A DNA stretch of 64,000 nt from an uncultured Prevotellaceae bacterium. GTDB lineage: Bacteria > Bacteroidota > Bacteroidia > Bacteroidales > Bacteroidaceae. How positions within the stretch are numbered: position 1 is the first letter of the stretch; every line of letters starts with the position of its first letter. Below, one piece after another: positions 1 to 64,000 of this stretch. The DNA is taken from the NCBI GenBank assembly GCA_902779455.1, contig CACZBS010000014.1, forward strand, positions 1 to 64,000, given 5' to 3'. The notes beneath the pieces are model-generated. The model had not been told where the DNA came from. It was given only the letters and a program-made list of their open reading frames with translations, and did no database searches. The position numbers and the translations under genes were made by a program.

Positions 1-69
1 ACAGAGAAGTTAAGCCCGCCTGCGCCGATGGTACTGCAATGCAATGCGGGAGAGTAGGAGGCCGCCATC
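1..69 (+). rRNA. rrf: 5S ribosomal RNA, 3' part
   Basis: The first ~69 bases match the 3' two-thirds of a Bacteroidales 5S rRNA: the conserved AGAAGTTAAGCCC block, the GATGGTACTGC loop and the closing GCGGGAGAGTAGG. The 5' end lies outside the window. It is followed at once by a T-run and a hairpin terminator, so the window begins at the end of an rRNA operon. Confidence 0.93.
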
Positions 70-80
70 TTTTTTTGCGA

Positions 81-120
81 AGAGTCTTGCTGTCGTAACA
101 GACGGTGAGACTCTTTTTTT
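81..120 (+). terminator. Terminator of the rRNA operon
   Basis: A 14-bp stem (AGAGTCTTGCTGTC pairing with GACGGTGAGACTCT, with G-U pairs) and a GTAACA-type loop are followed by seven Ts. This is a strong intrinsic terminator directly after 5S rRNA. Confidence 0.85.
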
Positions 121-175
121 GTGTCCGATTGATTTGTTTTTGCTTTCTTTCTTCTTTTGTTTGGAATATAATGTT

Positions 176-183
176 TACCTTTG
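176..183 (+). promoter_or_regulatory. -7 promoter box TACCTTTG
   Basis: TACCTTTG matches the Bacteroidetes TAnnTTTG box and ends 23 nt before the transporter ATG. No TTTG at the ideal spacing is obvious upstream. Confidence 0.6.
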
Positions 184-206
184 CATCGTCAAATAATAGA
201 AGAATC

Positions 207-1394
207 ATGACAAACAGAACTAAATTGACTGACCGCCAGTACGTGGTGCCCTTCGTGCTCATCACCACACTGTTCTTCCTCTGGGGATTTGCGCGAGCCA
301 TTCTTGACGTGCTGAACAAGCATTTTCAGGACGAGCTGCATATTTCTATCACCCAGTCGGCCTGGATTCAGGTGACCACTTATTTCGGCTATTTCCTGAT
401 GGCCATTCCTGCCGGGTGGTTTATCAGCCGTTGGGGCTACAGGCGTGGTGTGGTCTTCGGGCTCACCTTGTTTGCCTTAGGATCCTTGGCTTTCATTCCC
501 GCCTCTGCGTTCGGGTCGTTCCTGGCAGCACTGTTTGTGATTGGCTGCGGCCTGACATTTCTTGAGACGGCAGCCAATCCCTATGTGACAGAGCTTGGAC
601 CGAGGGAGACGGCTTCGAGCCGCCTGAACCTGTCGCAGACGTTCAACGGCATGGGCTGCTTCATGGCGACGCTGCTCGTGGGTCAGTTCCTTTTCAGCGA
701 GGGCTCGTCGGGCGACGTGTCCGTGCCTTACGGAATTATGGGTGTCGTCGTCCTTCTCATTGCGCTCATCTTCTCGAGGGTGAAGCTGCCCGAGATTGTC
801 GACACACCTGTCGATGACGGTGCTGCCACGGGCAATGGTCTCTCCGATGTGTTGAAGAACCGCTGGTTCCTCTTTGGCCTCTTGGCCCTGTTGGCTTATG
901 AGGTGGCCGAGATTTCCATTAACAGCTATTTCGTCAATTTCGTCACCGGCACGGGCTGGATGGACAAGCTTTCGGCGTCGCGCGTCGTCTCCCTGGCACT
1001 GGTCATTTTCATGGTCGGCCGCTTCCTCGGCAGCTGGATCATGCGAACGGTGCGTGCCGAGCGCATGCTGCTCTATTGTGCCGTCGGCACGGTGGCATGC
1101 ATGCTCCTGACGATGATGAACCTGGGCACGGTGTCGCTCATCGCCCTTATCCTCAACTATCTCTTCGAGGCCATCATGTTCCCCACCATCTTCTCCCTCG
1201 CCGTACGCGACCTCGGCCCACGGCAGAAGAAACGTGCTGCCTCGTTGCTGATGATGACGCCCATAGGCGGATGCGCATTCCTGCTCATGGGCTACATGGC
1301 CGACCATGCGTCGCCCTTCGTGCCTTTCATCATCCCTCTGCTGGGCTTCTGCGTCGTACTGGCCTTCGCCTGGCGACTGTCAAAAGCAAAATAA
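207..1394 (+). CDS. MFS sugar:H+ symporter, FucP-like (FHS family)
   Basis: A 395-residue polytopic membrane protein with about 12 hydrophobic segments. It resembles the fucose:H+ symporter family: FFLWGFARAILDVLNKHFQ in helix 1, an FGYFLMAIPAG segment, FLETAANPYVTELGP, then RLNLSQTFNGMG are all FucP/FHS hallmarks. It probably imports a monosaccharide across the inner membrane; the substrate cannot be read from sequence. ATG 207 is preferred over an in-frame start at 105 because it lies 23 nt after a -7 box and because the extra N-terminus would overlap the rRNA terminator. It is monocistronic, bounded by terminators on both sides. Confidence 0.85.
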   Translation: MTNRTKLTDRQYVVPFVLITTLFFLWGFARAILDVLNKHFQDELHISITQSAWIQVTTYFGYFLMAIPAGWFISRWGYRRGVVFGLTLFALGSLAFIPASAFGSFLAALFVIGCGLTFLETAANPYVTELGPRETASSRLNLSQTFNGMGCFMATLLVGQFLFSEGSSGDVSVPYGIMGVVVLLIALIFSRVKLPEIVDTPVDDGAATGNGLSDVLKNRWFLFGLLALLAYEVAEISINSYFVNFVTGTGWMDKLSASRVVSLALVIFMVGRFLGSWIMRTVRAERMLLYCAVGTVACMLLTMMNLGTVSLIALILNYLFEAIMFPTIFSLAVRDLGPRQKKRAASLLMMTPIGGCAFLLMGYMADHASPFVPFIIPLLGFCVVLAFAWRLSKAK

Positions 1395-1400
1395 AAAAGA

Positions 1401-1441
1401 AAAATCCGCATTTATTTTAAAAATAATGCGGATTTTTTTTT
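1401..1441 (+). terminator. Intrinsic terminator after the FHS transporter
   Basis: AAAATCCGCATTATTTT-type inverted repeat (AAATCCGCAT / ATGCGGATTT) followed by a long T-run. The T-run also supplies the -33 TTTG of the next promoter. Confidence 0.85.
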
Positions 1442-1469
1442 GCGGTTATCTGATTAATGCTTATTTTTG
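1439..1469 (+). promoter_or_regulatory. Promoter TTTG-N19-TATTTTTG
   Basis: TTTG at 1439-1442 and TATTTTTG at 1462-1469 fit the Bacteroidetes -33/-7 consensus. The -33 element sits in the tail of the preceding terminator. Confidence 0.75.
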
Positions 1470-1508
1470 CAGTACTTTTCTATATACATAACAAATAAAA
1501 ATACGATT

Positions 1509-3209
1509 ATGATGAAGAGTTTCTACCTTACAGTTCTGATGGCTCTCTTTGCTGTGCTGGCCAGTGCTCAGCCGAAAGAGGGGAGTGTGAAACGAACAGA
1601 TCTTCGCGCCGTTGCGACGAAGTATCAGATGCCTATGCGCCGTGCGATGGCCAAGACGCCTTCGCTCAACGACATCATCAGCGAGCAGCCAGCCGGCACG
1701 CTGAAGCAGTATTTGCGGACGGGCATGGCCATGATTGGCGATGACTTTGACGTCTACGAGTTCGAGCAGAACGGTTCCATCGCCAAGGTCGTCTTTGGCG
1801 ACGACGGCAAGAGCGTCTACTTCTACATGCCTTTGTCGCAGATCACCTATCCCGCCTGGGTGAAGGGTACGCTGAGCGACGACGGCACCACCATCACCGT
1901 TCCTGCCGGCCAGCAGGTGCTCTACGACGTCACGGAGCCGAATCCCTGGATGGACGACCCCGGTGGCGAGATCTATGCCTTCCGCCTGCATCTGCTGGAG
2001 CTCACGGAGCTTGACAACGGCTCCTACACCTATAACATAGCCGAGGGCGACCCCGACATTGTGTGGACTGTCGACAAGGAGACCGGCGCCCTCAGCCTGA
2101 GCAGCACCGACTTGGATGGCTATATGATCATGGGCATTGTCTATGACACCCCCGACGACCCCGAGGCCGACGGCCAGTGGAACGGCTATGCCGACTATGC
2201 CACGGTATATGTCCCCTTCAATGACGAGCCGCTGGCCGTGCCTGACGGCCTGAAGACAGAGACCTACTCCATGACCTACACCAACGAGAGTGGCAATGTG
2301 CAAGGAAAGCTGGTCGACGTGGCCTTCGACGGCGATGACATCTGGATCACGAATTTCTCCAAGGACTTCCCCGATGTGTGGATCAAGGGCACCATCGCTG
2401 ACGGCAAGGTCGTCTTCTCGCGCCAGATGCTGCTCATCGACGAATACTCAGACGTCGTCTACTTCCAGGCCTACAAGGCCAATGAGGTCGTCGAGGAGTG
2501 GGGCAGCTACTTCGAGTATGAAGCCCTCACGGACGACATCGTCTTCAACTACGACGCCGCCACGCGTTCTTTCGCTACTGACATGAATTGCAACGTCAAT
2601 GCATCGGCTATCAGGTTCTCCGGCATGGAGATGTTCGGCCAGCCTTCGTTTAGCCCATACACCGAGGTGGCCGCCACGCCGGCCGACCCCATTATCACCT
2701 ATTTTGACGGCTATGAGGGCGACAAGGGCTACATCTGCTTTGCCGACTTTACAATCCCGACAGTCGACGTCGACGGCAATTTCATCGACCCGGCCAAGCT
2801 GTCGTTCTGCTTCTACACCTCTGAGAACGAAATTTACCACTTCGTGCGCGAAAATTACGTGCGTACTGAGGAGACCGACGGCTGGGACTTCGAGCCCGCA
2901 TGGACCGACGGCATGACCGAGATCCCCTATACGATTGTCGACGAAGGTTACGACTTCTCCAAAGATCGTGCCTATTTCCGCTATGGCGAGATGAGCCGTC
3001 TGGGCATCCAGAGCATCTATCGCGGTGCTGGCGTGGAGCGTCGCTCGAACATCTACTTCTACGACGAAGGCATCTACGAACCGACAGGCATCCGTGAGGT
3101 TGGCGACCAGTCGCGTCCCTCTGAGGTCTTCGACCTGCAGGGCCGCCGCGTGGCCCAGCCCACTCGTGGCCTCTACATCGTTGACGGTCGCAAGATGATC
3201 AAGAATTAA
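1509..3209 (+). CDS. Secreted protein with Prevotella-type C-terminal tail
   Basis: A 566-residue exported protein that I do not recognise. The start at 1509 gives MMKSFYLTVLMALFAVLASAQ, a clear signal peptide with an ASAQ cleavage site, placed 40 nt after the -7 box. The mature protein is acidic and rich in D, Y and G, with repeated beta-strand-like stretches (for example YFYMPLSQITYPAWVKGT and DDIWITNFSKDFPDVWIKGT), suggesting tandem beta-sheet domains. The last ~30 residues (VFDLQGRRVAQPTRGLYIVD) are the FDLQGRRV...GLYI-G-K tail common on secreted Prevotella/Bacteroides proteins. Function unknown; the location is probably cell surface or extracellular. Confidence 0.8.
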   Translation: MMKSFYLTVLMALFAVLASAQPKEGSVKRTDLRAVATKYQMPMRRAMAKTPSLNDIISEQPAGTLKQYLRTGMAMIGDDFDVYEFEQNGSIAKVVFGDDGKSVYFYMPLSQITYPAWVKGTLSDDGTTITVPAGQQVLYDVTEPNPWMDDPGGEIYAFRLHLLELTELDNGSYTYNIAEGDPDIVWTVDKETGALSLSSTDLDGYMIMGIVYDTPDDPEADGQWNGYADYATVYVPFNDEPLAVPDGLKTETYSMTYTNESGNVQGKLVDVAFDGDDIWITNFSKDFPDVWIKGTIADGKVVFSRQMLLIDEYSDVVYFQAYKANEVVEEWGSYFEYEALTDDIVFNYDAATRSFATDMNCNVNASAIRFSGMEMFGQPSFSPYTEVAATPADPIITYFDGYEGDKGYICFADFTIPTVDVDGNFIDPAKLSFCFYTSENEIYHFVRENYVRTEETDGWDFEPAWTDGMTEIPYTIVDEGYDFSKDRAYFRYGEMSRLGIQSIYRGAGVERRSNIYFYDEGIYEPTGIREVGDQSRPSEVFDLQGRRVAQPTRGLYIVDGRKMIKN

Positions 3210-3231
3210 CGCATATACTGAACAGAATAAA

Positions 3232-3284
3232 AGAGAATTGGCTCATGCCATGGCGTTTCCATGCATGAGCCAATTCTCTTTTTT
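3232..3284. terminator. Bidirectional terminator hairpin
   Basis: A near-perfect inverted repeat (AGAGAATTGGCTCATGC / GCATGAGCCAATTCTCT) with flanking A- and T-runs lies between the convergent genes ending at 3209 and 3303, so it can serve both. Confidence 0.88.
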
Positions 3285-3302
3285 CGGGCAATCCCAAGGT
3301 TT

Positions 3303-6300
3303 CTATTTCAACACCTTCTGACCCTTGCTGACGGCGATGCCATGGCGCGAGGGCAGGAAGCGCCGGCCTTGCAGGTCGTAGCTCTTGCCCACGGAGGACG
3401 ATGAGCCGATGCGCTCAGACTGAATGCCGGTGGTCTGGCTGATGTACTCCTCAGGCGAGCTGACGAAGTTGATGTCGCGGATGACGGCCGTGCCCGAGGC
3501 TGACGTCAGGCCGAAGATGGTCTGTCCCATGCAGACGTTGGGACGGTCGCCCGAGAAGTTCTCGTAGATGCCGCTGGTAGCCATGTTCCATGCGACGAGC
3601 TGCTCCTCCGTGTCGCCGACGGTCAGGGTCTGCGAGATGGTCGGGGCCACCTGCGTGCCGTGGTTCGAGCCGTTTAGCCACCAGAGGTAGCTGCGGTTGC
3701 CTGCTGAGACGTCGAGCCCCGTGCCGCGCACGACGAGGTACTTCTGCGAGCTGTCGATCGTGTAGTCGCAGTCCTGCCAGCGCAGCATCAGGCAGACGTT
3801 GTTCTGCCCCGAGGCGCGCACGGTCAGCGTCCCCTCGGCATCGTCGGCCGTGATGTTGCTGGCCGAGACGCGGCCGGCATCGCCCGTGGTCCATTCCGAT
3901 GGCACGAAGCGATAGGCATTGGCCGCAGGGTTATAGTCGCGCATCAGCCGGACGTAGTAGATGCCCGGGCAGAGCGTCGTGCTGGAGGCCGTCAGCCTGA
4001 CGACGAACTGCTTCTTGCCCTTGGCCAGGTCGGCCGGTATGGGATACTCCACGTTGAAGAATCCGTTGGCGTCGCTGCCCTTGAAGGCGTTGGGAATGGT
4101 GATGTCGGCAATCTGGACGCCGTCGACGGTCAGCGTGGCGCGTCGCCCGCGGTCAGCCAGCTGGAATCGCAGCATGATGCTCAGGTTTTCCTCCACACCG
4201 CTGTTATTATACAGGGTGTATTGGATATATCCGTTGGCGCGGGCATCGCGGTAGCGCTCCGAGTTGTAGAGTCCCGTCGACGAGTCCGACGAATAGTTAT
4301 ACTCATGACCCGCCTCGCTCTGCTGTTCGCCCGGCGCCACGAAGTCGAGCGTGCGCTGGGCCAGTGCCTCGCGTTCGGCCTCGCTCTGCGCCATGGTCGA
4401 GTTGGCATAGTTCTCAGCCGTCTGCTGATACCAGTAGCACATGTAGCGGTCGTGGTGAATCTGATAGAAAGGCTCCAGCGTCAGAGGCTGCTGCCACTTA
4501 TAGGAGCTGATGCCGGGCCGGCTGGCGTCGATGGTGAACTTCAGCGTCGCGGGCGCGCCGGGCATCGGGTCGCCCAGCTCGTTTATGTTGACGATGCGCG
4601 AGAGCACGTCCGCGCGCTCGCCGATGAGCAGCGGCGCGTCAGTCAGGTTCTTCGACGTGGCGCGGCTGCCGGGAGCGTGGTCCATGCGTCCTTCCCCGGC
4701 ATATTCGTTCTGCAGCTGCTCGTCGCCGTGGGTGGTGCGGGCGCCGAGCAGGATGGGGCCATACTTGAAGGCGATGTAGTCCTCGTAGCCGGGGCACACC
4801 TCGTAGCGCAGCTCCATGGGCAGCATGACGGTGACGACGTCGCCCACGGCCCACGTGCGGCTGATTTCGATGTAGCTGGGGGTGCCGGGCTCGACGGCTG
4901 AACCGTCGAGCACACTGCCGTTGACGGAGATTTGATAGGCCGGGCCGGCCCACTGCGGGTGGCGGATGGCGATGGTGTAGGTGCCGGCCTTGCCGATGGT
5001 GAGGCGGGTCTGCTGGGCATTGGGGAAGTCGGTCTCCTGGGTGACGACGAAATCGTCAGCCGCGAGGCGTGAGGGCGTGAAGAGGTTGACGTAGAGCGTC
5101 TTGCTGCCGTCGTGGGTGTAGATGAAGTGGCCGTACTTCGAGTGGTTCTCCATGCCTGTGCCGACGCAGCACCACATGCCTTGGTTCACCTGCGAGTAGA
5201 TGCGATAGCCCTGCGGGCGCAGCGTGGTGAAGTAGACGTAGCCGCCCGTCTCGGGATCCTGCGTCGAGAGGATATGGTTCCACATCGTCTGCTCGTAGAA
5301 GTCGGCATAGCGGGCATCGCCCGTGCGGTCGAACATCATCTCCGAGAGCTTCAGCATGTTGTTCGAGTTGCACGACTCGGGGCCGTCCAGCTGGTCGATA
5401 TATCGGTTGGCGTTGGCGCGGGCCAGGAAGTGCTCGTTGACCGAGTTGCCGCCGATGCAGACGGTGCGGTTCGTGGCCACGTCCTGCCAGAAGTTCTCGG
5501 CCGCCTTGAGGTAGTTGGTGGCCGTGGCGTCCGCCTCGCCGATGCGCTCCATGCCGATGTACTTCGGCACCTGCGTGTTGGCATGCTTGCCGTCGAGGAA
5601 GGTGGTCGAGAGCGTCTGCATGCCCTGGAGCATCGTGCGGTGCGTGTATTTCTTCGCGGCGTCGAGGTATTTCTGGTCGCCGAAGAGCTGGTAGGCGTCG
5701 AGCATCGACTCGTTCATGCCGCCGTGCTCCGTGTCGAGCACGCTCTGCATGTTGGCATCGCTCAGCTTCGCCACTACGTTGACGCTCCAGTCGGCGAGCT
5801 TGCGGAACAGCTCGCGGGCCACCTCGCTCTGGCCGTAGACGTAGGCATCGCGCAGTCCGGCCAGGATCTTGTGCTCCACATAGAAGGGCACCCATCCGCC
5901 GTGGCTCTTGTAGGGCTGGATGTTACCCTTGTAGAGGGCCGTCCAGTCCGAGTTGATGGGCTGTCCGCCGATGAATCCGTAGAGGCCCTCGGTGTTCTCG
6001 TCGAACTGGTCCTGACAGTCCTTCATCACCTGCAGCATGTAGTCCATGCGCTCCTTCAGACGGGCCTGCAGGTCGGCGTCGTGACAGGCGGCATAGGCGA
6101 GGGCCAGGGCCGACAGATAGTGGCCGCCGACGTGGCCGCTGAGGTCGAACGACGCGTCGCCCCAGTTGGTGAAGTTCGGGTGGCGCGTGGTCCACTGGTA
6201 GTAGGGCGACGCCTGGTCCGTCGTCTGGGCCAGTCCGGCCTGACGCACGTAGGGCGTCAGCAGGCGGTCGACGTCGTATTCCATGAGCACCTGGATGTTT

Positions 6301-6434
6301 TTGTCCATGGCTGTCTTCATCGGTCCGTCGAGCAGTGTCACCTGTTGCAGGTCGAAGTGTTTGGGATAGAGCAGGCTTTGCGCCGCAGAGCCGATGCTCA
6401 CCGCGAGCATGGCAAGGAGTAAGAATTTCTTCAT
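3303..6434 (-). CDS. GH127-family beta-L-arabinofuranosidase-like enzyme
   Basis: A 1043-residue exported enzyme: signal peptide 1-18 (AVSIGSAAQS), GH127 (alpha/alpha)6-barrel at about 25-440, a beta-sandwich region to about 640, and further C-terminal beta domains ending in a YDLQGRRF...GIAVSKGQK tail. The zinc/thiolate site of GH127 is intact: ESC (E353, C355) and the CC pair in MWCCVGTGMENH (C422, C423). In the characterised HypBA1 enzyme the first of this Cys pair is the nucleophile. E334 in the NEHF segment is the probable acid/base. It would release beta-L-arabinofuranose from pectin or glycoprotein side chains. It is much longer than HypBA1 because of the appended domains. Convergent with the upstream gene; no clear TAnnTTTG box found in front of its ATG. 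Confidence 0.87.
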   Translation of the reverse strand: MKKFLLLAMLAVSIGSAAQSLLYPKHFDLQQVTLLDGPMKTAMDKNIQVLMEYDVDRLLTPYVRQAGLAQTTDQASPYYQWTTRHPNFTNWGDASFDLSGHVGGHYLSALALAYAACHDADLQARLKERMDYMLQVMKDCQDQFDENTEGLYGFIGGQPINSDWTALYKGNIQPYKSHGGWVPFYVEHKILAGLRDAYVYGQSEVARELFRKLADWSVNVVAKLSDANMQSVLDTEHGGMNESMLDAYQLFGDQKYLDAAKKYTHRTMLQGMQTLSTTFLDGKHANTQVPKYIGMERIGEADATATNYLKAAENFWQDVATNRTVCIGGNSVNEHFLARANANRYIDQLDGPESCNSNNMLKLSEMMFDRTGDARYADFYEQTMWNHILSTQDPETGGYVYFTTLRPQGYRIYSQVNQGMWCCVGTGMENHSKYGHFIYTHDGSKTLYVNLFTPSRLAADDFVVTQETDFPNAQQTRLTIGKAGTYTIAIRHPQWAGPAYQISVNGSVLDGSAVEPGTPSYIEISRTWAVGDVVTVMLPMELRYEVCPGYEDYIAFKYGPILLGARTTHGDEQLQNEYAGEGRMDHAPGSRATSKNLTDAPLLIGERADVLSRIVNINELGDPMPGAPATLKFTIDASRPGISSYKWQQPLTLEPFYQIHHDRYMCYWYQQTAENYANSTMAQSEAEREALAQRTLDFVAPGEQQSEAGHEYNYSSDSSTGLYNSERYRDARANGYIQYTLYNNSGVEENLSIMLRFQLADRGRRATLTVDGVQIADITIPNAFKGSDANGFFNVEYPIPADLAKGKKQFVVRLTASSTTLCPGIYYVRLMRDYNPAANAYRFVPSEWTTGDAGRVSASNITADDAEGTLTVRASGQNNVCLMLRWQDCDYTIDSSQKYLVVRGTGLDVSAGNRSYLWWLNGSNHGTQVAPTISQTLTVGDTEEQLVAWNMATSGIYENFSGDRPNVCMGQTIFGLTSASGTAVIRDINFVSSPEEYISQTTGIQSERIGSSSSVGKSYDLQGRRFLPSRHGIAVSKGQKVLK

Positions 6435-6529
6435 GATTGTTTGGTTGTTAGTTTATTTATGTTAACGCGCGCGTGTCCTTTTTATTGTATGAATCCACTT
6501 TAAAAGAATTCACATGGCGGGAATACGAT

Positions 6530-6653
6530 GCGCAGCCGCTCCCCTCCCTTCAAGGGGAGGGGTCGGGGGTGGGGTCTCTAACTTTCTCCGCGTAAAGAAT
6601 ATACAGACCCCACCCCCAACCCCTCCCCTTGGAGGGGAGGGGAGCGGCTGCGC
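6530..6653. repeat. 124-bp palindromic REP/MITE-like element (short form)
   Basis: Terminal inverted repeats GCGCAGCCGCTCCCC / GGGGAGCGGCTGCGC enclose two internal palindromes of the CCCCTCCCCTT-AAGGGGAGGGG type and a TCTCTAACTTTCT...ATATACAGACC centre. A homologous copy is at 21544-21670. It lies in the 576-bp gap between the GH127 gene and alx and codes for nothing credible. Confidence 0.85.
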
Positions 6654-6703
6654 GTTGACCGCTGGCGGTACACCATAAAACAGGGAAAAAAGTTCGGTCT
6701 GAC

Positions 6704-6789
6704 TATTTTCAAGGCTTGAAAATAGTTTTTCATGACTTGGAAATATATTTTCAAGCCTTGAAAATAATATTTCGCGCCGTGAAAAAAGT
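6704..6789. repeat. Array of ~22-bp TTTTCAAGGCTTGAAAATA palindromes
   Basis: Four degenerate units of about 21-22 bp, each itself palindromic (TTTCAAGGCTTGAAA, TTTCATGACTTGGAAA, TTTCAAGCCTTGAAA, TTTCGCGCCGTGAAA), occur in direct succession upstream of the alx promoter. The small open frame through here (6716-6919) follows the repeat and is not a credible gene. Confidence 0.8.
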
Positions 6790-6848
6790 TATTCAAGGCG
6801 TCTTTCGCGCTTTTCTCCTTTCTGCTGCGCAGTTGTTTGCCCTATCGC

Positions 6849-6879
6849 TTGTGGGTTTAGAAAAAAAGTTGTACTTTTG
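6849..6879 (+). promoter_or_regulatory. Promoter TTG-N20-TACTTTTG for alx
   Basis: TTG at 6849-6851 and TACTTTTG at 6872-6879, spacing 20. The predicted start of transcription leaves a ~125-nt leader that contains the palindrome at 6885-6960. Confidence 0.75.
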
Positions 6880-6884
6880 CAGCC

Positions 6885-6960
6885 GCAAAGTAGGAGGCGA
6901 CGTGTCTCACGTCGCATGAATATGCTGGATTGCGACGTGGGACACGTCGCCTCCTATTGC
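6885..6960. repeat. AGGAGGCGACGTG inverted repeat in the alx leader
   Basis: Arms 6885-6916 and 6931-6960 are almost exact reverse complements (TAGGAGGCGACGTGTCYCAC...). They would fold into a ~28-bp hairpin with a 14-nt loop in the 5' UTR. A diverged relative with compensatory changes is at 16021-16085. Confidence 0.85.
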
Positions 6961-7010
6961 AAACGGCGTAATATATATAGAAGCCGCAAATAAAAAAACA
7001 GGATTTGGTA

Positions 7011-8000
7011 ATGGGAATGATAGGAATCCCCTTGTGGGCGTGGATTTTGTTCTACGTATTGGTGATTGTGATGCTGGTGGCCGACCTGAAGATGTTTGCC
7101 CGCAAGGGTGAGCATGAGGTCAACGTGAAGGAGGCGCTTAAGATGACGGCCGTGTGGATCGGCGTGTCGCTAGTCTTCTGCGCAGGCATCTGGCTGTTCT
7201 ATCCCGTCGAGCCGCACGAGAAGGCGATGGAGTTCCTGGCCGGCTATCTGATAGAGAAGTCACTGTCGATGGACAACCTCTTTGTGTTCCTGATGCTCTT
7301 CGGCTATTTCGGCGTCGAGCGGAAATATCAGCACGAGGTGCTCTTCTGGGGCATCTTCGGCGCCCTCATCCTGCGTAGCATCTTCATCTTTGCCGGTGCG
7401 GCCGTGGTGGAGCGCTTCGAGTGGGTGCTCGGCTTGTTCGGACTGTTCCTGCTCTATACGGGCGGCAAGATGTTCACCCACGACGACAATGCCCAGATCG
7501 ATCCCTCGCAGAACCTCATCGTCAGGTGGTTCCGCCGCGTCTTCCCCGTCAGCGACCGCATGCACGGCGACCGCTTCTTCATCACCGAGCAGGGCCGCCG
7601 CATGGCCACCCCGCTGTTCGTCGCCCTGCTGGTCATCGAGACGAGCGACGTGGCCTTTGCCGTCGACTCCATCCCAGCCGTGTTCAGTGTCTCGCGCGAC
7701 CCGTTCATCGTGCTCACGTCGAACATCTTCGCCATCCTCGGCCTGCGCGCCCTCTACTTTGCCCTGGCCGCCATCGCCCAGTACTTCGGCTACCTGAAGT
7801 ATGGTCTGGGCATCATCCTCATCTTTGTCGGCCTGAAGATGCTGCTCGCTATGAACGAATATGTCAATGCTTTGGGCGAGATGGTCGGCCTGCAGCTCAA
7901 CATGCCGCACATCGAGGTGCCCACGCCCGTCAGCCTGGCTTTCATCTTCGGCGTGCTGACAATCTCGATCTTGGCCTCTATGCTGAAGGCCAAGAAATGA
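7011..8000 (+). CDS. alx: Alx/TerC-family integral membrane metal exporter
   Basis: A 329-residue protein with about 8-9 membrane segments, close in length to E. coli Alx (321). Recognisable blocks: GYLIEKSLSMDNLFVFLMLF with the conserved acidic residue in the membrane, GALILRSIFIFAG, and SDVAFAVDSIPAVF followed by DPFIVLTSNIFAILGLRAL. E. coli Alx exports Mn2+ and is controlled by a Mn2+/pH riboswitch; I see no yybP-ykoY-like element here, although the leader holds a long hairpin. ATG 7011 was chosen over an upstream in-frame TTG; ATG 7017 is also possible. Convergent with the next gene. Confidence 0.88.
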   Translation: MGMIGIPLWAWILFYVLVIVMLVADLKMFARKGEHEVNVKEALKMTAVWIGVSLVFCAGIWLFYPVEPHEKAMEFLAGYLIEKSLSMDNLFVFLMLFGYFGVERKYQHEVLFWGIFGALILRSIFIFAGAAVVERFEWVLGLFGLFLLYTGGKMFTHDDNAQIDPSQNLIVRWFRRVFPVSDRMHGDRFFITEQGRRMATPLFVALLVIETSDVAFAVDSIPAVFSVSRDPFIVLTSNIFAILGLRALYFALAAIAQYFGYLKYGLGIILIFVGLKMLLAMNEYVNALGEMVGLQLNMPHIEVPTPVSLAFIFGVLTISILASMLKAKK

Positions 8001-8001
8001 A

Positions 8002-8083
8002 AGATGAAAAGTGAAAGATGAAAGATATGATTAGTTTTAAAGGATCAAGTCTAATCATATCTTTCATCTTTCACTTTTCATCT
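8002..8083. repeat. Perfect 33-bp inverted repeat between convergent genes
   Basis: 8002-8034 and 8051-8083 are exact reverse complements over 33 bp, separated by 16 nt. The arms are made of AAGATGAAAAGTGAAAGATG-type purine repeats. It begins 2 nt after the alx stop and ends 8 nt before the stop of the minus-strand channel gene, so it may act as a two-way terminator or mRNA 3'-end stabiliser. Confidence 0.9.
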
Positions 8084-8090
8084 CTCATCT

Positions 8091-8684
8091 TTAACTCTCT
8101 CGCGGCTTCACCCATCGGTAGAGGTTGCAGCCGACGAAGTTGCCCAAGACCTCGCTCAGGTAGACCGCCAGCACCATCGGCTGGCACAGCTGCTCCATGG
8201 GGCAGGCCAGGAAGTAGAAGGCGTCGGCGATGCTGTGCGTGAAGCCGCACAGGATGAAGACGGGCACGCCGAGCAGCAGCGGCAGCATCTTACCCTGACG
8301 GGCGAACTCGACGGCTGTGGTCATGATGAATCCGCAACCGACGGCCAGCAGTCCGCAACGCAGCGGACCCTTCGCCAGGCGGCCGTCGAGCAGCTTCGAT
8401 GCCGGCTCGATGATGTCGGGCTGGGCATAACAGACGACGAGGGCCGTCAGCAGACAGCCGACGATGTTGCCCAGCAGCACGACGCCGAGCATCGACCAGT
8501 CGCCGCGCATGCGGATGAATCCGGCTGTGCCCGTGTAGAGCTTCAGCTTGTAGTAGACGACGGTGGTCAGCCCGAATGCGAACAACACGGCACCGGCCAC
8601 GCCGCCCACCCTGAGATTAACGATGCATCCGATGGAGATGCAGAGGCCGGCGAGGATGGCCAGCGGGAATGTCTGTCGGAACAT
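8091..8684 (-). CDS. Formate/nitrite transporter (FNT) family channel, short
   Basis: 197 residues with about six hydrophobic segments. Family features include the N-terminal helix ILAGLCISIGCIVNLRVGG, a KLYTGTAG loop matching the conserved L-[FY]-TG motif of FocA/NirC, a GNIVGCLLTAL segment, and the last helix GNFVGCNLYRWV. FNT proteins are pentameric channels for formate, nitrite or hydrosulfide. Most are 250-285 residues, so this one is short; both ends and most helices appear present, with compressed loops. Substrate not assignable. ATG at 8684 is the only good start. Confidence 0.75.
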   Translation of the reverse strand: MFRQTFPLAILAGLCISIGCIVNLRVGGVAGAVLFAFGLTTVVYYKLKLYTGTAGFIRMRGDWSMLGVVLLGNIVGCLLTALVVCYAQPDIIEPASKLLDGRLAKGPLRCGLLAVGCGFIMTTAVEFARQGKMLPLLLGVPVFILCGFTHSIADAFYFLACPMEQLCQPMVLAVYLSEVLGNFVGCNLYRWVKPRES

Positions 8685-8703
8685 AATATTCTTTTTCTTT
8701 TTG

Positions 8704-8817
8704 AAACAACGAATTAAGACGAATTACACGAATTTCACGAATTGATACTGATTTCACGAATTGATATGAATTTCACAAATTCGTATAATTCGTGTAATTC
8801 GTTTTAATTCGTTGTTT
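8704..8817. repeat. ACGAATT palindromic repeat
   Basis: AAACAACGAATTAAGACGAA at one end is mirrored by the reverse complement ending AATTCGTTGTTT. Between them are ATTACACGAATTTCACGAATT iterations. It fills the gap between the FNT gene and the metalloprotease stop. Same family as 12561-12636. Confidence 0.85.
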
Positions 8818-8843
8818 AATAAAAATCCGCAGTCAGGGAGTTG

Positions 8844-11306
8844 TTATCTGACAGTTGTACGGCGCTCGCGGATCAGTTTGATCTGGCGCAGCAGGTCGTC
8901 GAAGTGGAGGGCGTTGATGTCCTCCGACTGCTTGGCCTGCTGGCGGCAGAACGCCTCCACCTTGTCGAGGTCCTGCATGACGTAGAGCATCGCGTCAGTG
9001 TTGTAGTGGCGGCCGTTGGCCCCCTTCAGCTCAGCCTCTGAGGGGTTGAGCAGGGCGTTCAGCTGCTGCACGTAGTTGCGCTGCAGCTGGCGGCGGGCAC
9101 GGGCCTTGAAGTCATCGCCGCCGACCGGCTTCCACACCTGGGCGAACAGGTCGTCGAGATATTGGCCGACGGGATAGTCCGTGTCGGCCACGTTGCTCAG
9201 CATCGTGGGGGCGAGCAGGCGACTGAGCATGCTGCCCTGCATCTGCTGCTGGGCGCTCTGGGCGTTGGTGCCCGTCTTGCGCATGATGCCGTCGGGATAG
9301 AGCCATTCGGGCGCCTCAAAGAGCTGTCGGCCGATGTAGTCGACGGCCTCTTGCTGACGTTCGCGGGAGGCATACTCCACGGGGTCGCGCCCGGGCATGT
9401 TGTTGTTATAGCGCGAGCCGATGTTCTTGGCCACGTGGTTCAGGTAGCGGTTATACTGGCCCTGCACGGCCTGCCACATCTCGCGCAGGTCGTCGTAGCG
9501 GTCGTTGTCCTCGCGGGTCCACTCGGGCAGTCCCTCGACGACGCGCTGCAGGTTCTTGATGCCGTAGTCGGAGGCCTTGACGCTGTTGTCGCCCAGGTCC
9601 TCGGTCTGTGCGCGGGCGTCGGTGTCGCGGCCCTCGCCGCCGAACCACAGGCGCGGGTTGCCGCGCAGAATCTTCGTCGTTTCGGCCATCAGTTTCTCTT
9701 TCTCCTCAAACTCGTCCTTGAACTCCGGCCGCCACTGGTAGCCCCACTTGATGGCCCACTTGTCGTAGTCGTTGATGCGCGGGAAGAGTCCACGCTCCGA
9801 GATGTGGTCCTCGGGCTGGGCCACGTAGTTGAAGCGGGCGTAGTCCATGATCGAGGCGGTGTGGCCGTGCTGCTCCACCCACTGCTTGTCCCTCAGCTTC
9901 TCCACGGGCGTGGCAAACGAGGCGCCCATGTTGTGGCGCAGACCCAGCGTGTGGCCCACCTCGTGCGAGGAGACGAAGCGGATGAGCTGGCCCATGAGCT
10001 TCTCGTCGAACTTCATCGTGCGGGCCCGCTTGTCCGACGGGGCACACTGCACCATGTACCACTTCGTCAGCAGGTTCATCACCTGGTGGAACCAGCAGAT
10101 GTGGCTCTCGATGATCTCGCCCGAGCGCGGGTCGCTGATGTGAGGGCCGTAGGCGTTCTCCGTCTCCGACGGCAGATAGCGCAGCACGCAGTAGCGGGCG
10201 TCGTCGAGGCTCATGTCGGGGCGGTCCGTGGGCCATTCGCGGCCGACGATGGCATTCTTGAATCCGGCAGCCTCGAAGGCCACGTTCCAGTCGTTGATGC
10301 CCGCGATGAGGTAGGGCACCCACTTCTTCGGCGTGGCCGGGTCGATGTAGTAGACAATCTGCTTCTTCGGCTCCACCAGCTTGCCCTGACGATAGGCCTT
10401 CTCGTCCTTCGGCTCCAGGCGGTAGCGCGAGATGAAGGCCTCGTGGTCCGTCTTGTGCTGGTCGTCCGAGAAGCGCGTGAAGCGGCTGACGAAGTAGCCC
10501 ACGCGCTCGTCCCAGAGCCGTTTGCGCATCGGCTCCTTGGGCAGCAGCACGATGCTCGTGTTGAAGCCCAGGGTGACGCTGCCCGTATGGGCGGCAGCCG
10601 AGGGGGCGCCGGCCTGTGCGCCGTAGGTGCGGGTGGTCTGCACCTCAATGTTGATGGGGAAGACGCGCAGCGAGTCGATGAACGAGCGGTCCTGCTGCGC
10701 CCCGCCGATCTTCATGCGGCCCTTTGTCTCGCCGTCGATGCCCGTCAGGTTGTTCTCGCTTTTAAAGAGGCTGGTCACGTCGATGAGGGCCTCGTCGCCC
10801 GACTTGTTGCGGCCGATCACCTTGAAGGCCGCGATGATCGGATCGACGGTCGACTGCGTCAGCGTCTGCGAGATGCGGTCGTCGGGGTCGGCCAGCTGGC
10901 TCAGCACATACTGGCGCAGGAGCAGCTGCGACGTGTCGCGGCGCTCGAAGTAGACCGAGGCGTGGGTCACCTTCTCGCCTGAGAACTGGCCGAAGCCCTG
11001 CGGCACGGCCGTGAAGCGCGTCACGCAGATGAGCAGGCGCCCCATCATCGAGTCGGGCACCTCGAAGTAGTATTTGTCGTCGATGTGGCGCGTGCGGAAG
11101 AGTCCCTCCTGCACCGACCCTTTCTTCATCAGTTTCTCGTACTCCGTTTCCTCCTTCTTCGGCTTCTCAGTCTTCACGGAGTCGACGGCCACGGCCGTCG
11201 TGTCCGTCTTGACCGTGTCGGCTGGGATGGAGTCGTTTCTTAACGTGTTGGCCTGCAGGCCGATGGCCGTCATCAGACAGCCGATAATCATTAGTGTCCT
11301 GTTCAT
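8844..11306 (-). CDS. Secreted zinc-dependent metalloprotease (DUF5117/DUF4953 type)
   Basis: 820 residues with a signal peptide (MNRTLMIIGCLMTAIGLQA). The zinc site HEVGHTLGLRH spans 448-458 (H448, E449, H452, H458), an HExxHxxGxxH metzincin-type motif. The N-terminal half matches the beta-rich DUF5118/DUF5117 regions seen in front of this catalytic domain in Bacteroidetes. After signal removal it begins with a T/D/K-rich linker (residues 24-60). It probably acts in the periplasm or at the surface; substrate unknown. It is transcribed alone, with a tandem set of GGACTACAGTCC-like sites and a MITE-like element just upstream of its ATG. Confidence 0.85.
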   Translation of the reverse strand: MNRTLMIIGCLMTAIGLQANTLRNDSIPADTVKTDTTAVAVDSVKTEKPKKEETEYEKLMKKGSVQEGLFRTRHIDDKYYFEVPDSMMGRLLICVTRFTAVPQGFGQFSGEKVTHASVYFERRDTSQLLLRQYVLSQLADPDDRISQTLTQSTVDPIIAAFKVIGRNKSGDEALIDVTSLFKSENNLTGIDGETKGRMKIGGAQQDRSFIDSLRVFPINIEVQTTRTYGAQAGAPSAAAHTGSVTLGFNTSIVLLPKEPMRKRLWDERVGYFVSRFTRFSDDQHKTDHEAFISRYRLEPKDEKAYRQGKLVEPKKQIVYYIDPATPKKWVPYLIAGINDWNVAFEAAGFKNAIVGREWPTDRPDMSLDDARYCVLRYLPSETENAYGPHISDPRSGEIIESHICWFHQVMNLLTKWYMVQCAPSDKRARTMKFDEKLMGQLIRFVSSHEVGHTLGLRHNMGASFATPVEKLRDKQWVEQHGHTASIMDYARFNYVAQPEDHISERGLFPRINDYDKWAIKWGYQWRPEFKDEFEEKEKLMAETTKILRGNPRLWFGGEGRDTDARAQTEDLGDNSVKASDYGIKNLQRVVEGLPEWTREDNDRYDDLREMWQAVQGQYNRYLNHVAKNIGSRYNNNMPGRDPVEYASRERQQEAVDYIGRQLFEAPEWLYPDGIMRKTGTNAQSAQQQMQGSMLSRLLAPTMLSNVADTDYPVGQYLDDLFAQVWKPVGGDDFKARARRQLQRNYVQQLNALLNPSEAELKGANGRHYNTDAMLYVMQDLDKVEAFCRQQAKQSEDINALHFDDLLRQIKLIRERRTTVR

Positions 11307-11329
11307 GTCGGTTTTAATTTTGGAGAGTA

Positions 11330-11394
11330 CAGACCGTGGTCCTTGTTTTTGGGCAGACTGTAGTCCTGTTTGGGGCGGACTGTAGTCCTTATTT
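11330..11394 (-). repeat. Three ~23-bp direct repeats with GGACTACAGTCC palindromes
   Basis: ACAGACCGTGGTCC, CAGACTGTAGTCC and GGACTGTAGTCC recur about every 23 bp, separated by T/G-rich spacers. They lie 24-88 bp upstream of the metalloprotease ATG, where operator sites would be. No TAnnTTTG box was found here. Confidence 0.65.
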
Positions 11395-11395
11395 T

Positions 11396-11561
11396 AAAGT
11401 TACAGACCCCACCCCCAACCCCTCCCCTTGAAGGGAGGGGAGCAGCTGCGCCGTCATTCGCGACGGGCTATGCGGCAGCCACTCCCCTCCTTCGGAGGGG
11501 TCGGGGGAGGCTTTCTCCCCTCCCTTCAAGGGGAGGGGTTGGGGGTGGGGTCTGTAACTTT
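11396..11561. repeat. ~165-bp palindromic MITE-like element, orientation A
   Basis: Terminal inverted repeats AAAGTTACAGACCCCACCCC / GGGGTGGGGTCTGTAACTTT enclose AAGGGGAGGGG palindromes and a unique middle segment. The middle segment is the reverse complement of that in the copy at 19134-19298, so the two copies lie in opposite orientation. The 308-bp gap 11307-11614 consists essentially of this element and the direct repeats at 11330-11394. Confidence 0.88.
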
Positions 11562-11614
11562 TCATATCAAAGTTCAGAAATATCGTTCACTGTCCAGAAA
11601 CCAGTAGGGCGTGC

Positions 11615-12436
11615 TCATTCCCGCCCATAGGCCAGGGCGGCGCCGATGGCGGTGCAGTATTCTGAATATTTGGGGGTGTGGAACCGCACGCCGTAGAGCT
11701 TCTCCAGGGCGCGGAAGATGTCCTTGCACTGGGGCAGCAGCGAGAGGTTGCCGATGAGCACCATGTCGCGACAACCCGTGCCCTGGGCAGCCAGCACGGC
11801 GGCCGACCCGATCGACTGGATGACCATCGAGATGATGCCGCAGGCGATGTCCTCGCGCGAGGCGTCGTTCTGTGCTCGGGCGAAGATGGAGGCCGTCGCC
11901 TCCATGGGCAGCCCCGGCAGCGGCTGTGCCGAGATGTCGCCGATGAGCAGGTTGATGTGCGAGATGTCGCCCTGCATGGCCAGTGCCGAGACGGTCTTGA
12001 TGTCGCTCGTGTTGAGCATCACGCGCGACAGGCCCTGCAGCGTGCCGCCGCCGATGCCGATGCCGCCGATGTGGCGGATGTTGTCGCCGTCGGCCATGAC
12101 GAACGAGGTGCCCGTGCCCATCGAGACGACGATGACGTGGTCGAGCTGGCTCTCGAAGCGGGCGCCGAGGGCATCGGCGACAAACTCGTCGCAGCGGCTG
12201 GTCTGGACGCCGTAGACGTCGTTCTTGACGTAGGCCGCGCCCACGCCGGTGAGCATGACGTGCTCCACCTCCTCAAGCCGTATGTTGTTGTCGTGCAGAT
12301 ACTTGCCGAAGGCCCCATAGAGCGAGGTGATAGGGTCGGCGGCGGTGATGCGGATGGGTGAGGTGGGCTTGCCCTCGCGCAGTCCCACAATCTTCGTGGT
12401 CGAGATGCCCACGTCGATGCCAATGATGATTCCCAT
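11615..12436 (-). CDS. coaW: Type II pantothenate kinase
   Basis: 273 residues. The N-terminus MGIIIGIDVGISTTKIVGL is the phosphate-1 motif of the actin-like kinase fold, followed by a VVSMGTGTSFVMAD block, HIGGIGIGGGTLQGLSRVML (the type II PanK glycine motif), and a C-terminal FHTPKYSEYCTAIGAALAYG. It phosphorylates pantothenate in the first step of CoA synthesis; type II enzymes are usually insensitive to CoA feedback. The start at 12436 is preferred over an in-frame ATG at 12502 because the promoter lies between them. Confidence 0.88.
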   Translation of the reverse strand: MGIIIGIDVGISTTKIVGLREGKPTSPIRITAADPITSLYGAFGKYLHDNNIRLEEVEHVMLTGVGAAYVKNDVYGVQTSRCDEFVADALGARFESQLDHVIVVSMGTGTSFVMADGDNIRHIGGIGIGGGTLQGLSRVMLNTSDIKTVSALAMQGDISHINLLIGDISAQPLPGLPMEATASIFARAQNDASREDIACGIISMVIQSIGSAAVLAAQGTGCRDMVLIGNLSLLPQCKDIFRALEKLYGVRFHTPKYSEYCTAIGAALAYGRE

Positions 12437-12471
12437 GATAGTTTTGTTTCTGTTCTGTCTGATTCGGGCTA

Positions 12472-12503
12472 CAAAATTACAAAGAAAAAGGCGAACGGCC
12501 AAA
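12472..12503 (-). promoter_or_regulatory. Promoter TTTG-N20-TAATTTTG for coaW
   Basis: On the minus strand TTTG (12503-12500) and TAATTTTG (12479-12472) are 20 bp apart, a consensus Bacteroidetes promoter 35 bp upstream of the chosen ATG. Confidence 0.82.
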
Positions 12504-12560
12504 TTTATTCGACTTTTCCTGCAACAGACAGCTACGCAAGGTATAGTTATCTTTTCTTAC

Positions 12561-12636
12561 AGACAACGAATTAAACGAATTCTTCAGTGCAGTATAAGAG
12601 CGCGAAAATTCGTTTAATTCGTTTAATTCGTTGTCT
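12561..12636. repeat. ACGAATT palindromic repeat, second copy
   Basis: AGACAACGAATTAAACGAAT and its reverse complement enclose ~20 nt. Same family as 8704-8817. It occupies the space between coaW and sdaA. Confidence 0.85.
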
Positions 12637-12661
12637 TAAATCATTGTGATTCAAGCGATGT

Positions 12662-13843
12662 TCAGAATCCGAGTGCCAGTCCGCCCTCGCTGGTCTCCTT
12701 GTAGAGCGAGGGGATGTCGTGGCCCGTCTGGCGCATCACCTCGACGACGCGGTCGAAGGAGACGCGGTGGTGGCCGTCGCTGAAGGCGGCGTAGAGGTTG
12801 GAGTCGAGTGCACGGCAGGCGGCGAAGGCGTTGCGCTCGATGCAGGGAATCTGCACCAGTCCGCAGATGGGGTCGCAGGTCATGCCGAGGTGATGCTCGA
12901 GTCCCATCTCGGCCGCATACTCGATCTGGGCGGGACTGCCGCCGAACAGCTGGCAGGCGGCAGCCGAGGCCATGGCGCAGGCCACGCCCACCTCGCCCTG
13001 ACAGCCCACGTCGGCGCCGCTGATCGAGGCGTTCGTCTTGACGATGTTGCCCAGCAGACCCGCCGTGGCCAGGGCGTGCAGGATGCGCTGGTCGCTGAAC
13101 TGATGGCCCTTCGACAGATGGTAGAGCACGGCAGGCAGCACGCCGCACGAGCCGCAGGTGGGCGCCGTGACGATGGTGCCGCCGGCGGCGTTCTCCTCGC
13201 TGACGGCCAGGGCATAGGCATAGACCAGTCCGCGCGACTGCAGGTTAGCCTTGTAGCCCGTCGCCTTGACGTAGTAGGTCGTCGCCTTGCGCTGCAGACC
13301 CAGCGGTCCGGGCAGCACGCCCTCCGTGTCGATGCCGCGTTCTACGGCCGCCTTCATCGTCTGCCACACCTCCATGAGGTAGTCCCAGACGTCGGCCGGC
13401 TCGTGCTCCTTGACGTATTCCCAGTAGGCGCGGCCGTTCTGCCGGCACCACTCCATGATGTCGGTCAGCGTCGTCATCGGGTAGATGTCCGGACCCTCGC
13501 CGATGACGCCGTCGCCCTCCGACAGGGCTCCGCCGCCCACGCTGTAGCACGTCCAGGCGTCCTCGCCGTCGGCGCGGAACGTCATGCCGTTGGGATGGTA
13601 GGGCAGGAACGTCTGCGGCTGCCAGTCGATCGTCGTCGGTGCCACCTGGCTGAGCACGTCGACGATGGCCACGTCGGTCATGTGCCCCCGCCCCGTGGCG
13701 GCCAGGCTGCCGTAGAGCGTCACGCGGAAGCTGCGGGCCTCGGGGTGGCGCTTGACGTACATCTGTGCTGCTTTCTGCGGGCCCATCGTGTGGCTGCTCG
13801 AGGGTCCCTTGCCAATCTTATAGATTTCGCGAATAGATTTCAT
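12662..13843 (-). CDS. sdaA: L-serine dehydratase, iron-sulfur type, single chain
   Basis: 393 residues. The beta domain comes first (SIREIYKIGKGPSSSHTMGP at the N-terminus, GRGHMTDVAI), then the catalytic alpha domain with TAPTCGSCGVLPAVL. The [4Fe-4S] ligands are visible as cysteines 323, 327 and 334 in CDPICGLVQIPC. It deaminates L-serine to pyruvate and ammonia. The start at 13843 matches the conserved MxSIREIYKIGxGPSSSHT beginning; the longer frame to 13945 crosses the promoter. Confidence 0.92.
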   Translation of the reverse strand: MKSIREIYKIGKGPSSSHTMGPQKAAQMYVKRHPEARSFRVTLYGSLAATGRGHMTDVAIVDVLSQVAPTTIDWQPQTFLPYHPNGMTFRADGEDAWTCYSVGGGALSEGDGVIGEGPDIYPMTTLTDIMEWCRQNGRAYWEYVKEHEPADVWDYLMEVWQTMKAAVERGIDTEGVLPGPLGLQRKATTYYVKATGYKANLQSRGLVYAYALAVSEENAAGGTIVTAPTCGSCGVLPAVLYHLSKGHQFSDQRILHALATAGLLGNIVKTNASISGADVGCQGEVGVACAMASAAACQLFGGSPAQIEYAAEMGLEHHLGMTCDPICGLVQIPCIERNAFAACRALDSNLYAAFSDGHHRVSFDRVVEVMRQTGHDIPSLYKETSEGGLALGF

Positions 13844-13875
13844 AGGGTGTTGTCTGAATATTTTGATTTGAGGCG

Positions 13876-13883
13876 CAAAATTA
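13876..13883 (-). promoter_or_regulatory. -7 box TAATTTTG for sdaA
   Basis: CAAAATTA on the plus strand reads TAATTTTG on the minus strand, 33 bp upstream of the sdaA ATG. No well-spaced -33 element was seen. Confidence 0.65.
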
Positions 13884-13927
13884 CAAAAAAAATCGGCAAA
13901 CGCCATCGTTAATTCATTTTTTTTCAT

Positions 13928-13935
13928 TACTTTTG
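13928..13935 (+). promoter_or_regulatory. -7 box TACTTTTG, divergent from sdaA
   Basis: TACTTTTG ends 35 nt before the ATG of the dockerin-like gene and is divergent from the sdaA promoter. Confidence 0.65.
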
Positions 13936-13970
13936 CATCTAGCAATCATCATCAAATAAATACATTCAAG

Positions 13971-14303
13971 ATGAGAAATGTTTTAATGACCCTCTTGCTG
14001 CTCGTGGCAACGGCAACGGCGGGCGCCCAGGAGATTGTCAAGGGCGACATAAACAACGACAATCAGCTGACCGCTGCCGACGTCACCTCGCTCATCAACG
14101 TCGTGATCGGCCGTTCGCCCAAGGAGACTGTCAACCTGGGCGGCGACCCATACAAAGTGGACAACACGCCGGTCGTCGGCACATGGTGTGCCCCCGACGA
14201 CACGCCGTTCAAACTCAACGAAGACGGCACGACCGACTATCCGGACGCTGCCACCCGACCGTTGCTTCGGTATAGCGTTCGCCCCGTGCGGTCTGCAGAA
14301 TAA
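13971..14303 (+). pseudogene. Truncated secreted dockerin-like/lipocalin-like protein remnant
   Basis: 110 residues: signal peptide (MRNVLMTLLLLVATATAGAQ), one dockerin-like calcium loop segment (GDINNDNQLTAADVTSLINV, residues 25-44), then a GTWCAPDDTPFKLNEDGTTD stretch. In larger secreted Prevotella proteins, as I recall them, such a stretch opens a lipocalin-like domain. After DYPDAAT the sequence turns into an arginine-rich tail and stops, so the domain is cut short by a frameshift or deletion near 14253. It may still be made as a short secreted protein. It has its own -7 box. Confidence 0.55.
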
Positions 14304-14369
14304 GCGCACCGCCACCCCATCCTCACTCACTTATTTTAAACATTGCAATCGAAAAAACACGACGTAACG

Positions 14370-14990
14370 ATGCACATAGCCATTGCAGGAAACATAGGAA
14401 GCGGAAAGTCGACGCTGACCGCCATGCTCGCCCGCCACTACGGATGGGAGGCCCGCTATGAGCCCGTCAGCGAGAATCCCTATCTGGAGGACTACTACCG
14501 CGACCTGCACCGATGGTCGTTCAACCTGGAGGTCTACTTCCTCAAGGAGCGCTTCCGCGACCTGCTCGCCATCGCCAAGGCCGACCACACGGTGGTGCAG
14601 GACCGCTCGATCTTCGAGGGCGTCTACGTGTTCATGCAGAACAACAAGGCGATGGGCCACCTCTCTGACCGCGACTACGCGACCTACATGGAGCTGTTCC
14701 AACAGATGATGTCGGTCGTCCGGCTGCCCGACCTGATGATCTATCTCAGGGCGTCGGTGCCCCATCTCGTGGGCAACATCCAGAAGCGCGGCCGCCAGTA
14801 CGAGCAGACCATCCAGCTCGACTATCTGGAGAACCTGAACCGCCGCTACGACGAGTTTATATATAAGATGTACGAGGGGCGCGTGATGACCATCGACAAG
14901 GACCATCTCGACTTTCAGCATAATCCCAAGGACTTCGCACAGATCGTCGACCGCATCGACCGCACGCTCTTCGGACTCTTCCCGGAGTGA
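14370..14990 (+). CDS. Deoxynucleoside kinase, first of tandem pair
   Basis: 206 residues of the dNK/dGK family: P-loop GNIGSGKST (residues 7-15), the EPV..NPYLEDYYRD substrate-binding block, DRS after VVQ (the conserved DR[ST] motif), YLRASVP and the lid-like KRGRQYEQT. It salvages deoxynucleosides to dNMPs. About half the residues are identical to those of the next gene, which has the same length. ATG 14370 begins directly at MHIAIAGN, as in the paralogue; an upstream TTG is less likely. Whether it prefers dA, dG or pyrimidines cannot be decided here. Confidence 0.88.
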   Translation: MHIAIAGNIGSGKSTLTAMLARHYGWEARYEPVSENPYLEDYYRDLHRWSFNLEVYFLKERFRDLLAIAKADHTVVQDRSIFEGVYVFMQNNKAMGHLSDRDYATYMELFQQMMSVVRLPDLMIYLRASVPHLVGNIQKRGRQYEQTIQLDYLENLNRRYDEFIYKMYEGRVMTIDKDHLDFQHNPKDFAQIVDRIDRTLFGLFPE

Positions 14991-15058
14991 AGGGAAAAGT
15001 GAAGAGTGAACAATTTGCTTCCGCTAAGATAATAAAACAGTTAATCCAAGATAATAAG

Positions 15059-15679
15059 ATGCACATCGCAGTAGCAGGAAACATCGGCAGCGGCAAGACG
15101 ACGCTGACCCGCATGCTGGCCCACCGATACGGATGGACCCCAAGATTCGAACCCGTCGACGACAACCCCTACCTGGCTGACTTCTATGCCGACATGCAGC
15201 GGTGGTCGTTCAACCTGCAGGTCTACTTCCTCAACAAGCGTTTCAAGGAGGTGGTCGAGATATCGAAGTCGACTGACACGATCATCCAGGACCGCACCAT
15301 CTTCGAGGATGCCTGCATCTTCGCGCCCAACCTGCACGGACAGGGCATGATGAGCGACCGCGACTTCCGCAACTACAAGGACCTCTTCGACCTGATGATG
15401 TCGCTCGTCCGACTGCCCGACCTGATGATCTACATCCGCGCCTCCATACCGACGCTCGTCGCCCAGATACAGAAGCGCGGCCGCGAGTATGAGCAGACCA
15501 TGCGCCTCGACTACCTGGAGGGTCTCAGCAAACGCTATGAACAGTGGATCGCCACGTACAAGGGCCAGCTCATCGTCATCGACGGCGACACCTGCAAGTT
15601 CGGCGACGAGCCCGACCACTTCAAGCAGGTCACCGACATGATCGACGCCAAGCTCTACGGACTGTTCCCTATGGAGTGA
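15059..15679 (+). CDS. Deoxynucleoside kinase, second of tandem pair
   Basis: 206 residues, aligned without large gaps to the preceding kinase: P-loop GNIGSGKTT, EPVDDNPYLADFYADM, IIQDRTIFED, MIYIRASIPTL, KRGREYEQT. The pair is separated by 68 nt that contain a GTGAAGAGTGAA purine-repeat remnant. In Lactobacillus, tandem dNK genes encode the two subunits of a dAK/dGK heterodimer; the same is possible here by inference. The ATG at 15059 was chosen because it starts at MHIAVAGN; the frame upstream translates the repeat. Confidence 0.88.
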   Translation: MHIAVAGNIGSGKTTLTRMLAHRYGWTPRFEPVDDNPYLADFYADMQRWSFNLQVYFLNKRFKEVVEISKSTDTIIQDRTIFEDACIFAPNLHGQGMMSDRDFRNYKDLFDLMMSLVRLPDLMIYIRASIPTLVAQIQKRGREYEQTMRLDYLEGLSKRYEQWIATYKGQLIVIDGDTCKFGDEPDHFKQVTDMIDAKLYGLFPME

Positions 15680-15747
15680 TCCGGAAGTTTTTTTTCGTCG
15701 TTTTACACTCACTCTTTTGCTTCCTCTGCCTCAGAGCGTCTCAAAAG

Positions 15748-15809
15748 GCAAAACGGTGCTTTTTGAAAGTAATATACCCCTATATTACCTTCGAAAAGCG
15801 CCGTTTTGC
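15748..15809. repeat. Hairpin with AT-rich core, copy 1
   Basis: An outer stem GCAAAACGGTGCTTTTTGA / TCGAAAAGCGCCGTTTTGC surrounds the core GTAATATA-CCCC-TATATTAC. It could terminate the dNK transcript. Copies 2 and 3 are at 22088 and 57560, with the centre as GGGG. Confidence 0.85.
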
Positions 15810-15949
15810 GTCCGGACGATGATGGATTGAAGCGAGGCTTTCCGCCCGTTCTTCAGCCGTTGGCGGCTACACGGGTTGCCGAGTTGTTAATTTTTGCTCA
15901 GAAAAGGAAAGAAAATGACATTTCCTTTTCGATTTTCTCACTTATTTCG

Positions 15950-15957
15950 TAACTTTG
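15950..15957 (+). promoter_or_regulatory. -7 box TAACTTTG upstream of the GH31 gene
   Basis: TAACTTTG fits TAnnTTTG. The predicted leader of ~165 nt would include the palindrome at 16021-16085. Together with the hairpin at 15748 these are the only contents seen in the 447-bp gap 15680-16126. Confidence 0.6.
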
Positions 15958-16020
15958 TCAACAAAATCGATTAGCTAAGTAATATGCAAATAATAAATTG
16001 GTACAATCCGGTCGCCCCTG

Positions 16021-16085
16021 TAGGAGGCGACGTGTCCCCACGTCGCACTTGCCGCAGGTGTCACGTGAGGACACGTGACCTCCTA
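16021..16085. repeat. AGGAGGYSACGTG inverted repeat in the GH31 leader
   Basis: TAGGAGGCGACGTGTCC... (16021-16046) pairs with ...GACACGTGACCTCCTA (16060-16085). Relative to the copy at 6885-6960, both arms differ while pairing is largely kept. It lies 41 nt before the ATG. Confidence 0.75.
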
Positions 16086-16126
16086 AACTCTTTTGTCCCC
16101 ATTTTTATTATTTAATTATTAGAACA

Positions 16127-19108
16127 ATGAGAAGACTGATAGCGACGGTGCTGTCGATGGTCGCCCTGACGGCGACGTGGGCAGCTGATGTGAAGACCGA
16201 GGGCCACATCGTGACCATCCGCCCCGACGGCGGCGAGGCCCGCGTGGTGCAGTTGGAGGTGATAGGCGACCGCATCATCCGCGTGCGGGCCACGTCGGAG
16301 GACGAGCTGCCGGCGAAGCCTGCGTCGCTGATCGTGCTGCCGCAGAAGGCCCCGGCCAAGGGCGCGTTCAGCATCAGCGACGACGGCGGGCAGGTGGTGG
16401 TGGCCGCCAAGGACGTGGTGGCCCGCGTCGACAAGTCGACGGGCTGGGTGAGCTTCCGCGACGCCAGCGGCCGTGAGCTGCTGAAGGAGACGGCCACGGG
16501 CGGCAAGACGTTCCGCGACTTCACCGTGCCTGAGCGCGAGCTGGGCGAGAAGGGTGGGGCAGCCGTCACGGAGGCGATGAAGCACGGCCTGCAGTGGCAG
16601 ATGCGCTTCGACAGCCCGGCCGGCGAGGCCTTCTATGGGCTGGGCCAGCACCAGTCGGAGGAGCTGAACATGAAGGGACGGAACGAGGACCTCTTCCAGT
16701 ATAACACCAAGGTTTCAGTGCCCTTCGTCGTCTCGTCGAGGGGCTACGGCCTGCTCTGGGATGCCTACAGCTACTGCCGCTTCGGCAATCCCGACGACTA
16801 TCGCCAGCTGGGCGGCGTCTTCCGCCTCTACGACAAGGAGGGCCGCGAGGGCTGCCTCACGGGCACGTATACGGACAAGAGCGGTCGGCAGCTGGTGCGC
16901 CAGGAGGACTCCATCTATTATGAATATGGCTATCCGGCCGGCTCCGAGATTGCCCGCCGCACTGACAATGGCGGCATCAAGAACCTGCCCGAGGGCTTCA
17001 GCCTCGACGGCGCCAGCGTGGTCTACGAGGGATTCATCGAGCCGACCATCGCGCGCAAGGAGACCTATCAGTTCATCCTCTACTACGCCGGCTATGTCAA
17101 GGTCTACATCGACGGCCGCGAGGTGGTGGCCGAACGGTGGCGCACGGCCTGGAACCCCAATGCCTATAAGTTTGAGGCCGAGGTCGAGCCGGGCCGGAGG
17201 TCGCAGCTGCGCATCGAGTGGCAGCCCGACGGCGGCGAGAGCTACTGCGGACTGCGCGTGGCCGAGCCGCGCACCAGGGCCGAGCGCGAGCAGCTGAGCA
17301 TCTGGTGCGAGATGGCGCGCGACATGGACTACTACTTCATCGGCGGCAGCTGTCTCGACGACGTCATCGCCGGCTACCGCACCCTGACGGGCCGAGCCCC
17401 CGTCTATCCCAAGTGGGCGCTGGGCTACTGGCAGAGTCGCGAGCGCTATAAGACGTCGCAGGAGATCGTGGAGACGCTCGGCGAGTTCCGTCGCCGCCAT
17501 ATCCCCATCGACAACATCGTGCAGGACTGGAACTACTGGCCCCTCGACGCGTGGGGCAGCCATGAGTTCGAGGCGTCGCGCTTCCCTGACCCGCAGGCGA
17601 TGCTCGACTCAGTCCACCAGATGCACGGCCGCTTCATGATCTCAGTCTGGCCGAAGTTTTATGACACGGTGGATAACTACAAGGAGCTGGATGCCCGCGG
17701 ATGGATGTATCGGCAGGCCATCCGCGACGACATCCACGACTGGCTCGGATACCGCGGCTCGTTCTACGATGCCTATGACGAGGGCGCCCGCAAGATGTTC
17801 TGGCGACAGATGGACGAGCGCCTCTACACGAAGTACAACAGTGTGTCCGGCGATTTCGTCGCCGGCATCGACGCCTGGTGGATGGACGCCTCGGAGCCGA
17901 ACGTGCGCGACTGCACGCCCATGTGGTATCGCAAGGCCCTCTGCGGCCCGACGGCACTGGGCACGTCGACAGAATACTTCAATGCCTATAGCCTGGTCAA
18001 TGCCGACGCCATCTACAACGGTCAGCGTTCGACGTGGCAGGGCCGGCGCAACGAGCCGCGCGTCTTCCTGCTCACCCGCAGCGGCTTTGCCGGCCTGCAG
18101 CGCTATTCGACGGCCACGTGGAGCGGCGACATCGGCACCCGCTGGGAGGACATGCGGGCCCAGATGACGGCCGGACTGAACTACTCGCTCTCGGGCCTGC
18201 CCTTCTGGGGCATGGACCAGGGCGGCTTCTGCGTCGAAAAGCGCTACGAGCGGGCCCAGCAGCTCTACGACCGCACCCGTCAGGAGAACGAAGACCTGCG
18301 GGAATGGCGCGAGCTGCAGGCCCGATGGAACCAGTTCGGCACGTTCATCCCCCTCTTCCGCGCCCACGGGCAGTGGCCGCTGCGCGAGCCGTGGAACGTG
18401 GCGCCCGACGACCATCCCGCCTACCGCTCGTTCGTCTTCTACGACCGCCTGCGCTATCGGCTGATGCCCTATCTCTACTCGATGGCCGGCTGGGTGCACC
18501 TCAGCGACTACACGATGATGCGTGCCCTGGTGATGGACTTCGGCAGCGACCCGCAGGTGCTCGACATCAAGGACCAGTGGATGTTCGGCCCGTCGCTGAT
18601 GGCCTGTCCCGTCAGTGCATATAAGGCCCGCAACCGCGCCGTCTATTTCCCCGCCGGCCGCGGCTGGTACGACCTCTACACGGGGCGCCACCTGGACGGC
18701 GGGCAGCGCCTCGTGGTCGACGCGCCGCTGGAGCGCATCCCCGTCTTCGTGCCCGAGGGCTCAATCATTCCCTTCGGCCCGGAGATGGAGTGGAGCGACG
18801 AGAAGCCGGCCGAGCTGATACACCTTTATATATATGGCGGTCGCGACGCCCAGTTCACGCTCTATGAGGACGAGGGAACCAATTATAACTACGAGAAGGG
18901 CAAGTATGCCACCATCGACATCACCTACGACGACAACCGCCGGACCCTCACCATCGGCCAGCGCCGGGGCTCCTTCCCCGGCATGCTGAAGCAGCGCCGC
19001 TTCCGCGTCGTCTATATCACCAAGGACAACCCTCAGACGCTCGACCTCGACCGCACTGACGGTCGTGTGGTTGACTATGCGGGCAAGAGCCTTGACGTTA
19101 AACTCTAA
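16127..19108 (+). CDS. GH31 alpha-xylosidase-like enzyme with PA14 insert
   Basis: 993 residues with a signal peptide (1-19). An N-terminal GH31 beta-sandwich is interrupted at about 290-390 by a PA14-like module (VYEGFIEPTIARKETYQF, YYAGYVKVYIDGREV). The (beta/alpha)8 barrel then follows, with the nucleophile D587 in WWMDASEPN and the acid/base D668 in TWSGDIGTRWEDM. The C-terminus carries the usual GH31 beta domains. The PA14 insertion is the arrangement of Bacteroides ovatus BoGH31A, the alpha-xylosidase of its xyloglucan locus, so removal of alpha-xylosyl side groups is the best guess. It is followed by a GH3 gene, separated only by a MITE-like element. Confidence 0.88.
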   Translation: MRRLIATVLSMVALTATWAADVKTEGHIVTIRPDGGEARVVQLEVIGDRIIRVRATSEDELPAKPASLIVLPQKAPAKGAFSISDDGGQVVVAAKDVVARVDKSTGWVSFRDASGRELLKETATGGKTFRDFTVPERELGEKGGAAVTEAMKHGLQWQMRFDSPAGEAFYGLGQHQSEELNMKGRNEDLFQYNTKVSVPFVVSSRGYGLLWDAYSYCRFGNPDDYRQLGGVFRLYDKEGREGCLTGTYTDKSGRQLVRQEDSIYYEYGYPAGSEIARRTDNGGIKNLPEGFSLDGASVVYEGFIEPTIARKETYQFILYYAGYVKVYIDGREVVAERWRTAWNPNAYKFEAEVEPGRRSQLRIEWQPDGGESYCGLRVAEPRTRAEREQLSIWCEMARDMDYYFIGGSCLDDVIAGYRTLTGRAPVYPKWALGYWQSRERYKTSQEIVETLGEFRRRHIPIDNIVQDWNYWPLDAWGSHEFEASRFPDPQAMLDSVHQMHGRFMISVWPKFYDTVDNYKELDARGWMYRQAIRDDIHDWLGYRGSFYDAYDEGARKMFWRQMDERLYTKYNSVSGDFVAGIDAWWMDASEPNVRDCTPMWYRKALCGPTALGTSTEYFNAYSLVNADAIYNGQRSTWQGRRNEPRVFLLTRSGFAGLQRYSTATWSGDIGTRWEDMRAQMTAGLNYSLSGLPFWGMDQGGFCVEKRYERAQQLYDRTRQENEDLREWRELQARWNQFGTFIPLFRAHGQWPLREPWNVAPDDHPAYRSFVFYDRLRYRLMPYLYSMAGWVHLSDYTMMRALVMDFGSDPQVLDIKDQWMFGPSLMACPVSAYKARNRAVYFPAGRGWYDLYTGRHLDGGQRLVVDAPLERIPVFVPEGSIIPFGPEMEWSDEKPAELIHLYIYGGRDAQFTLYEDEGTNYNYEKGKYATIDITYDDNRRTLTIGQRRGSFPGMLKQRRFRVVYITKDNPQTLDLDRTDGRVVDYAGKSLDVKL

Positions 19109-19133
19109 GACAGTGAAACACATTGTTATTTTG

Positions 19134-19298
19134 AAAGTTACAGACCCCACCCCCAACCCCTCCCCTTGAAGGGAGGGGAGTAGCCTCCCCCGACCCCTCC
19201 GAAGGAGGGGAGTGGCTGGCGCATAGCCCGTCGGGAATGACGGCGCAGCGGCTCCCCTCCCTTCAAGGGGAGGGGTTGGGGGTGGGGTCTGTAACTTT
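19134..19298. repeat. ~165-bp palindromic MITE-like element, orientation B
   Basis: Same ends as 11396-11561 (AAAGTTACAGACCCC... / ...GGGGTCTGTAACTTT), with the internal ~85 bp inverted relative to that copy. It sits 25 bp after the GH31 stop and 35 bp before the GH3 ATG, so it would form a long hairpin inside any shared mRNA. Confidence 0.88.
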
Positions 19299-19333
19299 CC
19301 AACACAAAGTAATGTTGAACTCAACAATCAACT

Positions 19334-21517
19334 ATGATAATGATGAAGAAAGGACCAATCTTAGCAATGATCACAATGCTTACAACGATGAACGCAACAG
19401 CACAGGTCTACCTGGACCCTCAGGCGCCGCTGGAGCAGCGCGTGGAGGATGCCCTCAGCCGAATGCCCCTGCACGAGAAGATCAAGGTGCTCCATGCACA
19501 GAGTAAGTTCACATCGGCCGGCGTGCCCCGGCTGGGCATCCGCCAGCTCAACATGGACGACGGCCCGCACGGCGTGCGCGAGGAGCTGGAGTGGAACACA
19601 TGGAGCCCGGCCGGATGGACCAACGACTACATCGTGGCCTTCCCGTCGCTGACCTGCCTGGCCGCGACGTGGAACCGCGACCTGGCCCGCCTCTACGGCC
19701 ACAGCGTCAGCGAGGAGTTTGCCTTCCGCGGCAAGGACATCATGCTCGGCCCGGGCGTCAACATCCAGCGCACGCCCCTCAACGGCCGCGCCTTCGAGTA
19801 TATGGGCGAGGACCCCGTGCTGGCCGGCGAGATGGTCGTGCCCTACATCCAGGCGGCCCAGCAGAACGGCATCGCCTGCTGTCTGAAGCACTTCGTGCTG
19901 AACGACCAGGAGACCGACCGCTTCGCCGTCAACGTCAACGTCTCGGAGCGGGCCCTGCGCGAGGTCTATCTCTATCCCTTCAAGAAGGCCGTCGACGAGG
20001 CGCACGTCTATACCATCATGGGCTCCTATAACCTGTGGCAGGGCACGCACTGCTGCCAGAACGACGCCCTGCTCAACGGCATCCTGAAGGATGAGTGGGG
20101 ATGGGACGGCGCCGTCGTCAGCGACTGGGGCGGCGTCACCGACACGCACGAGGCGGCCACCGGTGGCATGGACATCGAGATGGGCACCGGCACCGACGGC
20201 AAGATCCGCGAGAGCGAGTTCACCTACGATGACTATTATCTCGGCCGTCCATTCGAAAAGCTCATCGAGGAGGGCCGGCTGCCCATGTCGCTGCTCGACG
20301 ACAAGGTGCGGCGCGTGCTGCGCACGATCTTCCGCACGGCCATGAACCCGCGCAAGGTCATCGGCTCGCAGTGCTCCGAGGCCCACTACGACGCCTGCCG
20401 CCAGATCGGCGAGGAGGGCATCGTGCTGCTGCGCAACGAGAAAGGCATCCTGCCGCTCGAGGCCGCAGACTATCAGCATGTGCTGGTGGTCGGCGAGAAT
20501 GCCACGCGGTCGCTGACGCTGGGTGGCGGCTCGTCGGAGCTGAAGACCTTAAGGGATATCTCTCCGCTTGAGGCTCTTAAGGACGTCTTTGGCCAGCAGA
20601 TGGACTATGCCCAAGGCTACACCTCCGGCCGCGCCCTCTACGACCATGTCGACCATGTCGACCCGGCCGAGAACGCGCGTCTGAAGGCTGAGGCCCTGGA
20701 GAAGGCCCGCGCGGCCGACCTAGTCATCTATATCGGCGGCCTGAACAAGAACCACCGCCAGGACTGCGAGAACGGCGACCGCGAGTCTTACGACCTGTCG
20801 TTCGGGCAGAACGAGCTCATCGCCGAGCTGGCCAGGCTCCAGAAGAACATCGTCGTCGTCATGTTCGGCGGCAACCCCTATGCCATGCCCTGGCTCCAGC
20901 AGGTGGCCGCGCTCGTGCACTGCTGGTATCTGGGCAGCGAGGCCGGCACGGCCCTGACGAATGTCCTCACGGGCCAGGTGAACCCCAGCGGCAAACTGCC
21001 CGTCACGTTTGCCAAGCGCTATGAGGACTATCCCTACGTGAAGTATGGCGCCGAGGCCTATCCCGGCGTCGGCAAGCAGGTGTACTATCGCGAGGGCGTC
21101 TTCGTCGGCTATCGCGGATTCGAGAAGGACAAGTCGCAGCCGCTGTTCCCCTTCGGCTACGGCCTGAGCTATACGACGTTCAAGTACGGCAAGCCCGCCC
21201 TTACGCCCGATGCTGACGGCTGGACCGTCACCGTCGACGTGACCAACACGGGCAGCCGCGAGGGCCGTGAGACCGTCCAGCTCTACGTCGGCGAGCAGAT
21301 GCCGCAGGCCGACAATCCCGTGAAGCAGCTGAAAGACTTCGTCAAGCTGTCGCTGAAGCCCGGCGAGACCCGCACGGCCACGATGCACATCACGAAGGAG
21401 GACCTGCAGACGTGGGACGAGCAGCAGCATCGCTGGACGCTCATGTCCGACCGCTTCCGCGCCTACGTCGGAGCCAGCTCGGCCGACATCCGCGGCAAGG
21501 TCGACTTTAGTCTGTAG
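19334..21517 (+). CDS. GH3 beta-glucosidase-like enzyme
   Basis: 727 residues with a signal peptide (to NATAQ, about residue 23). The N-terminal barrel shows MDDGPHGVRE, the LKHFVLNDQE (KHF) substrate loop, and the nucleophile D264 in GAVVSDWGG. The alpha/beta-sandwich follows from about 340 (GIVLLRNEKGILPL) and a fibronectin III-like C-terminal domain from about 640 (VTVDVTNTGSREGRETVQLYV). It would remove terminal beta-glucosyl units. Placed after the GH31 enzyme, a joint role in xyloglucan oligosaccharide breakdown is plausible. The start at 19334 gives MIMMKKGPI; 19340 or 19343 would serve equally. Confidence 0.9.
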   Translation: MIMMKKGPILAMITMLTTMNATAQVYLDPQAPLEQRVEDALSRMPLHEKIKVLHAQSKFTSAGVPRLGIRQLNMDDGPHGVREELEWNTWSPAGWTNDYIVAFPSLTCLAATWNRDLARLYGHSVSEEFAFRGKDIMLGPGVNIQRTPLNGRAFEYMGEDPVLAGEMVVPYIQAAQQNGIACCLKHFVLNDQETDRFAVNVNVSERALREVYLYPFKKAVDEAHVYTIMGSYNLWQGTHCCQNDALLNGILKDEWGWDGAVVSDWGGVTDTHEAATGGMDIEMGTGTDGKIRESEFTYDDYYLGRPFEKLIEEGRLPMSLLDDKVRRVLRTIFRTAMNPRKVIGSQCSEAHYDACRQIGEEGIVLLRNEKGILPLEAADYQHVLVVGENATRSLTLGGGSSELKTLRDISPLEALKDVFGQQMDYAQGYTSGRALYDHVDHVDPAENARLKAEALEKARAADLVIYIGGLNKNHRQDCENGDRESYDLSFGQNELIAELARLQKNIVVVMFGGNPYAMPWLQQVAALVHCWYLGSEAGTALTNVLTGQVNPSGKLPVTFAKRYEDYPYVKYGAEAYPGVGKQVYYREGVFVGYRGFEKDKSQPLFPFGYGLSYTTFKYGKPALTPDADGWTVTVDVTNTGSREGRETVQLYVGEQMPQADNPVKQLKDFVKLSLKPGETRTATMHITKEDLQTWDEQQHRWTLMSDRFRAYVGASSADIRGKVDFSL

Positions 21518-21543
21518 GCTTCATTAGAAATCAGTCTCAAATC

Positions 21544-21670
21544 ATGCGCAGCCGCTCCCCTCCCCTCAAGGGGAGGGGTCGGGGGTGGGGTCTCTAACTT
21601 GCTCACCGTAAAGGATATACAGACCCCACCCCTTACCCCTCCCCTTGAGGGGAGGGGAGCGGCTGCGCAT
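21544..21670. repeat. 127-bp palindromic REP/MITE-like element (short form), second copy
   Basis: ATGCGCAGCCGCTCCCC / GGGGAGCGGCTGCGCAT ends and the same TCTCTAACTT...ATATACAGACCCC centre as 6530-6653. It occupies the start of the 681-bp gap 21518-22198, which also holds tRNA-Phe and a hairpin at 22088. Confidence 0.85.
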
Positions 21671-21753
21671 ACTCTCAACTGGATTTGCGGACTGATCCGT
21701 ACCGTTTCTTAGCTTGAGAAGCACCGCTTCTTTCGTGGAAACTATCACAAAAC

Positions 21754-21788
21754 AAAAACCCCGGCTCGGGCTTGCGCCGTCGTCGGGG
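21754..21788 (-). terminator. Terminator of tRNA-Phe
   Basis: On the minus strand a CCCCGACGACGG...CCGGGG stem is followed by TTTTTG, 19 nt downstream of the tRNA 3' end. Confidence 0.7.
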
Positions 21789-21806
21789 TCATAATGAAAG
21801 GAGGAG

Positions 21807-21879
21807 TGGTGCCTCCAGGAATCGAACCGGGGACACACGGATTTTCAGTCCGATGCTCTACCATCTGAGCTAAGGCACC
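21807..21879 (-). tRNA. tRNA-Phe (GAA)
   Basis: 73 nt with a complete cloverleaf: acceptor GGTGCCT / AGGCACC, D arm TTAGCTCAGATGGTAGAGC, anticodon loop CTGAAAA with GAA, and T loop GGTTCGATTCC. The discriminator is A and no CCA is encoded. The first position of the anticodon stem is a U-U mismatch as I read it. Confidence 0.95.
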
Positions 21880-21913
21880 CTTTACGTTCCACGCTTCCTT
21901 TCGTAAGCGGGTG

Positions 21914-21945
21914 CAAAGGTACGGAAAAAAAACTAATTGGCCAAA
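21914..21945 (-). promoter_or_regulatory. Promoter TTTG-N20-TACCTTTG for tRNA-Phe
   Basis: On the minus strand TTTG at 21945-21942 and TACCTTTG at 21921-21914, spacing 20. The tRNA 5' end lies 34 nt past the box. Confidence 0.8.
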
Positions 21946-22087
21946 TTTTTGGCCGATTTTTTTTATTTCGACGCAAAAAAACTTCTTTTTTTCTCTTTTG
22001 GATAGGTCTGCCGCCGTTTCTCCTCGCCGTCCGTCGTGTCGGTCGGACCTGCCGATGATGACTATTAATCATAAGGAAGAAAAAACG

Positions 22088-22146
22088 AAAAACGGTGCTT
22101 TTTGATAGTAATATAGGGGTATATTACCTTCAAAAAGCACCGTTTT
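22088..22146. repeat. Hairpin with AT-rich core, copy 2
   Basis: Outer stem AAAACGGTGCTTTTTGA / TCAAAAAGCACCGTTTT with core GTAATATA-GGGG-TATATTAC. It lies 52 bp from the thiL stop and may terminate the sppA-thiL operon. Confidence 0.87.
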
Positions 22147-22198
22147 GTGAATTTTGACTGACGCCTTTCCGTTTCGCGACTCGGCAATGCTCGAATGC

Positions 22199-23323
22199 CT
22201 ATTCGGCTTTGCGCTCGCCGCTCAACGGATTCCAGCCCTGGGCCTTGAGCTCAAACTCCTGGCCGTCGCGGGTGACGAGGATGTGGCCGAACTTCGCTTC
22301 GGTGATGTGGCCGATGAGGTGGACGTCGTCGAGGTCGCGCACCTTGTCAAGGTCGCCGATGGGCACGGTGAACACGAGCTCGTAGTCCTCGCCGCCGTTG
22401 AGGGCGCAGGTCGTGACGTTCATGTTCATCTCCTCGGCCATGACGGCAGTCTGATAGTCGATGGGCAGCTCCTTCTCGAAGATGCGGCATCCGACCCCCG
22501 ACTGCTTGCAGATGTGGCGCAACTCGCTGGAGAGACCGTCGCTGACGTCCATCATGGCGGTGGGCCGTATGCCGGCCTCGCGCAGGCGTTGGATGATGTC
22601 GCCGCGGGCCTCGGTCTGCAGCTGACGTTGCAGGAGGTATTCCTTGCCCGTGAAGTCGGGCTGGAAGGAACTGAGCGACGAGAGCTGGGCGTTGAGCGCC
22701 TTCACCCGGGCGTCGTCGCCGGCCGACTTGGCTTGGGCTATCTTCTTGCGGAGGTCGTCGATTTGTCCGTAGTAGACAGACTTCTCGCGCTCGAGGAGCT
22801 GGAGCCCCATATAGGCGGCGCCGAGGTCGCCCGAGACGCAGACGAGGTCGGTGGGCTTTGCGCCGCTGCGATAGACGATGTCGTCCTTGCGGGCCTCGCC
22901 GATGCAGGTGATCGAGATGGCCAGTCCGGTGTAGCTTGAGGTGGTGTCGCCGCCGACGATGTCGATGCCCCACTTCTCGCAGGCCAGCCGCAGTCCGTCG
23001 TAGAACTGCTCCATGTCCTCGACGGTGAAGCGTTTCGAGAGTGCCAGCGAGACGGTTATCTGGCGTGGCGTGCCGTTCATGGCAAAGACGTCGCTGATGT
23101 TGACCATGGCCGACTTGTAGCCCAGGTGCTTCAGGTCGATGTAGGTGAGGTCGAAGTGGACGCCCTCCATGAGCAGGTCGGTGGTGACGAGCACCTCCGT
23201 ATCGGGATAGTGGAGCACGGCGCAGTCGTCGCCGACGCCGCGCATGGTGGATGTGTTCTTGATGTCAAGGTCTTTGGTGAGCCGGTCGATGAGGCCGAAC
23301 TCGCCGAGTTGTGCTATTTCCAT
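22199..23323 (-). CDS. thiL: Thiamine-monophosphate kinase
   Basis: 374 residues. It starts MEIAQLGEFGLIDRL, then shows GVGDDCAVL (the ThiL/PurM nucleotide site), TTDLLMEGVHFDL, MNGTPRQITVSL, VGGDTTSS, MDVSDGLSSEL, and the C-terminal CALNGGEDYELVF. It makes thiamine diphosphate from thiamine phosphate. It is about 30-45 residues longer than most ThiL proteins because of a charged helical insert around residues 175-210 (QIDDLRKKIAQAKSAGDDAR). It is the last gene of the sppA-lpxK-punA-thiL order. The start was set at the conserved MEIAQ; upstream codons have no homology. Confidence 0.93.
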   Translation of the reverse strand: MEIAQLGEFGLIDRLTKDLDIKNTSTMRGVGDDCAVLHYPDTEVLVTTDLLMEGVHFDLTYIDLKHLGYKSAMVNISDVFAMNGTPRQITVSLALSKRFTVEDMEQFYDGLRLACEKWGIDIVGGDTTSSYTGLAISITCIGEARKDDIVYRSGAKPTDLVCVSGDLGAAYMGLQLLEREKSVYYGQIDDLRKKIAQAKSAGDDARVKALNAQLSSLSSFQPDFTGKEYLLQRQLQTEARGDIIQRLREAGIRPTAMMDVSDGLSSELRHICKQSGVGCRIFEKELPIDYQTAVMAEEMNMNVTTCALNGGEDYELVFTVPIGDLDKVRDLDDVHLIGHITEAKFGHILVTRDGQEFELKAQGWNPLSGERKAE

Positions 23324-23351
23324 TGTTGTTGTTTTGGTTCGAAGAGGGGGC

Positions 23352-23374
23352 GGTGTTGCGGCAATGCCGCAACA
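23352..23374. other. Small perfect hairpin between punA and thiL
   Basis: GTGTTGCGG-CAATG-CCGCAACAC forms a 9-bp perfect stem in the 94-bp gap, without a T-run. It is more likely an mRNA processing or stability structure than a terminator. Confidence 0.5.
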
Positions 23375-23417
23375 CACGGGGGGACGGGAAGGGCCACGCG
23401 GGGAGGCAGGGCTCTGC

Positions 23418-24227
23418 TCAGCTGCGGACGACCATCTCGCGGATCAGGGCCGACATGACGGGCTGGGCCTTCTTGGCGGCCTGCTGCACCTCCTCGTGGC
23501 TGACCTCGACGGGGGGCTCGAAGCCTCCGAGGTCGGTGATGACGCTGAGGCCGAAGATGCGGATGCCGCAGTGGTGGGCCACGATGACCTCGGGGACGGT
23601 GGACATGCCGATGGCGTCGCCGCCCATGCGATGGAACATGCGATACTCGGCAGGCGTCTCGAACGTCGGGCCTTGCACGCCGGTGTAGACGCCGTGGCGC
23701 AGGGTGAAGCCCTTCTCGCGGGCGATGTTGTCGGCCAGCCGGATGAGGTCGAGGTCGTAGACCTGGTGCATGTCGGGGAAGCGGGGCCCGGTGGGGAAGT
23801 TGGGGCCGTGGAGGGGATGCTCTGGGAAGAGGTTGATATGGTCGGTGATGACCATGACGTCGCCGATCTTGAACTCGGCGTTCATGCCGCCGGCGGCGTT
23901 GGAGACGAAGAGCGTCTTGATGCCCAGTTCGTACATGACGCGGATGGGGAAGGTCACTTCCTTCATCGACCATCCCTCGTAGTAGTGGAAGCGGCCCTTC
24001 ATGGCCATGATGTCCTTGCCTCCCAGTCGGCCGAAGATGAGTTTGCCGTCGTGGCCCTCGACGGTGGAGACGGGGAAGTTGGGAATGTCCTTGTAGGGGA
24101 ATTCAATGGCGTCAGTTATTTCGGAAGCTAATGGTCCGAGGCCCGTTCCCAGCACGATGGCTGTCTCGGGCTTTGTGGTCATCCTTTCCTTTAGCCAGGA
24201 TGCTGTTTCGAGAATTTTTTCGTACAT
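23418..24227 (-). CDS. punA: Purine nucleoside phosphorylase I
   Basis: 269 residues of the trimeric PNP family: AIVLGTGLGPLASEI (phosphate-binding GTGLG), GKDIMAMKGRFHYYEG, FVSNAAGGMN, GDVMVITDHINLF, YTGVQGPTFETPAEYRM, and MSTVPEVIVAHHCGI. It cleaves purine (deoxy)ribonucleosides to base and sugar-1-phosphate. The N-terminus MYEKILETASWL aligns with homologues, so the start at 24227 is well supported even though it lies 116 bp inside lpxK in another frame. No gap for a promoter; translated from the operon mRNA. Confidence 0.93.
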   Translation of the reverse strand: MYEKILETASWLKERMTTKPETAIVLGTGLGPLASEITDAIEFPYKDIPNFPVSTVEGHDGKLIFGRLGGKDIMAMKGRFHYYEGWSMKEVTFPIRVMYELGIKTLFVSNAAGGMNAEFKIGDVMVITDHINLFPEHPLHGPNFPTGPRFPDMHQVYDLDLIRLADNIAREKGFTLRHGVYTGVQGPTFETPAEYRMFHRMGGDAIGMSTVPEVIVAHHCGIRIFGLSVITDLGGFEPPVEVSHEEVQQAAKKAQPVMSALIREMVVRS

Positions 24228-25329
24228 AGCCAATGATGTTTTGATTAAACTGTTCTTCTTGGTCGGGTTGCATGAAGGTGATGCTGACGGGCAGCACGTA
24301 GAGGCTCCGGCGCACCTCATCGCTGAGTCCGTCGGACTGTGCGAGCCGTGCGGCGTCCTTCTCGGTGGTGATGATGAGGCGGGGGACGGGCAGGGCGGCG
24401 AAGGTGCGGTTGATGCGGTCGATGTCGCGGCGGCGGAAGTTGTGGTGGTCGGGGAAGGAGAGGACCGTCGGCGCGCTGAGTGCGGGGTTGAGGGTCTTCA
24501 GGTCTTCCTCTATCTGGCGGGGGGAGGCGATGCCTGTGAGGAGGAGGACGCTGGTATCGGCAGCAATGCTGCCGATCACCGGACGTGAGGCAGCGGAGGA
24601 GGCGACGGAGGAGGGGGCGACGGCGGCTTCGGGGAAGACGGGCTGGAGGGGCTGATAGTCGAGGGTGGTGAAGTAGAGATGCTGGTAGGGGTAGAGGTCC
24701 ATGGCCTTGGTGATGACACGGAAGTCCATGGGCTTCAGCTCCTTGGGACACTTGGTGATGATGACGATGTCAGCACGGTTCTTGCCCGAGAGGGGCTCGC
24801 GCAGTCGGCCTGCGGGCAGCAGGCGGTCGTAGATGATCAGTCGGTGGTAGTCGACGAGCAGGATGTTGATGCCCGGCTTGACGTAGCGATGCTGGAAGGC
24901 GTCGTCGAGCAGGATGACGTCGAGCTTGGGGTCGTCGGCAGTGAGGCGCTCGATGGCCCGGACGCGCTTGCGGTCGACGGCGACGGTGATGTCCGGAAAC
25001 TTCGTGTGCATCTGCTGGGGCTCGTCGCCGATGTCGCGCGCCGTCGTGTTGGCATCGGCCACGACGTAGCCGCTCGTCTTCCGCTTGTAGCCGCGGCTGA
25101 GCACGGCCACGCGGAAGTTCTCCTTGAGCAGACGGATGAGATGTTCCACATGGGGCGTCTTGCCTGTCCCGCCGACGGTGATGTTGCCCACCGAGATGAC
25201 GGGCACGCTGAAGGCGCGGCTCTTCAGGATTCCGACCTCGAAGCCGAAATTCCGGATGCCGACGCCCAGCCCGTAGAGCCAGCTGAGCGGCAATAGCTTG
25301 CGGTTGATCTTAATGAAGTCGCCTTCCAA
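24112..25329 (-). CDS. lpxK: Tetraacyldisaccharide 4'-kinase, overlapping punA
   Basis: 405 residues. N-terminal MEGDFIKINRKLLPLSWLYG, Walker A VGNITVGGTGKTPH, VAVLSRGYKRKT, GDEPQQMHTKFP, DDAFQHRYVKPG, and the C-terminal QFNQNIIGYVRKNSRNS. It adds the 4' phosphate to lipid A precursor at the inner membrane. The family normally ends just after GYVRENTRNS; here about 20-25 extra residues run on into punA, giving a 116-bp out-of-frame overlap. A low-complexity AVAPSSVASSAASRP insert (about residues 240-255) is another local addition. Confidence 0.92.
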   Translation of the reverse strand: MEGDFIKINRKLLPLSWLYGLGVGIRNFGFEVGILKSRAFSVPVISVGNITVGGTGKTPHVEHLIRLLKENFRVAVLSRGYKRKTSGYVVADANTTARDIGDEPQQMHTKFPDITVAVDRKRVRAIERLTADDPKLDVILLDDAFQHRYVKPGINILLVDYHRLIIYDRLLPAGRLREPLSGKNRADIVIITKCPKELKPMDFRVITKAMDLYPYQHLYFTTLDYQPLQPVFPEAAVAPSSVASSAASRPVIGSIAADTSVLLLTGIASPRQIEEDLKTLNPALSAPTVLSFPDHHNFRRRDIDRINRTFAALPVPRLIITTEKDAARLAQSDGLSDEVRRSLYVLPVSITFMQPDQEEQFNQNIIGYVRKNSRNSILAKGKDDHKARDSHRAGNGPRTISFRNN

Positions 25330-25413
25330 TGTTCTTTTCTTTTTGGCGTTATTCCGTTTTTCTCGTTATAACGTTATTTCGTTATCTCGTTATATCGAAA
25401 TCCCGATAATCAT

Positions 25414-27204
25414 TTATTTCATCATCGTCGAGAACGGCAGCCGGGCCTGCAGGCGGTTGCGGCTCATGTCGCGGCGCAGCTCCATGACGGGCTCGTAGAG
25501 CTCGCCGAGCGTGGCCTTCAGCTCAGCGTCGAGGTAGCTGCCCTTTTCTTCGTCGGTAGAGAGCAGGCTGTCGAACCAGTCGGTCTTGGCGGGATAGTCG
25601 GCCGTGTAGTATTCCTCCGACTCGACGAGCTCGGCAGCCTTCTTGACGGCGTCGTCGAGCGAGCCCAGCTGGTCGACGAGCTTGATGCCGATGGCGTCGG
25701 AGCCCACCCATACGCGGCCCTGACCGATCTCGTTGACCTGCTCCTTGGTCATGCCGCGGCCTTCGGCCACGATGCCGAGGAACGTGTCGTAGCCGCGGTC
25801 GACGTAGCTCTGCATGTACTTCATCACCTCGGCATTGTCCTTGGCGAAGATCATGTCGTTCTCGTAGTTGCCGTATTTGTTGGTGGTGACGCCATCCCAC
25901 GTGACGCCCAGCTTGTCAGAGACCAGCGTGCTGGCGTTGGGGATGAGGCCGAAGATGCCGATGGAGCCGGTCAGCGTGGTCGGTTCGGCCACGATGTAGT
26001 TGGCGGCGGCACTGATCATATAGCCACCCGAGGCGGCCAGTCCGCCCATCGAGACGACGACGGGCTTCTTCTCCTTCAGCTGCTTGACGGCCCGCCAGAT
26101 CTGCTCAGAGGCGACGGCGCTGCCGCCGGGTGAGTTGACGCGCATGACGACGGCCTTCACGTTGTCGTCGTCGGCCAGCTTCTTGAGGTCTTCGACGGTC
26201 GTCTGCCCGACGATGTTGTGCTCGCTCATGAAGCCGCTGGCCATCTCGTCGATGATCTCGCCGTAGGCATAGTAGACGGCAATCTGGTCGCCCTTGTTCT
26301 TCTTCTTTGTCACGAGGGCTTCCATGTCGCTGAGCGTCAGCTGCTTGATGTCCTCGTCGTCGTCGAGGCCAAGCTTCTGCTTCACGATGTTCTTCACTTC
26401 GTCGGGATACATGTAGCCGTCGATCAGGCCGGCCTTCATGTAGTCGTCGACCGATGCGAAGACCATGACGCTGTCGTCGGCCACCTTGTTCAGCTGCTCA
26501 GCCGTGAGCCCGCGGCTCTCGGCCATGTCCTTCAGCATGTGCTGCCAGACGCCCTGCAGGTAGGCCTCGCGCTGTTCGCGGTCCTCGGCGCTCATCTCCT
26601 TGCGGGTCTGGCGCTCGACGGCACTCTTGTATTTGCCCACGCGGGTGGCCTGATACTTGACGCCCAGCTTCTCGTAGAGGCCGGTCAGGTAGTAGCCCTT
26701 GCCGCCCAGGCCCTTGAAGTCGATCATGCCCGTCTTGTTGAGCAGCACCGAGTCGGCGACGGAGCTGACGTAGTAGGCCGACTGCATATACTGGTCGGCG
26801 TAGGCGATGATCCACTTGCCGCTCTGCTTGAAGTCCTTCAGGGCGTCGCGCACCTGCTGGGCCGTGGCGGGAGCGTCGAAGGTGGCAGCTCCGCCCTCGA
26901 TGTAGATGCCGCGGATGTTGTCGTCGTCCTTAGCCTTGCGGATGGCGCTGATGATGTCGTCGAGTCCGAGCGTTTCCATGTCGGCCTGTCCCAGGATGGC
27001 GTTCAAGGGACCGCCGTCCTCGGCGCGCTCACTGACGATGCCGTCCATCTTAAGTACGAATACCGAATTCTTCTCAGCTTTGGTGGATGCGCTGCCACTG
27101 GCCACGAGACCGGCGATGGAGATCATAAACAAGATGCCGGCAATGACCGACAGGATCACGATGCCCACGATGGTGGCAAGAGTGTACTTGAAAAAATCTT
27201 TCAT
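25414..27204 (-). CDS. sppA: Signal peptide peptidase SppA, long form
   Basis: 596 residues with an N-terminal membrane anchor (FFKYTLATIVGIVILSVIAG) and two tandem S49 domains. The catalytic lysine is K193 in VGKYKSAVE (first domain) and the serine nucleophile is S362 in NSPGGSAVAS (second domain), the split dyad of the E. coli 67-kDa type enzyme. It degrades cleaved signal peptides in the membrane. First gene of the minus-strand operon. The 84-bp gap to lpxK is made of CGTTAT-like iterations and has no clear terminator. Confidence 0.95.
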   Translation of the reverse strand: MKDFFKYTLATIVGIVILSVIAGILFMISIAGLVASGSASTKAEKNSVFVLKMDGIVSERAEDGGPLNAILGQADMETLGLDDIISAIRKAKDDDNIRGIYIEGGAATFDAPATAQQVRDALKDFKQSGKWIIAYADQYMQSAYYVSSVADSVLLNKTGMIDFKGLGGKGYYLTGLYEKLGVKYQATRVGKYKSAVERQTRKEMSAEDREQREAYLQGVWQHMLKDMAESRGLTAEQLNKVADDSVMVFASVDDYMKAGLIDGYMYPDEVKNIVKQKLGLDDDEDIKQLTLSDMEALVTKKKNKGDQIAVYYAYGEIIDEMASGFMSEHNIVGQTTVEDLKKLADDDNVKAVVMRVNSPGGSAVASEQIWRAVKQLKEKKPVVVSMGGLAASGGYMISAAANYIVAEPTTLTGSIGIFGLIPNASTLVSDKLGVTWDGVTTNKYGNYENDMIFAKDNAEVMKYMQSYVDRGYDTFLGIVAEGRGMTKEQVNEIGQGRVWVGSDAIGIKLVDQLGSLDDAVKKAAELVESEEYYTADYPAKTDWFDSLLSTDEEKGSYLDAELKATLGELYEPVMELRRDMSRNRLQARLPFSTMMK

Positions 27205-27235
27205 AATCAGGCGTTGTTTGATAGGTTTCAGAGGG

Positions 27236-27243
27236 CAAAGTTA
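27236..27243 (-). promoter_or_regulatory. -7 box TAACTTTG for the sppA operon
   Basis: CAAAGTTA on the plus strand, 32 bp upstream of the sppA ATG. Confidence 0.65.
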
Positions 27244-27280
27244 CGAATTTTTTTTGTTCTAGCTATAAAAAAATGTTTTT

Positions 27281-27314
27281 TTTGCAGCTTTTTCCGTAAT
27301 TTTCATTAACTTTG
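27281..27314 (+). promoter_or_regulatory. Promoter TTTG-N22-TAACTTTG for GH28-GH2
   Basis: TTTG 27281-27284 and TAACTTTG 27307-27314, with 35 nt to the GH28 ATG. Divergent from the sppA promoter. Confidence 0.65.
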
Positions 27315-27349
27315 TGCCCACTAGTCTAAACATAAAACAAATTTGACAG

Positions 27350-28690
27350 ATGAAACAACGACTGATCTTGGGTATGGTGCTGCTGATGACCTGCACTTTG
27401 GCTATGGGAAAGAAGAAAGTGGTGCAACCCGCCTTGTGGCCTAACGGCGAGCCGATGGATGAGTGGTTCATGGCCGAGGGGAAGGTGGACGTTGAGACGC
27501 TGGGCAAGAAGTACGACGTGACAAAGTACGGCGTGCGCCATGGCACCACCGACATACAGACCCGCGAGCTGCAGGCCGTCATCGACCGCGCGGCCGAGGA
27601 GGGTGGGGGCGTCGTCGTCATCCCTAAGGGCACGTTCTACAGCGGTTCGCTCTTCTTCCGCCAGGGCACGCATCTCTGCGTCGAGGAGGGCGGCGTGCTG
27701 AAGGGCAGCGACCGCATCCGCGACTTCGAGATCCGCGAGACCCGCATCGAGGGCCAGACCTGCAAATACTTCACGGCGCTCGTCAATGCCGACGGCGTCG
27801 ACGGCTTCACCATCTGCGGCAAGGGCACCATCGACGGCCAGGGCGAGCCCTACTGGCAGGAGTTCTGGATCCGCCGCGAGTGGAACCGCCAGTGCACCAA
27901 CAAGGACGCCCAGCGCCCGCGACTGACCTACATCAGCAATTCCAAGAACGTCACCATCCAGGACGTGCGGCTGATCAACTCGCCCTTCTGGACCAACCAT
28001 ATCTATCGCTGCGACCACGTGCGCTATCTTGACCTCTATATTTATTCGTCGACACAGGGCATCAAGGGCCCGTCGACCGATGCCATCGACATCGACGTCT
28101 GCCACGACGTCGTCGTGCGCGGCTGCTATATGAACGTCAACGACGATGCCGTCGTGCTGAAGGGCGGCAAGGGCACCTTCGCCGACCAGGCCCCTGAGAA
28201 CGGGCCCTGCTACAACATCCTCGTCGAGGACTGCCATTATGGCATGGTGCACGGCTGCATGACCCTCGGCTCGGAGTCGGTCCACGACTGGAACGTCATC
28301 ATGCGCCGCTGCGTGGCCGACGACACCAACAACGTGCTCTGGCTGAAGATGCGTCCCGACACGCCCCAGCACTATGAGTACGTGCTCGTGGAGGACTTCA
28401 AGGGCAAGTGCCGCAACTGCCTGCTCGTCCGTCCCTGGACGCAGTTCTACGAGAAGCAGGAGCGCGAGGACATGCCCCTGTCGACGTGCAACAACGTGAC
28501 GTTCCGCAACATCCAGATGGACTGCGGCGTCTTTTTCAACGTCACCGGCTCGGACAAGTATGCCCTGAAGGACTTCACCTTCGAGGATGTCGACGTGAAG
28601 GACGGAGCCAAGGAGAAGGCCTTCACCAAGCGTCCGATTGAGAACCTGACGCTCAAGAATGTGGTTGTCAACGGCGAAAAGATCCAGTAA
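27350..28690 (+). CDS. GH28 polygalacturonase-like enzyme
   Basis: 446 residues with a signal peptide (MKQRLILGMVLLMTCTLAMG). A right-handed beta-helix with the GH28 aspartates in place: D244 in GPSTDAIDID, D265/D266 in NVNDDAVVLK, then the HGCMTLGSES loop replacing the usual GHG. In GH28 these residues hydrolyse galacturonic-acid linkages of pectin or rhamnogalacturonan; the exact linkage is not readable. It is 3 bp from the GH2 gene and surely cotranscribed with it. Confidence 0.87.
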   Translation: MKQRLILGMVLLMTCTLAMGKKKVVQPALWPNGEPMDEWFMAEGKVDVETLGKKYDVTKYGVRHGTTDIQTRELQAVIDRAAEEGGGVVVIPKGTFYSGSLFFRQGTHLCVEEGGVLKGSDRIRDFEIRETRIEGQTCKYFTALVNADGVDGFTICGKGTIDGQGEPYWQEFWIRREWNRQCTNKDAQRPRLTYISNSKNVTIQDVRLINSPFWTNHIYRCDHVRYLDLYIYSSTQGIKGPSTDAIDIDVCHDVVVRGCYMNVNDDAVVLKGGKGTFADQAPENGPCYNILVEDCHYGMVHGCMTLGSESVHDWNVIMRRCVADDTNNVLWLKMRPDTPQHYEYVLVEDFKGKCRNCLLVRPWTQFYEKQEREDMPLSTCNNVTFRNIQMDCGVFFNVTGSDKYALKDFTFEDVDVKDGAKEKAFTKRPIENLTLKNVVVNGEKIQ

Positions 28691-28693
28691 GGC

Positions 28694-31600
28694 ATGGTGA
28701 GACGAATACTGATGTCGCTCCTCGTGGCGATGATCTCAATGGGCATGAGTGCCGGAGATAGGCAGAAGCTTAATTTCAATGGCGACTGGCGCCTCGCCGT
28801 GGGCGATGTGGCCGAGGCCGCTCAGCCATCCTTCGACGACAGCCGTTGGCAGCGCGTCACGCTGCCCTATGCCTTCAACGGCAGCGAGGCGTTCCAGAAG
28901 GACATCGTCGACCTGACTGACACGGTCTGCTGGTATCGGAAGCACTTCACACTGACGCAAGAGGACCTGCAGGGCAAGGTGTTCGTCGAGTTCGAGGGCG
29001 CCCGCCAGGGCTGCGATGTGTGGCTCAACGGCCAGAAGGTGGGCTTCTCGGACAATGGCGTGATGGCCTTCGGCTTCGATCTTACACCTTATATTATATT
29101 AGGTGAGAACGTCATGGCCGTGCGCTGCGACAATTCGTGGCAGTATCGTGACCGCGTGCTCGACAGCCGCTACCAGTGGAACGACAAGAACTTTAATGCC
29201 AACTACGGCGGACTGCCCAAGAACGTCTACCTGCATAAGACGGGCAAGATCTATCAGACGCTGCCCCTCTATTCGAACCTTGGCACGACGGGCACCTACG
29301 TCTATGCCACCGACTTCGACATCACGGGCCGTAAAGCCACCGTGCATGTCGAGAGTCAGGTGAAGAACGAGGATGACAAAGCCCACACCTTCCACCTTTT
29401 TGCACGTATTGTCAAACCTCGAAACGAATTGAATGTCATTATTCCCGGCAAGGCAGTCACGCTGCAGCCTGGCGAGACGCGTACCGTTTCGGTAGAACAG
29501 GAAGTAGACGACCTGCATTTCTGGTCGTGGGGCTACGGTTACCTGTACGACATAGAGACTTTCTTAGTGGAGAACGGAAGCGAGACAAGCAAGAATTCTC
29601 AATTCGACAAGGTAATCACCCGAACAGGCTTCCGCAAGACGGCGTTCAAGGACGGTAAGTTCTACCTGAACGACCGCTGCCTGATGGTTCATGGCTATGC
29701 CCAGCGCACCTCGAACGAGTGGCCGGGCGTGGGCATCTCGGTGCCGGCCTGGCTGAGCGACTATTCCAACGGGCTCATCGTCGAGTCCGGCGGCAACCTC
29801 GTCCGCTGGATGCACGTCTGCCCTTGGAAGCAGGACGTCGAGTCGTGCGACCGCGTCGGCCTTATCCAGGCCATGCCGGCCGGCGATGCCGAGAAGGACG
29901 TCGACGGTGCCCGCTGGCAGCAGCGCACCCAGCTGATGCGCGATGCCATCATTTATAACAGGAATAACCCTTCGGTCATATTCTACGAGTGTGGCAACTT
30001 CCGCATCTCGAAGGAGCACATGGAGGAGATGAAGCAGATTCGCGACCAGTACGACCCCAACGGCGGGCGCGCCATCGGCTCGCGCGAGATGCTCGACCGC
30101 CCCGAGGCTGAGTATGGCGGCGAGATGCTCTATATCAACAAGTCGGCCACGAAGCCGATGTGGGCCATGGAATACTGTCGCGACGAAGGTCTGCGCAAGT
30201 ATTGGGACGAGTACAGCTATCCTTACCACAAGGAGGGCGACGGACCGCTCTATCGCAATGCCCCGGCCCACGACTATAATCACAACATGGACGCCTTCGC
30301 CCGCCAGATGGTCGAGCGCTGGCATGAGTACTGGCTCGAGCGCCCCGGCACGGGGCGGCGCGTCTCGTCGGGCGGCGTGAAGATTGTCTTCAGCGACACC
30401 AACACGCACCATCGCGGCGAGTCGAACTATCGTATGAGCGGTGTCACCGATGCCATGCGTCTGCCGAAGGATGCCTTCTTCGCCCACCAGGTGATGTGGG
30501 ACGGATGGGTGAGCCCCGAGAAAGCCCGCACGCATATTATAGGTCATTGGAACTATGAGCCGGGGACGGTGAAGCCGGTCTATGTCGTCTCTACAGCCGA
30601 CTCCGTCGAGCTCTTCGTCAATGGCAAGAGTCAGGGCTTTGGCCGCCGCTCTCATCAGTGGCTCTTCACATGGGACGGCGTGCGCTATGAGGCCGGCACG
30701 CTCAAGGCTGTCGGCTATCAGAATTCTCCATCCTCAACCCTCAATTCCCAATTCACCGTCGAAACGGCCGGTGAGCCCTTCCAGCTGAGGCTGAAGGCCG
30801 TCACAAACCCCGACGGAGTCAAGGCCGACGGGGCCGACATGGTGCTCGTCGAGGTCGAGGTGGTCGACAAGCAGGGGCGCCGCTGCCCGCTCGACAATCG
30901 CATGGTCAACTTCCAACTATGGGGTGAGGCCAGCTGGATTGGCGGCATCGGCACCCGCAACAATGCTCAGTATTCACTTCCCGGTTCCCGGTCGGAAAAA
31001 GATCCCTCGCTGCTCGACTCAGCCAATAAGCGCAACCTTAGCGACAACTACGTCGGCCACATGTCGCTGCCCGTCGAGTGCGGTGTCAATCGCATCCTCA
31101 TCCGCACCACGCCCAATGCCGGTGAGATAGGTCTCGCTGTCCAGGCAGAAGGCCTCCGTCCCGCCTACCTGACTCTCAGCAGCAAGCCTTGTGACAAGGA
31201 GCAGGACCTGCCTGCCCTCACGCTGCGCCCCTCGCTCGTGCGTGGCGAGACCCCTGCCACTCCCAGCTATCATGACGTCCTGACGAGCGTCGGCATCGTC
31301 GACGCCAAGGCGGGCAGCAATGCCTCCGACCTGCAGAAAAGCTTCGACGACAACGAGCTGACCCAGTGGCAGAGCGACGGCGACCGTGCGCATGCCTGGG
31401 TAACCTATCGGCTGGAGCGGCGTGCAGCCATCAGCGAGATGACGCTGAAGCTGGCCGGCTGGCGCCAGAAGTGCTATCCCCTGGAGGTCTATGCCGGCCG
31501 TAAGAAGGTGTGGGAAGGCGTCACGCCCGCCACGCTCGGCTATGTGCACATCACCATCCCCCAGCCCGTGGCAGCCAAGGACTTGACCATCCGCATGGTC

Positions 31601-31744
31601 GGCCCAGTCCAGGACAGCAGCCGCTTCGGCCAAGTCAAGGAGCTGGCTGGCGGCGTGGCCAATGAGCTGGACCGGCTGAAGACGGAGAAGGGCAAGGTCG
31701 AGCTGCGCATCGTTGAGGCCGACCTGATGGAGAAAGTCAAGTAA
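28694..31744 (+). CDS. GH2-family protein with altered acid/base motif and discoidin-like C-terminus
   Basis: 1016 residues, exported (MVRRILMSLLVAMISMGMSA). GH2 sugar-binding domain (FEGARQGCDVWLNGQKVG), immunoglobulin-like domain, TIM barrel from about 310 to 560, then Ig-like domains (DUF4982-like) and a C-terminal galactose-binding/discoidin-like region (SFDDNELTQWQSDGDRAHAW). A nucleophile-like E493 lies in WAMEYCRDEG. The usual acid/base GNE is replaced by GNF (N435-F436); E432 just upstream could stand in. I recall relatives that also lack GNE, so it may mark a subfamily. In-frame simple-repeat sequence occurs at about residues 676-690. Joined to GH28, it probably acts on a pectic oligosaccharide. 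Confidence 0.8.
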   Translation: MVRRILMSLLVAMISMGMSAGDRQKLNFNGDWRLAVGDVAEAAQPSFDDSRWQRVTLPYAFNGSEAFQKDIVDLTDTVCWYRKHFTLTQEDLQGKVFVEFEGARQGCDVWLNGQKVGFSDNGVMAFGFDLTPYIILGENVMAVRCDNSWQYRDRVLDSRYQWNDKNFNANYGGLPKNVYLHKTGKIYQTLPLYSNLGTTGTYVYATDFDITGRKATVHVESQVKNEDDKAHTFHLFARIVKPRNELNVIIPGKAVTLQPGETRTVSVEQEVDDLHFWSWGYGYLYDIETFLVENGSETSKNSQFDKVITRTGFRKTAFKDGKFYLNDRCLMVHGYAQRTSNEWPGVGISVPAWLSDYSNGLIVESGGNLVRWMHVCPWKQDVESCDRVGLIQAMPAGDAEKDVDGARWQQRTQLMRDAIIYNRNNPSVIFYECGNFRISKEHMEEMKQIRDQYDPNGGRAIGSREMLDRPEAEYGGEMLYINKSATKPMWAMEYCRDEGLRKYWDEYSYPYHKEGDGPLYRNAPAHDYNHNMDAFARQMVERWHEYWLERPGTGRRVSSGGVKIVFSDTNTHHRGESNYRMSGVTDAMRLPKDAFFAHQVMWDGWVSPEKARTHIIGHWNYEPGTVKPVYVVSTADSVELFVNGKSQGFGRRSHQWLFTWDGVRYEAGTLKAVGYQNSPSSTLNSQFTVETAGEPFQLRLKAVTNPDGVKADGADMVLVEVEVVDKQGRRCPLDNRMVNFQLWGEASWIGGIGTRNNAQYSLPGSRSEKDPSLLDSANKRNLSDNYVGHMSLPVECGVNRILIRTTPNAGEIGLAVQAEGLRPAYLTLSSKPCDKEQDLPALTLRPSLVRGETPATPSYHDVLTSVGIVDAKAGSNASDLQKSFDDNELTQWQSDGDRAHAWVTYRLERRAAISEMTLKLAGWRQKCYPLEVYAGRKKVWEGVTPATLGYVHITIPQPVAAKDLTIRMVGPVQDSSRFGQVKELAGGVANELDRLKTEKGKVELRIVEADLMEKVK

Positions 31745-31855
31745 TCCAAGTTTCGCATTAGCTCAACTACTGGGGGAGTAAAGTTAGTCTATCCGCTTCA
31801 TTTTGACACCCTCCCCCAAGTAAAAAATCTGACAAAACAGCCCCCCTTCAATCAA

Positions 31856-31940
31856 GAAGCGGCGCTTCTCGACCCGAAAAGCGGCACTTCTCGACCCGAA
31901 AAGCGGTACTTTTCAACCCGAAAAGCACCGCTTCTTTTTT
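31856..31940. repeat. 22-bp tandem repeat (AGCGGYRCTTYTCRACCCGAAA)
   Basis: Three full 22-bp units (31858-31879, 31880-31901, 31902-31923) and a partial fourth ending AGCACCGCTTCTTTT. Its first and last units can pair (AAGAAGCGG / CCGCTTCTT) to make a terminator-like structure with a T-run. The AGCGGNNCTTTTCGA motif is shared with the outer stems of the AT-core hairpins. It is the main content of the 426-bp gap 31745-32170. Confidence 0.85.
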
Positions 31941-32112
31941 GTCCGTCGCCAACCGACTTGATAATCAGGCGGTTGTAAAAATCAGACAAAAGATTCAGAT
32001 TTTCCTTTACAAATGCGCCCCAAAATGAGTACTTATAGTACATTTTTTAAGCAAAAAAGCAGATTTTTTAAAAATAATCACTTTTTTTCTTCTTTGTTTA
32101 AGAAAAAAAAGC

Positions 32113-32120
32113 TAATTTTG
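32113..32120 (+). promoter_or_regulatory. -7 box TAATTTTG for susCD
   Basis: TAATTTTG 50 bp upstream of the SusC ATG in AT-rich sequence. TTTG at 32093-32096 is a possible but closely spaced -33 element. Confidence 0.6.
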
Positions 32121-32170
32121 CCGATGCGTAACAAAGCAAACTCTATCTTATTTCTAATTTATTAAAATGT

Positions 32171-35100
32171 ATGGGAAAATTTATTGAGCAAAAAGTGTCA
32201 TGGGGAGGACTGTGTTCTCTTCGTAGACTGATGTTCTTGTTGCTTCTCTGCATGGGTGCCACGGGTGCCTATGCCCAGAAAGTGACAGGTAATGTGGTCG
32301 ACGCCAGCGGCGAGCCTATCATCGGTGCCAGCGTCGTGGTGAAAGGTACTTCCAACGGAACCATTACCGACTTCAATGGTAACTACACCATTCAGGGGGT
32401 TCCCAGCAATGGAAGTCTGGTCATTTCGTATGTCGGCTATTCGTCTCAGACCGTGCCCGTGGCCGGCAAGTCGACTATCAACGTCACGCTGCAGGAAGAC
32501 CGTCAGCTGCTCGACGAGGTGGTCGTCGTCGGTTATGGTACGCAGAAGAAGAGCGACGTCACAGGCTCGATGATCAACATTGGCGAAGAGCAGCTGAACA
32601 ACCGTCCGGTGAACAACGCCTTCGAGGCCCTGCAAGGCAAGGCAGCAGGTGTCGACATCACCACCAACGAGCGCCCTGGTCAGCTCGGTTCGATCCGCAT
32701 CCGCGGTGAGCGTTCGCTCAACAAGGGCAACGAGCCTCTCTACGTGGTCGACGGTGTGCCCCTCATGTCGGCTTCCGGCATTGAGACGCTGAACCCCCGC
32801 GACATCGAGTCGATCGACATTCTGAAGGACGCCTCGGCAACCGCCATCTACGGTAGCCGCGGTGCCAACGGTGTCATCCTCGTGACCACCAAGCAGGGTA
32901 AGGCCGGCCATACGACGATCGACTACACGGGCACACTGACCGTGTCGAACATCGTCGACCGCTCGCCCTCGATGAGCGCATCCGACTTCATCCAGTTTGC
33001 ACGCTGGGCTGCCCATAACGCAAGCGCCGAGAGCTATGCCAACCCGCTCAGCCCCACGAAGGCTGAGGATGAGGCCCTGTTTGCCAACATCGCATCGCTC
33101 GACCTCGCCTCCTATAATAACATCATGAACGGCTGGGCCGGCGGCAGCTGGGATGCCTCACGCGTGCAGAACACCGACTGGACCGACTTCGTCACCCAGA
33201 CGGCCCTGTCGCACGAGCACACCCTGGCCGTCAGCGGCGGCACAGAGTCGATGAATGCCTATGCCTCGTTCGGCTACCTGAGCAACAAGGGTACGCAGAA
33301 GGGCCAGTGGTACGACCGCTACACGGGCAAGGTGAGCGTCAACATCAAGCCCACCAAGTGGTTCTCGGTTCAGGCCAGCATCAACGGCACGTGGAGCGAG
33401 CAGGACTACGGTATGTCGACGCTGGGCGGCCGCTCGGGTTCAGTGCCCGATGCCATCTATGGCACCGCCAAGCAGATCTTCAACTACGCCGTGCCCTTCG
33501 ATGAGGATGGCAACACGGTCATCAACCCTGGTGGCGAGAGCGCCGTCTATACGATTATGAACGAGTGGAACCACTCGCAGCAGAAGCGCCAGATCTTCCG
33601 TGCACTGGGTAACTTCTCGGCTACGGTCGATTTCGGCGAGATTGCCAAGCCCCTCAACGGACTGCGCTATAAGATTGCCTTCGGCCCCGACTTCCGCAAC
33701 TGGCGTGAGGGCTCCTACATCGACGGCTTCTCAGCCCACAAGATCAATTCCAACGGCACTGAGGGTAAGAACTATGCCCGCCTGCAGAACCGCCGCGACT
33801 TCTCGTGGACGCTCGACAACATGCTCATGTTCGACCGCACCTTCGCCGATGTGCACAAGGTCGGCGTGACCCTGCTGCAGACCGCCTCGAAGTGGAACAT
33901 CGAGACATCGAACATGAACGCCAGCCTGATCGAGAAGGACTCCTACCTCTGGAACGCCTTCGACACGGTCAACCCCAGCAACGCTGACCAGAGCGTCGGC
34001 CTCGGCTCGGGCATCACCGAGCGCCAGCTGGAGTCGTACATGATCCGACTGAACTACGGCTTCAACGAGCGCTACCTGCTCACCGTCAGCGGACGTTGGG
34101 ACGGCGCTTCGCAGCTGGCCGACGGCAACAAGTGGGACTTCTTCCCCTCGGCAGCCTTGGCTTGGCGTGCCAGCGAGGAGGACTTCATCAAACAGTACGA
34201 CTGGATCAGCAACCTGAAGCTGCGCCTCGGCGTCGGCGTGACGGGTAATGCTGCCGTCAGCCCCTACGACACCAAGGGCGACATCACCAGCGTCTACCTC
34301 CCCTTCAACGGCATGACCGACGTGCTGGGCTACACCACGAATGAGCCTTACTATTCCGGCACCCAGCTCACCATGGCCAATCCTGACCTGGGATGGGAGA
34401 AGACCACGCAGTGGAACCTCGGTCTCGACTTCGGCTTCCTGAACAGCCGCATCTGGGGTAGCTTGGACTACTACTGGAGCCACACCGACGACGTCATCAT
34501 GTACACCAACATCCCGACGCTGACCGGTTTCCCCGGCACCTACTCAAATGTGGGTAAGACGAAGAACCACGGCGTTGAGTTCACCCTGAACGCCATCCCC
34601 GTTCAGGTCGGCGGCTTCGAGTGGGAGACTAGCTTCAACATCGCCTACCAGAAGGACGAGATCGTTGAGCTGGCCTATGGCAAGAACGACATGCCCGACA
34701 ACTCGCTCTTCATCGGCGAGGCTCTCAGCGTCTACTATGGCTATGGCAACGACGGCATCTGGCAGGAGAGCGACGCCGCCGAGATGGCCAAGTGGAATGA
34801 GAACGGCTACGGCTTCACGGCCGGTAACGTGCGTCCTCACGACGTCAACGGCGACTACCAGATGACGATCGAAGACCGCATGGTGATTGGCAACCGCAAT
34901 CCGAAGACCACGCTCGGATGGACCAACAACTTCTCGTACAAGGGAATCGAGCTGGGCATCTCGATGCTGGGCCGCATGGGCTACACCTTCTCAACGGGTG
35001 GCGAGGCTCTGACCGCTCACGCCAACCAGCGCGAGGTCGACTACTGGACACCGCAGAACACGGGTGCAGAGTGGCAGAAGCCTATCCTGGCACAGGCCAC

Positions 35101-35353
35101 CAGCGGCTCGGCTGACAACTTCTCGAGCTTGCTCGGATTCCGCAACGCTTCGTTCCTGAAGGTGCGCAACATCTCGCTGGGCTACAACTTCCCCAAGTCG
35201 CTGCTCCGCACTGCCACCTTGTCGCATGCTAAGGTGTATGCTCAGGTCATCAATCCGTTCAGCATCCATCAGTCGATTGCCGGCTTCGACCTCGACACCG
35301 GCCGCACCTACTTCAACCGCAGCTTCGTCTTCGGTCTGGAGATCGGATTCTAA
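32171..35353 (+). CDS. SusC/RagA-family TonB-dependent outer-membrane transporter
   Basis: 1060 residues. Signal region 1-36 (LMFLLLLCMGATGAYAQ), carboxypeptidase-regulatory-like domain about 37-110 (VTGNVVDASGEPIIGASVVV), TonB box region DEVVVVGYGTQKKSDVTGS, plug domain to about 240 (NPRDIESIDILKDASATAIY), and a 22-strand barrel ending in FVFGLEIGF. It imports an oligosaccharide with its SusD partner, energised by TonB. No STN domain, so no trans-envelope sigma signalling of its own. No HTCS, SusR or ECF/anti-sigma gene is next to it. Confidence 0.95.
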   Translation: MGKFIEQKVSWGGLCSLRRLMFLLLLCMGATGAYAQKVTGNVVDASGEPIIGASVVVKGTSNGTITDFNGNYTIQGVPSNGSLVISYVGYSSQTVPVAGKSTINVTLQEDRQLLDEVVVVGYGTQKKSDVTGSMINIGEEQLNNRPVNNAFEALQGKAAGVDITTNERPGQLGSIRIRGERSLNKGNEPLYVVDGVPLMSASGIETLNPRDIESIDILKDASATAIYGSRGANGVILVTTKQGKAGHTTIDYTGTLTVSNIVDRSPSMSASDFIQFARWAAHNASAESYANPLSPTKAEDEALFANIASLDLASYNNIMNGWAGGSWDASRVQNTDWTDFVTQTALSHEHTLAVSGGTESMNAYASFGYLSNKGTQKGQWYDRYTGKVSVNIKPTKWFSVQASINGTWSEQDYGMSTLGGRSGSVPDAIYGTAKQIFNYAVPFDEDGNTVINPGGESAVYTIMNEWNHSQQKRQIFRALGNFSATVDFGEIAKPLNGLRYKIAFGPDFRNWREGSYIDGFSAHKINSNGTEGKNYARLQNRRDFSWTLDNMLMFDRTFADVHKVGVTLLQTASKWNIETSNMNASLIEKDSYLWNAFDTVNPSNADQSVGLGSGITERQLESYMIRLNYGFNERYLLTVSGRWDGASQLADGNKWDFFPSAALAWRASEEDFIKQYDWISNLKLRLGVGVTGNAAVSPYDTKGDITSVYLPFNGMTDVLGYTTNEPYYSGTQLTMANPDLGWEKTTQWNLGLDFGFLNSRIWGSLDYYWSHTDDVIMYTNIPTLTGFPGTYSNVGKTKNHGVEFTLNAIPVQVGGFEWETSFNIAYQKDEIVELAYGKNDMPDNSLFIGEALSVYYGYGNDGIWQESDAAEMAKWNENGYGFTAGNVRPHDVNGDYQMTIEDRMVIGNRNPKTTLGWTNNFSYKGIELGISMLGRMGYTFSTGGEALTAHANQREVDYWTPQNTGAEWQKPILAQATSGSADNFSSLLGFRNASFLKVRNISLGYNFPKSLLRTATLSHAKVYAQVINPFSIHQSIAGFDLDTGRTYFNRSFVFGLEIGF

Positions 35354-35397
35354 ATTCATCAACTTTGGCAACTCATAAACTTATAAACTGAATAATT

Positions 35398-37551
35398 ATG
35401 AAACTCAATAAATATCTAATGGGTGGCATGCTCGCCATGACGCTTTCGGCAGGGATGACTTCCTGCTCAGGCGATTTCCTCGACGAGGACCTGACCACCA
35501 AATATTCCACTCAGTATTTTGACACTGAGGAAGGACTTGAGGCGCTCACCGTGTCGCTCTATGGAAACATCCGCTGGTGGTTCGGTTATGAGTGGGCATA
35601 CGCTACGACCCTCTATGGAACCGATGAGTTCACCAATGCCAACGACCTGACCTCGGAGCCTTGGAACACGTATGACACGCGCTTCAGCGCACTGAACTGT
35701 ACGCCGGCACTGGGCGCTGCCAACAGGAACTGCCCCGCCGTCGACGCTATCTGGAATCAGCTCTATTATGGTATTGCTTCGTGCAACACCATCATCGCCA
35801 AGGCTGAGAAGGTGATCGGCGACGAGAAGGTGCGCAATCGTTGCCTGGCTCATGCCTACTTCCTCCGCGGCTACAACTACTATCGTCTGACCGCTCAGTA
35901 TGGCCGGCCCGTGCTACAGCTGGAGCCTGCCGAGGGCATCGTCCGCAACTTCACCCAGGCCACTGAGGAACAGGCATGGGAACAGGTCATCAGCGACCTG
36001 CGCCAGGCCTACAACCTCTTCAATGGTGAGGAATTCACCTATGGCAAGGGCATCACGTGGACCAAGGCTACGGCTGCCCACTTCCTGGCCAAGGCCCTGC
36101 TCTTCCGTGCTTCCGAGCGCTGCGACGCCTTCAATGCTGCTACCAAGGAGGCCGACCTGAAGGAGGCTGTCGAGGCTTGCAACTATGCCATCGGCGCCCG
36201 CCAGCTGGCTCCCAACTACAGCGATCTCTATGCCAACTGGACCGGCGTCGACTGCGAGACTGAGCAGCTCAGCGAGATCCTGATGGCTGCCGGATTCAAC
36301 AACAACAGCGTCACTCAGGGACGCTTCGGCAACCGCACCTACAACTACTTTGGCCCGCAGTTCGGCGCAGGCTTCGGCGGCGGCTGGACCAAGCGTGGTG
36401 TGTGGACTGGCGAGATGGACTTCCAGCGCTGCCGTCCCACGGAGTATGCCTACGCCGTGTATGACCACGTGAACGACGCCCGTCTGTGGAAGACCTTCAA
36501 GACGGTCTATGGCATCAACACGCTCGTGAAGGACACCCTCGGCGCGGAGCTGGGCGGCCCCGGTGCCATCATGATTCTGAACACGGCCGACGACCACACC
36601 TACGACAACTTCAAGTTCGGTGCCTATGCCCAGTTTGCTGACAAGAAGGCCGACGGCACTGTCGACTACGACAAGGCTTTCCGGGACAATGCAGGCCGTC
36701 TGCCCGAATGGCGCAACGACAAGGACAAGAACCTGTCGCGCCAGACGGCCGATGCCGGTCAGCTGACCTCTACGCCCGGCCAGTGGGTTCCCAGCACTTC
36801 CGTCCTCTACCAGAACGGCCAGTATGTGGCTCCCAACTTCAAGTCGACTACCATCTGCAATTTCTTTGCCGGCATCAACAAGTGCACCGACGGCACGCGT
36901 CAGGCTGAGAAGGGCGATGCCTATCGCGACGTGACCATGGCCCGACTTGGCGAGACCTATCTGGTGCGCGCCGAGTGCTATGCCCGTCTGGGCGACTATG
37001 CCAACGCCAAGAAGGATATTGACGTCATCCGTGCCCGCGCTCAGTGGAAGAACGGCGAGAACCGCTCTTACTACGTCGACGGCTCGAAGGCCTTCGAGCT
37101 CAACAATGCACTGCACGATAATGCCAGCAATGCCGCTATGTATGAGCACTCCAATCTTTGGATGAACACCTACTATCTGTCGAACCCCAACCAGCCTGTC
37201 ACCACGGCTGCCAGCAACCTGACAAACTGGACTTGGGACAACCTGCCTGCCGAGGATGAGGCTATTCTCCGGAAGCTGGGCGTCAGCGGACAAAAGGAAC
37301 GTGCCATCAACTTCATCCTCAACGAGCGTTCGCGCGAACTCATCGGCGAGTGGCAGCGCTGGGAGACCCTCTCTCGCACGAAGACCCTCGTGGCACGTGC
37401 CAAGGCTTTCAACCCTGAGGCAGCAGCTGGTGTGCAGGACCGCCACGTCTATCGTCCCATCCCGCAGACTTTCATCGACGGTCTGAAGAACGAGGATGGT
37501 TCTGACTTGACCGATGCCCAGAAGGCTGCTTGGCAGAATCCTGGCTATTAA
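35398..37551 (+). CDS. SusD/RagB-family glycan-binding lipoprotein
   Basis: 717 residues. Lipobox GMTSC at the end of the signal peptide (lipidated Cys ~23), then CSGDFLDEDLTTKYS, typical of SusD starts. N-terminal TPR-like half includes ANAYFLRGYNYYRLT-type helices (here HAYFLRGYNYYRLTAQYG), and the C-terminus has INFILNERSRELIGEWQRWETL, a strong SusD signature. It is larger than most family members (about 500-650). It forms the lid of the SusC transporter; 44 bp from susC and cotranscribed. Confidence 0.95.
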   Translation: MKLNKYLMGGMLAMTLSAGMTSCSGDFLDEDLTTKYSTQYFDTEEGLEALTVSLYGNIRWWFGYEWAYATTLYGTDEFTNANDLTSEPWNTYDTRFSALNCTPALGAANRNCPAVDAIWNQLYYGIASCNTIIAKAEKVIGDEKVRNRCLAHAYFLRGYNYYRLTAQYGRPVLQLEPAEGIVRNFTQATEEQAWEQVISDLRQAYNLFNGEEFTYGKGITWTKATAAHFLAKALLFRASERCDAFNAATKEADLKEAVEACNYAIGARQLAPNYSDLYANWTGVDCETEQLSEILMAAGFNNNSVTQGRFGNRTYNYFGPQFGAGFGGGWTKRGVWTGEMDFQRCRPTEYAYAVYDHVNDARLWKTFKTVYGINTLVKDTLGAELGGPGAIMILNTADDHTYDNFKFGAYAQFADKKADGTVDYDKAFRDNAGRLPEWRNDKDKNLSRQTADAGQLTSTPGQWVPSTSVLYQNGQYVAPNFKSTTICNFFAGINKCTDGTRQAEKGDAYRDVTMARLGETYLVRAECYARLGDYANAKKDIDVIRARAQWKNGENRSYYVDGSKAFELNNALHDNASNAAMYEHSNLWMNTYYLSNPNQPVTTAASNLTNWTWDNLPAEDEAILRKLGVSGQKERAINFILNERSRELIGEWQRWETLSRTKTLVARAKAFNPEAAAGVQDRHVYRPIPQTFIDGLKNEDGSDLTDAQKAAWQNPGY

Positions 37552-37583
37552 TACCTATATTAATATTTAGGTGACGGATAACG

Positions 37584-37624
37584 ACCGTGCCAAAATGTCA
37601 GTCTTGACGTTTTGGCACGGTTTT
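37584..37624. promoter_or_regulatory. CCGTGCCAAAATGTCA palindrome upstream of groES
   Basis: CCGTGCCAAAATGTCA...TGACGTTTTGGCACGG is an almost perfect 16-bp inverted repeat with a short loop, followed by TTTTCGC. It is either the susCD terminator or a protein-binding operator 65 bp in front of groES. It is not the CIRCE element (TTAGCACTC). Confidence 0.7.
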
Positions 37625-37689
37625 CGCATAATGGTTGGCAGAGTGAACAAAAATCAACTGACAACAAATAAAAACAAAAGCAAGAAACT

Positions 37690-37959
37690 ATGAACATCAA
37701 ACCATTAGCTGACCGCGTGCTGGTAGTGCCTGCACCGGCCGAAGAGAAAATCGGTGGTATCATCATTCCTGACACTGCAAAGGAGAAGCCCCTCCGCGGC
37801 ACCGTCAAGGCCGTAGGCCATGGCACCAAGGACGAGCAGATGGTCCTCAAGGAGGGCGACGAGGTGCTCTACGGCAAGTATGCCGGCACGGAGCTGGAGC
37901 TCGAGGGCGAGAAGTTCCTCATCATGCGTCAGAGCGACGTTCTCGCTGTGCTCGCTTAA
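37690..37959 (+). CDS. groES: Co-chaperonin GroES
   Basis: 89 residues, full length: [20 protein letters not shown], the mobile loop [13 protein letters not shown], the roof hairpin [20 protein letters not shown], and the C-terminal [11 protein letters not shown]. It caps the GroEL ring during folding. No standard promoter is clear between the palindrome at 37584 and the ATG. Confidence 0.96.
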
Positions 37960-39792
<1,833 letters not shown>

Positions 39793-39813
39793 AAAGACAT
39801 AACTCTTAATAGG

Positions 39814-39853
39814 AATCACGGCGCGACGGAGTGAAGTCGCGCCGTGATTTTTT
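39814..39853 (+). terminator. Terminator of groESL
   Basis: AATCACGGCGCGAC / GTCGCGCCGTGATT stem with GGAGTGAA-type loop, followed by a T-run, 22 nt after the groEL stop. Confidence 0.92.
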
Positions 39854-39908
39854 ATGGGCCCTGCAAGAATCTGAGTTACATCTTTTATCAATATGGTGAT
39901 AGTGATTT

Positions 39909-40054
39909 CAACGCCCCCCTGCCCCCCTCTAATCTTAGAGGGGGAGTTGGATAGTACCGTAGGAGCAGATGAGCGCAGCGACACCGGCTGATGCGGGCGG
40001 CATGCACGCTAACTGACTCCCCCTCTAAGATTAGAGGGGGGCAGGGGGGCGTTG
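39909..40054. repeat. 146-bp palindromic element with CCCCCTCTAATCTTAGAGGGGG arms
   Basis: Ends CAACGCCCCCCTGCCCCCCT / AGGGGGGCAGGGGGGCGTTG. Each arm contains its own CCCCCTCTAATCTTAGAGG hairpin, around a ~65-nt unique middle. The architecture parallels the AAGGGGAGGGG elements but the sequence differs. In the 732-bp gap 39793-40524, the stretch 40055-40270 after it shows only an AAAAAGCCCCCGACA...TGTCGGGTTTTT long-range pairing. Confidence 0.85.
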
Positions 40055-40277
40055 ACAGCTGTCGGGAACTTATCGCCACATTGAGTATCTTTTCGTATAA
40101 ACAATGACGAGTTTCAATCCATTTCATTCCCCCCCCTCACTCCCTACAAGCGCGGCTTGCGAACACGAGTGGACACCACATTTGTAAAGTCGAGTTGACA
40201 AAAAGCCCCCGACATGCTGACGGACGGATGATGTAAATCAATTTTTAGGGTTGGCGGATCATTTTGTCGGGTTTTTG

Positions 40278-40309
40278 TTTGGATATAATCGATAAAATGT
40301 GTACTTTTG
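40278..40309 (+). promoter_or_regulatory. Promoter TTTG-N20-TACTTTTG of a candidate sRNA
   Basis: TTTG 40278-40281 and TACTTTTG 40302-40309 have ideal 20-bp spacing, yet no start codon with a plausible frame follows before the terminator at 40443. Confidence 0.82.
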
Positions 40310-40315
40310 CAGTAG

Positions 40316-40474
40316 AATATTAGCCTCTCCTCATAACAGGGTCGCCTGATGAGTGCGTGAGCATTCAGCGAGGGGTGGACAAAGGAATAATATTTTTTTG
40401 ATTTGTTTTAGTAGATTAGTTTTTAAGTAGTTTGTTTTTGAGAACCGGCTGTCGTGAGACAGCCGGTTTTTTTT
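40316..40474 (+). ncRNA. Candidate standalone structured small RNA (~160 nt)
   Basis: A consensus promoter and a strong intrinsic terminator bracket about 160 nt without a gene. The 5' half can fold: CGCCTGA...TCAGCG with inner GTGC-GTGA-GCAT forms a bulged hairpin, closed by CCTC...GAGG pairing (40329-40377). The 3' half is T-rich single-strand-like sequence before the terminator. I cannot assign it to a known family by eye. Confidence 0.55.
40443..40474 (+). terminator. Intrinsic terminator of the candidate sRNA
   Basis: AACCGGCTGT-CGTGAG-ACAGCCGGTT perfect 10-bp stem followed by eight Ts, upstream of the next promoter. Confidence 0.92.
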
Positions 40475-40485
40475 GTACGTTTTTC

Positions 40486-40516
40486 TTGCATACGTCCGAA
40501 AAAAACAGTAATTTTG
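40486..40516 (+). promoter_or_regulatory. Promoter TTG-N20-TAATTTTG next to a start codon
   Basis: TTG 40486-40488 and TAATTTTG 40509-40516. The ATG at 40525 is only 8 nt past the box, so the mRNA should have almost no leader. Confidence 0.8.
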
Positions 40517-40524
40517 TCGGCGAT

Positions 40525-40692
40525 ATGAACAAGAAATTTATCATCAAGTGGGTGGTCACGTTCACCGTCGCCCTCACCATCTATAATATGACAGGATCGT
40601 TCTGGATGTCGCTTGGCATCCTCATCCTGGTGGCTATTGCCGAGAGTTATGTCATCGACTTTATTGACCAACGGAAAAACAAGAAGAAATGA
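40525..40692 (+). CDS. Small two-helix membrane protein
   Basis: 55 residues: basic start MNKKFIIK, two hydrophobic helices (WVVTFTVALTIYNMTG and FWMSLGILILVAIAESYVI), then a charged end DFIDQRKNKKK. No family recognised. The start at 40525 is dictated by the promoter, since any earlier start would lie upstream of the transcript. Its stop overlaps the next start by ATGA (40689-40692), so translation is coupled to the DUF4450 gene. Confidence 0.75.
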   Translation: MNKKFIIKWVVTFTVALTIYNMTGSFWMSLGILILVAIAESYVIDFIDQRKNKKK

Positions 40693-43565
40693 AGCGTTTT
40701 TTTCTCTCGATGCTGCTGACGGCCGTCGCCGGACTGACCGCATGGGGCCAGCACTACCTGCCCATGGACCGCGCCTTCATCTGCGAGAACGGCTCCAACC
40801 GTTTCACCCGTGCCCTCTACGGCACCCACGGCGACTATCGTGTGGAGACGAGCGACCGCCCCATCTTCGCCGTCGTGAAGAAAGGCCATCACAAGAGCGT
40901 GCGCTTCGAGGTGGCCGGCGTGCCGCTGGAGCAGACCGACTATTGCTGGACGTCGTATGAGAGCGGCATCCGCAAGTATATCCTTCAGGACAAGCGGCTG
41001 GCTGAGGCCGGAATCAAGGTGCTGCGCGTCAACGTCGTGGCCCGTCACGACGAGGAGGGAGCCATCTGGCAGTTCATTGCCGACAAGTATCCCTATGCGC
41101 TCCACGTGAAGGTGAAGCTCTGCGACATCGCCCGGCCGAAGCTGAAACGCAACGGCGACCTGGGCGTCGACGCCCCTGACACGTTTGAGCCGGCTCCCGG
41201 CGACGGCGGCCTGCAGGAGGGCGAGTGCACCTATGCCTGCAACTTCGCCCACCTCGTGATGCGACTCGACGAGATCCTGCCCGTCAGCGACGTGTCGGCC
41301 TTCGAGCTCTACTCCAATACCGTCGACTATAACCGCCGGCTGGCCTCGCGAATCGAGTTCAACACGCCCGATCCCTTCATCAACACGCTGGGCGGCGCAC
41401 TCGTCATGGCTGCCGACGGCGACTGGGACGGCCAGACGTGGCTCCACGGCTGCATCGGATGGCGCATGCCGCTGGCCGGATGGCGGGCCGGCTATCTAGG
41501 CGACGTGCTGGGCTGGCCCGACCGTGCCGTCAGCCACTTCAATGCCTATGCCAAGAGTCAGGTGACCGACGTGGCGCCCACCATTGCCCACCCCTCGCAG
41601 GACGCTGCCCAGAACATGGCGCGTGCGGAGAAGAAGTGGGGCACGCAGATGTACTCCAACGGCTACATCTGCCGCAATCCTGAGCGCAACGACCAGATGC
41701 ACCACTACGACATGAACCTCAACTACATCGACGAGCTGATGTGGCATTTCCAGTTTGATGCCGACCCTGACTACATGCGCCAGATGTGGCCCGTCATCAA
41801 GAGACACCTGGAGTGGGAGAAGCGCAACTACGACCCCGACGGCGACCATCTCTACGATGCCTACTGCTGCATCTGGGCCAGCGACGCCCTCTACTACAGC
41901 GGCGGAGCCGTCACACATTCCTCGGCCTACAACTATCGCGCCAACCTGCTGGCAGCTCGCATCGCACAGCTCATCGGCGAGGACGCCGCGCCCTATCAGA
42001 CTGAGGCCGACGCCATCCTGAAGGCCATGAACGAGCGCCTCTGGCTCAACGACAAGGGCCACTGGGCCGAATATCAGGACGCCATGGGTCACAAACGTCT
42101 GCACAAGAGCGCCGCTCTATGGTCGATCTACACCCCGATCGACTGTGGCGCCTGCACGCCTGAGCAGGCCTATCGCGCCACGCTCTACGTCGACTCGGAG
42201 ATTCCCCACATCGACGTCGGCAACACGCCCTACCAGACCATCGCCACCTCCAACTGGCAGCCCTACGAGTGGAGCATCAACAACGTGGCGGCAGCCGAGG
42301 TGATGCACACGGCGCTGGCCTACTTCGAGGCCGGCCGGCACAACGACGGCTATCGCCTGATGATGGCCAACGTGTTGGACCAGATGTATCTCGGACAGTC
42401 GCCAGCCAACTTCGGACAGCTCAGCCGCTACGACGCTGCACGCGGCGAGTGCTACCGCGACTTCGGCGACTGCATCGGCATCTCGGCCCGCACACTCCTG
42501 CAGGGACTCTTCGGCATCCTGCCACGTGCCCTCTACGGTGAGTGCATCCTGCGCCCGGGATTCCCCGAATACTGGCATCATGCGTCGGTGAAGACACCTT
42601 ATATAGAATATAAGTACACGCGCGAGGGCAACACCGACCGCTATGAGGTGACCCAGAACTTCAGCCAGCCGCTGAAGATCATCCTCCGACAGAACCTGGG
42701 CGGCGGGCGCTACCGCGACGTCGAGGGCACGGCCGACCACCATCAGGTCATCACCCTCGAGCATGCTGCCGACGCCCAGCAGGGCTTGGCCGTCAGCTAT
42801 GAGCGCGAGGTTGACCTAAGTGTCGTCACCTCTACGCAGGAGCCGCAGGGTGGCCATGGCTATAGGATGCACAACATCGACGGCTACTTCAATGCCGACG
42901 TGACCGACATCTTCAAGAACCGCTACGAGAGTCCGCGTCCGCTGACGACGACGCTCCAGATACCCCTGCAGGGAGCCGGCGACTGGTGTCATCCGCAGTA
43001 CACGCCCACCATCGACGACTCAGGTCTGCGCCAGATGGCCCGCGGCGATAAGTTCGTCGTGGCTGGTGTGCCCTTCCGCACGCCGCAGACGGGCCATAAC
43101 ATCGTCTACACGTCGCTCTGGGACAACTATCCCAGCTCGGTCGAGATCCCCCTGAAGGGCAAGGGCCGCATGCTCTGGCTTCTGATGGCCGGATCGACCA
43201 ACCACATGCAGAGCCAGATTGACAACGGCATCGTCGTCGTCACCTATCGCAACGGTCATCGCGACACGCTCGCGCTGAAGAATCCTGACAACTGGTGCCC
43301 CATCGACAAGGACTATTATGAGGACGGGAAGGCCTTCACCGCACAGCAGCCACGGCCCTATCGCATCAGCCTGCAGACGGGTCAGGTCAGCCGCGACCTC
43401 GGCCAGACGCTCGGGCTGACGGGCGCCGACGGTCGCATCATCCCCGGCGGCGCAGCCCAGATGCTCTGCATCCCGCTGAATCCCAAGAAACGGCTGAAGC
43501 AGCTGAAGGTGGAGACGCTGTCGAACGACGTCGTCATCGGACTGATGGGCGTCACGGTGCAGTGA
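40689..43565 (+). CDS. Exported DUF4450-family (alpha/alpha)-barrel protein, putative glycosidase
   Basis: 958 residues with a signal peptide (FFLSMLLTAVAGLTAWGQ). An N-terminal beta domain (residues 20-230) is followed by an (alpha/alpha)6-barrel-like region at about 240-640: GDWDGQTWLHGCIGWRMPLAGW, a YDMNLNYIDELMWHF segment, and WSINNVAAAEVMHTALAYFEAG. C-terminal beta-sandwich from about 650. Family DUF4450 occurs in Bacteroidetes polysaccharide contexts and the fold is that of inverting glycosidases such as GH78/GH95; catalytic residues not assigned. Translationally coupled to the upstream 55-residue membrane protein. Confidence 0.75.
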   Translation: MKRFFLSMLLTAVAGLTAWGQHYLPMDRAFICENGSNRFTRALYGTHGDYRVETSDRPIFAVVKKGHHKSVRFEVAGVPLEQTDYCWTSYESGIRKYILQDKRLAEAGIKVLRVNVVARHDEEGAIWQFIADKYPYALHVKVKLCDIARPKLKRNGDLGVDAPDTFEPAPGDGGLQEGECTYACNFAHLVMRLDEILPVSDVSAFELYSNTVDYNRRLASRIEFNTPDPFINTLGGALVMAADGDWDGQTWLHGCIGWRMPLAGWRAGYLGDVLGWPDRAVSHFNAYAKSQVTDVAPTIAHPSQDAAQNMARAEKKWGTQMYSNGYICRNPERNDQMHHYDMNLNYIDELMWHFQFDADPDYMRQMWPVIKRHLEWEKRNYDPDGDHLYDAYCCIWASDALYYSGGAVTHSSAYNYRANLLAARIAQLIGEDAAPYQTEADAILKAMNERLWLNDKGHWAEYQDAMGHKRLHKSAALWSIYTPIDCGACTPEQAYRATLYVDSEIPHIDVGNTPYQTIATSNWQPYEWSINNVAAAEVMHTALAYFEAGRHNDGYRLMMANVLDQMYLGQSPANFGQLSRYDAARGECYRDFGDCIGISARTLLQGLFGILPRALYGECILRPGFPEYWHHASVKTPYIEYKYTREGNTDRYEVTQNFSQPLKIILRQNLGGGRYRDVEGTADHHQVITLEHAADAQQGLAVSYEREVDLSVVTSTQEPQGGHGYRMHNIDGYFNADVTDIFKNRYESPRPLTTTLQIPLQGAGDWCHPQYTPTIDDSGLRQMARGDKFVVAGVPFRTPQTGHNIVYTSLWDNYPSSVEIPLKGKGRMLWLLMAGSTNHMQSQIDNGIVVVTYRNGHRDTLALKNPDNWCPIDKDYYEDGKAFTAQQPRPYRISLQTGQVSRDLGQTLGLTGADGRIIPGGAAQMLCIPLNPKKRLKQLKVETLSNDVVIGLMGVTVQ

Positions 43566-43601
43566 GAGTTGAGAACTGAGAGTTGAGAACTGAGAGTTGA
43601 G
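43564..43601 (+). repeat. 14-bp tandem repeat GAGAGTTGAGAACT x2.7
   Basis: Two perfect units and a 10-bp partial fill the whole 36-bp gap between the DUF4450 stop and the next ATG. It is purine-rich and could form an A/G-rich ribosome-binding stretch. The complementary strand version occurs inside guaA. Confidence 0.92.
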
Positions 43602-45131
43602 ATGCAACAGCTAATTGAACTATACAGACAGTGGAGGGGCGCTGAGCCGACGTCGACGGAGCGGCTGGCGGGTGCCGGCTCCAACCGGGCCTACTATCGC
43701 ATGGTGGACGAAGACGGGCGGAGCGTCATCGGCTGCATCGGCACCAGCCGCGACGAGAATCATGCCTTCGTCTATCTGGCCCGACATTTCGAGAAACGAC
43801 AGCTGCCCGTGCCCCGCGTGCTGGCCGTCAGCGACGACGAGCTGCGCTATCTGCAGCAGGACCTGGGGTCTACCTCGCTCTTCGATGCCATACGGGGCGG
43901 ACGCGAGGCGGGCGGACGCTACACCCTAGCTGAGCAGCAGTTGCTCCGGCGCACCATCCGCGAGCTGCCCAACGTGCAGTTCCGCGGTGCCCGCGGCCTC
44001 GACTTCTCCAATTGCTATCCCCAGCCGGAGTTCGACGTCGACGGCGTGCTCTTCGACCTCAACTACTTCAAATATTGCTTCCTGAAGGCCACCGAGCTCG
44101 ATTTCCACGAGCTGAAACTCGAGGCCGACTTCCGCCTGCTGGCAAAGGACCTGACGGCGGAGCGGAGCGAGAGCTTCCTCTATCGCGACTTCCAGGCACG
44201 CAACGTGATGCTGGTAGAGGGCGTCCCTTTCTTCATCGACTTCCAGGGTGGCCGGCGAGGCCCGTTCTACTACGACCTGGCGTCGTTCCTGTGGCAGGCC
44301 TCGGCACGCTATCCTGACCGCCTGCGCCGTGAGCTCCTCGATGAGTATTACGTTGCGGCGCAGCAGTTTATCGAGATGCCCAAGCGCGAGCACTTCGACC
44401 GCCGGCTGCAGCTCTTCGTACTCTTCCGCACGCTGCAGGTGCTGGGCGCCTATGGCTTCCGGGGCTATTTCGAGCAGAAGAAGCACTTCATCGACTCCAT
44501 ACCGCCTGCCATCCAGAACCTGCGCGAGCTGCTCAGTGCCCAGCAGTTGCCTTATCCCTACCTGGCCGACATCCTGAAGCGGCTGACCGAGCTGCCCCAG
44601 TTCCAGCGCATTGAGGTGTCCGCACAGACGCGTGCTGACGGCTATAAGACCACCGACCGCAACCCCTACAGGGCCCACCCGAAGGACGGACCGGCCACGT
44701 TCTCGAAGTATGACGCCCAGGGCCCGCTGGTGGTCCGGGTGTTCAGCTTCAGCTATCGCAAGGGCATCCCCGAAGACGAGAGCGGCAACGGCGGCGGCTA
44801 TGTCTTCGACTGCCGCTCGACGCATAACCCCGGCCGCTATGAGCCCTACAAGCAGCTGACGGGACTCGACGAGCCCGTCATCCGATTCCTTGAGGACGAC
44901 GGTGAGATCCTGACCTTCCTCGACAGCGTCTATCGGCTGGCTGATGCCCATGTGGCCCGCTACATCCAGCGAGGCTTCACCTCGCTAATGTTCTCGTTCG
45001 GATGTACGGGCGGTCAGCACCGCTCCGTCTACAGCGCGCAGCATCTGGCCGAGCATATCCATCAGAAGTTCGGCGTCGAGGTGCGCATCGTGCATCGCGA
45101 GCAGGGCATCACGCAGGTGCTCAAGGACTGA
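43602..45131 (+). CDS. Fusion of AmgK-like sugar kinase (APH fold) and RapZ C-terminal domain
   Basis: 509 residues. 1-340: aminoglycoside-phosphotransferase fold with AGAGSNRAYYRM (P-loop-like), the catalytic loop YRDFQARNV (D196) and the metal-binding D213 in FIDFQGG; closest in character to AmgK, the MurNAc/GlcNAc anomeric kinase. 375-509: RapZ C-terminal domain with VRVFSFSYRKGIP, FDCRSTHNPG and FGCTGGQHRSVYSAQHLAEH (C468, H473), which in E. coli RapZ binds GlcN6P and RNA. The RapZ N-terminal P-loop ATPase is absent and the kinase takes its place. With the MurU-like gene at 47327 it suggests peptidoglycan sugar recycling. Its 3' end overlaps the convergent gene by 11 bp. Confidence 0.85.
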   Translation: MQQLIELYRQWRGAEPTSTERLAGAGSNRAYYRMVDEDGRSVIGCIGTSRDENHAFVYLARHFEKRQLPVPRVLAVSDDELRYLQQDLGSTSLFDAIRGGREAGGRYTLAEQQLLRRTIRELPNVQFRGARGLDFSNCYPQPEFDVDGVLFDLNYFKYCFLKATELDFHELKLEADFRLLAKDLTAERSESFLYRDFQARNVMLVEGVPFFIDFQGGRRGPFYYDLASFLWQASARYPDRLRRELLDEYYVAAQQFIEMPKREHFDRRLQLFVLFRTLQVLGAYGFRGYFEQKKHFIDSIPPAIQNLRELLSAQQLPYPYLADILKRLTELPQFQRIEVSAQTRADGYKTTDRNPYRAHPKDGPATFSKYDAQGPLVVRVFSFSYRKGIPEDESGNGGGYVFDCRSTHNPGRYEPYKQLTGLDEPVIRFLEDDGEILTFLDSVYRLADAHVARYIQRGFTSLMFSFGCTGGQHRSVYSAQHLAEHIHQKFGVEVRIVHREQGITQVLKD

Positions 45132-45921
45132 GCGTCTGCTTCTCGGTTAGGTAGCGCCAATAGCGTCGGGGCATGTCCCTCAGTTGCTTCCGTGGGTTCA
45201 TGCGCTCACGGATGCATATCGCCTTGAAGTAGGTGCGCCATAGCTCCTGAAACAGCTGGTCGTTCTGGCTCAGCAACTCCTCATTCAGCTGACCCGTCTC
45301 CAGAGAGAAGGGCAGCGCGTCGTTGTCCTCGAACGTGATCCTGACGGGCGTTCCTTCTTGTTCAGCCTTGTAGAATCCGTATTTCCTCTTGGCATCGAAG
45401 ATGAGCCACGGCTGATCGCGGAAACGGTCCTGGAAGTGGTGGATGATGAGAGGCAGCACGTCGTGGTCAGGGCTGATGACGCCCAGGTAGGTGCCGTCCT
45501 TCGCTTTCTGGAACCGCACGAACTGCAACATGCGGTGGGCTTCGTGGCCCACCTGGCGGCAACGGTTGTTCACGAAGAGCACGTCCTGGTCGGCATAATT
45601 GCGCTCCAGGCTCGGCGACCCCTCGGGTTGACGGAATATCTTATAGACAAAATGGAATAGGGGAGTGTAGAGGTCGGGCGTCTCGGAAAGAAAACTCACC
45701 GTCACCATCCGCAGCCCTTCCTTCGACAGACGGCGCTCCATCCCGCTCCAGACGCGGGCCGCCTTGTCGTCGGCAGTCACGACCTGATGGCAAGTCTCGC
45801 AGAACAGAGGCAGCACGTCGCCCTCGCCGACCAGCTCGTCGGGCTGCTGGTTCAGGGCATAGGCATCGAAGACGGCAGTCAGCAGTCCGTCGAGGCTGCG
45901 GTCGAAGGTGTAGACAATCAT
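45121..45921 (-). CDS. TIGR03915/DUF4130 DNA-metabolism protein, partner of radical SAM gene
   Basis: 266 residues starting MIVYTFDRSLDGLLTAVFDAY, the typical opening of this family, and ending WRTYFKAICIRERMNPRKQL..MPRRYWRYLTE, also diagnostic. Family members are always found beside the TIGR03916 radical SAM protein, as here. Similarity in the C-terminal half to uracil-DNA-glycosylase-like proteins has led to a proposed role in nucleic-acid modification or repair, unproven. Starts by an ATGA overlap with the upstream gene. A longer frame to 46272 overlaps that gene and is excluded. Confidence 0.85.
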   Translation of the reverse strand: MIVYTFDRSLDGLLTAVFDAYALNQQPDELVGEGDVLPLFCETCHQVVTADDKAARVWSGMERRLSKEGLRMVTVSFLSETPDLYTPLFHFVYKIFRQPEGSPSLERNYADQDVLFVNNRCRQVGHEAHRMLQFVRFQKAKDGTYLGVISPDHDVLPLIIHHFQDRFRDQPWLIFDAKRKYGFYKAEQEGTPVRITFEDNDALPFSLETGQLNEELLSQNDQLFQELWRTYFKAICIRERMNPRKQLRDMPRRYWRYLTEKQTLSP

Positions 45922-47222
45922 GGCTGTTCGGGTTCGTCCTTGAAGTCCAGTGAGAGTTGCTGTTCGGCGGCAGCTCTTTTTTGTTGCGCCTTCGAAATCA
46001 GCATCGGGCGCAGCCGTTCGGGGTGCAGCTCGTTGATGCCCACTATGGGTTGCGAGAAACTGCTGGTCAGCTCGCCGCAAGTGATGAAGTATTGGGCTTT
46101 CTTGAGCACCACCCCCATCTTCTTCAGGTGATAGGAAGTGACACGGCCAAACCTGCGGCTGTTGACAATCTGCCAGGCTGACTTGGTGCCGATGCCCGGA
46201 ACTCGTAGGATATGCTCGTAGGCAGCCGTGTTGACGTCGACGGGGAAAAATTCGGGATGGCGCAGGGCCCACGCCAGTTTGGGGTCGACCTCAAGATCGA
46301 GGTTGGCATGCTCGTCGTCGACGATTTCGCTGACGCTGAAGTGATAGAATCGTAAGAGCCAGTCGGCCTGATAGAGCCGGTTCTCGCGGACGAGTGGCGG
46401 TTGCTTCAATCGGGGCAACCGCTCGTCGTAGGTGTTCACGCTGACGTATCCCGAATAGTAGACGCGGCGCATCGACGGCTGGCCATAGAGGGCCGACGAC
46501 ATCTGCAGGATGTCGCGGTCGGACTCCTGCGTGGCTCCGACGATCATCTGGGTCGACTGCCCGGCGGGGACGAAGCGCGGCGCGTGGCGATATTTCCGGC
46601 GGTCCTCCTTGTTCTCCAGGACACCCTGCTGGATGAGCGCCATCGGCTGAAAGACGCTTTGGTGGTCCTTCTCGGGCGCCAGGAGCTTCAGCGACTCCTC
46701 ACGCGGTATCTCGATGTTGACGCTCATGCGGTCGGCCCATCGGCCAGCCTCGTTGAGCAGCTCCTGCGAGGCCCCGGGGATGGCCTTCAGGTGGATGTAG
46801 CCGTTAAACCTGTGGACGGTGCGCAGGTCGCGCACGATGGCCACCAGCCGCTCCATCGTATAGTCGGGTGTGCGTACCACCCCGCTCGAGAGGAACAGCC
46901 CCTCGATGTAGTTGCGGCGATAGAATTCCATCGTGATCTCCTCGAGTTCAGCCACCGAGAGCGTGGCCCGGGGAATGTCGTTCGTCCGGCGGTTGACGCA
47001 GTAGGCACAGTCGTACTTGCAGAAGTTGGTCAGCATCACCTTCAGCAGCGAGATGCACCGGCCGTCGTCGGCAAACGAATGGCAGATGCCGACGCCGCCG
47101 ACCGTATTGCCCACCATGCCCTTCTGACCATGGCGCACGGTGCCGCTCGACGAGCACGACACATCGTACTTCGCCGACTCGGCCAGTATTCTCAGCTTTT
47201 CCATCGTCTTTTCTGTAAGCAT
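45918..47222 (-). CDS. TIGR03916 radical SAM protein, putative DNA modification/repair
   Basis: 434 residues. EKLRILAESAKYDVSCSSSG is the family N-terminus. The [4Fe-4S] cysteines are in NFCKYDCAYCVNR (CX3CX2C), followed by a radical-SAM barrel and a C-terminal helix-hairpin-helix (ILRVPGIGTKSAWQIVNSRR) that suggests nucleic-acid binding. Coupled to the 45121-45921 gene by a 4-bp overlap. The start was set at 47222 (MLTEKTMEKL), 30 nt after the -7 box; ATG 47204 is an alternative. Confidence 0.88.
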   Translation of the reverse strand: MLTEKTMEKLRILAESAKYDVSCSSSGTVRHGQKGMVGNTVGGVGICHSFADDGRCISLLKVMLTNFCKYDCAYCVNRRTNDIPRATLSVAELEEITMEFYRRNYIEGLFLSSGVVRTPDYTMERLVAIVRDLRTVHRFNGYIHLKAIPGASQELLNEAGRWADRMSVNIEIPREESLKLLAPEKDHQSVFQPMALIQQGVLENKEDRRKYRHAPRFVPAGQSTQMIVGATQESDRDILQMSSALYGQPSMRRVYYSGYVSVNTYDERLPRLKQPPLVRENRLYQADWLLRFYHFSVSEIVDDEHANLDLEVDPKLAWALRHPEFFPVDVNTAAYEHILRVPGIGTKSAWQIVNSRRFGRVTSYHLKKMGVVLKKAQYFITCGELTSSFSQPIVGINELHPERLRPMLISKAQQKRAAAEQQLSLDFKDEPEQP

Positions 47223-47251
47223 AGAGGTGACAGGTGTTGCGCTTTTGGCTA

Positions 47252-47259
47252 CAAAGATA
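47252..47259 (-). promoter_or_regulatory. -7 box TATCTTTG for the radical SAM pair
   Basis: CAAAGATA on the plus strand. Divergent from the murU promoter 55 bp away. Confidence 0.65.
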
Positions 47260-47314
47260 CAACCTTTTCTTGAAATAATCGGCTTGACAGGCATGAAATA
47301 TGAAATAAAAATAT

Positions 47315-47322
47315 TATCTTTG
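47315..47322 (+). promoter_or_regulatory. -7 box TATCTTTG, 4 nt before murU ATG
   Basis: TATCTTTG ends only 4 nt before ATG 47327, so the expected transcription start falls on or next to the start codon (leaderless mRNA). No -33 TTTG at 20 bp. Confidence 0.65.
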
Positions 47323-47326
47323 CAGC

Positions 47327-48076
47327 ATGAAACAGGCGATGATATTCGCAGCGGGACTGGGCACCAGGCTCAGACCGCTGACCGACACGCGGCCGAAGGC
47401 CCTGGTCAGTGTGGGCGGTCGCCCCCTGTTGTGGCACGTGCTGACCAAGCTCAGCGCCGCCGGCTATGAGCGCGTGGTGGTCAATGTGCACCACATGGCC
47501 GACCAGATTGAGGACTACCTGCGGGTGAACGACTTCGGCCTCGACGTCGCCGTGAGCGACGAGCGCGCCCAACTGCTCGAGACGGGCGGCGGCATCAAGC
47601 ATGCGCGCCACCTCTTCGACGAGGACAGCCCCGTGCTGATCCACAACGTCGACATCCTGAGCAACGTCGACCTCGGCTGGTTCGCCCAGCAGCACCTCGA
47701 CGACGAGGACGCCGTGCTGCTGGTCAGCCGCCGCCAGACCAAGCGCTATCTGCTTTTCGACAACGCCATGCGCCTCATGGGATGGCGCAATGTGGAGACA
47801 GGCGAGGTCAAGAGCCCCTACGAATATGTGCGGCTGACGGGCCTCTCGCAGCATGGCGAACCCTTCAACGAGCTGGCCTTCTCGGGCATCCATTCGCTCT
47901 CGCCACGCCTCTTCCCCCTCATGGACCGCTTCCCCGACCGCTTCGGCATCATCGACTTCTATCTGCAGACCTGCCACAGGGCCCGCGTCTACGGCTGCGT
48001 CAAGGACGACCTGCGGCTCATGGACGTCGGAAAGATCGAGACCATCGATCAGGCAGAGGCCTTCCTTCGCGACTAA
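47327..48076 (+). CDS. murU: MurU-like N-acetylmuramate-1-phosphate uridylyltransferase
   Basis: 249 residues of the nucleotidyltransferase family: [20 protein letters not shown] (signature loop), [43 protein letters not shown] (metal Asp), [11 protein letters not shown] and IDFYLQTCH. The order and spacing match Pseudomonas MurU, which makes UDP-MurNAc from MurNAc-1-P after AmgK. The AmgK-like fusion gene is 2.2 kb upstream on the same strand, separated by the minus-strand radical SAM pair. ATG 47327 may be leaderless; ATG 47339 is the alternative. 20 bp from guaA. Confidence 0.82.
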
Positions 48077-48096
48077 TATTATTCATCATATCAATT

Positions 48097-49743
48097 ATGC
48101 AACAGAAGATCATCATCCTCGACTTCGGCTCGCAGACCACCCAGCTCATCGGACGACGGGTGCGCGAACTCGACACCTTCTGCGAAATCCTTCCCTACAA
48201 CAAGTTTCCCAAGGACGACCCGACGGTCATCGGCGTGATTCTTTCGGGCTCACCCTACTCGGTGCACGATCCCGAAGCCTTCAAGGTCGACCTCAGCCAG
48301 TTTGTCGGTCGCGTGCCTGTGCTGGGCATCTGCTATGGCGCTCAGTTCATCTCGCACACCATGGGAGGCCGCGTCGAAAAGGCCGACTCGCGCGAATATG
48401 GCCGCGCCCATCTTGAGATGGTCGACACGTCGAATCCGCTCTTCCGGGGCTTCGACCAGCATTCTCAGGTGTGGATGAGCCATGGCGACACGATCACGGC
48501 TATCCCCGACGGCTTCAAGGTCATCGGCTCGACCAAGGATGTCAAGAACGCTGCCTTCTGGTCGCCCGCAGGCACTCAATTCTCAATTCTCAACTCTCAA
48601 CTCTCAGCTCCCGTCTTTGCCGTGCAGTTCCATCCCGAGGTGTTCCACACCGTCCAGGGCTCCCTGCTGCTGAAGAATTTCGTGGTCGACATCTGCGGCT
48701 CACGCCAGGAGTGGTCGGCTGCCTCGTTCGTCGATACGACCGTGGCCGAACTGAAGGAGCAGCTGGGCCAGGACCGCGTCATCCTCGGACTGTCCGGCGG
48801 TGTCGATTCCAGTGTGGCCGCCGTGCTGCTGAGCCGTGCCATCGGCGACCGGCTCACCTGCATCTTCGTCGACCACGGTATGCTGCGCAAGAATGAGTTC
48901 CAGCAGGTGATGGACGACTATAAGGTGCTGGGCCTCAACGTTATCGGTGTCGACGCCAGCGAGAAGTTCTTTGCCGACCTGGCCGGTGTCACCGAGCCGG
49001 AGCAGAAGCGCAAGATCATCGGCCGCGACTTCGTCGAGGTGTTCAATGCCGAGGCTAAGAAGATCACGGATGCCAAGTGGCTCGCCCAGGGTACCATCTA
49101 TCCCGACCGCATCGAGAGCCTCAACATCACGGGCAAGGTCATCAAGAGCCACCACAACGTCGGCGGACTGCCCAAGGAGATGCATCTGCAACTCTGCGAA
49201 CCGCTGAAGTGGCTGTTCAAGGACGAGGTGCGCCGCGTGGGCCGCCAGTTGGGTATGCCTGAGCACCTCATCACGCGCCATCCTTTCCCAGGCCCCGGCC
49301 TGGCCGTGCGCATCCTCGGCGACATCACGCCCGAGAAGGTGCGCGTCCTGCAAGACGCCGACGACATCTACATCCGCGGACTGCGCGACTATAAGGTGCG
49401 GCTCTCGGGCGAGGAAGCCCGCCGCGTGCTGGCCGCCGGCGTGCCTGCCGAGATGCAGGACGGCGAGATCGAGGTCTCGCTCTACGACCAGATCTGGCAG
49501 GCCGGCGCTATCCTCCTCTCCACCGTCCGCTCGGTCGGCGTCATGGGCGATGAGCGCACCTACGAGAACCCCGTCGCCCTGCGCGCCGTCACTTCGAGCG
49601 ACGCCATGACTGCCGACTGGGCCCACCTGCCCTACGACTTCATGGCCCGCGTCTCGAATGAAATCATCAACAAGGTGCGCGGCGTCAACCGCGTCTGCTA
49701 CGACATCTCCTCAAAACCACCCGCAACGATTGAGTGGGAGTGA
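48097..49743 (+). CDS. guaA: GMP synthase (glutamine-hydrolysing)
   Basis: 548 residues, longer than the usual ~510-525. Class I amidotransferase domain with C79 in GICYGAQFI and VQFHPEV; ATP pyrophosphatase domain with the P-loop [14 protein letters not shown]-terminal dimerisation domain ending [11 protein letters not shown]. Two insertions: residues ~159-172 ([11 protein letters not shown]), encoded exactly by a CTCAATTCTCAACTCTCAA repeat, and ~430-457 between GLRDY and SLYDQIW (charged, [18 protein letters not shown]). It converts XMP to GMP. No promoter of its own seen; probably cotranscribed with murU. Confidence 0.95.
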
Positions 49744-49760
49744 GACGAAATGTAGTTTTG
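49730..49760 (+). promoter_or_regulatory. Promoter TTG-N20-TAGTTTTG at the guaA 3' end
   Basis: TTG 49730-49732 lies inside the last guaA codons and TAGTTTTG at 49753-49760, spacing 20. Confidence 0.75.
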
Positions 49761-49765
49761 CACAT

Positions 49766-51382
49766 GTGAAGTCTGACAGACTCCTGATGATTTTCATGCC
49801 GTTGCTGCTTCTGACCGCCTGTCTTAGCGGCCAGCGCAGCCGGATGCTCGCCCTCCTTGACGAGGCCGACAGCCTCAACCGTGCCTACGCCCAGCTGCCC
49901 TCAGACACCCTCCTGCTTGAGGCCGCCGACTTCTTCGACCGCCACGGCTCCCGCAATGAACAAGTCCGCGCCCACTACCTCCTCGGCTGCGCCTACCGCG
50001 ACCAGGGACAGGCACCAGAAGCCCTTCAGGCCTGGCAAGATGCACTCGATAATGCCGACTCTCTCAGTTCCGATAGTACACACAATGCCTTGATGTGTCG
50101 TTTGTATTCTCAGATGGGCGCTTTATACTATCAACAGAATCTTCTGGCAGACAATATAGAATGTATGAATTATTCTATAAAGTATGCAATGAAATGTAAT
50201 GATACTTTGGTAGCTCTAAATTCTTACATGCTCAAGATGGGAGCCTTCTCAAGGCAAAATCAATTGGATTCAGTGGTAGCAATTTGCGAGAATGCCTATA
50301 GATTTGCAGAAAAACATGACTTCATCGATTTTGTTGCTGGCAACGTGATGATAGCAGTGCCAGCATTCCTCGAGTTGAATCAGTATGATCGTGCTTCCTA
50401 CTATATTTCTTTATATGAGAAAAAATCTGGCTATGTAGATTCCACTGGAATGGTCGCAAAGGGACACGAAGTATATTACTATTTAAAGGGTCTTTACCTT
50501 TTATCTGAACGCCAGTATGATTCTGCAGAAAGCTATTTTAGACGAGAACTCCAGTTTGGGTCTGACTTTAATAACCAAAATGGCGGTGCAATAGGACTAG
50601 CTCGGTTGTATCATCTAACTAATAAGGCCGACTCTGCAGCAAAGTACGCGCTTTATGGTTATGACATGAATGATTCTGTTTATATTAGAATGGCAACTGC
50701 TGATATTGAGCAGATGAAGTGTCTCTATGATTATTCAAAACATCAATCAATTGCAGAAAAAGAAAGGAAAAAGTCTGAGAAAGAGTCACGTAAAGTTAAA
50801 TTTCTCGTGAATGTTTTTATCTTTTTGAGTATTTTTGTGTTATCATTGGTTTGGTACTTCATCCAAAGACAAAAGAATGCGAGAAAGAGATACTTAGACA
50901 TTATAGATAAGTTTAATATCGTGCAAAAGGACCTTCTCCTACTTCGTTCAAATGAAAAAAGGCTGAATAGGGTAATATCAGAAAAAGAATCCCAAATGGA
51001 CGCGTTTCGCTCTGAGCTTGCAAGGTTTCGTCGCCGTGCCAAAATGGACATTAGGGATACAAAAGAGTTTCAGTCTCTACAGGAAAAAGCTATTTTAGGT
51101 ATAGAAATGACAGAAAACGATTGGGACGAAGTCAATCGATTAGTCATCGAATATTTGCCTGTTTTTCATCAATTTATTTCAAACCGAGAATATGAATTGA
51201 ATATAAGGGAGTATCGTATGTGCTTACTATTAAGACTTGATGTAAAGCCGTCAAATATGAGCCATATGTTTAATGTCGTTCCTTCATTTATCACAAAAAT
51301 GAGTAAGTCAATTCATCAAAAATTGTTTAAAAGTGATGGTTTGACAAAGGATCTAACGATGAAATTGAAGGGAATTAGGTAA
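49766..51382 (+). CDS. TPR lipoprotein regulator with membrane helix and C-terminal HTH-like region
   Basis: 538 residues from GTG 49766 (510+ from ATG 49787). The GTG start gives a proper lipoprotein signal, MKSDRLLMIFMPLLLLTAC. About 25-340: TPR-like helical repeats (AHYLLGCAYRDQGQAPEALQ and others). Membrane helix at about 345-367 (VNVFIFLSIFVLSLVWYF), coiled coil to about 440, then a C-terminal region (MCLLLRLDVKPSNMSHMF) like the LuxR/HTH-type ends of Bacteroidetes TPR sensor regulators. Base composition changes abruptly near 50050, inside the gene: GC-rich 5' ~285 bp, AT-rich afterwards. If GTG is right, the mRNA is leaderless. Confidence 0.75.
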   Translation: MKSDRLLMIFMPLLLLTACLSGQRSRMLALLDEADSLNRAYAQLPSDTLLLEAADFFDRHGSRNEQVRAHYLLGCAYRDQGQAPEALQAWQDALDNADSLSSDSTHNALMCRLYSQMGALYYQQNLLADNIECMNYSIKYAMKCNDTLVALNSYMLKMGAFSRQNQLDSVVAICENAYRFAEKHDFIDFVAGNVMIAVPAFLELNQYDRASYYISLYEKKSGYVDSTGMVAKGHEVYYYLKGLYLLSERQYDSAESYFRRELQFGSDFNNQNGGAIGLARLYHLTNKADSAAKYALYGYDMNDSVYIRMATADIEQMKCLYDYSKHQSIAEKERKKSEKESRKVKFLVNVFIFLSIFVLSLVWYFIQRQKNARKRYLDIIDKFNIVQKDLLLLRSNEKRLNRVISEKESQMDAFRSELARFRRRAKMDIRDTKEFQSLQEKAILGIEMTENDWDEVNRLVIEYLPVFHQFISNREYELNIREYRMCLLLRLDVKPSNMSHMFNVVPSFITKMSKSIHQKLFKSDGLTKDLTMKLKGIR

Positions 51383-51516
51383 TACTATTTGTGTTGCAAA
51401 AAGTTAATTATTTGTTAATAAATAAAGCTAATTATCTGGAGGTTAAATAATTAGCAGGTGAATTATTTGGTGAATTTTTTGCGTAAAGTTGTTGCGAATG
51501 TTTTATGTAAACAAAC

Positions 51517-51524
51517 TAACTTTG
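51517..51524 (+). promoter_or_regulatory. -7 box TAACTTTG for the DUF3244 gene
   Basis: TAACTTTG with TTG 22 bp upstream (51492-51494); 41 nt to the ATG. Confidence 0.65.
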
Positions 51525-51565
51525 CAGCGTTCATTTCAATTAACCCATTTAATACACCATTTTTT

Positions 51566-51931
51566 ATGAGAAGAACTTTTATAATTATCTGCTTCATGGT
51601 AGTATGCGGTTCAAACTTACTTGCTTTGACCCAAATTCCATTGTCTGTCGGCACATCTTATGTTGATCCAATTCCATCTGGACATGGGCCGAGTAGGACT
51701 CCGATGTCTATACCTAATATTAGTCTTGATGAAAACACATTGTATTTTTATAATGTGGACTATGACCTGACACTGGTGCTTCTTGATGTAGATGGCGAAG
51801 AAGCTTACACGACTTTCGTGCCTGCAGGCACAACAGCTGTCGTCCTTCCCTCTACGCTCTCAGGTGACTATGAGTTGCAGCTTCATCCCGAAGGGAGCAG
51901 CTATTTCTTCTATGCTGGAATCGAACTCTGA
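51566..51931 (+). CDS. Small secreted DUF3244-like protein
   Basis: 121 residues: signal peptide (MRRTFIIICFMVVCGSNLLA), then a small beta-sandwich sequence with PSRTPMSIPNISLDENTLYF, LLDVDGEEAYTTFVPAG and LPSTLSGDYELQL, matching the DUF3244 pattern. In Bacteroidetes such proteins often sit beside TPR regulators and secreted cysteine peptidases, as here (C25 peptidase at 53201). A role as a secreted partner or inhibitor is possible but unproven. The 5' part is AT-rich, the 3' part less so. Confidence 0.7.
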   Translation: MRRTFIIICFMVVCGSNLLALTQIPLSVGTSYVDPIPSGHGPSRTPMSIPNISLDENTLYFYNVDYDLTLVLLDVDGEEAYTTFVPAGTTAVVLPSTLSGDYELQLHPEGSSYFFYAGIEL

Positions 51932-52005
51932 ATTGTTCTCCGCGAAGTGATACTAATAAACGATTAACAAGTAACAAATCTAATAATCAATCAACACTAC
52001 TAATT

Positions 52006-53118
52006 ATGAAGAAGATTTTTTCAATTATCAGCCTGTTCGCAATAAGCGTTGCTGTCAATGCCCAGCTGAAGGTGCTCAGTACGGGCAAAGTGATTGTCGC
52101 CGATACTGCCTCTACTTCAGCTGCCAACCTCACGGTGGGGCCTGTCCAGTCTGTCAGCGGAACAGTGGGTATCACCTCTGCGACGGCAGGCACAGCCATG
52201 TATAACACTGCCATTTATGGCCGCGCCACCAACTTATCAAACGGCGTCAACTCAATTCAGATGAATTCCAGAAACTATGGCATCAGGGGCTATGCAGGTG
52301 AAAGCTACACTAACTATGGCGTCTATGGAGCCCTGGCCACCAACAGTAGCGGTGCAGGCGTCTATGGTACGACAAACGTTGGCTCTCCGGCTATCAATGG
52401 CCGCTATGCTGGTTATTTCTCAGGAGACCTCCATGCCACTGGAGCCATCACTGGTGGCATCGCGAATCCCTACGACAGAACCACGACCAACGCGTTGGAC
52501 CTGAGTGGAGTCTTGGATGACCTATGCTCCATCTCTGCCAAATACTATGACTCTAATGCGCCTGTGCCGTACCCTTACTTCAGAGACGGCATCGGAGACG
52601 ATCTGCTGCTCACAGACCATCACTATCTACTGCAGCTGTCGACCGTGGCCACCGCCTTCCCTAACATTGTGAAGACCGACGGGCAGGGCCAACAGTACGT
52701 CAACTATGTCGAGATGATTCCCATACTCGTGAAGGCCATTCAGGAACTGACCGAGCAGGTGGATGCATTGTCAGAACAATCTCGTGAGGGAGCATCGGCC
52801 ATGGCCCCCTCAAGAAATCTCGCTACGACGCCGACGGCCGTCAGTACTGCCACATCTGTCAGGGCCCGCCTTTATCAGAACACGCCCAACCCCTTCACCG
52901 AGCGCACCGAGATCCGCTTCACCTTGCCCGATGATGCCCGGAATGCCTATATCTACATCTTCGACATGCAGGGCAAGATGCTTCGCCAGACACCCGTCGA
53001 CGCCTCGATGCAGAGTCTCACCATTGACGGCTATGAGTTCCCGGCCGGCCTATATCTCTACTCTTTGGTAGTCAACGGTCAGGAAATTGACACGAAACGA
53101 ATGATTTTGTCGAAATAA
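52006..53118 (+). CDS. T9SS-sorted protein with tail-fibre-like repeats
   Basis: 370 residues: signal peptide (FSIISLFAISVAVNAQ), a G/N/Y-rich repetitive region at about 65-150 (NYGIRGYAGESYTNYGVYGA, GAGVYGTT) resembling phage tail-fibre or trimeric adhesin shafts, a region with a chaperone-like helix (EMIPILVKAIQELTEQVDAL), and a typical T9SS type A sorting domain at about 288-370 (LYQNTPNPFTERTEIRFTLP ... GLYLYSLVVNGQEIDTKRMI). It should be exported through the type IX system and anchored at or released from the surface. GC content is normal, unlike its neighbours. Confidence 0.82.
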   Translation: MKKIFSIISLFAISVAVNAQLKVLSTGKVIVADTASTSAANLTVGPVQSVSGTVGITSATAGTAMYNTAIYGRATNLSNGVNSIQMNSRNYGIRGYAGESYTNYGVYGALATNSSGAGVYGTTNVGSPAINGRYAGYFSGDLHATGAITGGIANPYDRTTTNALDLSGVLDDLCSISAKYYDSNAPVPYPYFRDGIGDDLLLTDHHYLLQLSTVATAFPNIVKTDGQGQQYVNYVEMIPILVKAIQELTEQVDALSEQSREGASAMAPSRNLATTPTAVSTATSVRARLYQNTPNPFTERTEIRFTLPDDARNAYIYIFDMQGKMLRQTPVDASMQSLTIDGYEFPAGLYLYSLVVNGQEIDTKRMILSK

Positions 53119-53150
53119 TTTGGTAATTTGCACTTTTATTACTATTTTTG
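53119..53150 (+). promoter_or_regulatory. Promoter TTTG-N20-TATTTTTG for the C25 peptidase
   Basis: TTTG 53119-53122 begins right after the preceding stop codon; TATTTTTG 53143-53150; 50 nt to the ATG. Confidence 0.8.
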
Positions 53151-53200
53151 CATTAATTACTATAGGCTTTAACGCTATCGTTCTTTAATCTTGTGTAGTT

Positions 53201-55468
53201 ATGAAGTCAAAAGTGATAATTATAATCGCAGTCCTTGTTGCTACAGCAATAAGGGCTCAGGGTGTATATTCTGTTCCGCTGACCTTTAACCTAGATGATT
53301 TTTCATTCGAAAAAAGGAGCGCTCAATTGTTTATAGATTCTTCGGTTTTACCAATAACTTTTAGTACTGATTCATTGTCACCAGCAATGCCTTATGTATG
53401 TATCAATGTCCTTATTGGCCCAAATGATACATATAGCGGCTTTAGCTATAGTGAGACAGATTCGTTAATCAGAGAAAATGTTTCTTTGCCACATAATCCC
53501 ATCGAAATACCAACGAATGCTATGCCAGATAACATTCAGCCTGTGGAAATAGAATTCAATACTGGTTCCTATCCAACAGACAAGGTTATGTTCACTGGTA
53601 TTCATAATATTGGAGGGTATCAGATGCTTTGCTTTTTGGTTTGTCCTTTCAGTTATGATGTGGATGGAGGGCAGTTGTTCTTTGATTCGCAAATAGTTTT
53701 ATCTCTCAACCTTTTTGATGATTCATCCAGTAGGCCTAAACAATCATTCTATTTGAAAGGTGAAACAATAAGATCCAATATAATCTCGATGGTGTCGAAC
53801 CCAGAGAAACTTAACATCTCTTACCCCGTGAATTCTCAGTTAAGAGCATTCCCTGGCTTAAGCGAGAGTCCTTTGAAATATCTGATAGTCACATGCGATT
53901 CATTGAAGGACGAATTTCAGAAACTTGCAAACTGGAAAACGGAGAAGGGGTATCGTGCCGATATCATCACAGTTGAAGATATATACAATCAATATCCGGG
54001 CAGGAATCATCCTCTTCAAATAAAGAATGCTATTTATGATTATTACCAGGCTTCCGATGGCGATTTGGAATTTGTACTTCTCGGAGGTGGTGTCAATATA
54101 GTGCCTGAACAGAAATGTTATGCTGAAATCAGAGACCAGTATGGAACAAAAACAGGTAATACTGCATCTGACACATTCTATTCATGCTTTGGTGTGATGG
54201 ATTGGGACAATAACCAAAACAACAAATATGCTGAGTTGGAGGACAGTGTCAGTTTGTATCAAAATGTTTCTTTGACACGGCTACCTGTAAATTCCATAGC
54301 AACGACACGGCATATCGTAGAGAAAATTATTGAATATGAGCGGAATCCCAATTTGTCGGGATGGAAAGATGAATTTTTGATGTGTGGTGTCAAGATGAAG
54401 GATTATATTGGCACAGACAGTTTAAGTGATGTACAATTATCAAGTGAACTGTTGTATTCATCGTACATTTCTGGAAATTGGAACGGCGGTAAGTATAGAT
54501 TCTATGACACTTTTACGGATCATGCTAACGGGGCAAATTATGATGTGACGGCAAATAATTTGCAATCAGAACTGTCAAAAGGCTACCCCATGGCAATGGT
54601 TAACACCCATGGCGAGTATTATGGTTGGATGATGGAAAATGGGTCTATGTACATGTATGTGGATGCAAAGTCTTTGGCGTCTCCAAATTATACATGTATA
54701 TTTACACAGGCGTGCCATACGAACAACATACATTATGACTATCATTCTTTAGGCTGTTCTTTTTTGAATAATGTCAATTGTGGGGTCATTTCCTATCTTG
54801 GCAGTACAAATCTTGGAATAGGGGCGGTTGGCGGTTCTTTAGGAGTGACCGATAACTATTTAGGCGGCATTATAGATAGTTTAAAGGATCTCCATCATAT
54901 AGGTAAATCCATTTGTTTTGTTAAAAACCGTAATTGTGCAAGTGGCTATTACTATAATAGTAATCGGTGGAATATACTCTATCTTCTGCCCCTTTGCGAC
55001 CCTGAGATGCCAATCTATATGGGAAGGCCTCTAACGTTTAGTATGCAAAATATTTCGCATAGCGGCAATATGCTTTCGCTCTCTATAGGGGATGGTTCTG
55101 GACGTGTATGTGTCATGAGCCGACTTGATGGAGCTGCAAGTTTCTATAGTTCTTCTTCTGAACATGGTTTACATACACCATTTTATCCGGGAGTTGAATG
55201 TACAGTATGTTTAACATTACCTGATTACAGGTCATTTAGGACCATTTTCTCTTCTACGGTCAATTTACAAAATGAAATACTGGCGGATAATATGAATGTT
55301 TTAGCGGATAAGGTTTATATTGGAAGCCATGTCGTTTCGGATAGAGACTTTGGACCTGTGACAGTAGAAAATGGAGAATCAGTCATTTCAAGTCTTAATG
55401 GCACAAATATCTATAATGACTTTGAGGTGAAACTAGGTGCCTCCCTGTTAATTACATCCGAGTATTAA
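53201..55468 (+). CDS. Gingipain-family (C25) cysteine peptidase
   Basis: 755 residues: signal peptide to about 19 (AIRAQ), an N-terminal propeptide-like beta region to about 225, then the caspase-like C25 fold (LKYLIVTCDSLKDEFQKLANWK, FVLLGGGVNIVP, TRLPVNS). The catalytic pair is H470 in NTHGEYYGW and C505 in FTQACHTNN, 35 residues apart, close to RgpB spacing. After an Ig-like domain it ends in a beta-rich VENGESVISSLNG...FEVKLGASLLI tail, not a classical Por-tail but similar to alternative T9SS-associated ends. The gene is markedly AT-rich. Specificity cannot be predicted. Confidence 0.85.
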   Translation: MKSKVIIIIAVLVATAIRAQGVYSVPLTFNLDDFSFEKRSAQLFIDSSVLPITFSTDSLSPAMPYVCINVLIGPNDTYSGFSYSETDSLIRENVSLPHNPIEIPTNAMPDNIQPVEIEFNTGSYPTDKVMFTGIHNIGGYQMLCFLVCPFSYDVDGGQLFFDSQIVLSLNLFDDSSSRPKQSFYLKGETIRSNIISMVSNPEKLNISYPVNSQLRAFPGLSESPLKYLIVTCDSLKDEFQKLANWKTEKGYRADIITVEDIYNQYPGRNHPLQIKNAIYDYYQASDGDLEFVLLGGGVNIVPEQKCYAEIRDQYGTKTGNTASDTFYSCFGVMDWDNNQNNKYAELEDSVSLYQNVSLTRLPVNSIATTRHIVEKIIEYERNPNLSGWKDEFLMCGVKMKDYIGTDSLSDVQLSSELLYSSYISGNWNGGKYRFYDTFTDHANGANYDVTANNLQSELSKGYPMAMVNTHGEYYGWMMENGSMYMYVDAKSLASPNYTCIFTQACHTNNIHYDYHSLGCSFLNNVNCGVISYLGSTNLGIGAVGGSLGVTDNYLGGIIDSLKDLHHIGKSICFVKNRNCASGYYYNSNRWNILYLLPLCDPEMPIYMGRPLTFSMQNISHSGNMLSLSIGDGSGRVCVMSRLDGAASFYSSSSEHGLHTPFYPGVECTVCLTLPDYRSFRTIFSSTVNLQNEILADNMNVLADKVYIGSHVVSDRDFGPVTVENGESVISSLNGTNIYNDFEVKLGASLLITSEY

Positions 55469-55501
55469 GTTAGTTTTTTAGTAACAAATATTAGTATAGC
55501 T

Positions 55502-57499
55502 ATGGTTAGACATTTTACAATGATGCTATTGTTGGCCGGTGCCTATGTAGTCCAGGCGCGGGCAGCTATTGTCGACGGCGTGCGGACGGTGCCGGAGCCC
55601 GAGCAGATGCTGGGGTTTGCTGTCAGCGAGACGACCGATACGAACTATTTCCTCTACAACATCGGGGCGCATCAGCTGTTCTGTGCCGGCAACCTCTTCG
55701 ATGGCGAGGCCAGTCTCGGGCAGGAGGGCCTGCGCGTCGCCTTCGTGCCGACAGGAACTGAGCCTGGAGTTTATCATTTCTATAACGAATCGGACGGCTG
55801 GCGGCAGGTGTTCCTGAATGCTGGGCTGGACGGGCATGTGTTTGTCTTTCGCGACCCAAGCGGCACTGGCTATCCCAATTGTCTTTGGTCGGTCGCCGAG
55901 TCGGGTGAGACGACGTTCCGGCTGTATGCTGCAGCGCAAAACCCGGGGTGGGGCGGTCTTCCTTGCTATCAGGAGGGGCGCTTCCTCGGACTTGACGCCG
56001 GCAGCGGCGGCACGGCCTTGTCGGCCTGCCTGGACGAGGACAAAGACCATTACATCGACTGGACGCTGCTCAGCGCCGAGGGCTGTCAGGCCTGGCAGGA
56101 GGCCATGACCGCCTACGCCAGGGCACAGGAGTTGCTCAAGGCGATCCGCCTGGCGAAGCAGTTGGAGGGCGTGGACGTCTCAGGGCAAGAGGCCGTTTAT
56201 CTGAATGAATCGGCTTCCGTAGCTGAGCTTGACGCGGCCATAGATGTCGTTTACGAGACTATAAGAAAAAGCGCCTCCGCCAGCAATGCTGTCGATATGG
56301 ACACTAAGTTGGTGAACCCCCGCTTCGATGGCAACGACGTGACGAAAGGGTGGGAGGGCGACCGGTTCCAAACGCAAGGGGTGGGTGAGAATGCCGAGCA
56401 GTTCGACACGACCTTCGACACGCACCAGACCGTGAAGGACCTGCCCGCCGGAGTCTATTGCGTGGGCGCTGGCGCGTTCTATCTCTCGAATAAGTTGGAT
56501 CTCGGCGATGCATATAAGGCCTATCAGACTGCCTCGCTGGCCACGCAGCGCGCCCGCCTTTACGTCAGCCAGCATGAAGGCGACGACGTCAGCGAACTTG
56601 AGATCCGTTCGCCTTTTGTCGCCCCGAGCACCAGCCCGACGGAGGGAATTGCCGAAGCGACCTTCACTGACGCTGACACCGGGCAGCCACTCTGGATTCC
56701 TGCCAGTCAGGGTGCTGCCGAGAACTACATGCACACGCGCGGACTCTATGCTCACTGTCTGTTCGTGGCCACCGACGGCTCGCCGCTGACCATCGGCGTA
56801 AGGGATATGGAGCAGTTCCCCGGAAATTATTACTACCCCATGTGGCCCGAAGACAGTGGTGTAGATCATTTTCATTCATGGAGCGTGTTCGACGACTTCA
56901 CGCTGACCTACTACGGCGACAGTCCTGAGGCCTACCAGCTGATGGTCGACGAGGGACGCCTCAACTATGGCGACGGAACCTTCGACGCCGACACCCTCTG
57001 CACTGACAGCTACGTGACGGCCTATCGCGAGGCCTGGCATGGCCAGAAGGCAACGGACAAGGCCGAGGCCGACGCCGCCCTTGCCGCCATCGCCGAGGCC
57101 CATACGGCCTTGCGACTCAACGTCATGCTGTGGAACACGTGGTCGTACAATGTCCGGAAATCGCTCTCCATGAAGGATAATGATGCTGCGAAAAAGCATT
57201 TAGGTCCGGAGCACTATCAGGAGTACCTTGACTACTTCGTCACCCATTGCTCGGCCATTCGCGAGGCGCACAGCCTGACCAACGACGAACTGCTGCAGCA
57301 AATCTTTGAAGTCAGAGACAAGCACGACTATTTCTTCATGATCTTCATTGACCCCAGCGGCATCGTCGACGTCATGGACAACAGCCGTGAGGCCATCGAC
57401 CGCGACGCTTATTATACCCTCGATGGCCGCCGCCTCGTGTCCACTCCCAGTCGTAGCGGACTCTACATCCATGGCGGGCGGAAGTTGCTCGTGAAATAG
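55502..57499 (+). CDS. Large secreted protein of unknown function
   Basis: 665 residues with a signal peptide (MMLLLAGAYVVQARA). An N-terminal beta-rich domain (YFLYNIGAHQLFCAGN), a helical linker at about 200-255 (YARAQELLKAIRLAKQLEG), a carbohydrate-binding-like beta region to about 470 beginning LVNPRFDGNDVTKGWEG, a second helical stretch, and a C-terminal DAYYTLDGRRLVSTPSRSGL tail of the LDGRR...GLYI-GGRK type. The VNPRFDGNDVTKGW pattern is like galactose-binding domains of secreted Bacteroidetes glycan-binding proteins. GC-rich again, in contrast to the preceding peptidase gene. Confidence 0.72.
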   Translation: MVRHFTMMLLLAGAYVVQARAAIVDGVRTVPEPEQMLGFAVSETTDTNYFLYNIGAHQLFCAGNLFDGEASLGQEGLRVAFVPTGTEPGVYHFYNESDGWRQVFLNAGLDGHVFVFRDPSGTGYPNCLWSVAESGETTFRLYAAAQNPGWGGLPCYQEGRFLGLDAGSGGTALSACLDEDKDHYIDWTLLSAEGCQAWQEAMTAYARAQELLKAIRLAKQLEGVDVSGQEAVYLNESASVAELDAAIDVVYETIRKSASASNAVDMDTKLVNPRFDGNDVTKGWEGDRFQTQGVGENAEQFDTTFDTHQTVKDLPAGVYCVGAGAFYLSNKLDLGDAYKAYQTASLATQRARLYVSQHEGDDVSELEIRSPFVAPSTSPTEGIAEATFTDADTGQPLWIPASQGAAENYMHTRGLYAHCLFVATDGSPLTIGVRDMEQFPGNYYYPMWPEDSGVDHFHSWSVFDDFTLTYYGDSPEAYQLMVDEGRLNYGDGTFDADTLCTDSYVTAYREAWHGQKATDKAEADAALAAIAEAHTALRLNVMLWNTWSYNVRKSLSMKDNDAAKKHLGPEHYQEYLDYFVTHCSAIREAHSLTNDELLQQIFEVRDKHDYFFMIFIDPSGIVDVMDNSREAIDRDAYYTLDGRRLVSTPSRSGLYIHGGRKLLVK

Positions 57500-57559
57500 G
57501 AATGCTGCGACGTCAGTCCTCTCACTTCCTTATGCGCGCTTATAATATGTGAAAACTAA

Positions 57560-57621
57560 AAGAAATGCCGCTTCCCGACAGTAATATAGGGGTATATTAC
57601 CATCGAGAAGCGGCATTTCTT
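57560..57621. repeat. Hairpin with AT-rich core, copy 3
   Basis: Outer stem AAGAAATGCCGCTTCCCGA / TCGAGAAGCGGCATTTCTT with core GTAATATA-GGGG-TATATTAC, between convergent genes. The outer stem sequence differs from copies 1 and 2 but pairs as well. Confidence 0.88.
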
Positions 57622-57638
57622 GTTTTCGGCGCTGGCGT

Positions 57639-58037
57639 TTACTTCGTCTTCAGCAGGTCGCGGATCTCGGCGAGCAGCTCCTCCTGAGTCGGGCCCTTGG
57701 GCTCCTCGGGAGCGGGTGCGGGCTCTTCCTTCTTGCGGTTGAGCTTGTTGATGCCCTTGAGCATGAGGAAGATGCAGAATGCGACGATGAGGAAGTCGAC
57801 GACGTTCTGGATGAACTGTCCGTACTTCAGCACGGCAGCACCCTCGCCCTCGCCGAACTTGGCGACGAGGCCTGTGAAGTCGACATTGCCGGTGACCATG
57901 CCAACGAGCGGCATGAGCACGTCGTCGACGAGCGAGCTGACAATCTTACCGAATGCACCGCCGATGATCACACCGACTGCCATGTCCATCACGTTGCCCT
58001 TCATGGCAAACTCCTTAAACTCTTTGATGAATCCCAT
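57639..58037 (-). CDS. mscL: Large-conductance mechanosensitive channel
   Basis: 132 residues, full length: [20 protein letters not shown] (S1 helix and TM1 start), [21 protein letters not shown]2 [19 protein letters not shown], and the cytoplasmic bundle [14 protein letters not shown]. It forms a pentameric pressure-release channel in the inner membrane. It has its own divergent promoter shared in location with gapA. Confidence 0.95.
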
Positions 58038-58184
58038 AAGTCTTTTGTTTTTTAGTGAATAAATAAGTGAGAATTATTATATTTGCTAACTTCATTTTGC
58101 AATCGCCGTCGTTTTTCGGGCTCGTGGGCCGCTTCGTTGGCGGTCTTTAATTCTTTTTAGGATAATTAAATCAGAATTCAAGTG

Positions 58185-58192
58185 CAAATATA
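58185..58192 (-). promoter_or_regulatory. -7 box TATATTTG for mscL
   Basis: CAAATATA on the plus strand. It is back to back with the gapA box and would give a ~140-nt leader. Confidence 0.5.
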
Positions 58193-58204
58193 AGAAAAAT
58201 TTCG

Positions 58205-58212
58205 TAACTTTG
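58205..58212 (+). promoter_or_regulatory. -7 box TAACTTTG for gapA
   Basis: TAACTTTG, 84 nt before the gapA ATG, in AT-rich sequence. Confidence 0.7.
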
Positions 58213-58296
58213 CACGCGAAATAAGGAAAAATTTTAGTTTGAAGGTAAAAAAGTTCAAATTCTAAGGTATAACTAATTTAATTTTTAAACAAAACA

Positions 58297-59322
58297 ATGA
58301 CAAAAGTTGCTATTAACGGTTTCGGCCGTATCGGTCGCCTCGCATTCCGTCAGATGTTCGAGGCTGAAGGTTATGAAGTGGTCGCTATCAACGATCTGAC
58401 CAGCCCCAAGATGCTGGCTCACCTGCTGAAGTATGACACCGCTCAGGGCGGTTTCTGCGGCAAGTTCGGCGAGAACAAGCACACTGTGGACTGCACCGAC
58501 AACTCGATCATCGTCGACGGCAAGGAGATCACGATCTATGCCAAGCCCAACGCTGCCGAGCTGCCTTGGGGCGAGCTGAACGTGGACGTCGTTCTGGAGT
58601 GCACCGGCTTCTACACCTCGAAGGAGAAGGCTTCTGCCCACCTGACCGCTGGTGCCAAGAAGGTTGTCATCTCGGCTCCTGCCGGCAACGACCTGCCCAC
58701 CATCGTCTACAACGTCAACCACAAGACGCTGACGCCCGCCGACACCGTGATCTCGGCTGCCAGCTGCACCACCAACTGCCTGGCTCCCATGACGAAGGCC
58801 CTGAACGACTTCGCTCCCATCCAGAGCGGTATCATGACCACCGTCCACGCTTACACTGGCGACCAGATGATTCTCGACGGTCCTCAGCGCAAGGGTGACG
58901 TGCAGCGCGCACGTGCCGGTGCTCAGAACATCGTGCCCAACTCGACGGGTGCTGCCAAGGCTATCGGCCTGGTGATCCCCGAGCTGAACGGTAAGCTGAT
59001 CGGTGCTGCCCAGCGCGTTCCGACTCCCACCGGTTCGACCACTATCCTGCACGCTGTTGTCAAGGGTGAGGTGACTGTCGAGGGCATCAACGCCGCCATG
59101 AAGGCTGCCCAGAACGAGTCGTTCGGCTACACCGAGGAGAAGCTCGTCTCGAGCGACATCATCGGCATGAAGTTCGGTTCGCTGTTCGATGCCAACCAGA
59201 CCATGGTCTCGAAGATCGGTGACGGCAACTCGCTCGTCCAGGTTGTTGCATGGTACGACAACGAGAACTCGTACACCTCTCAGATGGTCCGCACCATCAA
59301 GTACCTCGCCGAGCTGAAATAA
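58297..59322 (+). CDS. gapA: Glyceraldehyde-3-phosphate dehydrogenase, type I
   Basis: 341 residues: NAD site [29 protein letters not shown], the active-site C157 in [22 protein letters not shown], and [13 protein letters not shown]. Glycolytic oxidation of glyceraldehyde-3-phosphate. Strong codon bias (GGT/GCT/CTG mixed) unlike the GC-maximised neighbours, as expected for a highly expressed gene. Monocistronic with its own terminator. Confidence 0.97.
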
Positions 59323-59341
59323 TTCTCGTCGAAATGAAAGC

Positions 59342-59379
59342 AAAAAGCCGTCCGATTTCTTTGTCGGACGGCTTTTTTT
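59342..59379 (+). terminator. Terminator of gapA
   Basis: AAAAAGCCGTCCGA / TCGGACGGCTTTTT stem with a TTTCTTTG loop and T-run. The loop carries the TTTG used as -33 element of the miaA promoter. Confidence 0.93.
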
Positions 59380-59390
59380 ATGTAATTTTG
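59360..59390 (+). promoter_or_regulatory. Promoter TTTG-N19-TAATTTTG for miaA
   Basis: TTTG 59360-59363 (inside the gapA terminator loop) and TAATTTTG 59383-59390; the miaA ATG follows 8 nt later, so the leader is minimal. Confidence 0.75.
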
Positions 59391-59398
59391 TGGCCGCT

Positions 59399-60349
59399 AT
59401 GCAGAAGATGATCACCATACTCGGGCCCACGGCTAGCGGCAAGACACCGCTGGCGGCGGCGCTGGCGCTGCGCATCGGCGGCGAGATTCTCTCGGCCGAC
59501 TCGCGCCAGGTCTATCGCCGCATGGACATCGGCACGGGCAAGGACCTGAGCGACTACCGGCTGGCGGTCGACGGTTCGCCCGTCGACATCCCCTACCACT
59601 TGATCGACATCTGCGAGCCCGGCACGCGCTATAACCTCTTCCAATATCAGCAGGACTTCTTCACGGCCTACGAGCAGGTGCGGGGTAGGGGAGCCGTGCC
59701 CATCCTCTGCGGCGGAACGGGCCTCTACATCGAGGCCGTGCTCAAGGGCTACCGGCTCTCGCCCGTGCCCCAGAACCAGGCGCTGCGCGACGCGCTCGAG
59801 GGTCGCTCGCTGGCCGAGCTGACCGAGATGCTGCGCCAGCTGAAGGCCCGCAGCGGCAGCGTGATGCACAACACGACCGACGTCGACTCCGCCCAGCGGG
59901 CCATCCGCGCCATCGAGATCGAGCAGTACACGCTGGAGCACCCCATGCCGCTGCGCGAGCTGCCCGCCGTCGAGTCGCTCATCATTGGCGTCAACATCGA
60001 CCGCGAGCTGCGCCGCGAGAAGATCACGCGCCGTCTCCGCGCCCGCCTCGACGAGGGCATGGCCGACGAGGTCAGGGGCCTGCTCGCTGAGGGCATCACG
60101 CCCGAGGACCTGACCTACTACGGACTTGAATATAAATACGTCACGGAATATGTCGTCGGCCACTTGCCTTTCGACGAGATGTTCCGCCAGCTCGAAATCG
60201 CCATCCATCAGTTTGCCAAGCGCCAGATGACCTGGTTCCGGGGCATGGAGCGCCGTGGCTTCCACATCCATTGGATTGACGCCACGCTGCCCATGGACGC
60301 GAAGGTGGAAGCCATCCTCCGGCTGATGGCTGACGATCGTAATGCATGA
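59399..60349 (+). CDS. miaA: tRNA dimethylallyltransferase
   Basis: 316 residues: P-loop ITILGPTASGKTPLA, SADSRQVYRRMDIGTGK, YHLIDICEPG, PILCGGTGLYIEAVLKGY, GVNIDRELRREKI, GLEYKYVTEYV and FAKRQMTWFRG. It adds the isopentenyl group to A37 of tRNAs reading UNN codons. The ATG at 59399 follows the promoter; ATG 59408 is possible. Its stop overlaps the next start by 4 bp. Confidence 0.95.
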   Translation: MQKMITILGPTASGKTPLAAALALRIGGEILSADSRQVYRRMDIGTGKDLSDYRLAVDGSPVDIPYHLIDICEPGTRYNLFQYQQDFFTAYEQVRGRGAVPILCGGTGLYIEAVLKGYRLSPVPQNQALRDALEGRSLAELTEMLRQLKARSGSVMHNTTDVDSAQRAIRAIEIEQYTLEHPMPLRELPAVESLIIGVNIDRELRREKITRRLRARLDEGMADEVRGLLAEGITPEDLTYYGLEYKYVTEYVVGHLPFDEMFRQLEIAIHQFAKRQMTWFRGMERRGFHIHWIDATLPMDAKVEAILRLMADDRNA

Positions 60350-62190
60350 CCATGAACTACTCTTTTATCCGTTTTTTCCTTTGCTTGACGGCGCTGTGCT
60401 GGGTGCCACGGGGACTGACGGCGCAGACTGCCGACGACCGTGTGGTCATCGACGAGGCCACTGAGACCTATCGCTACGTCGTGGCGCCGAACGGCGACGT
60501 GGCGGTGAAGCACGAGCAAGAGACGACCTATGAGCTGACGGGCAACCTCTCCGAGGACGTGCAGCCCTACGTGTTCTACGACGACATCATCACGGTCGAC
60601 AAGGCCTCGTGCGGTTCGCTGAAGGCCGACCACCGCGCGGCCGACAGCGAAGAGGTGTTTCACGACGGGTCGAAGGTGTGCTATTTCAATGCCACGCTGA
60701 CGCCTAAGCACCGCCGGCTGACGGCCCACTTCCACAGGACGGTGACCGATGCGCGCTATCTGGCCCGCATCAGCCTGCAGGACAGCTATTTCATCCGCCG
60801 TAAGACCCTCACCTTCATCATCCCGACCACGCTCAGCGGCGTGCGCACCCGGGCCCTCAACCTGCCGCCGGAGCGAGTGAGCATGACGGCGGCACTGGTC
60901 GGTTCCGACTCGGTCTTCACCTATACCGTCACCTCCTTGCCGGCATGGAAGTCCGAGCCCTTGGCACCGCCATACATGCAGGTCAGCCCGCAAATCCTCG
61001 TGACGGGCATTTTTCCAGACTATCACGCCCTCTACCGCTGGGGCCACGAGCTGGCCCAAGTCGACACGACCATCGACGGCATCGACTCGCTGCTTCACGT
61101 CATCACGGCCGGCTGCACCACGCCCCGTGAGCGGCTGGCCAACACCCTGCAGTGGGTGCAGCAGAACATCCGCTATGTGGCCTTCGAGGCCGGACTGTCC
61201 GGCCACCGGCCTGACCGCCCTGCCGCGGTGGTCCGCAAGCGCTATGGCGACTGCAAGGGCATGTCGCTGCTGCTGGCCACGCTGTTGCGGCACCAAGGCT
61301 TCGACGCCCGCCTGACCGACGTCGGGACGCGGAGCATCCCCTACACCATCAGCCAATGTCCGACGCTGGCCGCCGTCGACCACATGGTCTGTGCGGTCAT
61401 GCACGACGGGCAGCCGCCGCTGCTGCTCGACCCGACGTGCAGCTACCTGCCCGTGGGCTACGTTCCGCAGCACATCCAGGGGCGCGAGGCGATGATCGAC
61501 GACGGCGCCGACTGCCTGCTCTACACCGTGCCGACGCTGGCGGTAGGGCTGTCAGTCGACAGTCTGGCCTACGACCTGCAGCTCGACGTCGATGCCCGCT
61601 GGCTGGAGGGCCAGGCCGTCTATGCCGTCAGGGGCGACATGAAGGAATATTTCATGACGAGCTATGAGCGCAGCACGATGTCTGACAAGACGGAGCTGCT
61701 GGCCCGCAACCTGAATGCCGACGACCGTAGCAACACCGTCAGCGACGTCGCCTGGCGCGACGCCGACAGCCGCCATGAGTGGGCCAGCTTCGAGGGGAAG
61801 GTGGCCCTCGGGCATGCCGTGCAGACGGTCGGCGACGACGTCTACGTGGAGCTGAATCCGCACAACAATCTCTTCGCCTTGCGCCTCGACACCCTCCGAC
61901 GCCGCAGCGACTTCGAGCTGCCCCTCGAGTGCTGCGTCGTCAGGACAGTGCGCCTGCACCTGCCTGAGGGCTACACGGTGGAACTCCTGCCTGACGACTT
62001 CGCACTCGACGTGCCGCAGGGCCGGCTGAGCTGCACGTTCGAACAGGAGGCTGACGCCGTCCTGTTCACCCAGCGCATGCTCATCACCTCCCGGCGCATC
62101 GCACGGGCCGACGTCCCCGCGTGGAACCGGTCGGTCAGCCGATGGACCGACGCCTGCAACGAACAAATCATCCTGAAACGTAAACCCTAA
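60346..62190 (+). CDS. Exported DUF3857/transglutaminase-like protein
   Basis: 614 residues with a signal peptide (FIRFFLCLTALCWVPRGLTAQ). The N-terminal half is a DUF3857-type beta domain; the transglutaminase core at about 265-370 keeps the full triad: C303 in RYGDCKGMSLLLATLL, H346 in VDHMVCAVM, D362 in LLDPTCSYLPVG. The C-terminal part is beta-rich. Substrates of this family in Bacteroidetes are unknown. Overlaps miaA by ATGA and is followed 9 bp later by a related gene. Confidence 0.8.
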   Translation: MTMNYSFIRFFLCLTALCWVPRGLTAQTADDRVVIDEATETYRYVVAPNGDVAVKHEQETTYELTGNLSEDVQPYVFYDDIITVDKASCGSLKADHRAADSEEVFHDGSKVCYFNATLTPKHRRLTAHFHRTVTDARYLARISLQDSYFIRRKTLTFIIPTTLSGVRTRALNLPPERVSMTAALVGSDSVFTYTVTSLPAWKSEPLAPPYMQVSPQILVTGIFPDYHALYRWGHELAQVDTTIDGIDSLLHVITAGCTTPRERLANTLQWVQQNIRYVAFEAGLSGHRPDRPAAVVRKRYGDCKGMSLLLATLLRHQGFDARLTDVGTRSIPYTISQCPTLAAVDHMVCAVMHDGQPPLLLDPTCSYLPVGYVPQHIQGREAMIDDGADCLLYTVPTLAVGLSVDSLAYDLQLDVDARWLEGQAVYAVRGDMKEYFMTSYERSTMSDKTELLARNLNADDRSNTVSDVAWRDADSRHEWASFEGKVALGHAVQTVGDDVYVELNPHNNLFALRLDTLRRRSDFELPLECCVVRTVRLHLPEGYTVELLPDDFALDVPQGRLSCTFEQEADAVLFTQRMLITSRRIARADVPAWNRSVSRWTDACNEQIILKRKP

Positions 62191-62199
62191 ATCACCATC

Positions 62200-64000
62200 A
62201 TGCAAACCATCACTACTCAACGCCGGATGCTCCTGGGCATCCTGCTCCTGCTGCTGGCCGTCCGGGCCGGCGCGTTTGATCAGAAAGACTATAAGGCCTA
62301 TGCCGAGACCATCCGCCAGCAGGTGTGGGGCATGGACCTGCCCGAGTTCCGCCATCCCAAGCCGACCGACCGCTTCGCCGACCAGTCGGCCGTCATCCTG
62401 GCCGCCTACGACGAGTATGACGTGACGAAGCGCGACAAGTTCAACTTCTTCTCCGCCACCGGGACGGTGACTGAGGTGAAGTGCTATACCATCACCCGCC
62501 AGCAGGTGCAGATCAACGACGAGGCGGCGCTGAAGCTCTACTCCGAGTTCGACTTCATGAGCTATGCCCGGCGGCGCTCGATCTACTACGGCAAGATGGA
62601 GATGCGGCGCGTGCTCGGCGTGCGCATCATCAAGCCTGACGGGACGGTCAACGAGGTTCCCACCGACGACTATGTCGTCACGACCGAGGGCACGAAGGGC
62701 CGCGACGAGCGCCAGAAACTGGCCGTGCCGGGCCTGCAGGTGGGCGACATCATCGACGTCTTCACCTATGTCTACAGCAAGACGAACGGCCTCAACCCGG
62801 CACCGACGACCTTCTTTTACGTCTCCGACAGTCCGATGCTGTCCTATCGTGTCCATTGCGAGATCGACGGCTCGCTGGCCACGCAGTACACGACCCTCAA
62901 CGGTGCGCCCGACTTCGAGGTGACGACGACGGCCGACGGCGACTATGTGCTCGACGCCGCGGTGAGCAACGTCGCGCAGACGGAGCCGCGCTGGTGGTAT
63001 CTCACGTCGCAGCAGACGCCCCTGGCCATGCTTTATGTCAACATCTTCGCCTCGCCGAAGTCGAAGATGAACAGCCAGCGGCGAGGGCTGCAGCGCAATC
63101 CCGACGCCGCCCTCATCCAGGCCGACGACTGGCGGGCCTGGAACTGGCCCTTCGCCCTGACGAAGCGCGACAAAACGGTCGTCAAGGAGGCCGTGGCGCG
63201 CTATGCCGACGATGAGCAGCGGGCCGACTATATCTATGAATACTGCGTCGCCTATGCGCTCTCCGGCAGTGCTGACATCTCGAGCGCCAGATTCGTCAGC
63301 TGGATGCGGCAGATGTTCAAGAAGGCGGGCATCATCTATCAGTGCGGCATGACCACGAGCGAGGGCCGCGAGCCCATCGACCGGCTGGCCAACGTTGACA
63401 ACACGACGTGGTTCCTGCGGCTGCCCGCCGGCAAGTGCTACTTCGCCCCCGCCTTTGCCGGCGTGCCGGGCGAACTGGCCTACCAGTATCAGGGCCGCAA
63501 GGCCGTTGTCTGCTCCAACGTGAAGAAGCCGGCCCAAGGTCCCTACGAGCACATCGTGCTGCCCCAGTCGTCGGCGGCCGACAATGTAGACGCGACGTCC
63601 ATGACCATCGACGTCGAGGGCACTCAAATGCACATCAGTTGCCAGTGCACCGTCAAGGGCAACGCCCGACAGGAGCTCTCGCTCTTCATGCCCACCCGCG
63701 AGCAGACGGTGGACTCCATACTCGCCGACCACGTCTCGATGCAGACCTTGGCTTCGCTCTATGATGCCAAATGGGCGGATGCGCTGGCCGAGCGCACGGC
63801 CGAAGAAAACAGACGGCAAGAGGAGAAGGTGAAAGCCGTGGTGACGGCCTATCACGAAACGGAACCGGCGGCAATGGGCCCATGGCGCATCACGTCGATG
63901 GGCGTCAAGCCCGCGGCGCCCGACTTCAGCTTTGAGGTCAGTTACACGATGGACGGCTTCGTGAAGCGCGCCGGCCAGAACCTCATCGTCGCCGTCGGCA
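62200..64000 (+). CDS. Exported DUF3857-like protein, second of pair, runs off the window
   Basis: The frame is open from ATG 62200 to the window end (600 codons) without a stop, so only the N-terminal part is seen. Signal peptide RRMLLGILLLLLAVRAGA. The DUF3857-like region is clear (IKPDGTVNEVPTDDYVVTTE, GLQVGDIIDVFTYVYS). Where the transglutaminase Cys is expected, the sequence reads SARFVSWMRQMFKKAGIIYQ with no Cys, so this copy looks catalytically inactive. It probably works with the preceding triad-bearing paralogue. Confidence 0.78.
   Translation, partial: MQTITTQRRMLLGILLLLLAVRAGAFDQKDYKAYAETIRQQVWGMDLPEFRHPKPTDRFADQSAVILAAYDEYDVTKRDKFNFFSATGTVTEVKCYTITRQQVQINDEAALKLYSEFDFMSYARRRSIYYGKMEMRRVLGVRIIKPDGTVNEVPTDDYVVTTEGTKGRDERQKLAVPGLQVGDIIDVFTYVYSKTNGLNPAPTTFFYVSDSPMLSYRVHCEIDGSLATQYTTLNGAPDFEVTTTADGDYVLDAAVSNVAQTEPRWWYLTSQQTPLAMLYVNIFASPKSKMNSQRRGLQRNPDAALIQADDWRAWNWPFALTKRDKTVVKEAVARYADDEQRADYIYEYCVAYALSGSADISSARFVSWMRQMFKKAGIIYQCGMTTSEGREPIDRLANVDNTTWFLRLPAGKCYFAPAFAGVPGELAYQYQGRKAVVCSNVKKPAQGPYEHIVLPQSSAADNVDATSMTIDVEGTQMHISCQCTVKGNARQELSLFMPTREQTVDSILADHVSMQTLASLYDAKWADALAERTAEENRRQEEKVKAVVTAYHETEPAAMGPWRITSMGVKPAAPDFSFEVSYTMDGFVKRAGQNLIVAVG

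Follow-up and report, generated by a model that had tools for sequence, protein, structure and literature searches.

In-frame copies of dispersed heptad and palindromic repeats in guaA and other genes of Prevotella-group bacteria

We analyzed a 64,000-nucleotide stretch of DNA from an uncultured Prevotellaceae bacterium (contig CACZBS010000014.1; hereafter the window), in which guaA, the gene of the glutamine-hydrolysing GMP synthase, lies on the plus strand at 48097..49743. The gene is one uninterrupted frame of 548 amino acids plus stop, and its translation matches solved GMP synthases, 5tw7 being the best match (E 2e-169). Inside this frame, TRF finds an in-frame array of the heptad CTCAAYT on the plus strand at 48575..48610, with period 7, 5.1 copies, 93% matches and a score of 51. 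A first-pass annotation had placed here an insertion of 33 nt (48574-48607); the array in fact measures 36 nt or 12 codons and encodes a 12-amino-acid stretch directly N-terminal of an 11-amino-acid segment, which we take to carry the catalytic His. The insert (P0001 positions 160-171) lies 8 residues ahead of this presumed catalytic residue (179). When guaA was matched against itself at lag 7, the best 36-nt stretch agreed at 27 of 29 positions, while the best of 500 codon-shuffled copies reached 19. In the HMMER alignment, 5tw7 is 12 residues shorter than the window protein at the insert, and from this alignment and the length tolerance described below we regard the site as a putative loop. 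TRF, translation and shuffles confirm the annotation's central statement, namely that a dispersed genomic repeat stands in frame in guaA, in the loop before the VQFHPEV motif.

The window holds further repeats of this kind. An intergenic array on the minus strand at 43563..43602 has period 14, two heptads alternating (TRF), and matches an arm of element A (see below) by blastn. The guaA repeat had been read as the complement of this array; both indeed share a heptad family on opposite strands, but the copies are not identical and the guaA array is no copy of the intergenic one. Degenerate heptads also lie in frame on the plus strand at 30716..30760, where the DNA of a 1016-amino-acid ORF (28694-31744), by resemblance presumably a GH2 beta-galactosidase, encodes the peptide SPSSTLNSQFT. 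About 110 bp past the end of this ORF, a 22-bp unit is tandemly repeated (31857-31926, 3.2 copies, 91% matches). An unstranded hairpin at 7997..8088 consists of an inverted repeat with 38-nt arms, 97% complementary, made of ATGAAAG-type heptads; its core boundary GATATGATTAG/CTAATCATATC is also that of element A, the heptads being different, and the segment 7990-8100 folds with z -11.2. The inverted repeat 37956-38157 has AGTGAAG heptad arms of 44 nt, 91% complementary, and the inner boundary GAATTTGCTGCCGC/GC.GAAGCAAATTC; judging from the peptides, it presumably lies after groES ends and before groEL begins. A second inner boundary, approximately GAGTTTGCTACCGC/GCGGTAGCAAACTC, was seen joined to differing heptads in this inverted repeat, in the L003 guaA loop and in loop 2 of the L250 MutS2. 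Finally, a very strong GC-rich hairpin is present at 39908-40055 (47-nt arms, 94% complementary, -111 kcal/mol, z -13.4).

For a comparison with relatives we read 170 guaA loci, all of which pass through the loop without a stop codon; four of them, which read VQYHPE and have a short loop, were not placed in the tree, and 23 of the other 166 loops were merged because of identical C-terminal sequences, leaving 143 distinct GuaA. In this set the window's species is represented by one genome. Aligning GuaA, as the annotation had proposed, did reveal relatives without the insert: 77 of the 143 have the default short loop, with 39-43 amino acids from HGD to FHPE (41 in 63 of these 77), and 66 carry an insert (44-80 amino acids). 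With 53 amino acids, the window protein is 12 residues longer than the commonest form, so that the earlier estimate of about 11 fewer residues in relatives was close; for 5tw7 the difference is likewise 12. Instead of one peptide conserved as the normal loop, which would have spoken against an insertion, we found a loop that is hypervariable across the group. The inserts differ by species and comprise several heptads and GC-rich palindromes. By eye, 25 of the 66 were assigned to heptad classes (CTCAACT 9, AAAGTTC 6, AAATTGT 4, CAACATT 3, and CCACCAT, CACTCTT and CTCTCCC 1 each); 14 were classed as GC-rich palindromes, 11 by pattern and 3 by eye; the remaining 27 were left unclassified, some of them being visibly GC-rich repeats. 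The L026 gene contains 30 bp extra within an AAAGTTC array that is unbroken in L021. A GC-rich 30-bp module (GCTCGGCT.TGCCGCTT-like) was seen between heptad units in the L026 and L067 loops; its place in L026 is precisely the junction of two units of the array that is uninterrupted in L021.

A tree of GuaA from which the loop was excluded requires at least 23 changes of the default/insert state (48 for the full class set), while 200 shuffles of the binary labels require 40-56. This clustering indicates that the inserts are partly inherited yet often changing. In the pairs L132/L088, L079/L086 and L091/L099 the members differ by a whole insert despite 92-94% identity over 1000 nt downstream. 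From this data we conclude that the GuaA loop has often switched between the empty and the filled state, the filling being unrelated repeats. One may ask whether the insert is kept for a benefit to GuaA, such as regulation or partner contact, the repeats providing just the raw material. A site 8 residues before the presumed catalytic His that is repeatedly filled would suit such a function. The inserts, however, give loops of anywhere between 44 and 80 amino acids with unrelated peptides and no visible conservation, more than half of the distinct GuaA (77 of 143) do without one, and the same repeats occur in many unrelated proteins; we consider a functional loop quite improbable.

Next to the loop itself, we searched 36 genomes of our own choice for heptad arrays. 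ATTCAAC arrays were present in all three genomes with that guaA insert and in one of the 33 others (Fisher p 0.0006). The four genomes with exact AAAGTTC inserts in guaA gave 66, 30, 38 and 21 AAAGTTC hits, a few of which are contributed by the guaA insert itself, compared to none in 24 and 2-34 in eight of the 32 other genomes (p 0.0001). The L165 insert (AATTTCA-like) belongs to the AAAGTTC class in the tree and was left out of this test; its genome has 4 hits. For CTCAACT, the window genome and that of L153 gave 30 and 47 strict hits, but the L002, L003 and L103 genomes only 1, 1 and 2 although their guaA bears the CTCAACT type, while 51 occur in the L046 genome, where guaA carries a different heptad. 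When R is G, reversing the CTCAACT pattern yields a rotation of that heptad and hence no valid control. The guaA heptad type follows the genome-abundant type for two of the three heptads tested; the CTCAACT match is not clear.

The strict heptad pattern is found at 19 places in the window genome. In-frame heptads stand there in Pfam-recognised genes for alpha-2-macroglobulin, GH92, GH28, GlnRS, MutS2 and Dxs, which is where the NSQLS/NSQFS-type peptides turned up that the annotation had proposed to look for in further genes. By alignment, the 40-amino-acid insert of Dxs is absent from all 28 other Dxs, and a stretch similar to the GlnS heptads exists in one of 26 other GlnS (L190). For MutS2, L250 shows a similar stretch, and in several of the 23 relatives the two loops concerned are occupied by other sequence that looks like repeats. 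Because other species fill these loops with other repeat-like sequence, MutS2 and GlnS, too, have recurrent landing sites. The L256 MutS2 carries element B (described below) at the same spot as the window genome. Repeat-like sequence of another type was also noted where the window genome holds repeats in L252, L257 and L260 (MutS2 loop 1) and in L196 and L198 (GlnS).

In Prevotella sp. MA2016 and X. ruminicola D31d, two records whose titles do not say MAG, 11 array sites were looked at, and 6 of them lie in Pfam-matched ORFs, with the heptads in frame. HlyD-type and metallophosphoesterase genes carry heptads at the same position in both; further hosts are a LytTR regulator and an FHA protein with the array ahead of the domain, and two of the other five sites lie at the start of a frame. 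These records bear on the concern that the insert is an assembly artefact of a metagenome-assembled genome. The window genome, 93% complete, is in draft form with 49 contigs, and most insert-bearing relatives are titled MAG, which would fit this concern; against it stand the in-frame heptads in the two records just named, the 170 guaA loci that are all open through the loop, and a codon change shared by the sense arms of independent copies in many genes (see below). We hold an artefact to be most improbable.

Some heptad arrays are arms of a larger hairpin, element A. It is about 130 bp long, has heptad arms and the core boundary TATGATTA/TAATCATA, and the alignment of 14 copies gives terminal inverted repeats with the arms GAGAACTGAGAGG.../...CCTCTCAGTTCTC. 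The insert in Dxs represents a complete element A, composed of heptads, GAGGTATGATTA, a variable core, TAATCATACCTC and again heptads; it folds with z -11.0, and none of 200 shuffles folds as well. Element B, of about 93 bp, constitutes the second MutS2 insert (z -6.2; 0 of 200 shuffles fold as well), is 95% identical between its MutS2 and transglutaminase copies, and was found in 33 of 200 same-genus genomes (E up to 1e-10, at most four candidates scored per genome). Among 14 copies of element B, 0 of 25 pairs showed two-sided compensatory change. In guaA itself, the inserted heptad array comes with no hairpin. The core motif lies within 34 nt in 15 of 41 heptad arrays, from stretches partly chosen by element A, and within 48 nt at 5 of the 19 strict heptad sites, guaA not being among these five. 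Because guaA has no core motif nearby and only five strict sites do, we describe its array as a free array or a putative solo arm. The annotation's picture of a dispersed repeat inside guaA holds for this gene, but has to be widened, as some arrays are hairpin arms and the loop accepts unrelated repeats as well.

Further hosts of these hairpin elements were collected by protein-level matches. In the window genome 9 of 10 such ORFs are Pfam-recognised (transglutaminase, ArgRS, FAD protein, GH38, AAA helicase, GH127, ABC ATPase, pullulanase, MiaB-like), and in two further genomes 10 of 10 (G022: DnaG, MutY, DnaE, a poly(A)-polymerase-type protein, GH31, Mfd, GH94; G034: a ClpB/ClpC-type ATPase, LeuRS, LytTR). 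Because this route favors coding copies, a DNA-level search was added. By codon usage on both flanks, using a codon model trained partly on host genes, element A stands in open frame inside genes of the window genome at 21 of the 41 sites, which came from scoring 40 of 65 candidates and do not include four of the strict heptad sites, and element B at 21 of 24 placed sites (one of 25 had no locus). Random window sites were called in genes in 1422 of 2000 cases (71%, 30 nt) and 1376 of 2000 (69%, 90 nt), and element-flanking positions in 310 of 406. Genes do not avoid element B (p 0.07, towards excess) and mildly avoid element A (p 0.009, rarer than random). These genomes hold several dispersed repeat families, of which many copies are in open frame inside otherwise intact genes.

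A purely local origin has to be weighed against these elements: a chance heptad seed in the tolerant GuaA loop may have been lengthened by replication slippage, with nothing arriving from elsewhere. Heptads are called prone to polymerase slippage in the earlier work that part of PMC4679880 summarises, GuaA loops of 46 and 53 amino acids with a common motif are 7 amino acids or 3 heptads apart, and the unclear match of the CTCAACT type to its genome also agrees with such an origin. Slippage, however, cannot make elements of 93-130 bp that are nearly identical between unrelated genes, as is element B, it leaves unrelated GC-rich palindromes in the same loop unaccounted for, and AAAGTTC and ATTCAAC inserts follow their genomes. 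In-situ expansion is in our view unlikely, though the least improbable of the rivals considered here.

The element A arms allowed a closer look at translation. In one of the two strands, the heptads yield a TGA at intervals of 21 nt. All 13 sense arms of element A are without the in-frame TGA (GGA in 9, TTA in 4, L295 being scored TTA by its peptide), while TGA is kept in 26 of the 28 remaining arms, which are opposite or lie between genes and include L317, antisense to a called gene. The two exceptions are the intergenic L313 with GGA and the opposite arm of L294 with TTA. Ten of the 13 sense arms are in Pfam-recognised genes; L117, L126 and L315 rest on codon usage. Because an open frame requires the loss of TGA by definition, this loss alone is not informative. 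Informative are the facts that within a single copy the two arms show the expected difference and that both codon changes recur across genes and in two genomes. Element A displays a survival filter: in the sense arm, GGA or TTA replaces the TGA expected from the heptad.

Among described systems, the closest is the RPE. The sections of a review on Ogata et al. 2000 and 2002 give about 150 bp for it and 44 insertions in unrelated R. conorii genes, often in frame, and call a similar process in other prokaryotes "conceivable" (PMC10969869). RPE are, as portrayed there, short dispersed palindromes that form hairpins, with several families per genome and many copies in frame in unrelated metabolic genes. 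Elements A and B resemble them as dispersed hairpin palindromes of about 100-150 bp with many in-frame copies in intact-looking genes. They differ from RPE by belonging to another phylum, by the 7-bp repeat arms around a short core boundary in element A, by free heptad arrays that use the same landing sites, and by arms that vary between species. The Prevotella-group repeats work like RPE, beside which, and not among which, we set them, by description and not by sequence homology. REP elements (GTAG/CGTC-tagged) with RAYT are, according to PMC3733652, small hairpins that are mostly intergenic, some of which lie wholly inside ORFs, among these genes for DNA repair and for tRNA synthetases; element B, in contrast, is not depleted in genes (21/24). 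The RAYT transposase Y1_Tnp (PF01797) gave 0 matches in the window genome (G000, 93% complete) and in G094, and matches in G034, G022 (below cut-off), G117 and G045. Filing elements A and B as REP was rejected, the window genome giving no RAYT match. The cyanobacterial STRR are dispersed tandem 7-bp units, mainly intergenic. Heptanucleotide repeats such as TAACTGA are described likewise, with Bacteroidetes among the holders, in the relevant part of PMC4679880. Tandem 7-bp units (TRF period 7) are the trait shared with both, but the arrays here have other unit sequences and occur in frame in genes and as hairpin arms. MITEs, as outlined in portions of PMC10969869 and, for BrickBuilt of P. gingivalis, of PMC5771137, combine non-autonomous size, terminal inverted repeats and high copy number. 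Our elements share these traits (the inverted repeats in element A) but reside frequently in frame, with no target duplication and, by the PF01797 search alone, no partner transposon recognised. An open-access literature text search for in-frame repeats in Prevotella gave no such title among the matches listed.

Taken together, the guaA insert is probably one copy of a dispersed heptad repeat which ended up in a tolerant loop and is translated, be it as a solo hairpin arm or as a free array. In this scenario copies would arrive in trans by some mobilisation or template-switching process; insertions would survive only where the loop is permissive, the frame is kept and no in-frame stop comes along; and the heptad number may later shift in 21-nt steps. 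Filled and empty loops compared by eye revealed no recognisable target duplication, the loops being too divergent to define the empty site. More speculatively, and with some doubt on our side, the core boundary TATGATTA/TAATCATA might persist while the heptad arms turn over, and TGA-less sub-lineages, GGA and TTA each in several genes and two genomes, might spread from gene to gene as translatable cassettes that still create protein loops, the GuaA and MutS2 loops serving as recurrent landing pads.

In-frame palindromic repeats, which a 2002 title by Ogata reportedly calls peculiar to Rickettsia, are seen here at high density in Bacteroidota. Intragenic REPs are already known from other bacteria, as the intragenic cases given in PMC3733652 illustrate. 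In the Prevotella group, unrelated repeats have sampled a single enzyme loop in many species. This amounts to a natural experiment in which one can follow how new protein sequence is made from selfish DNA and how much insertion a central enzyme will bear. As a caution for annotation, protein stretches of this group that resemble NSQLS, KVQSS or APSGAVGG can stem from repeats.
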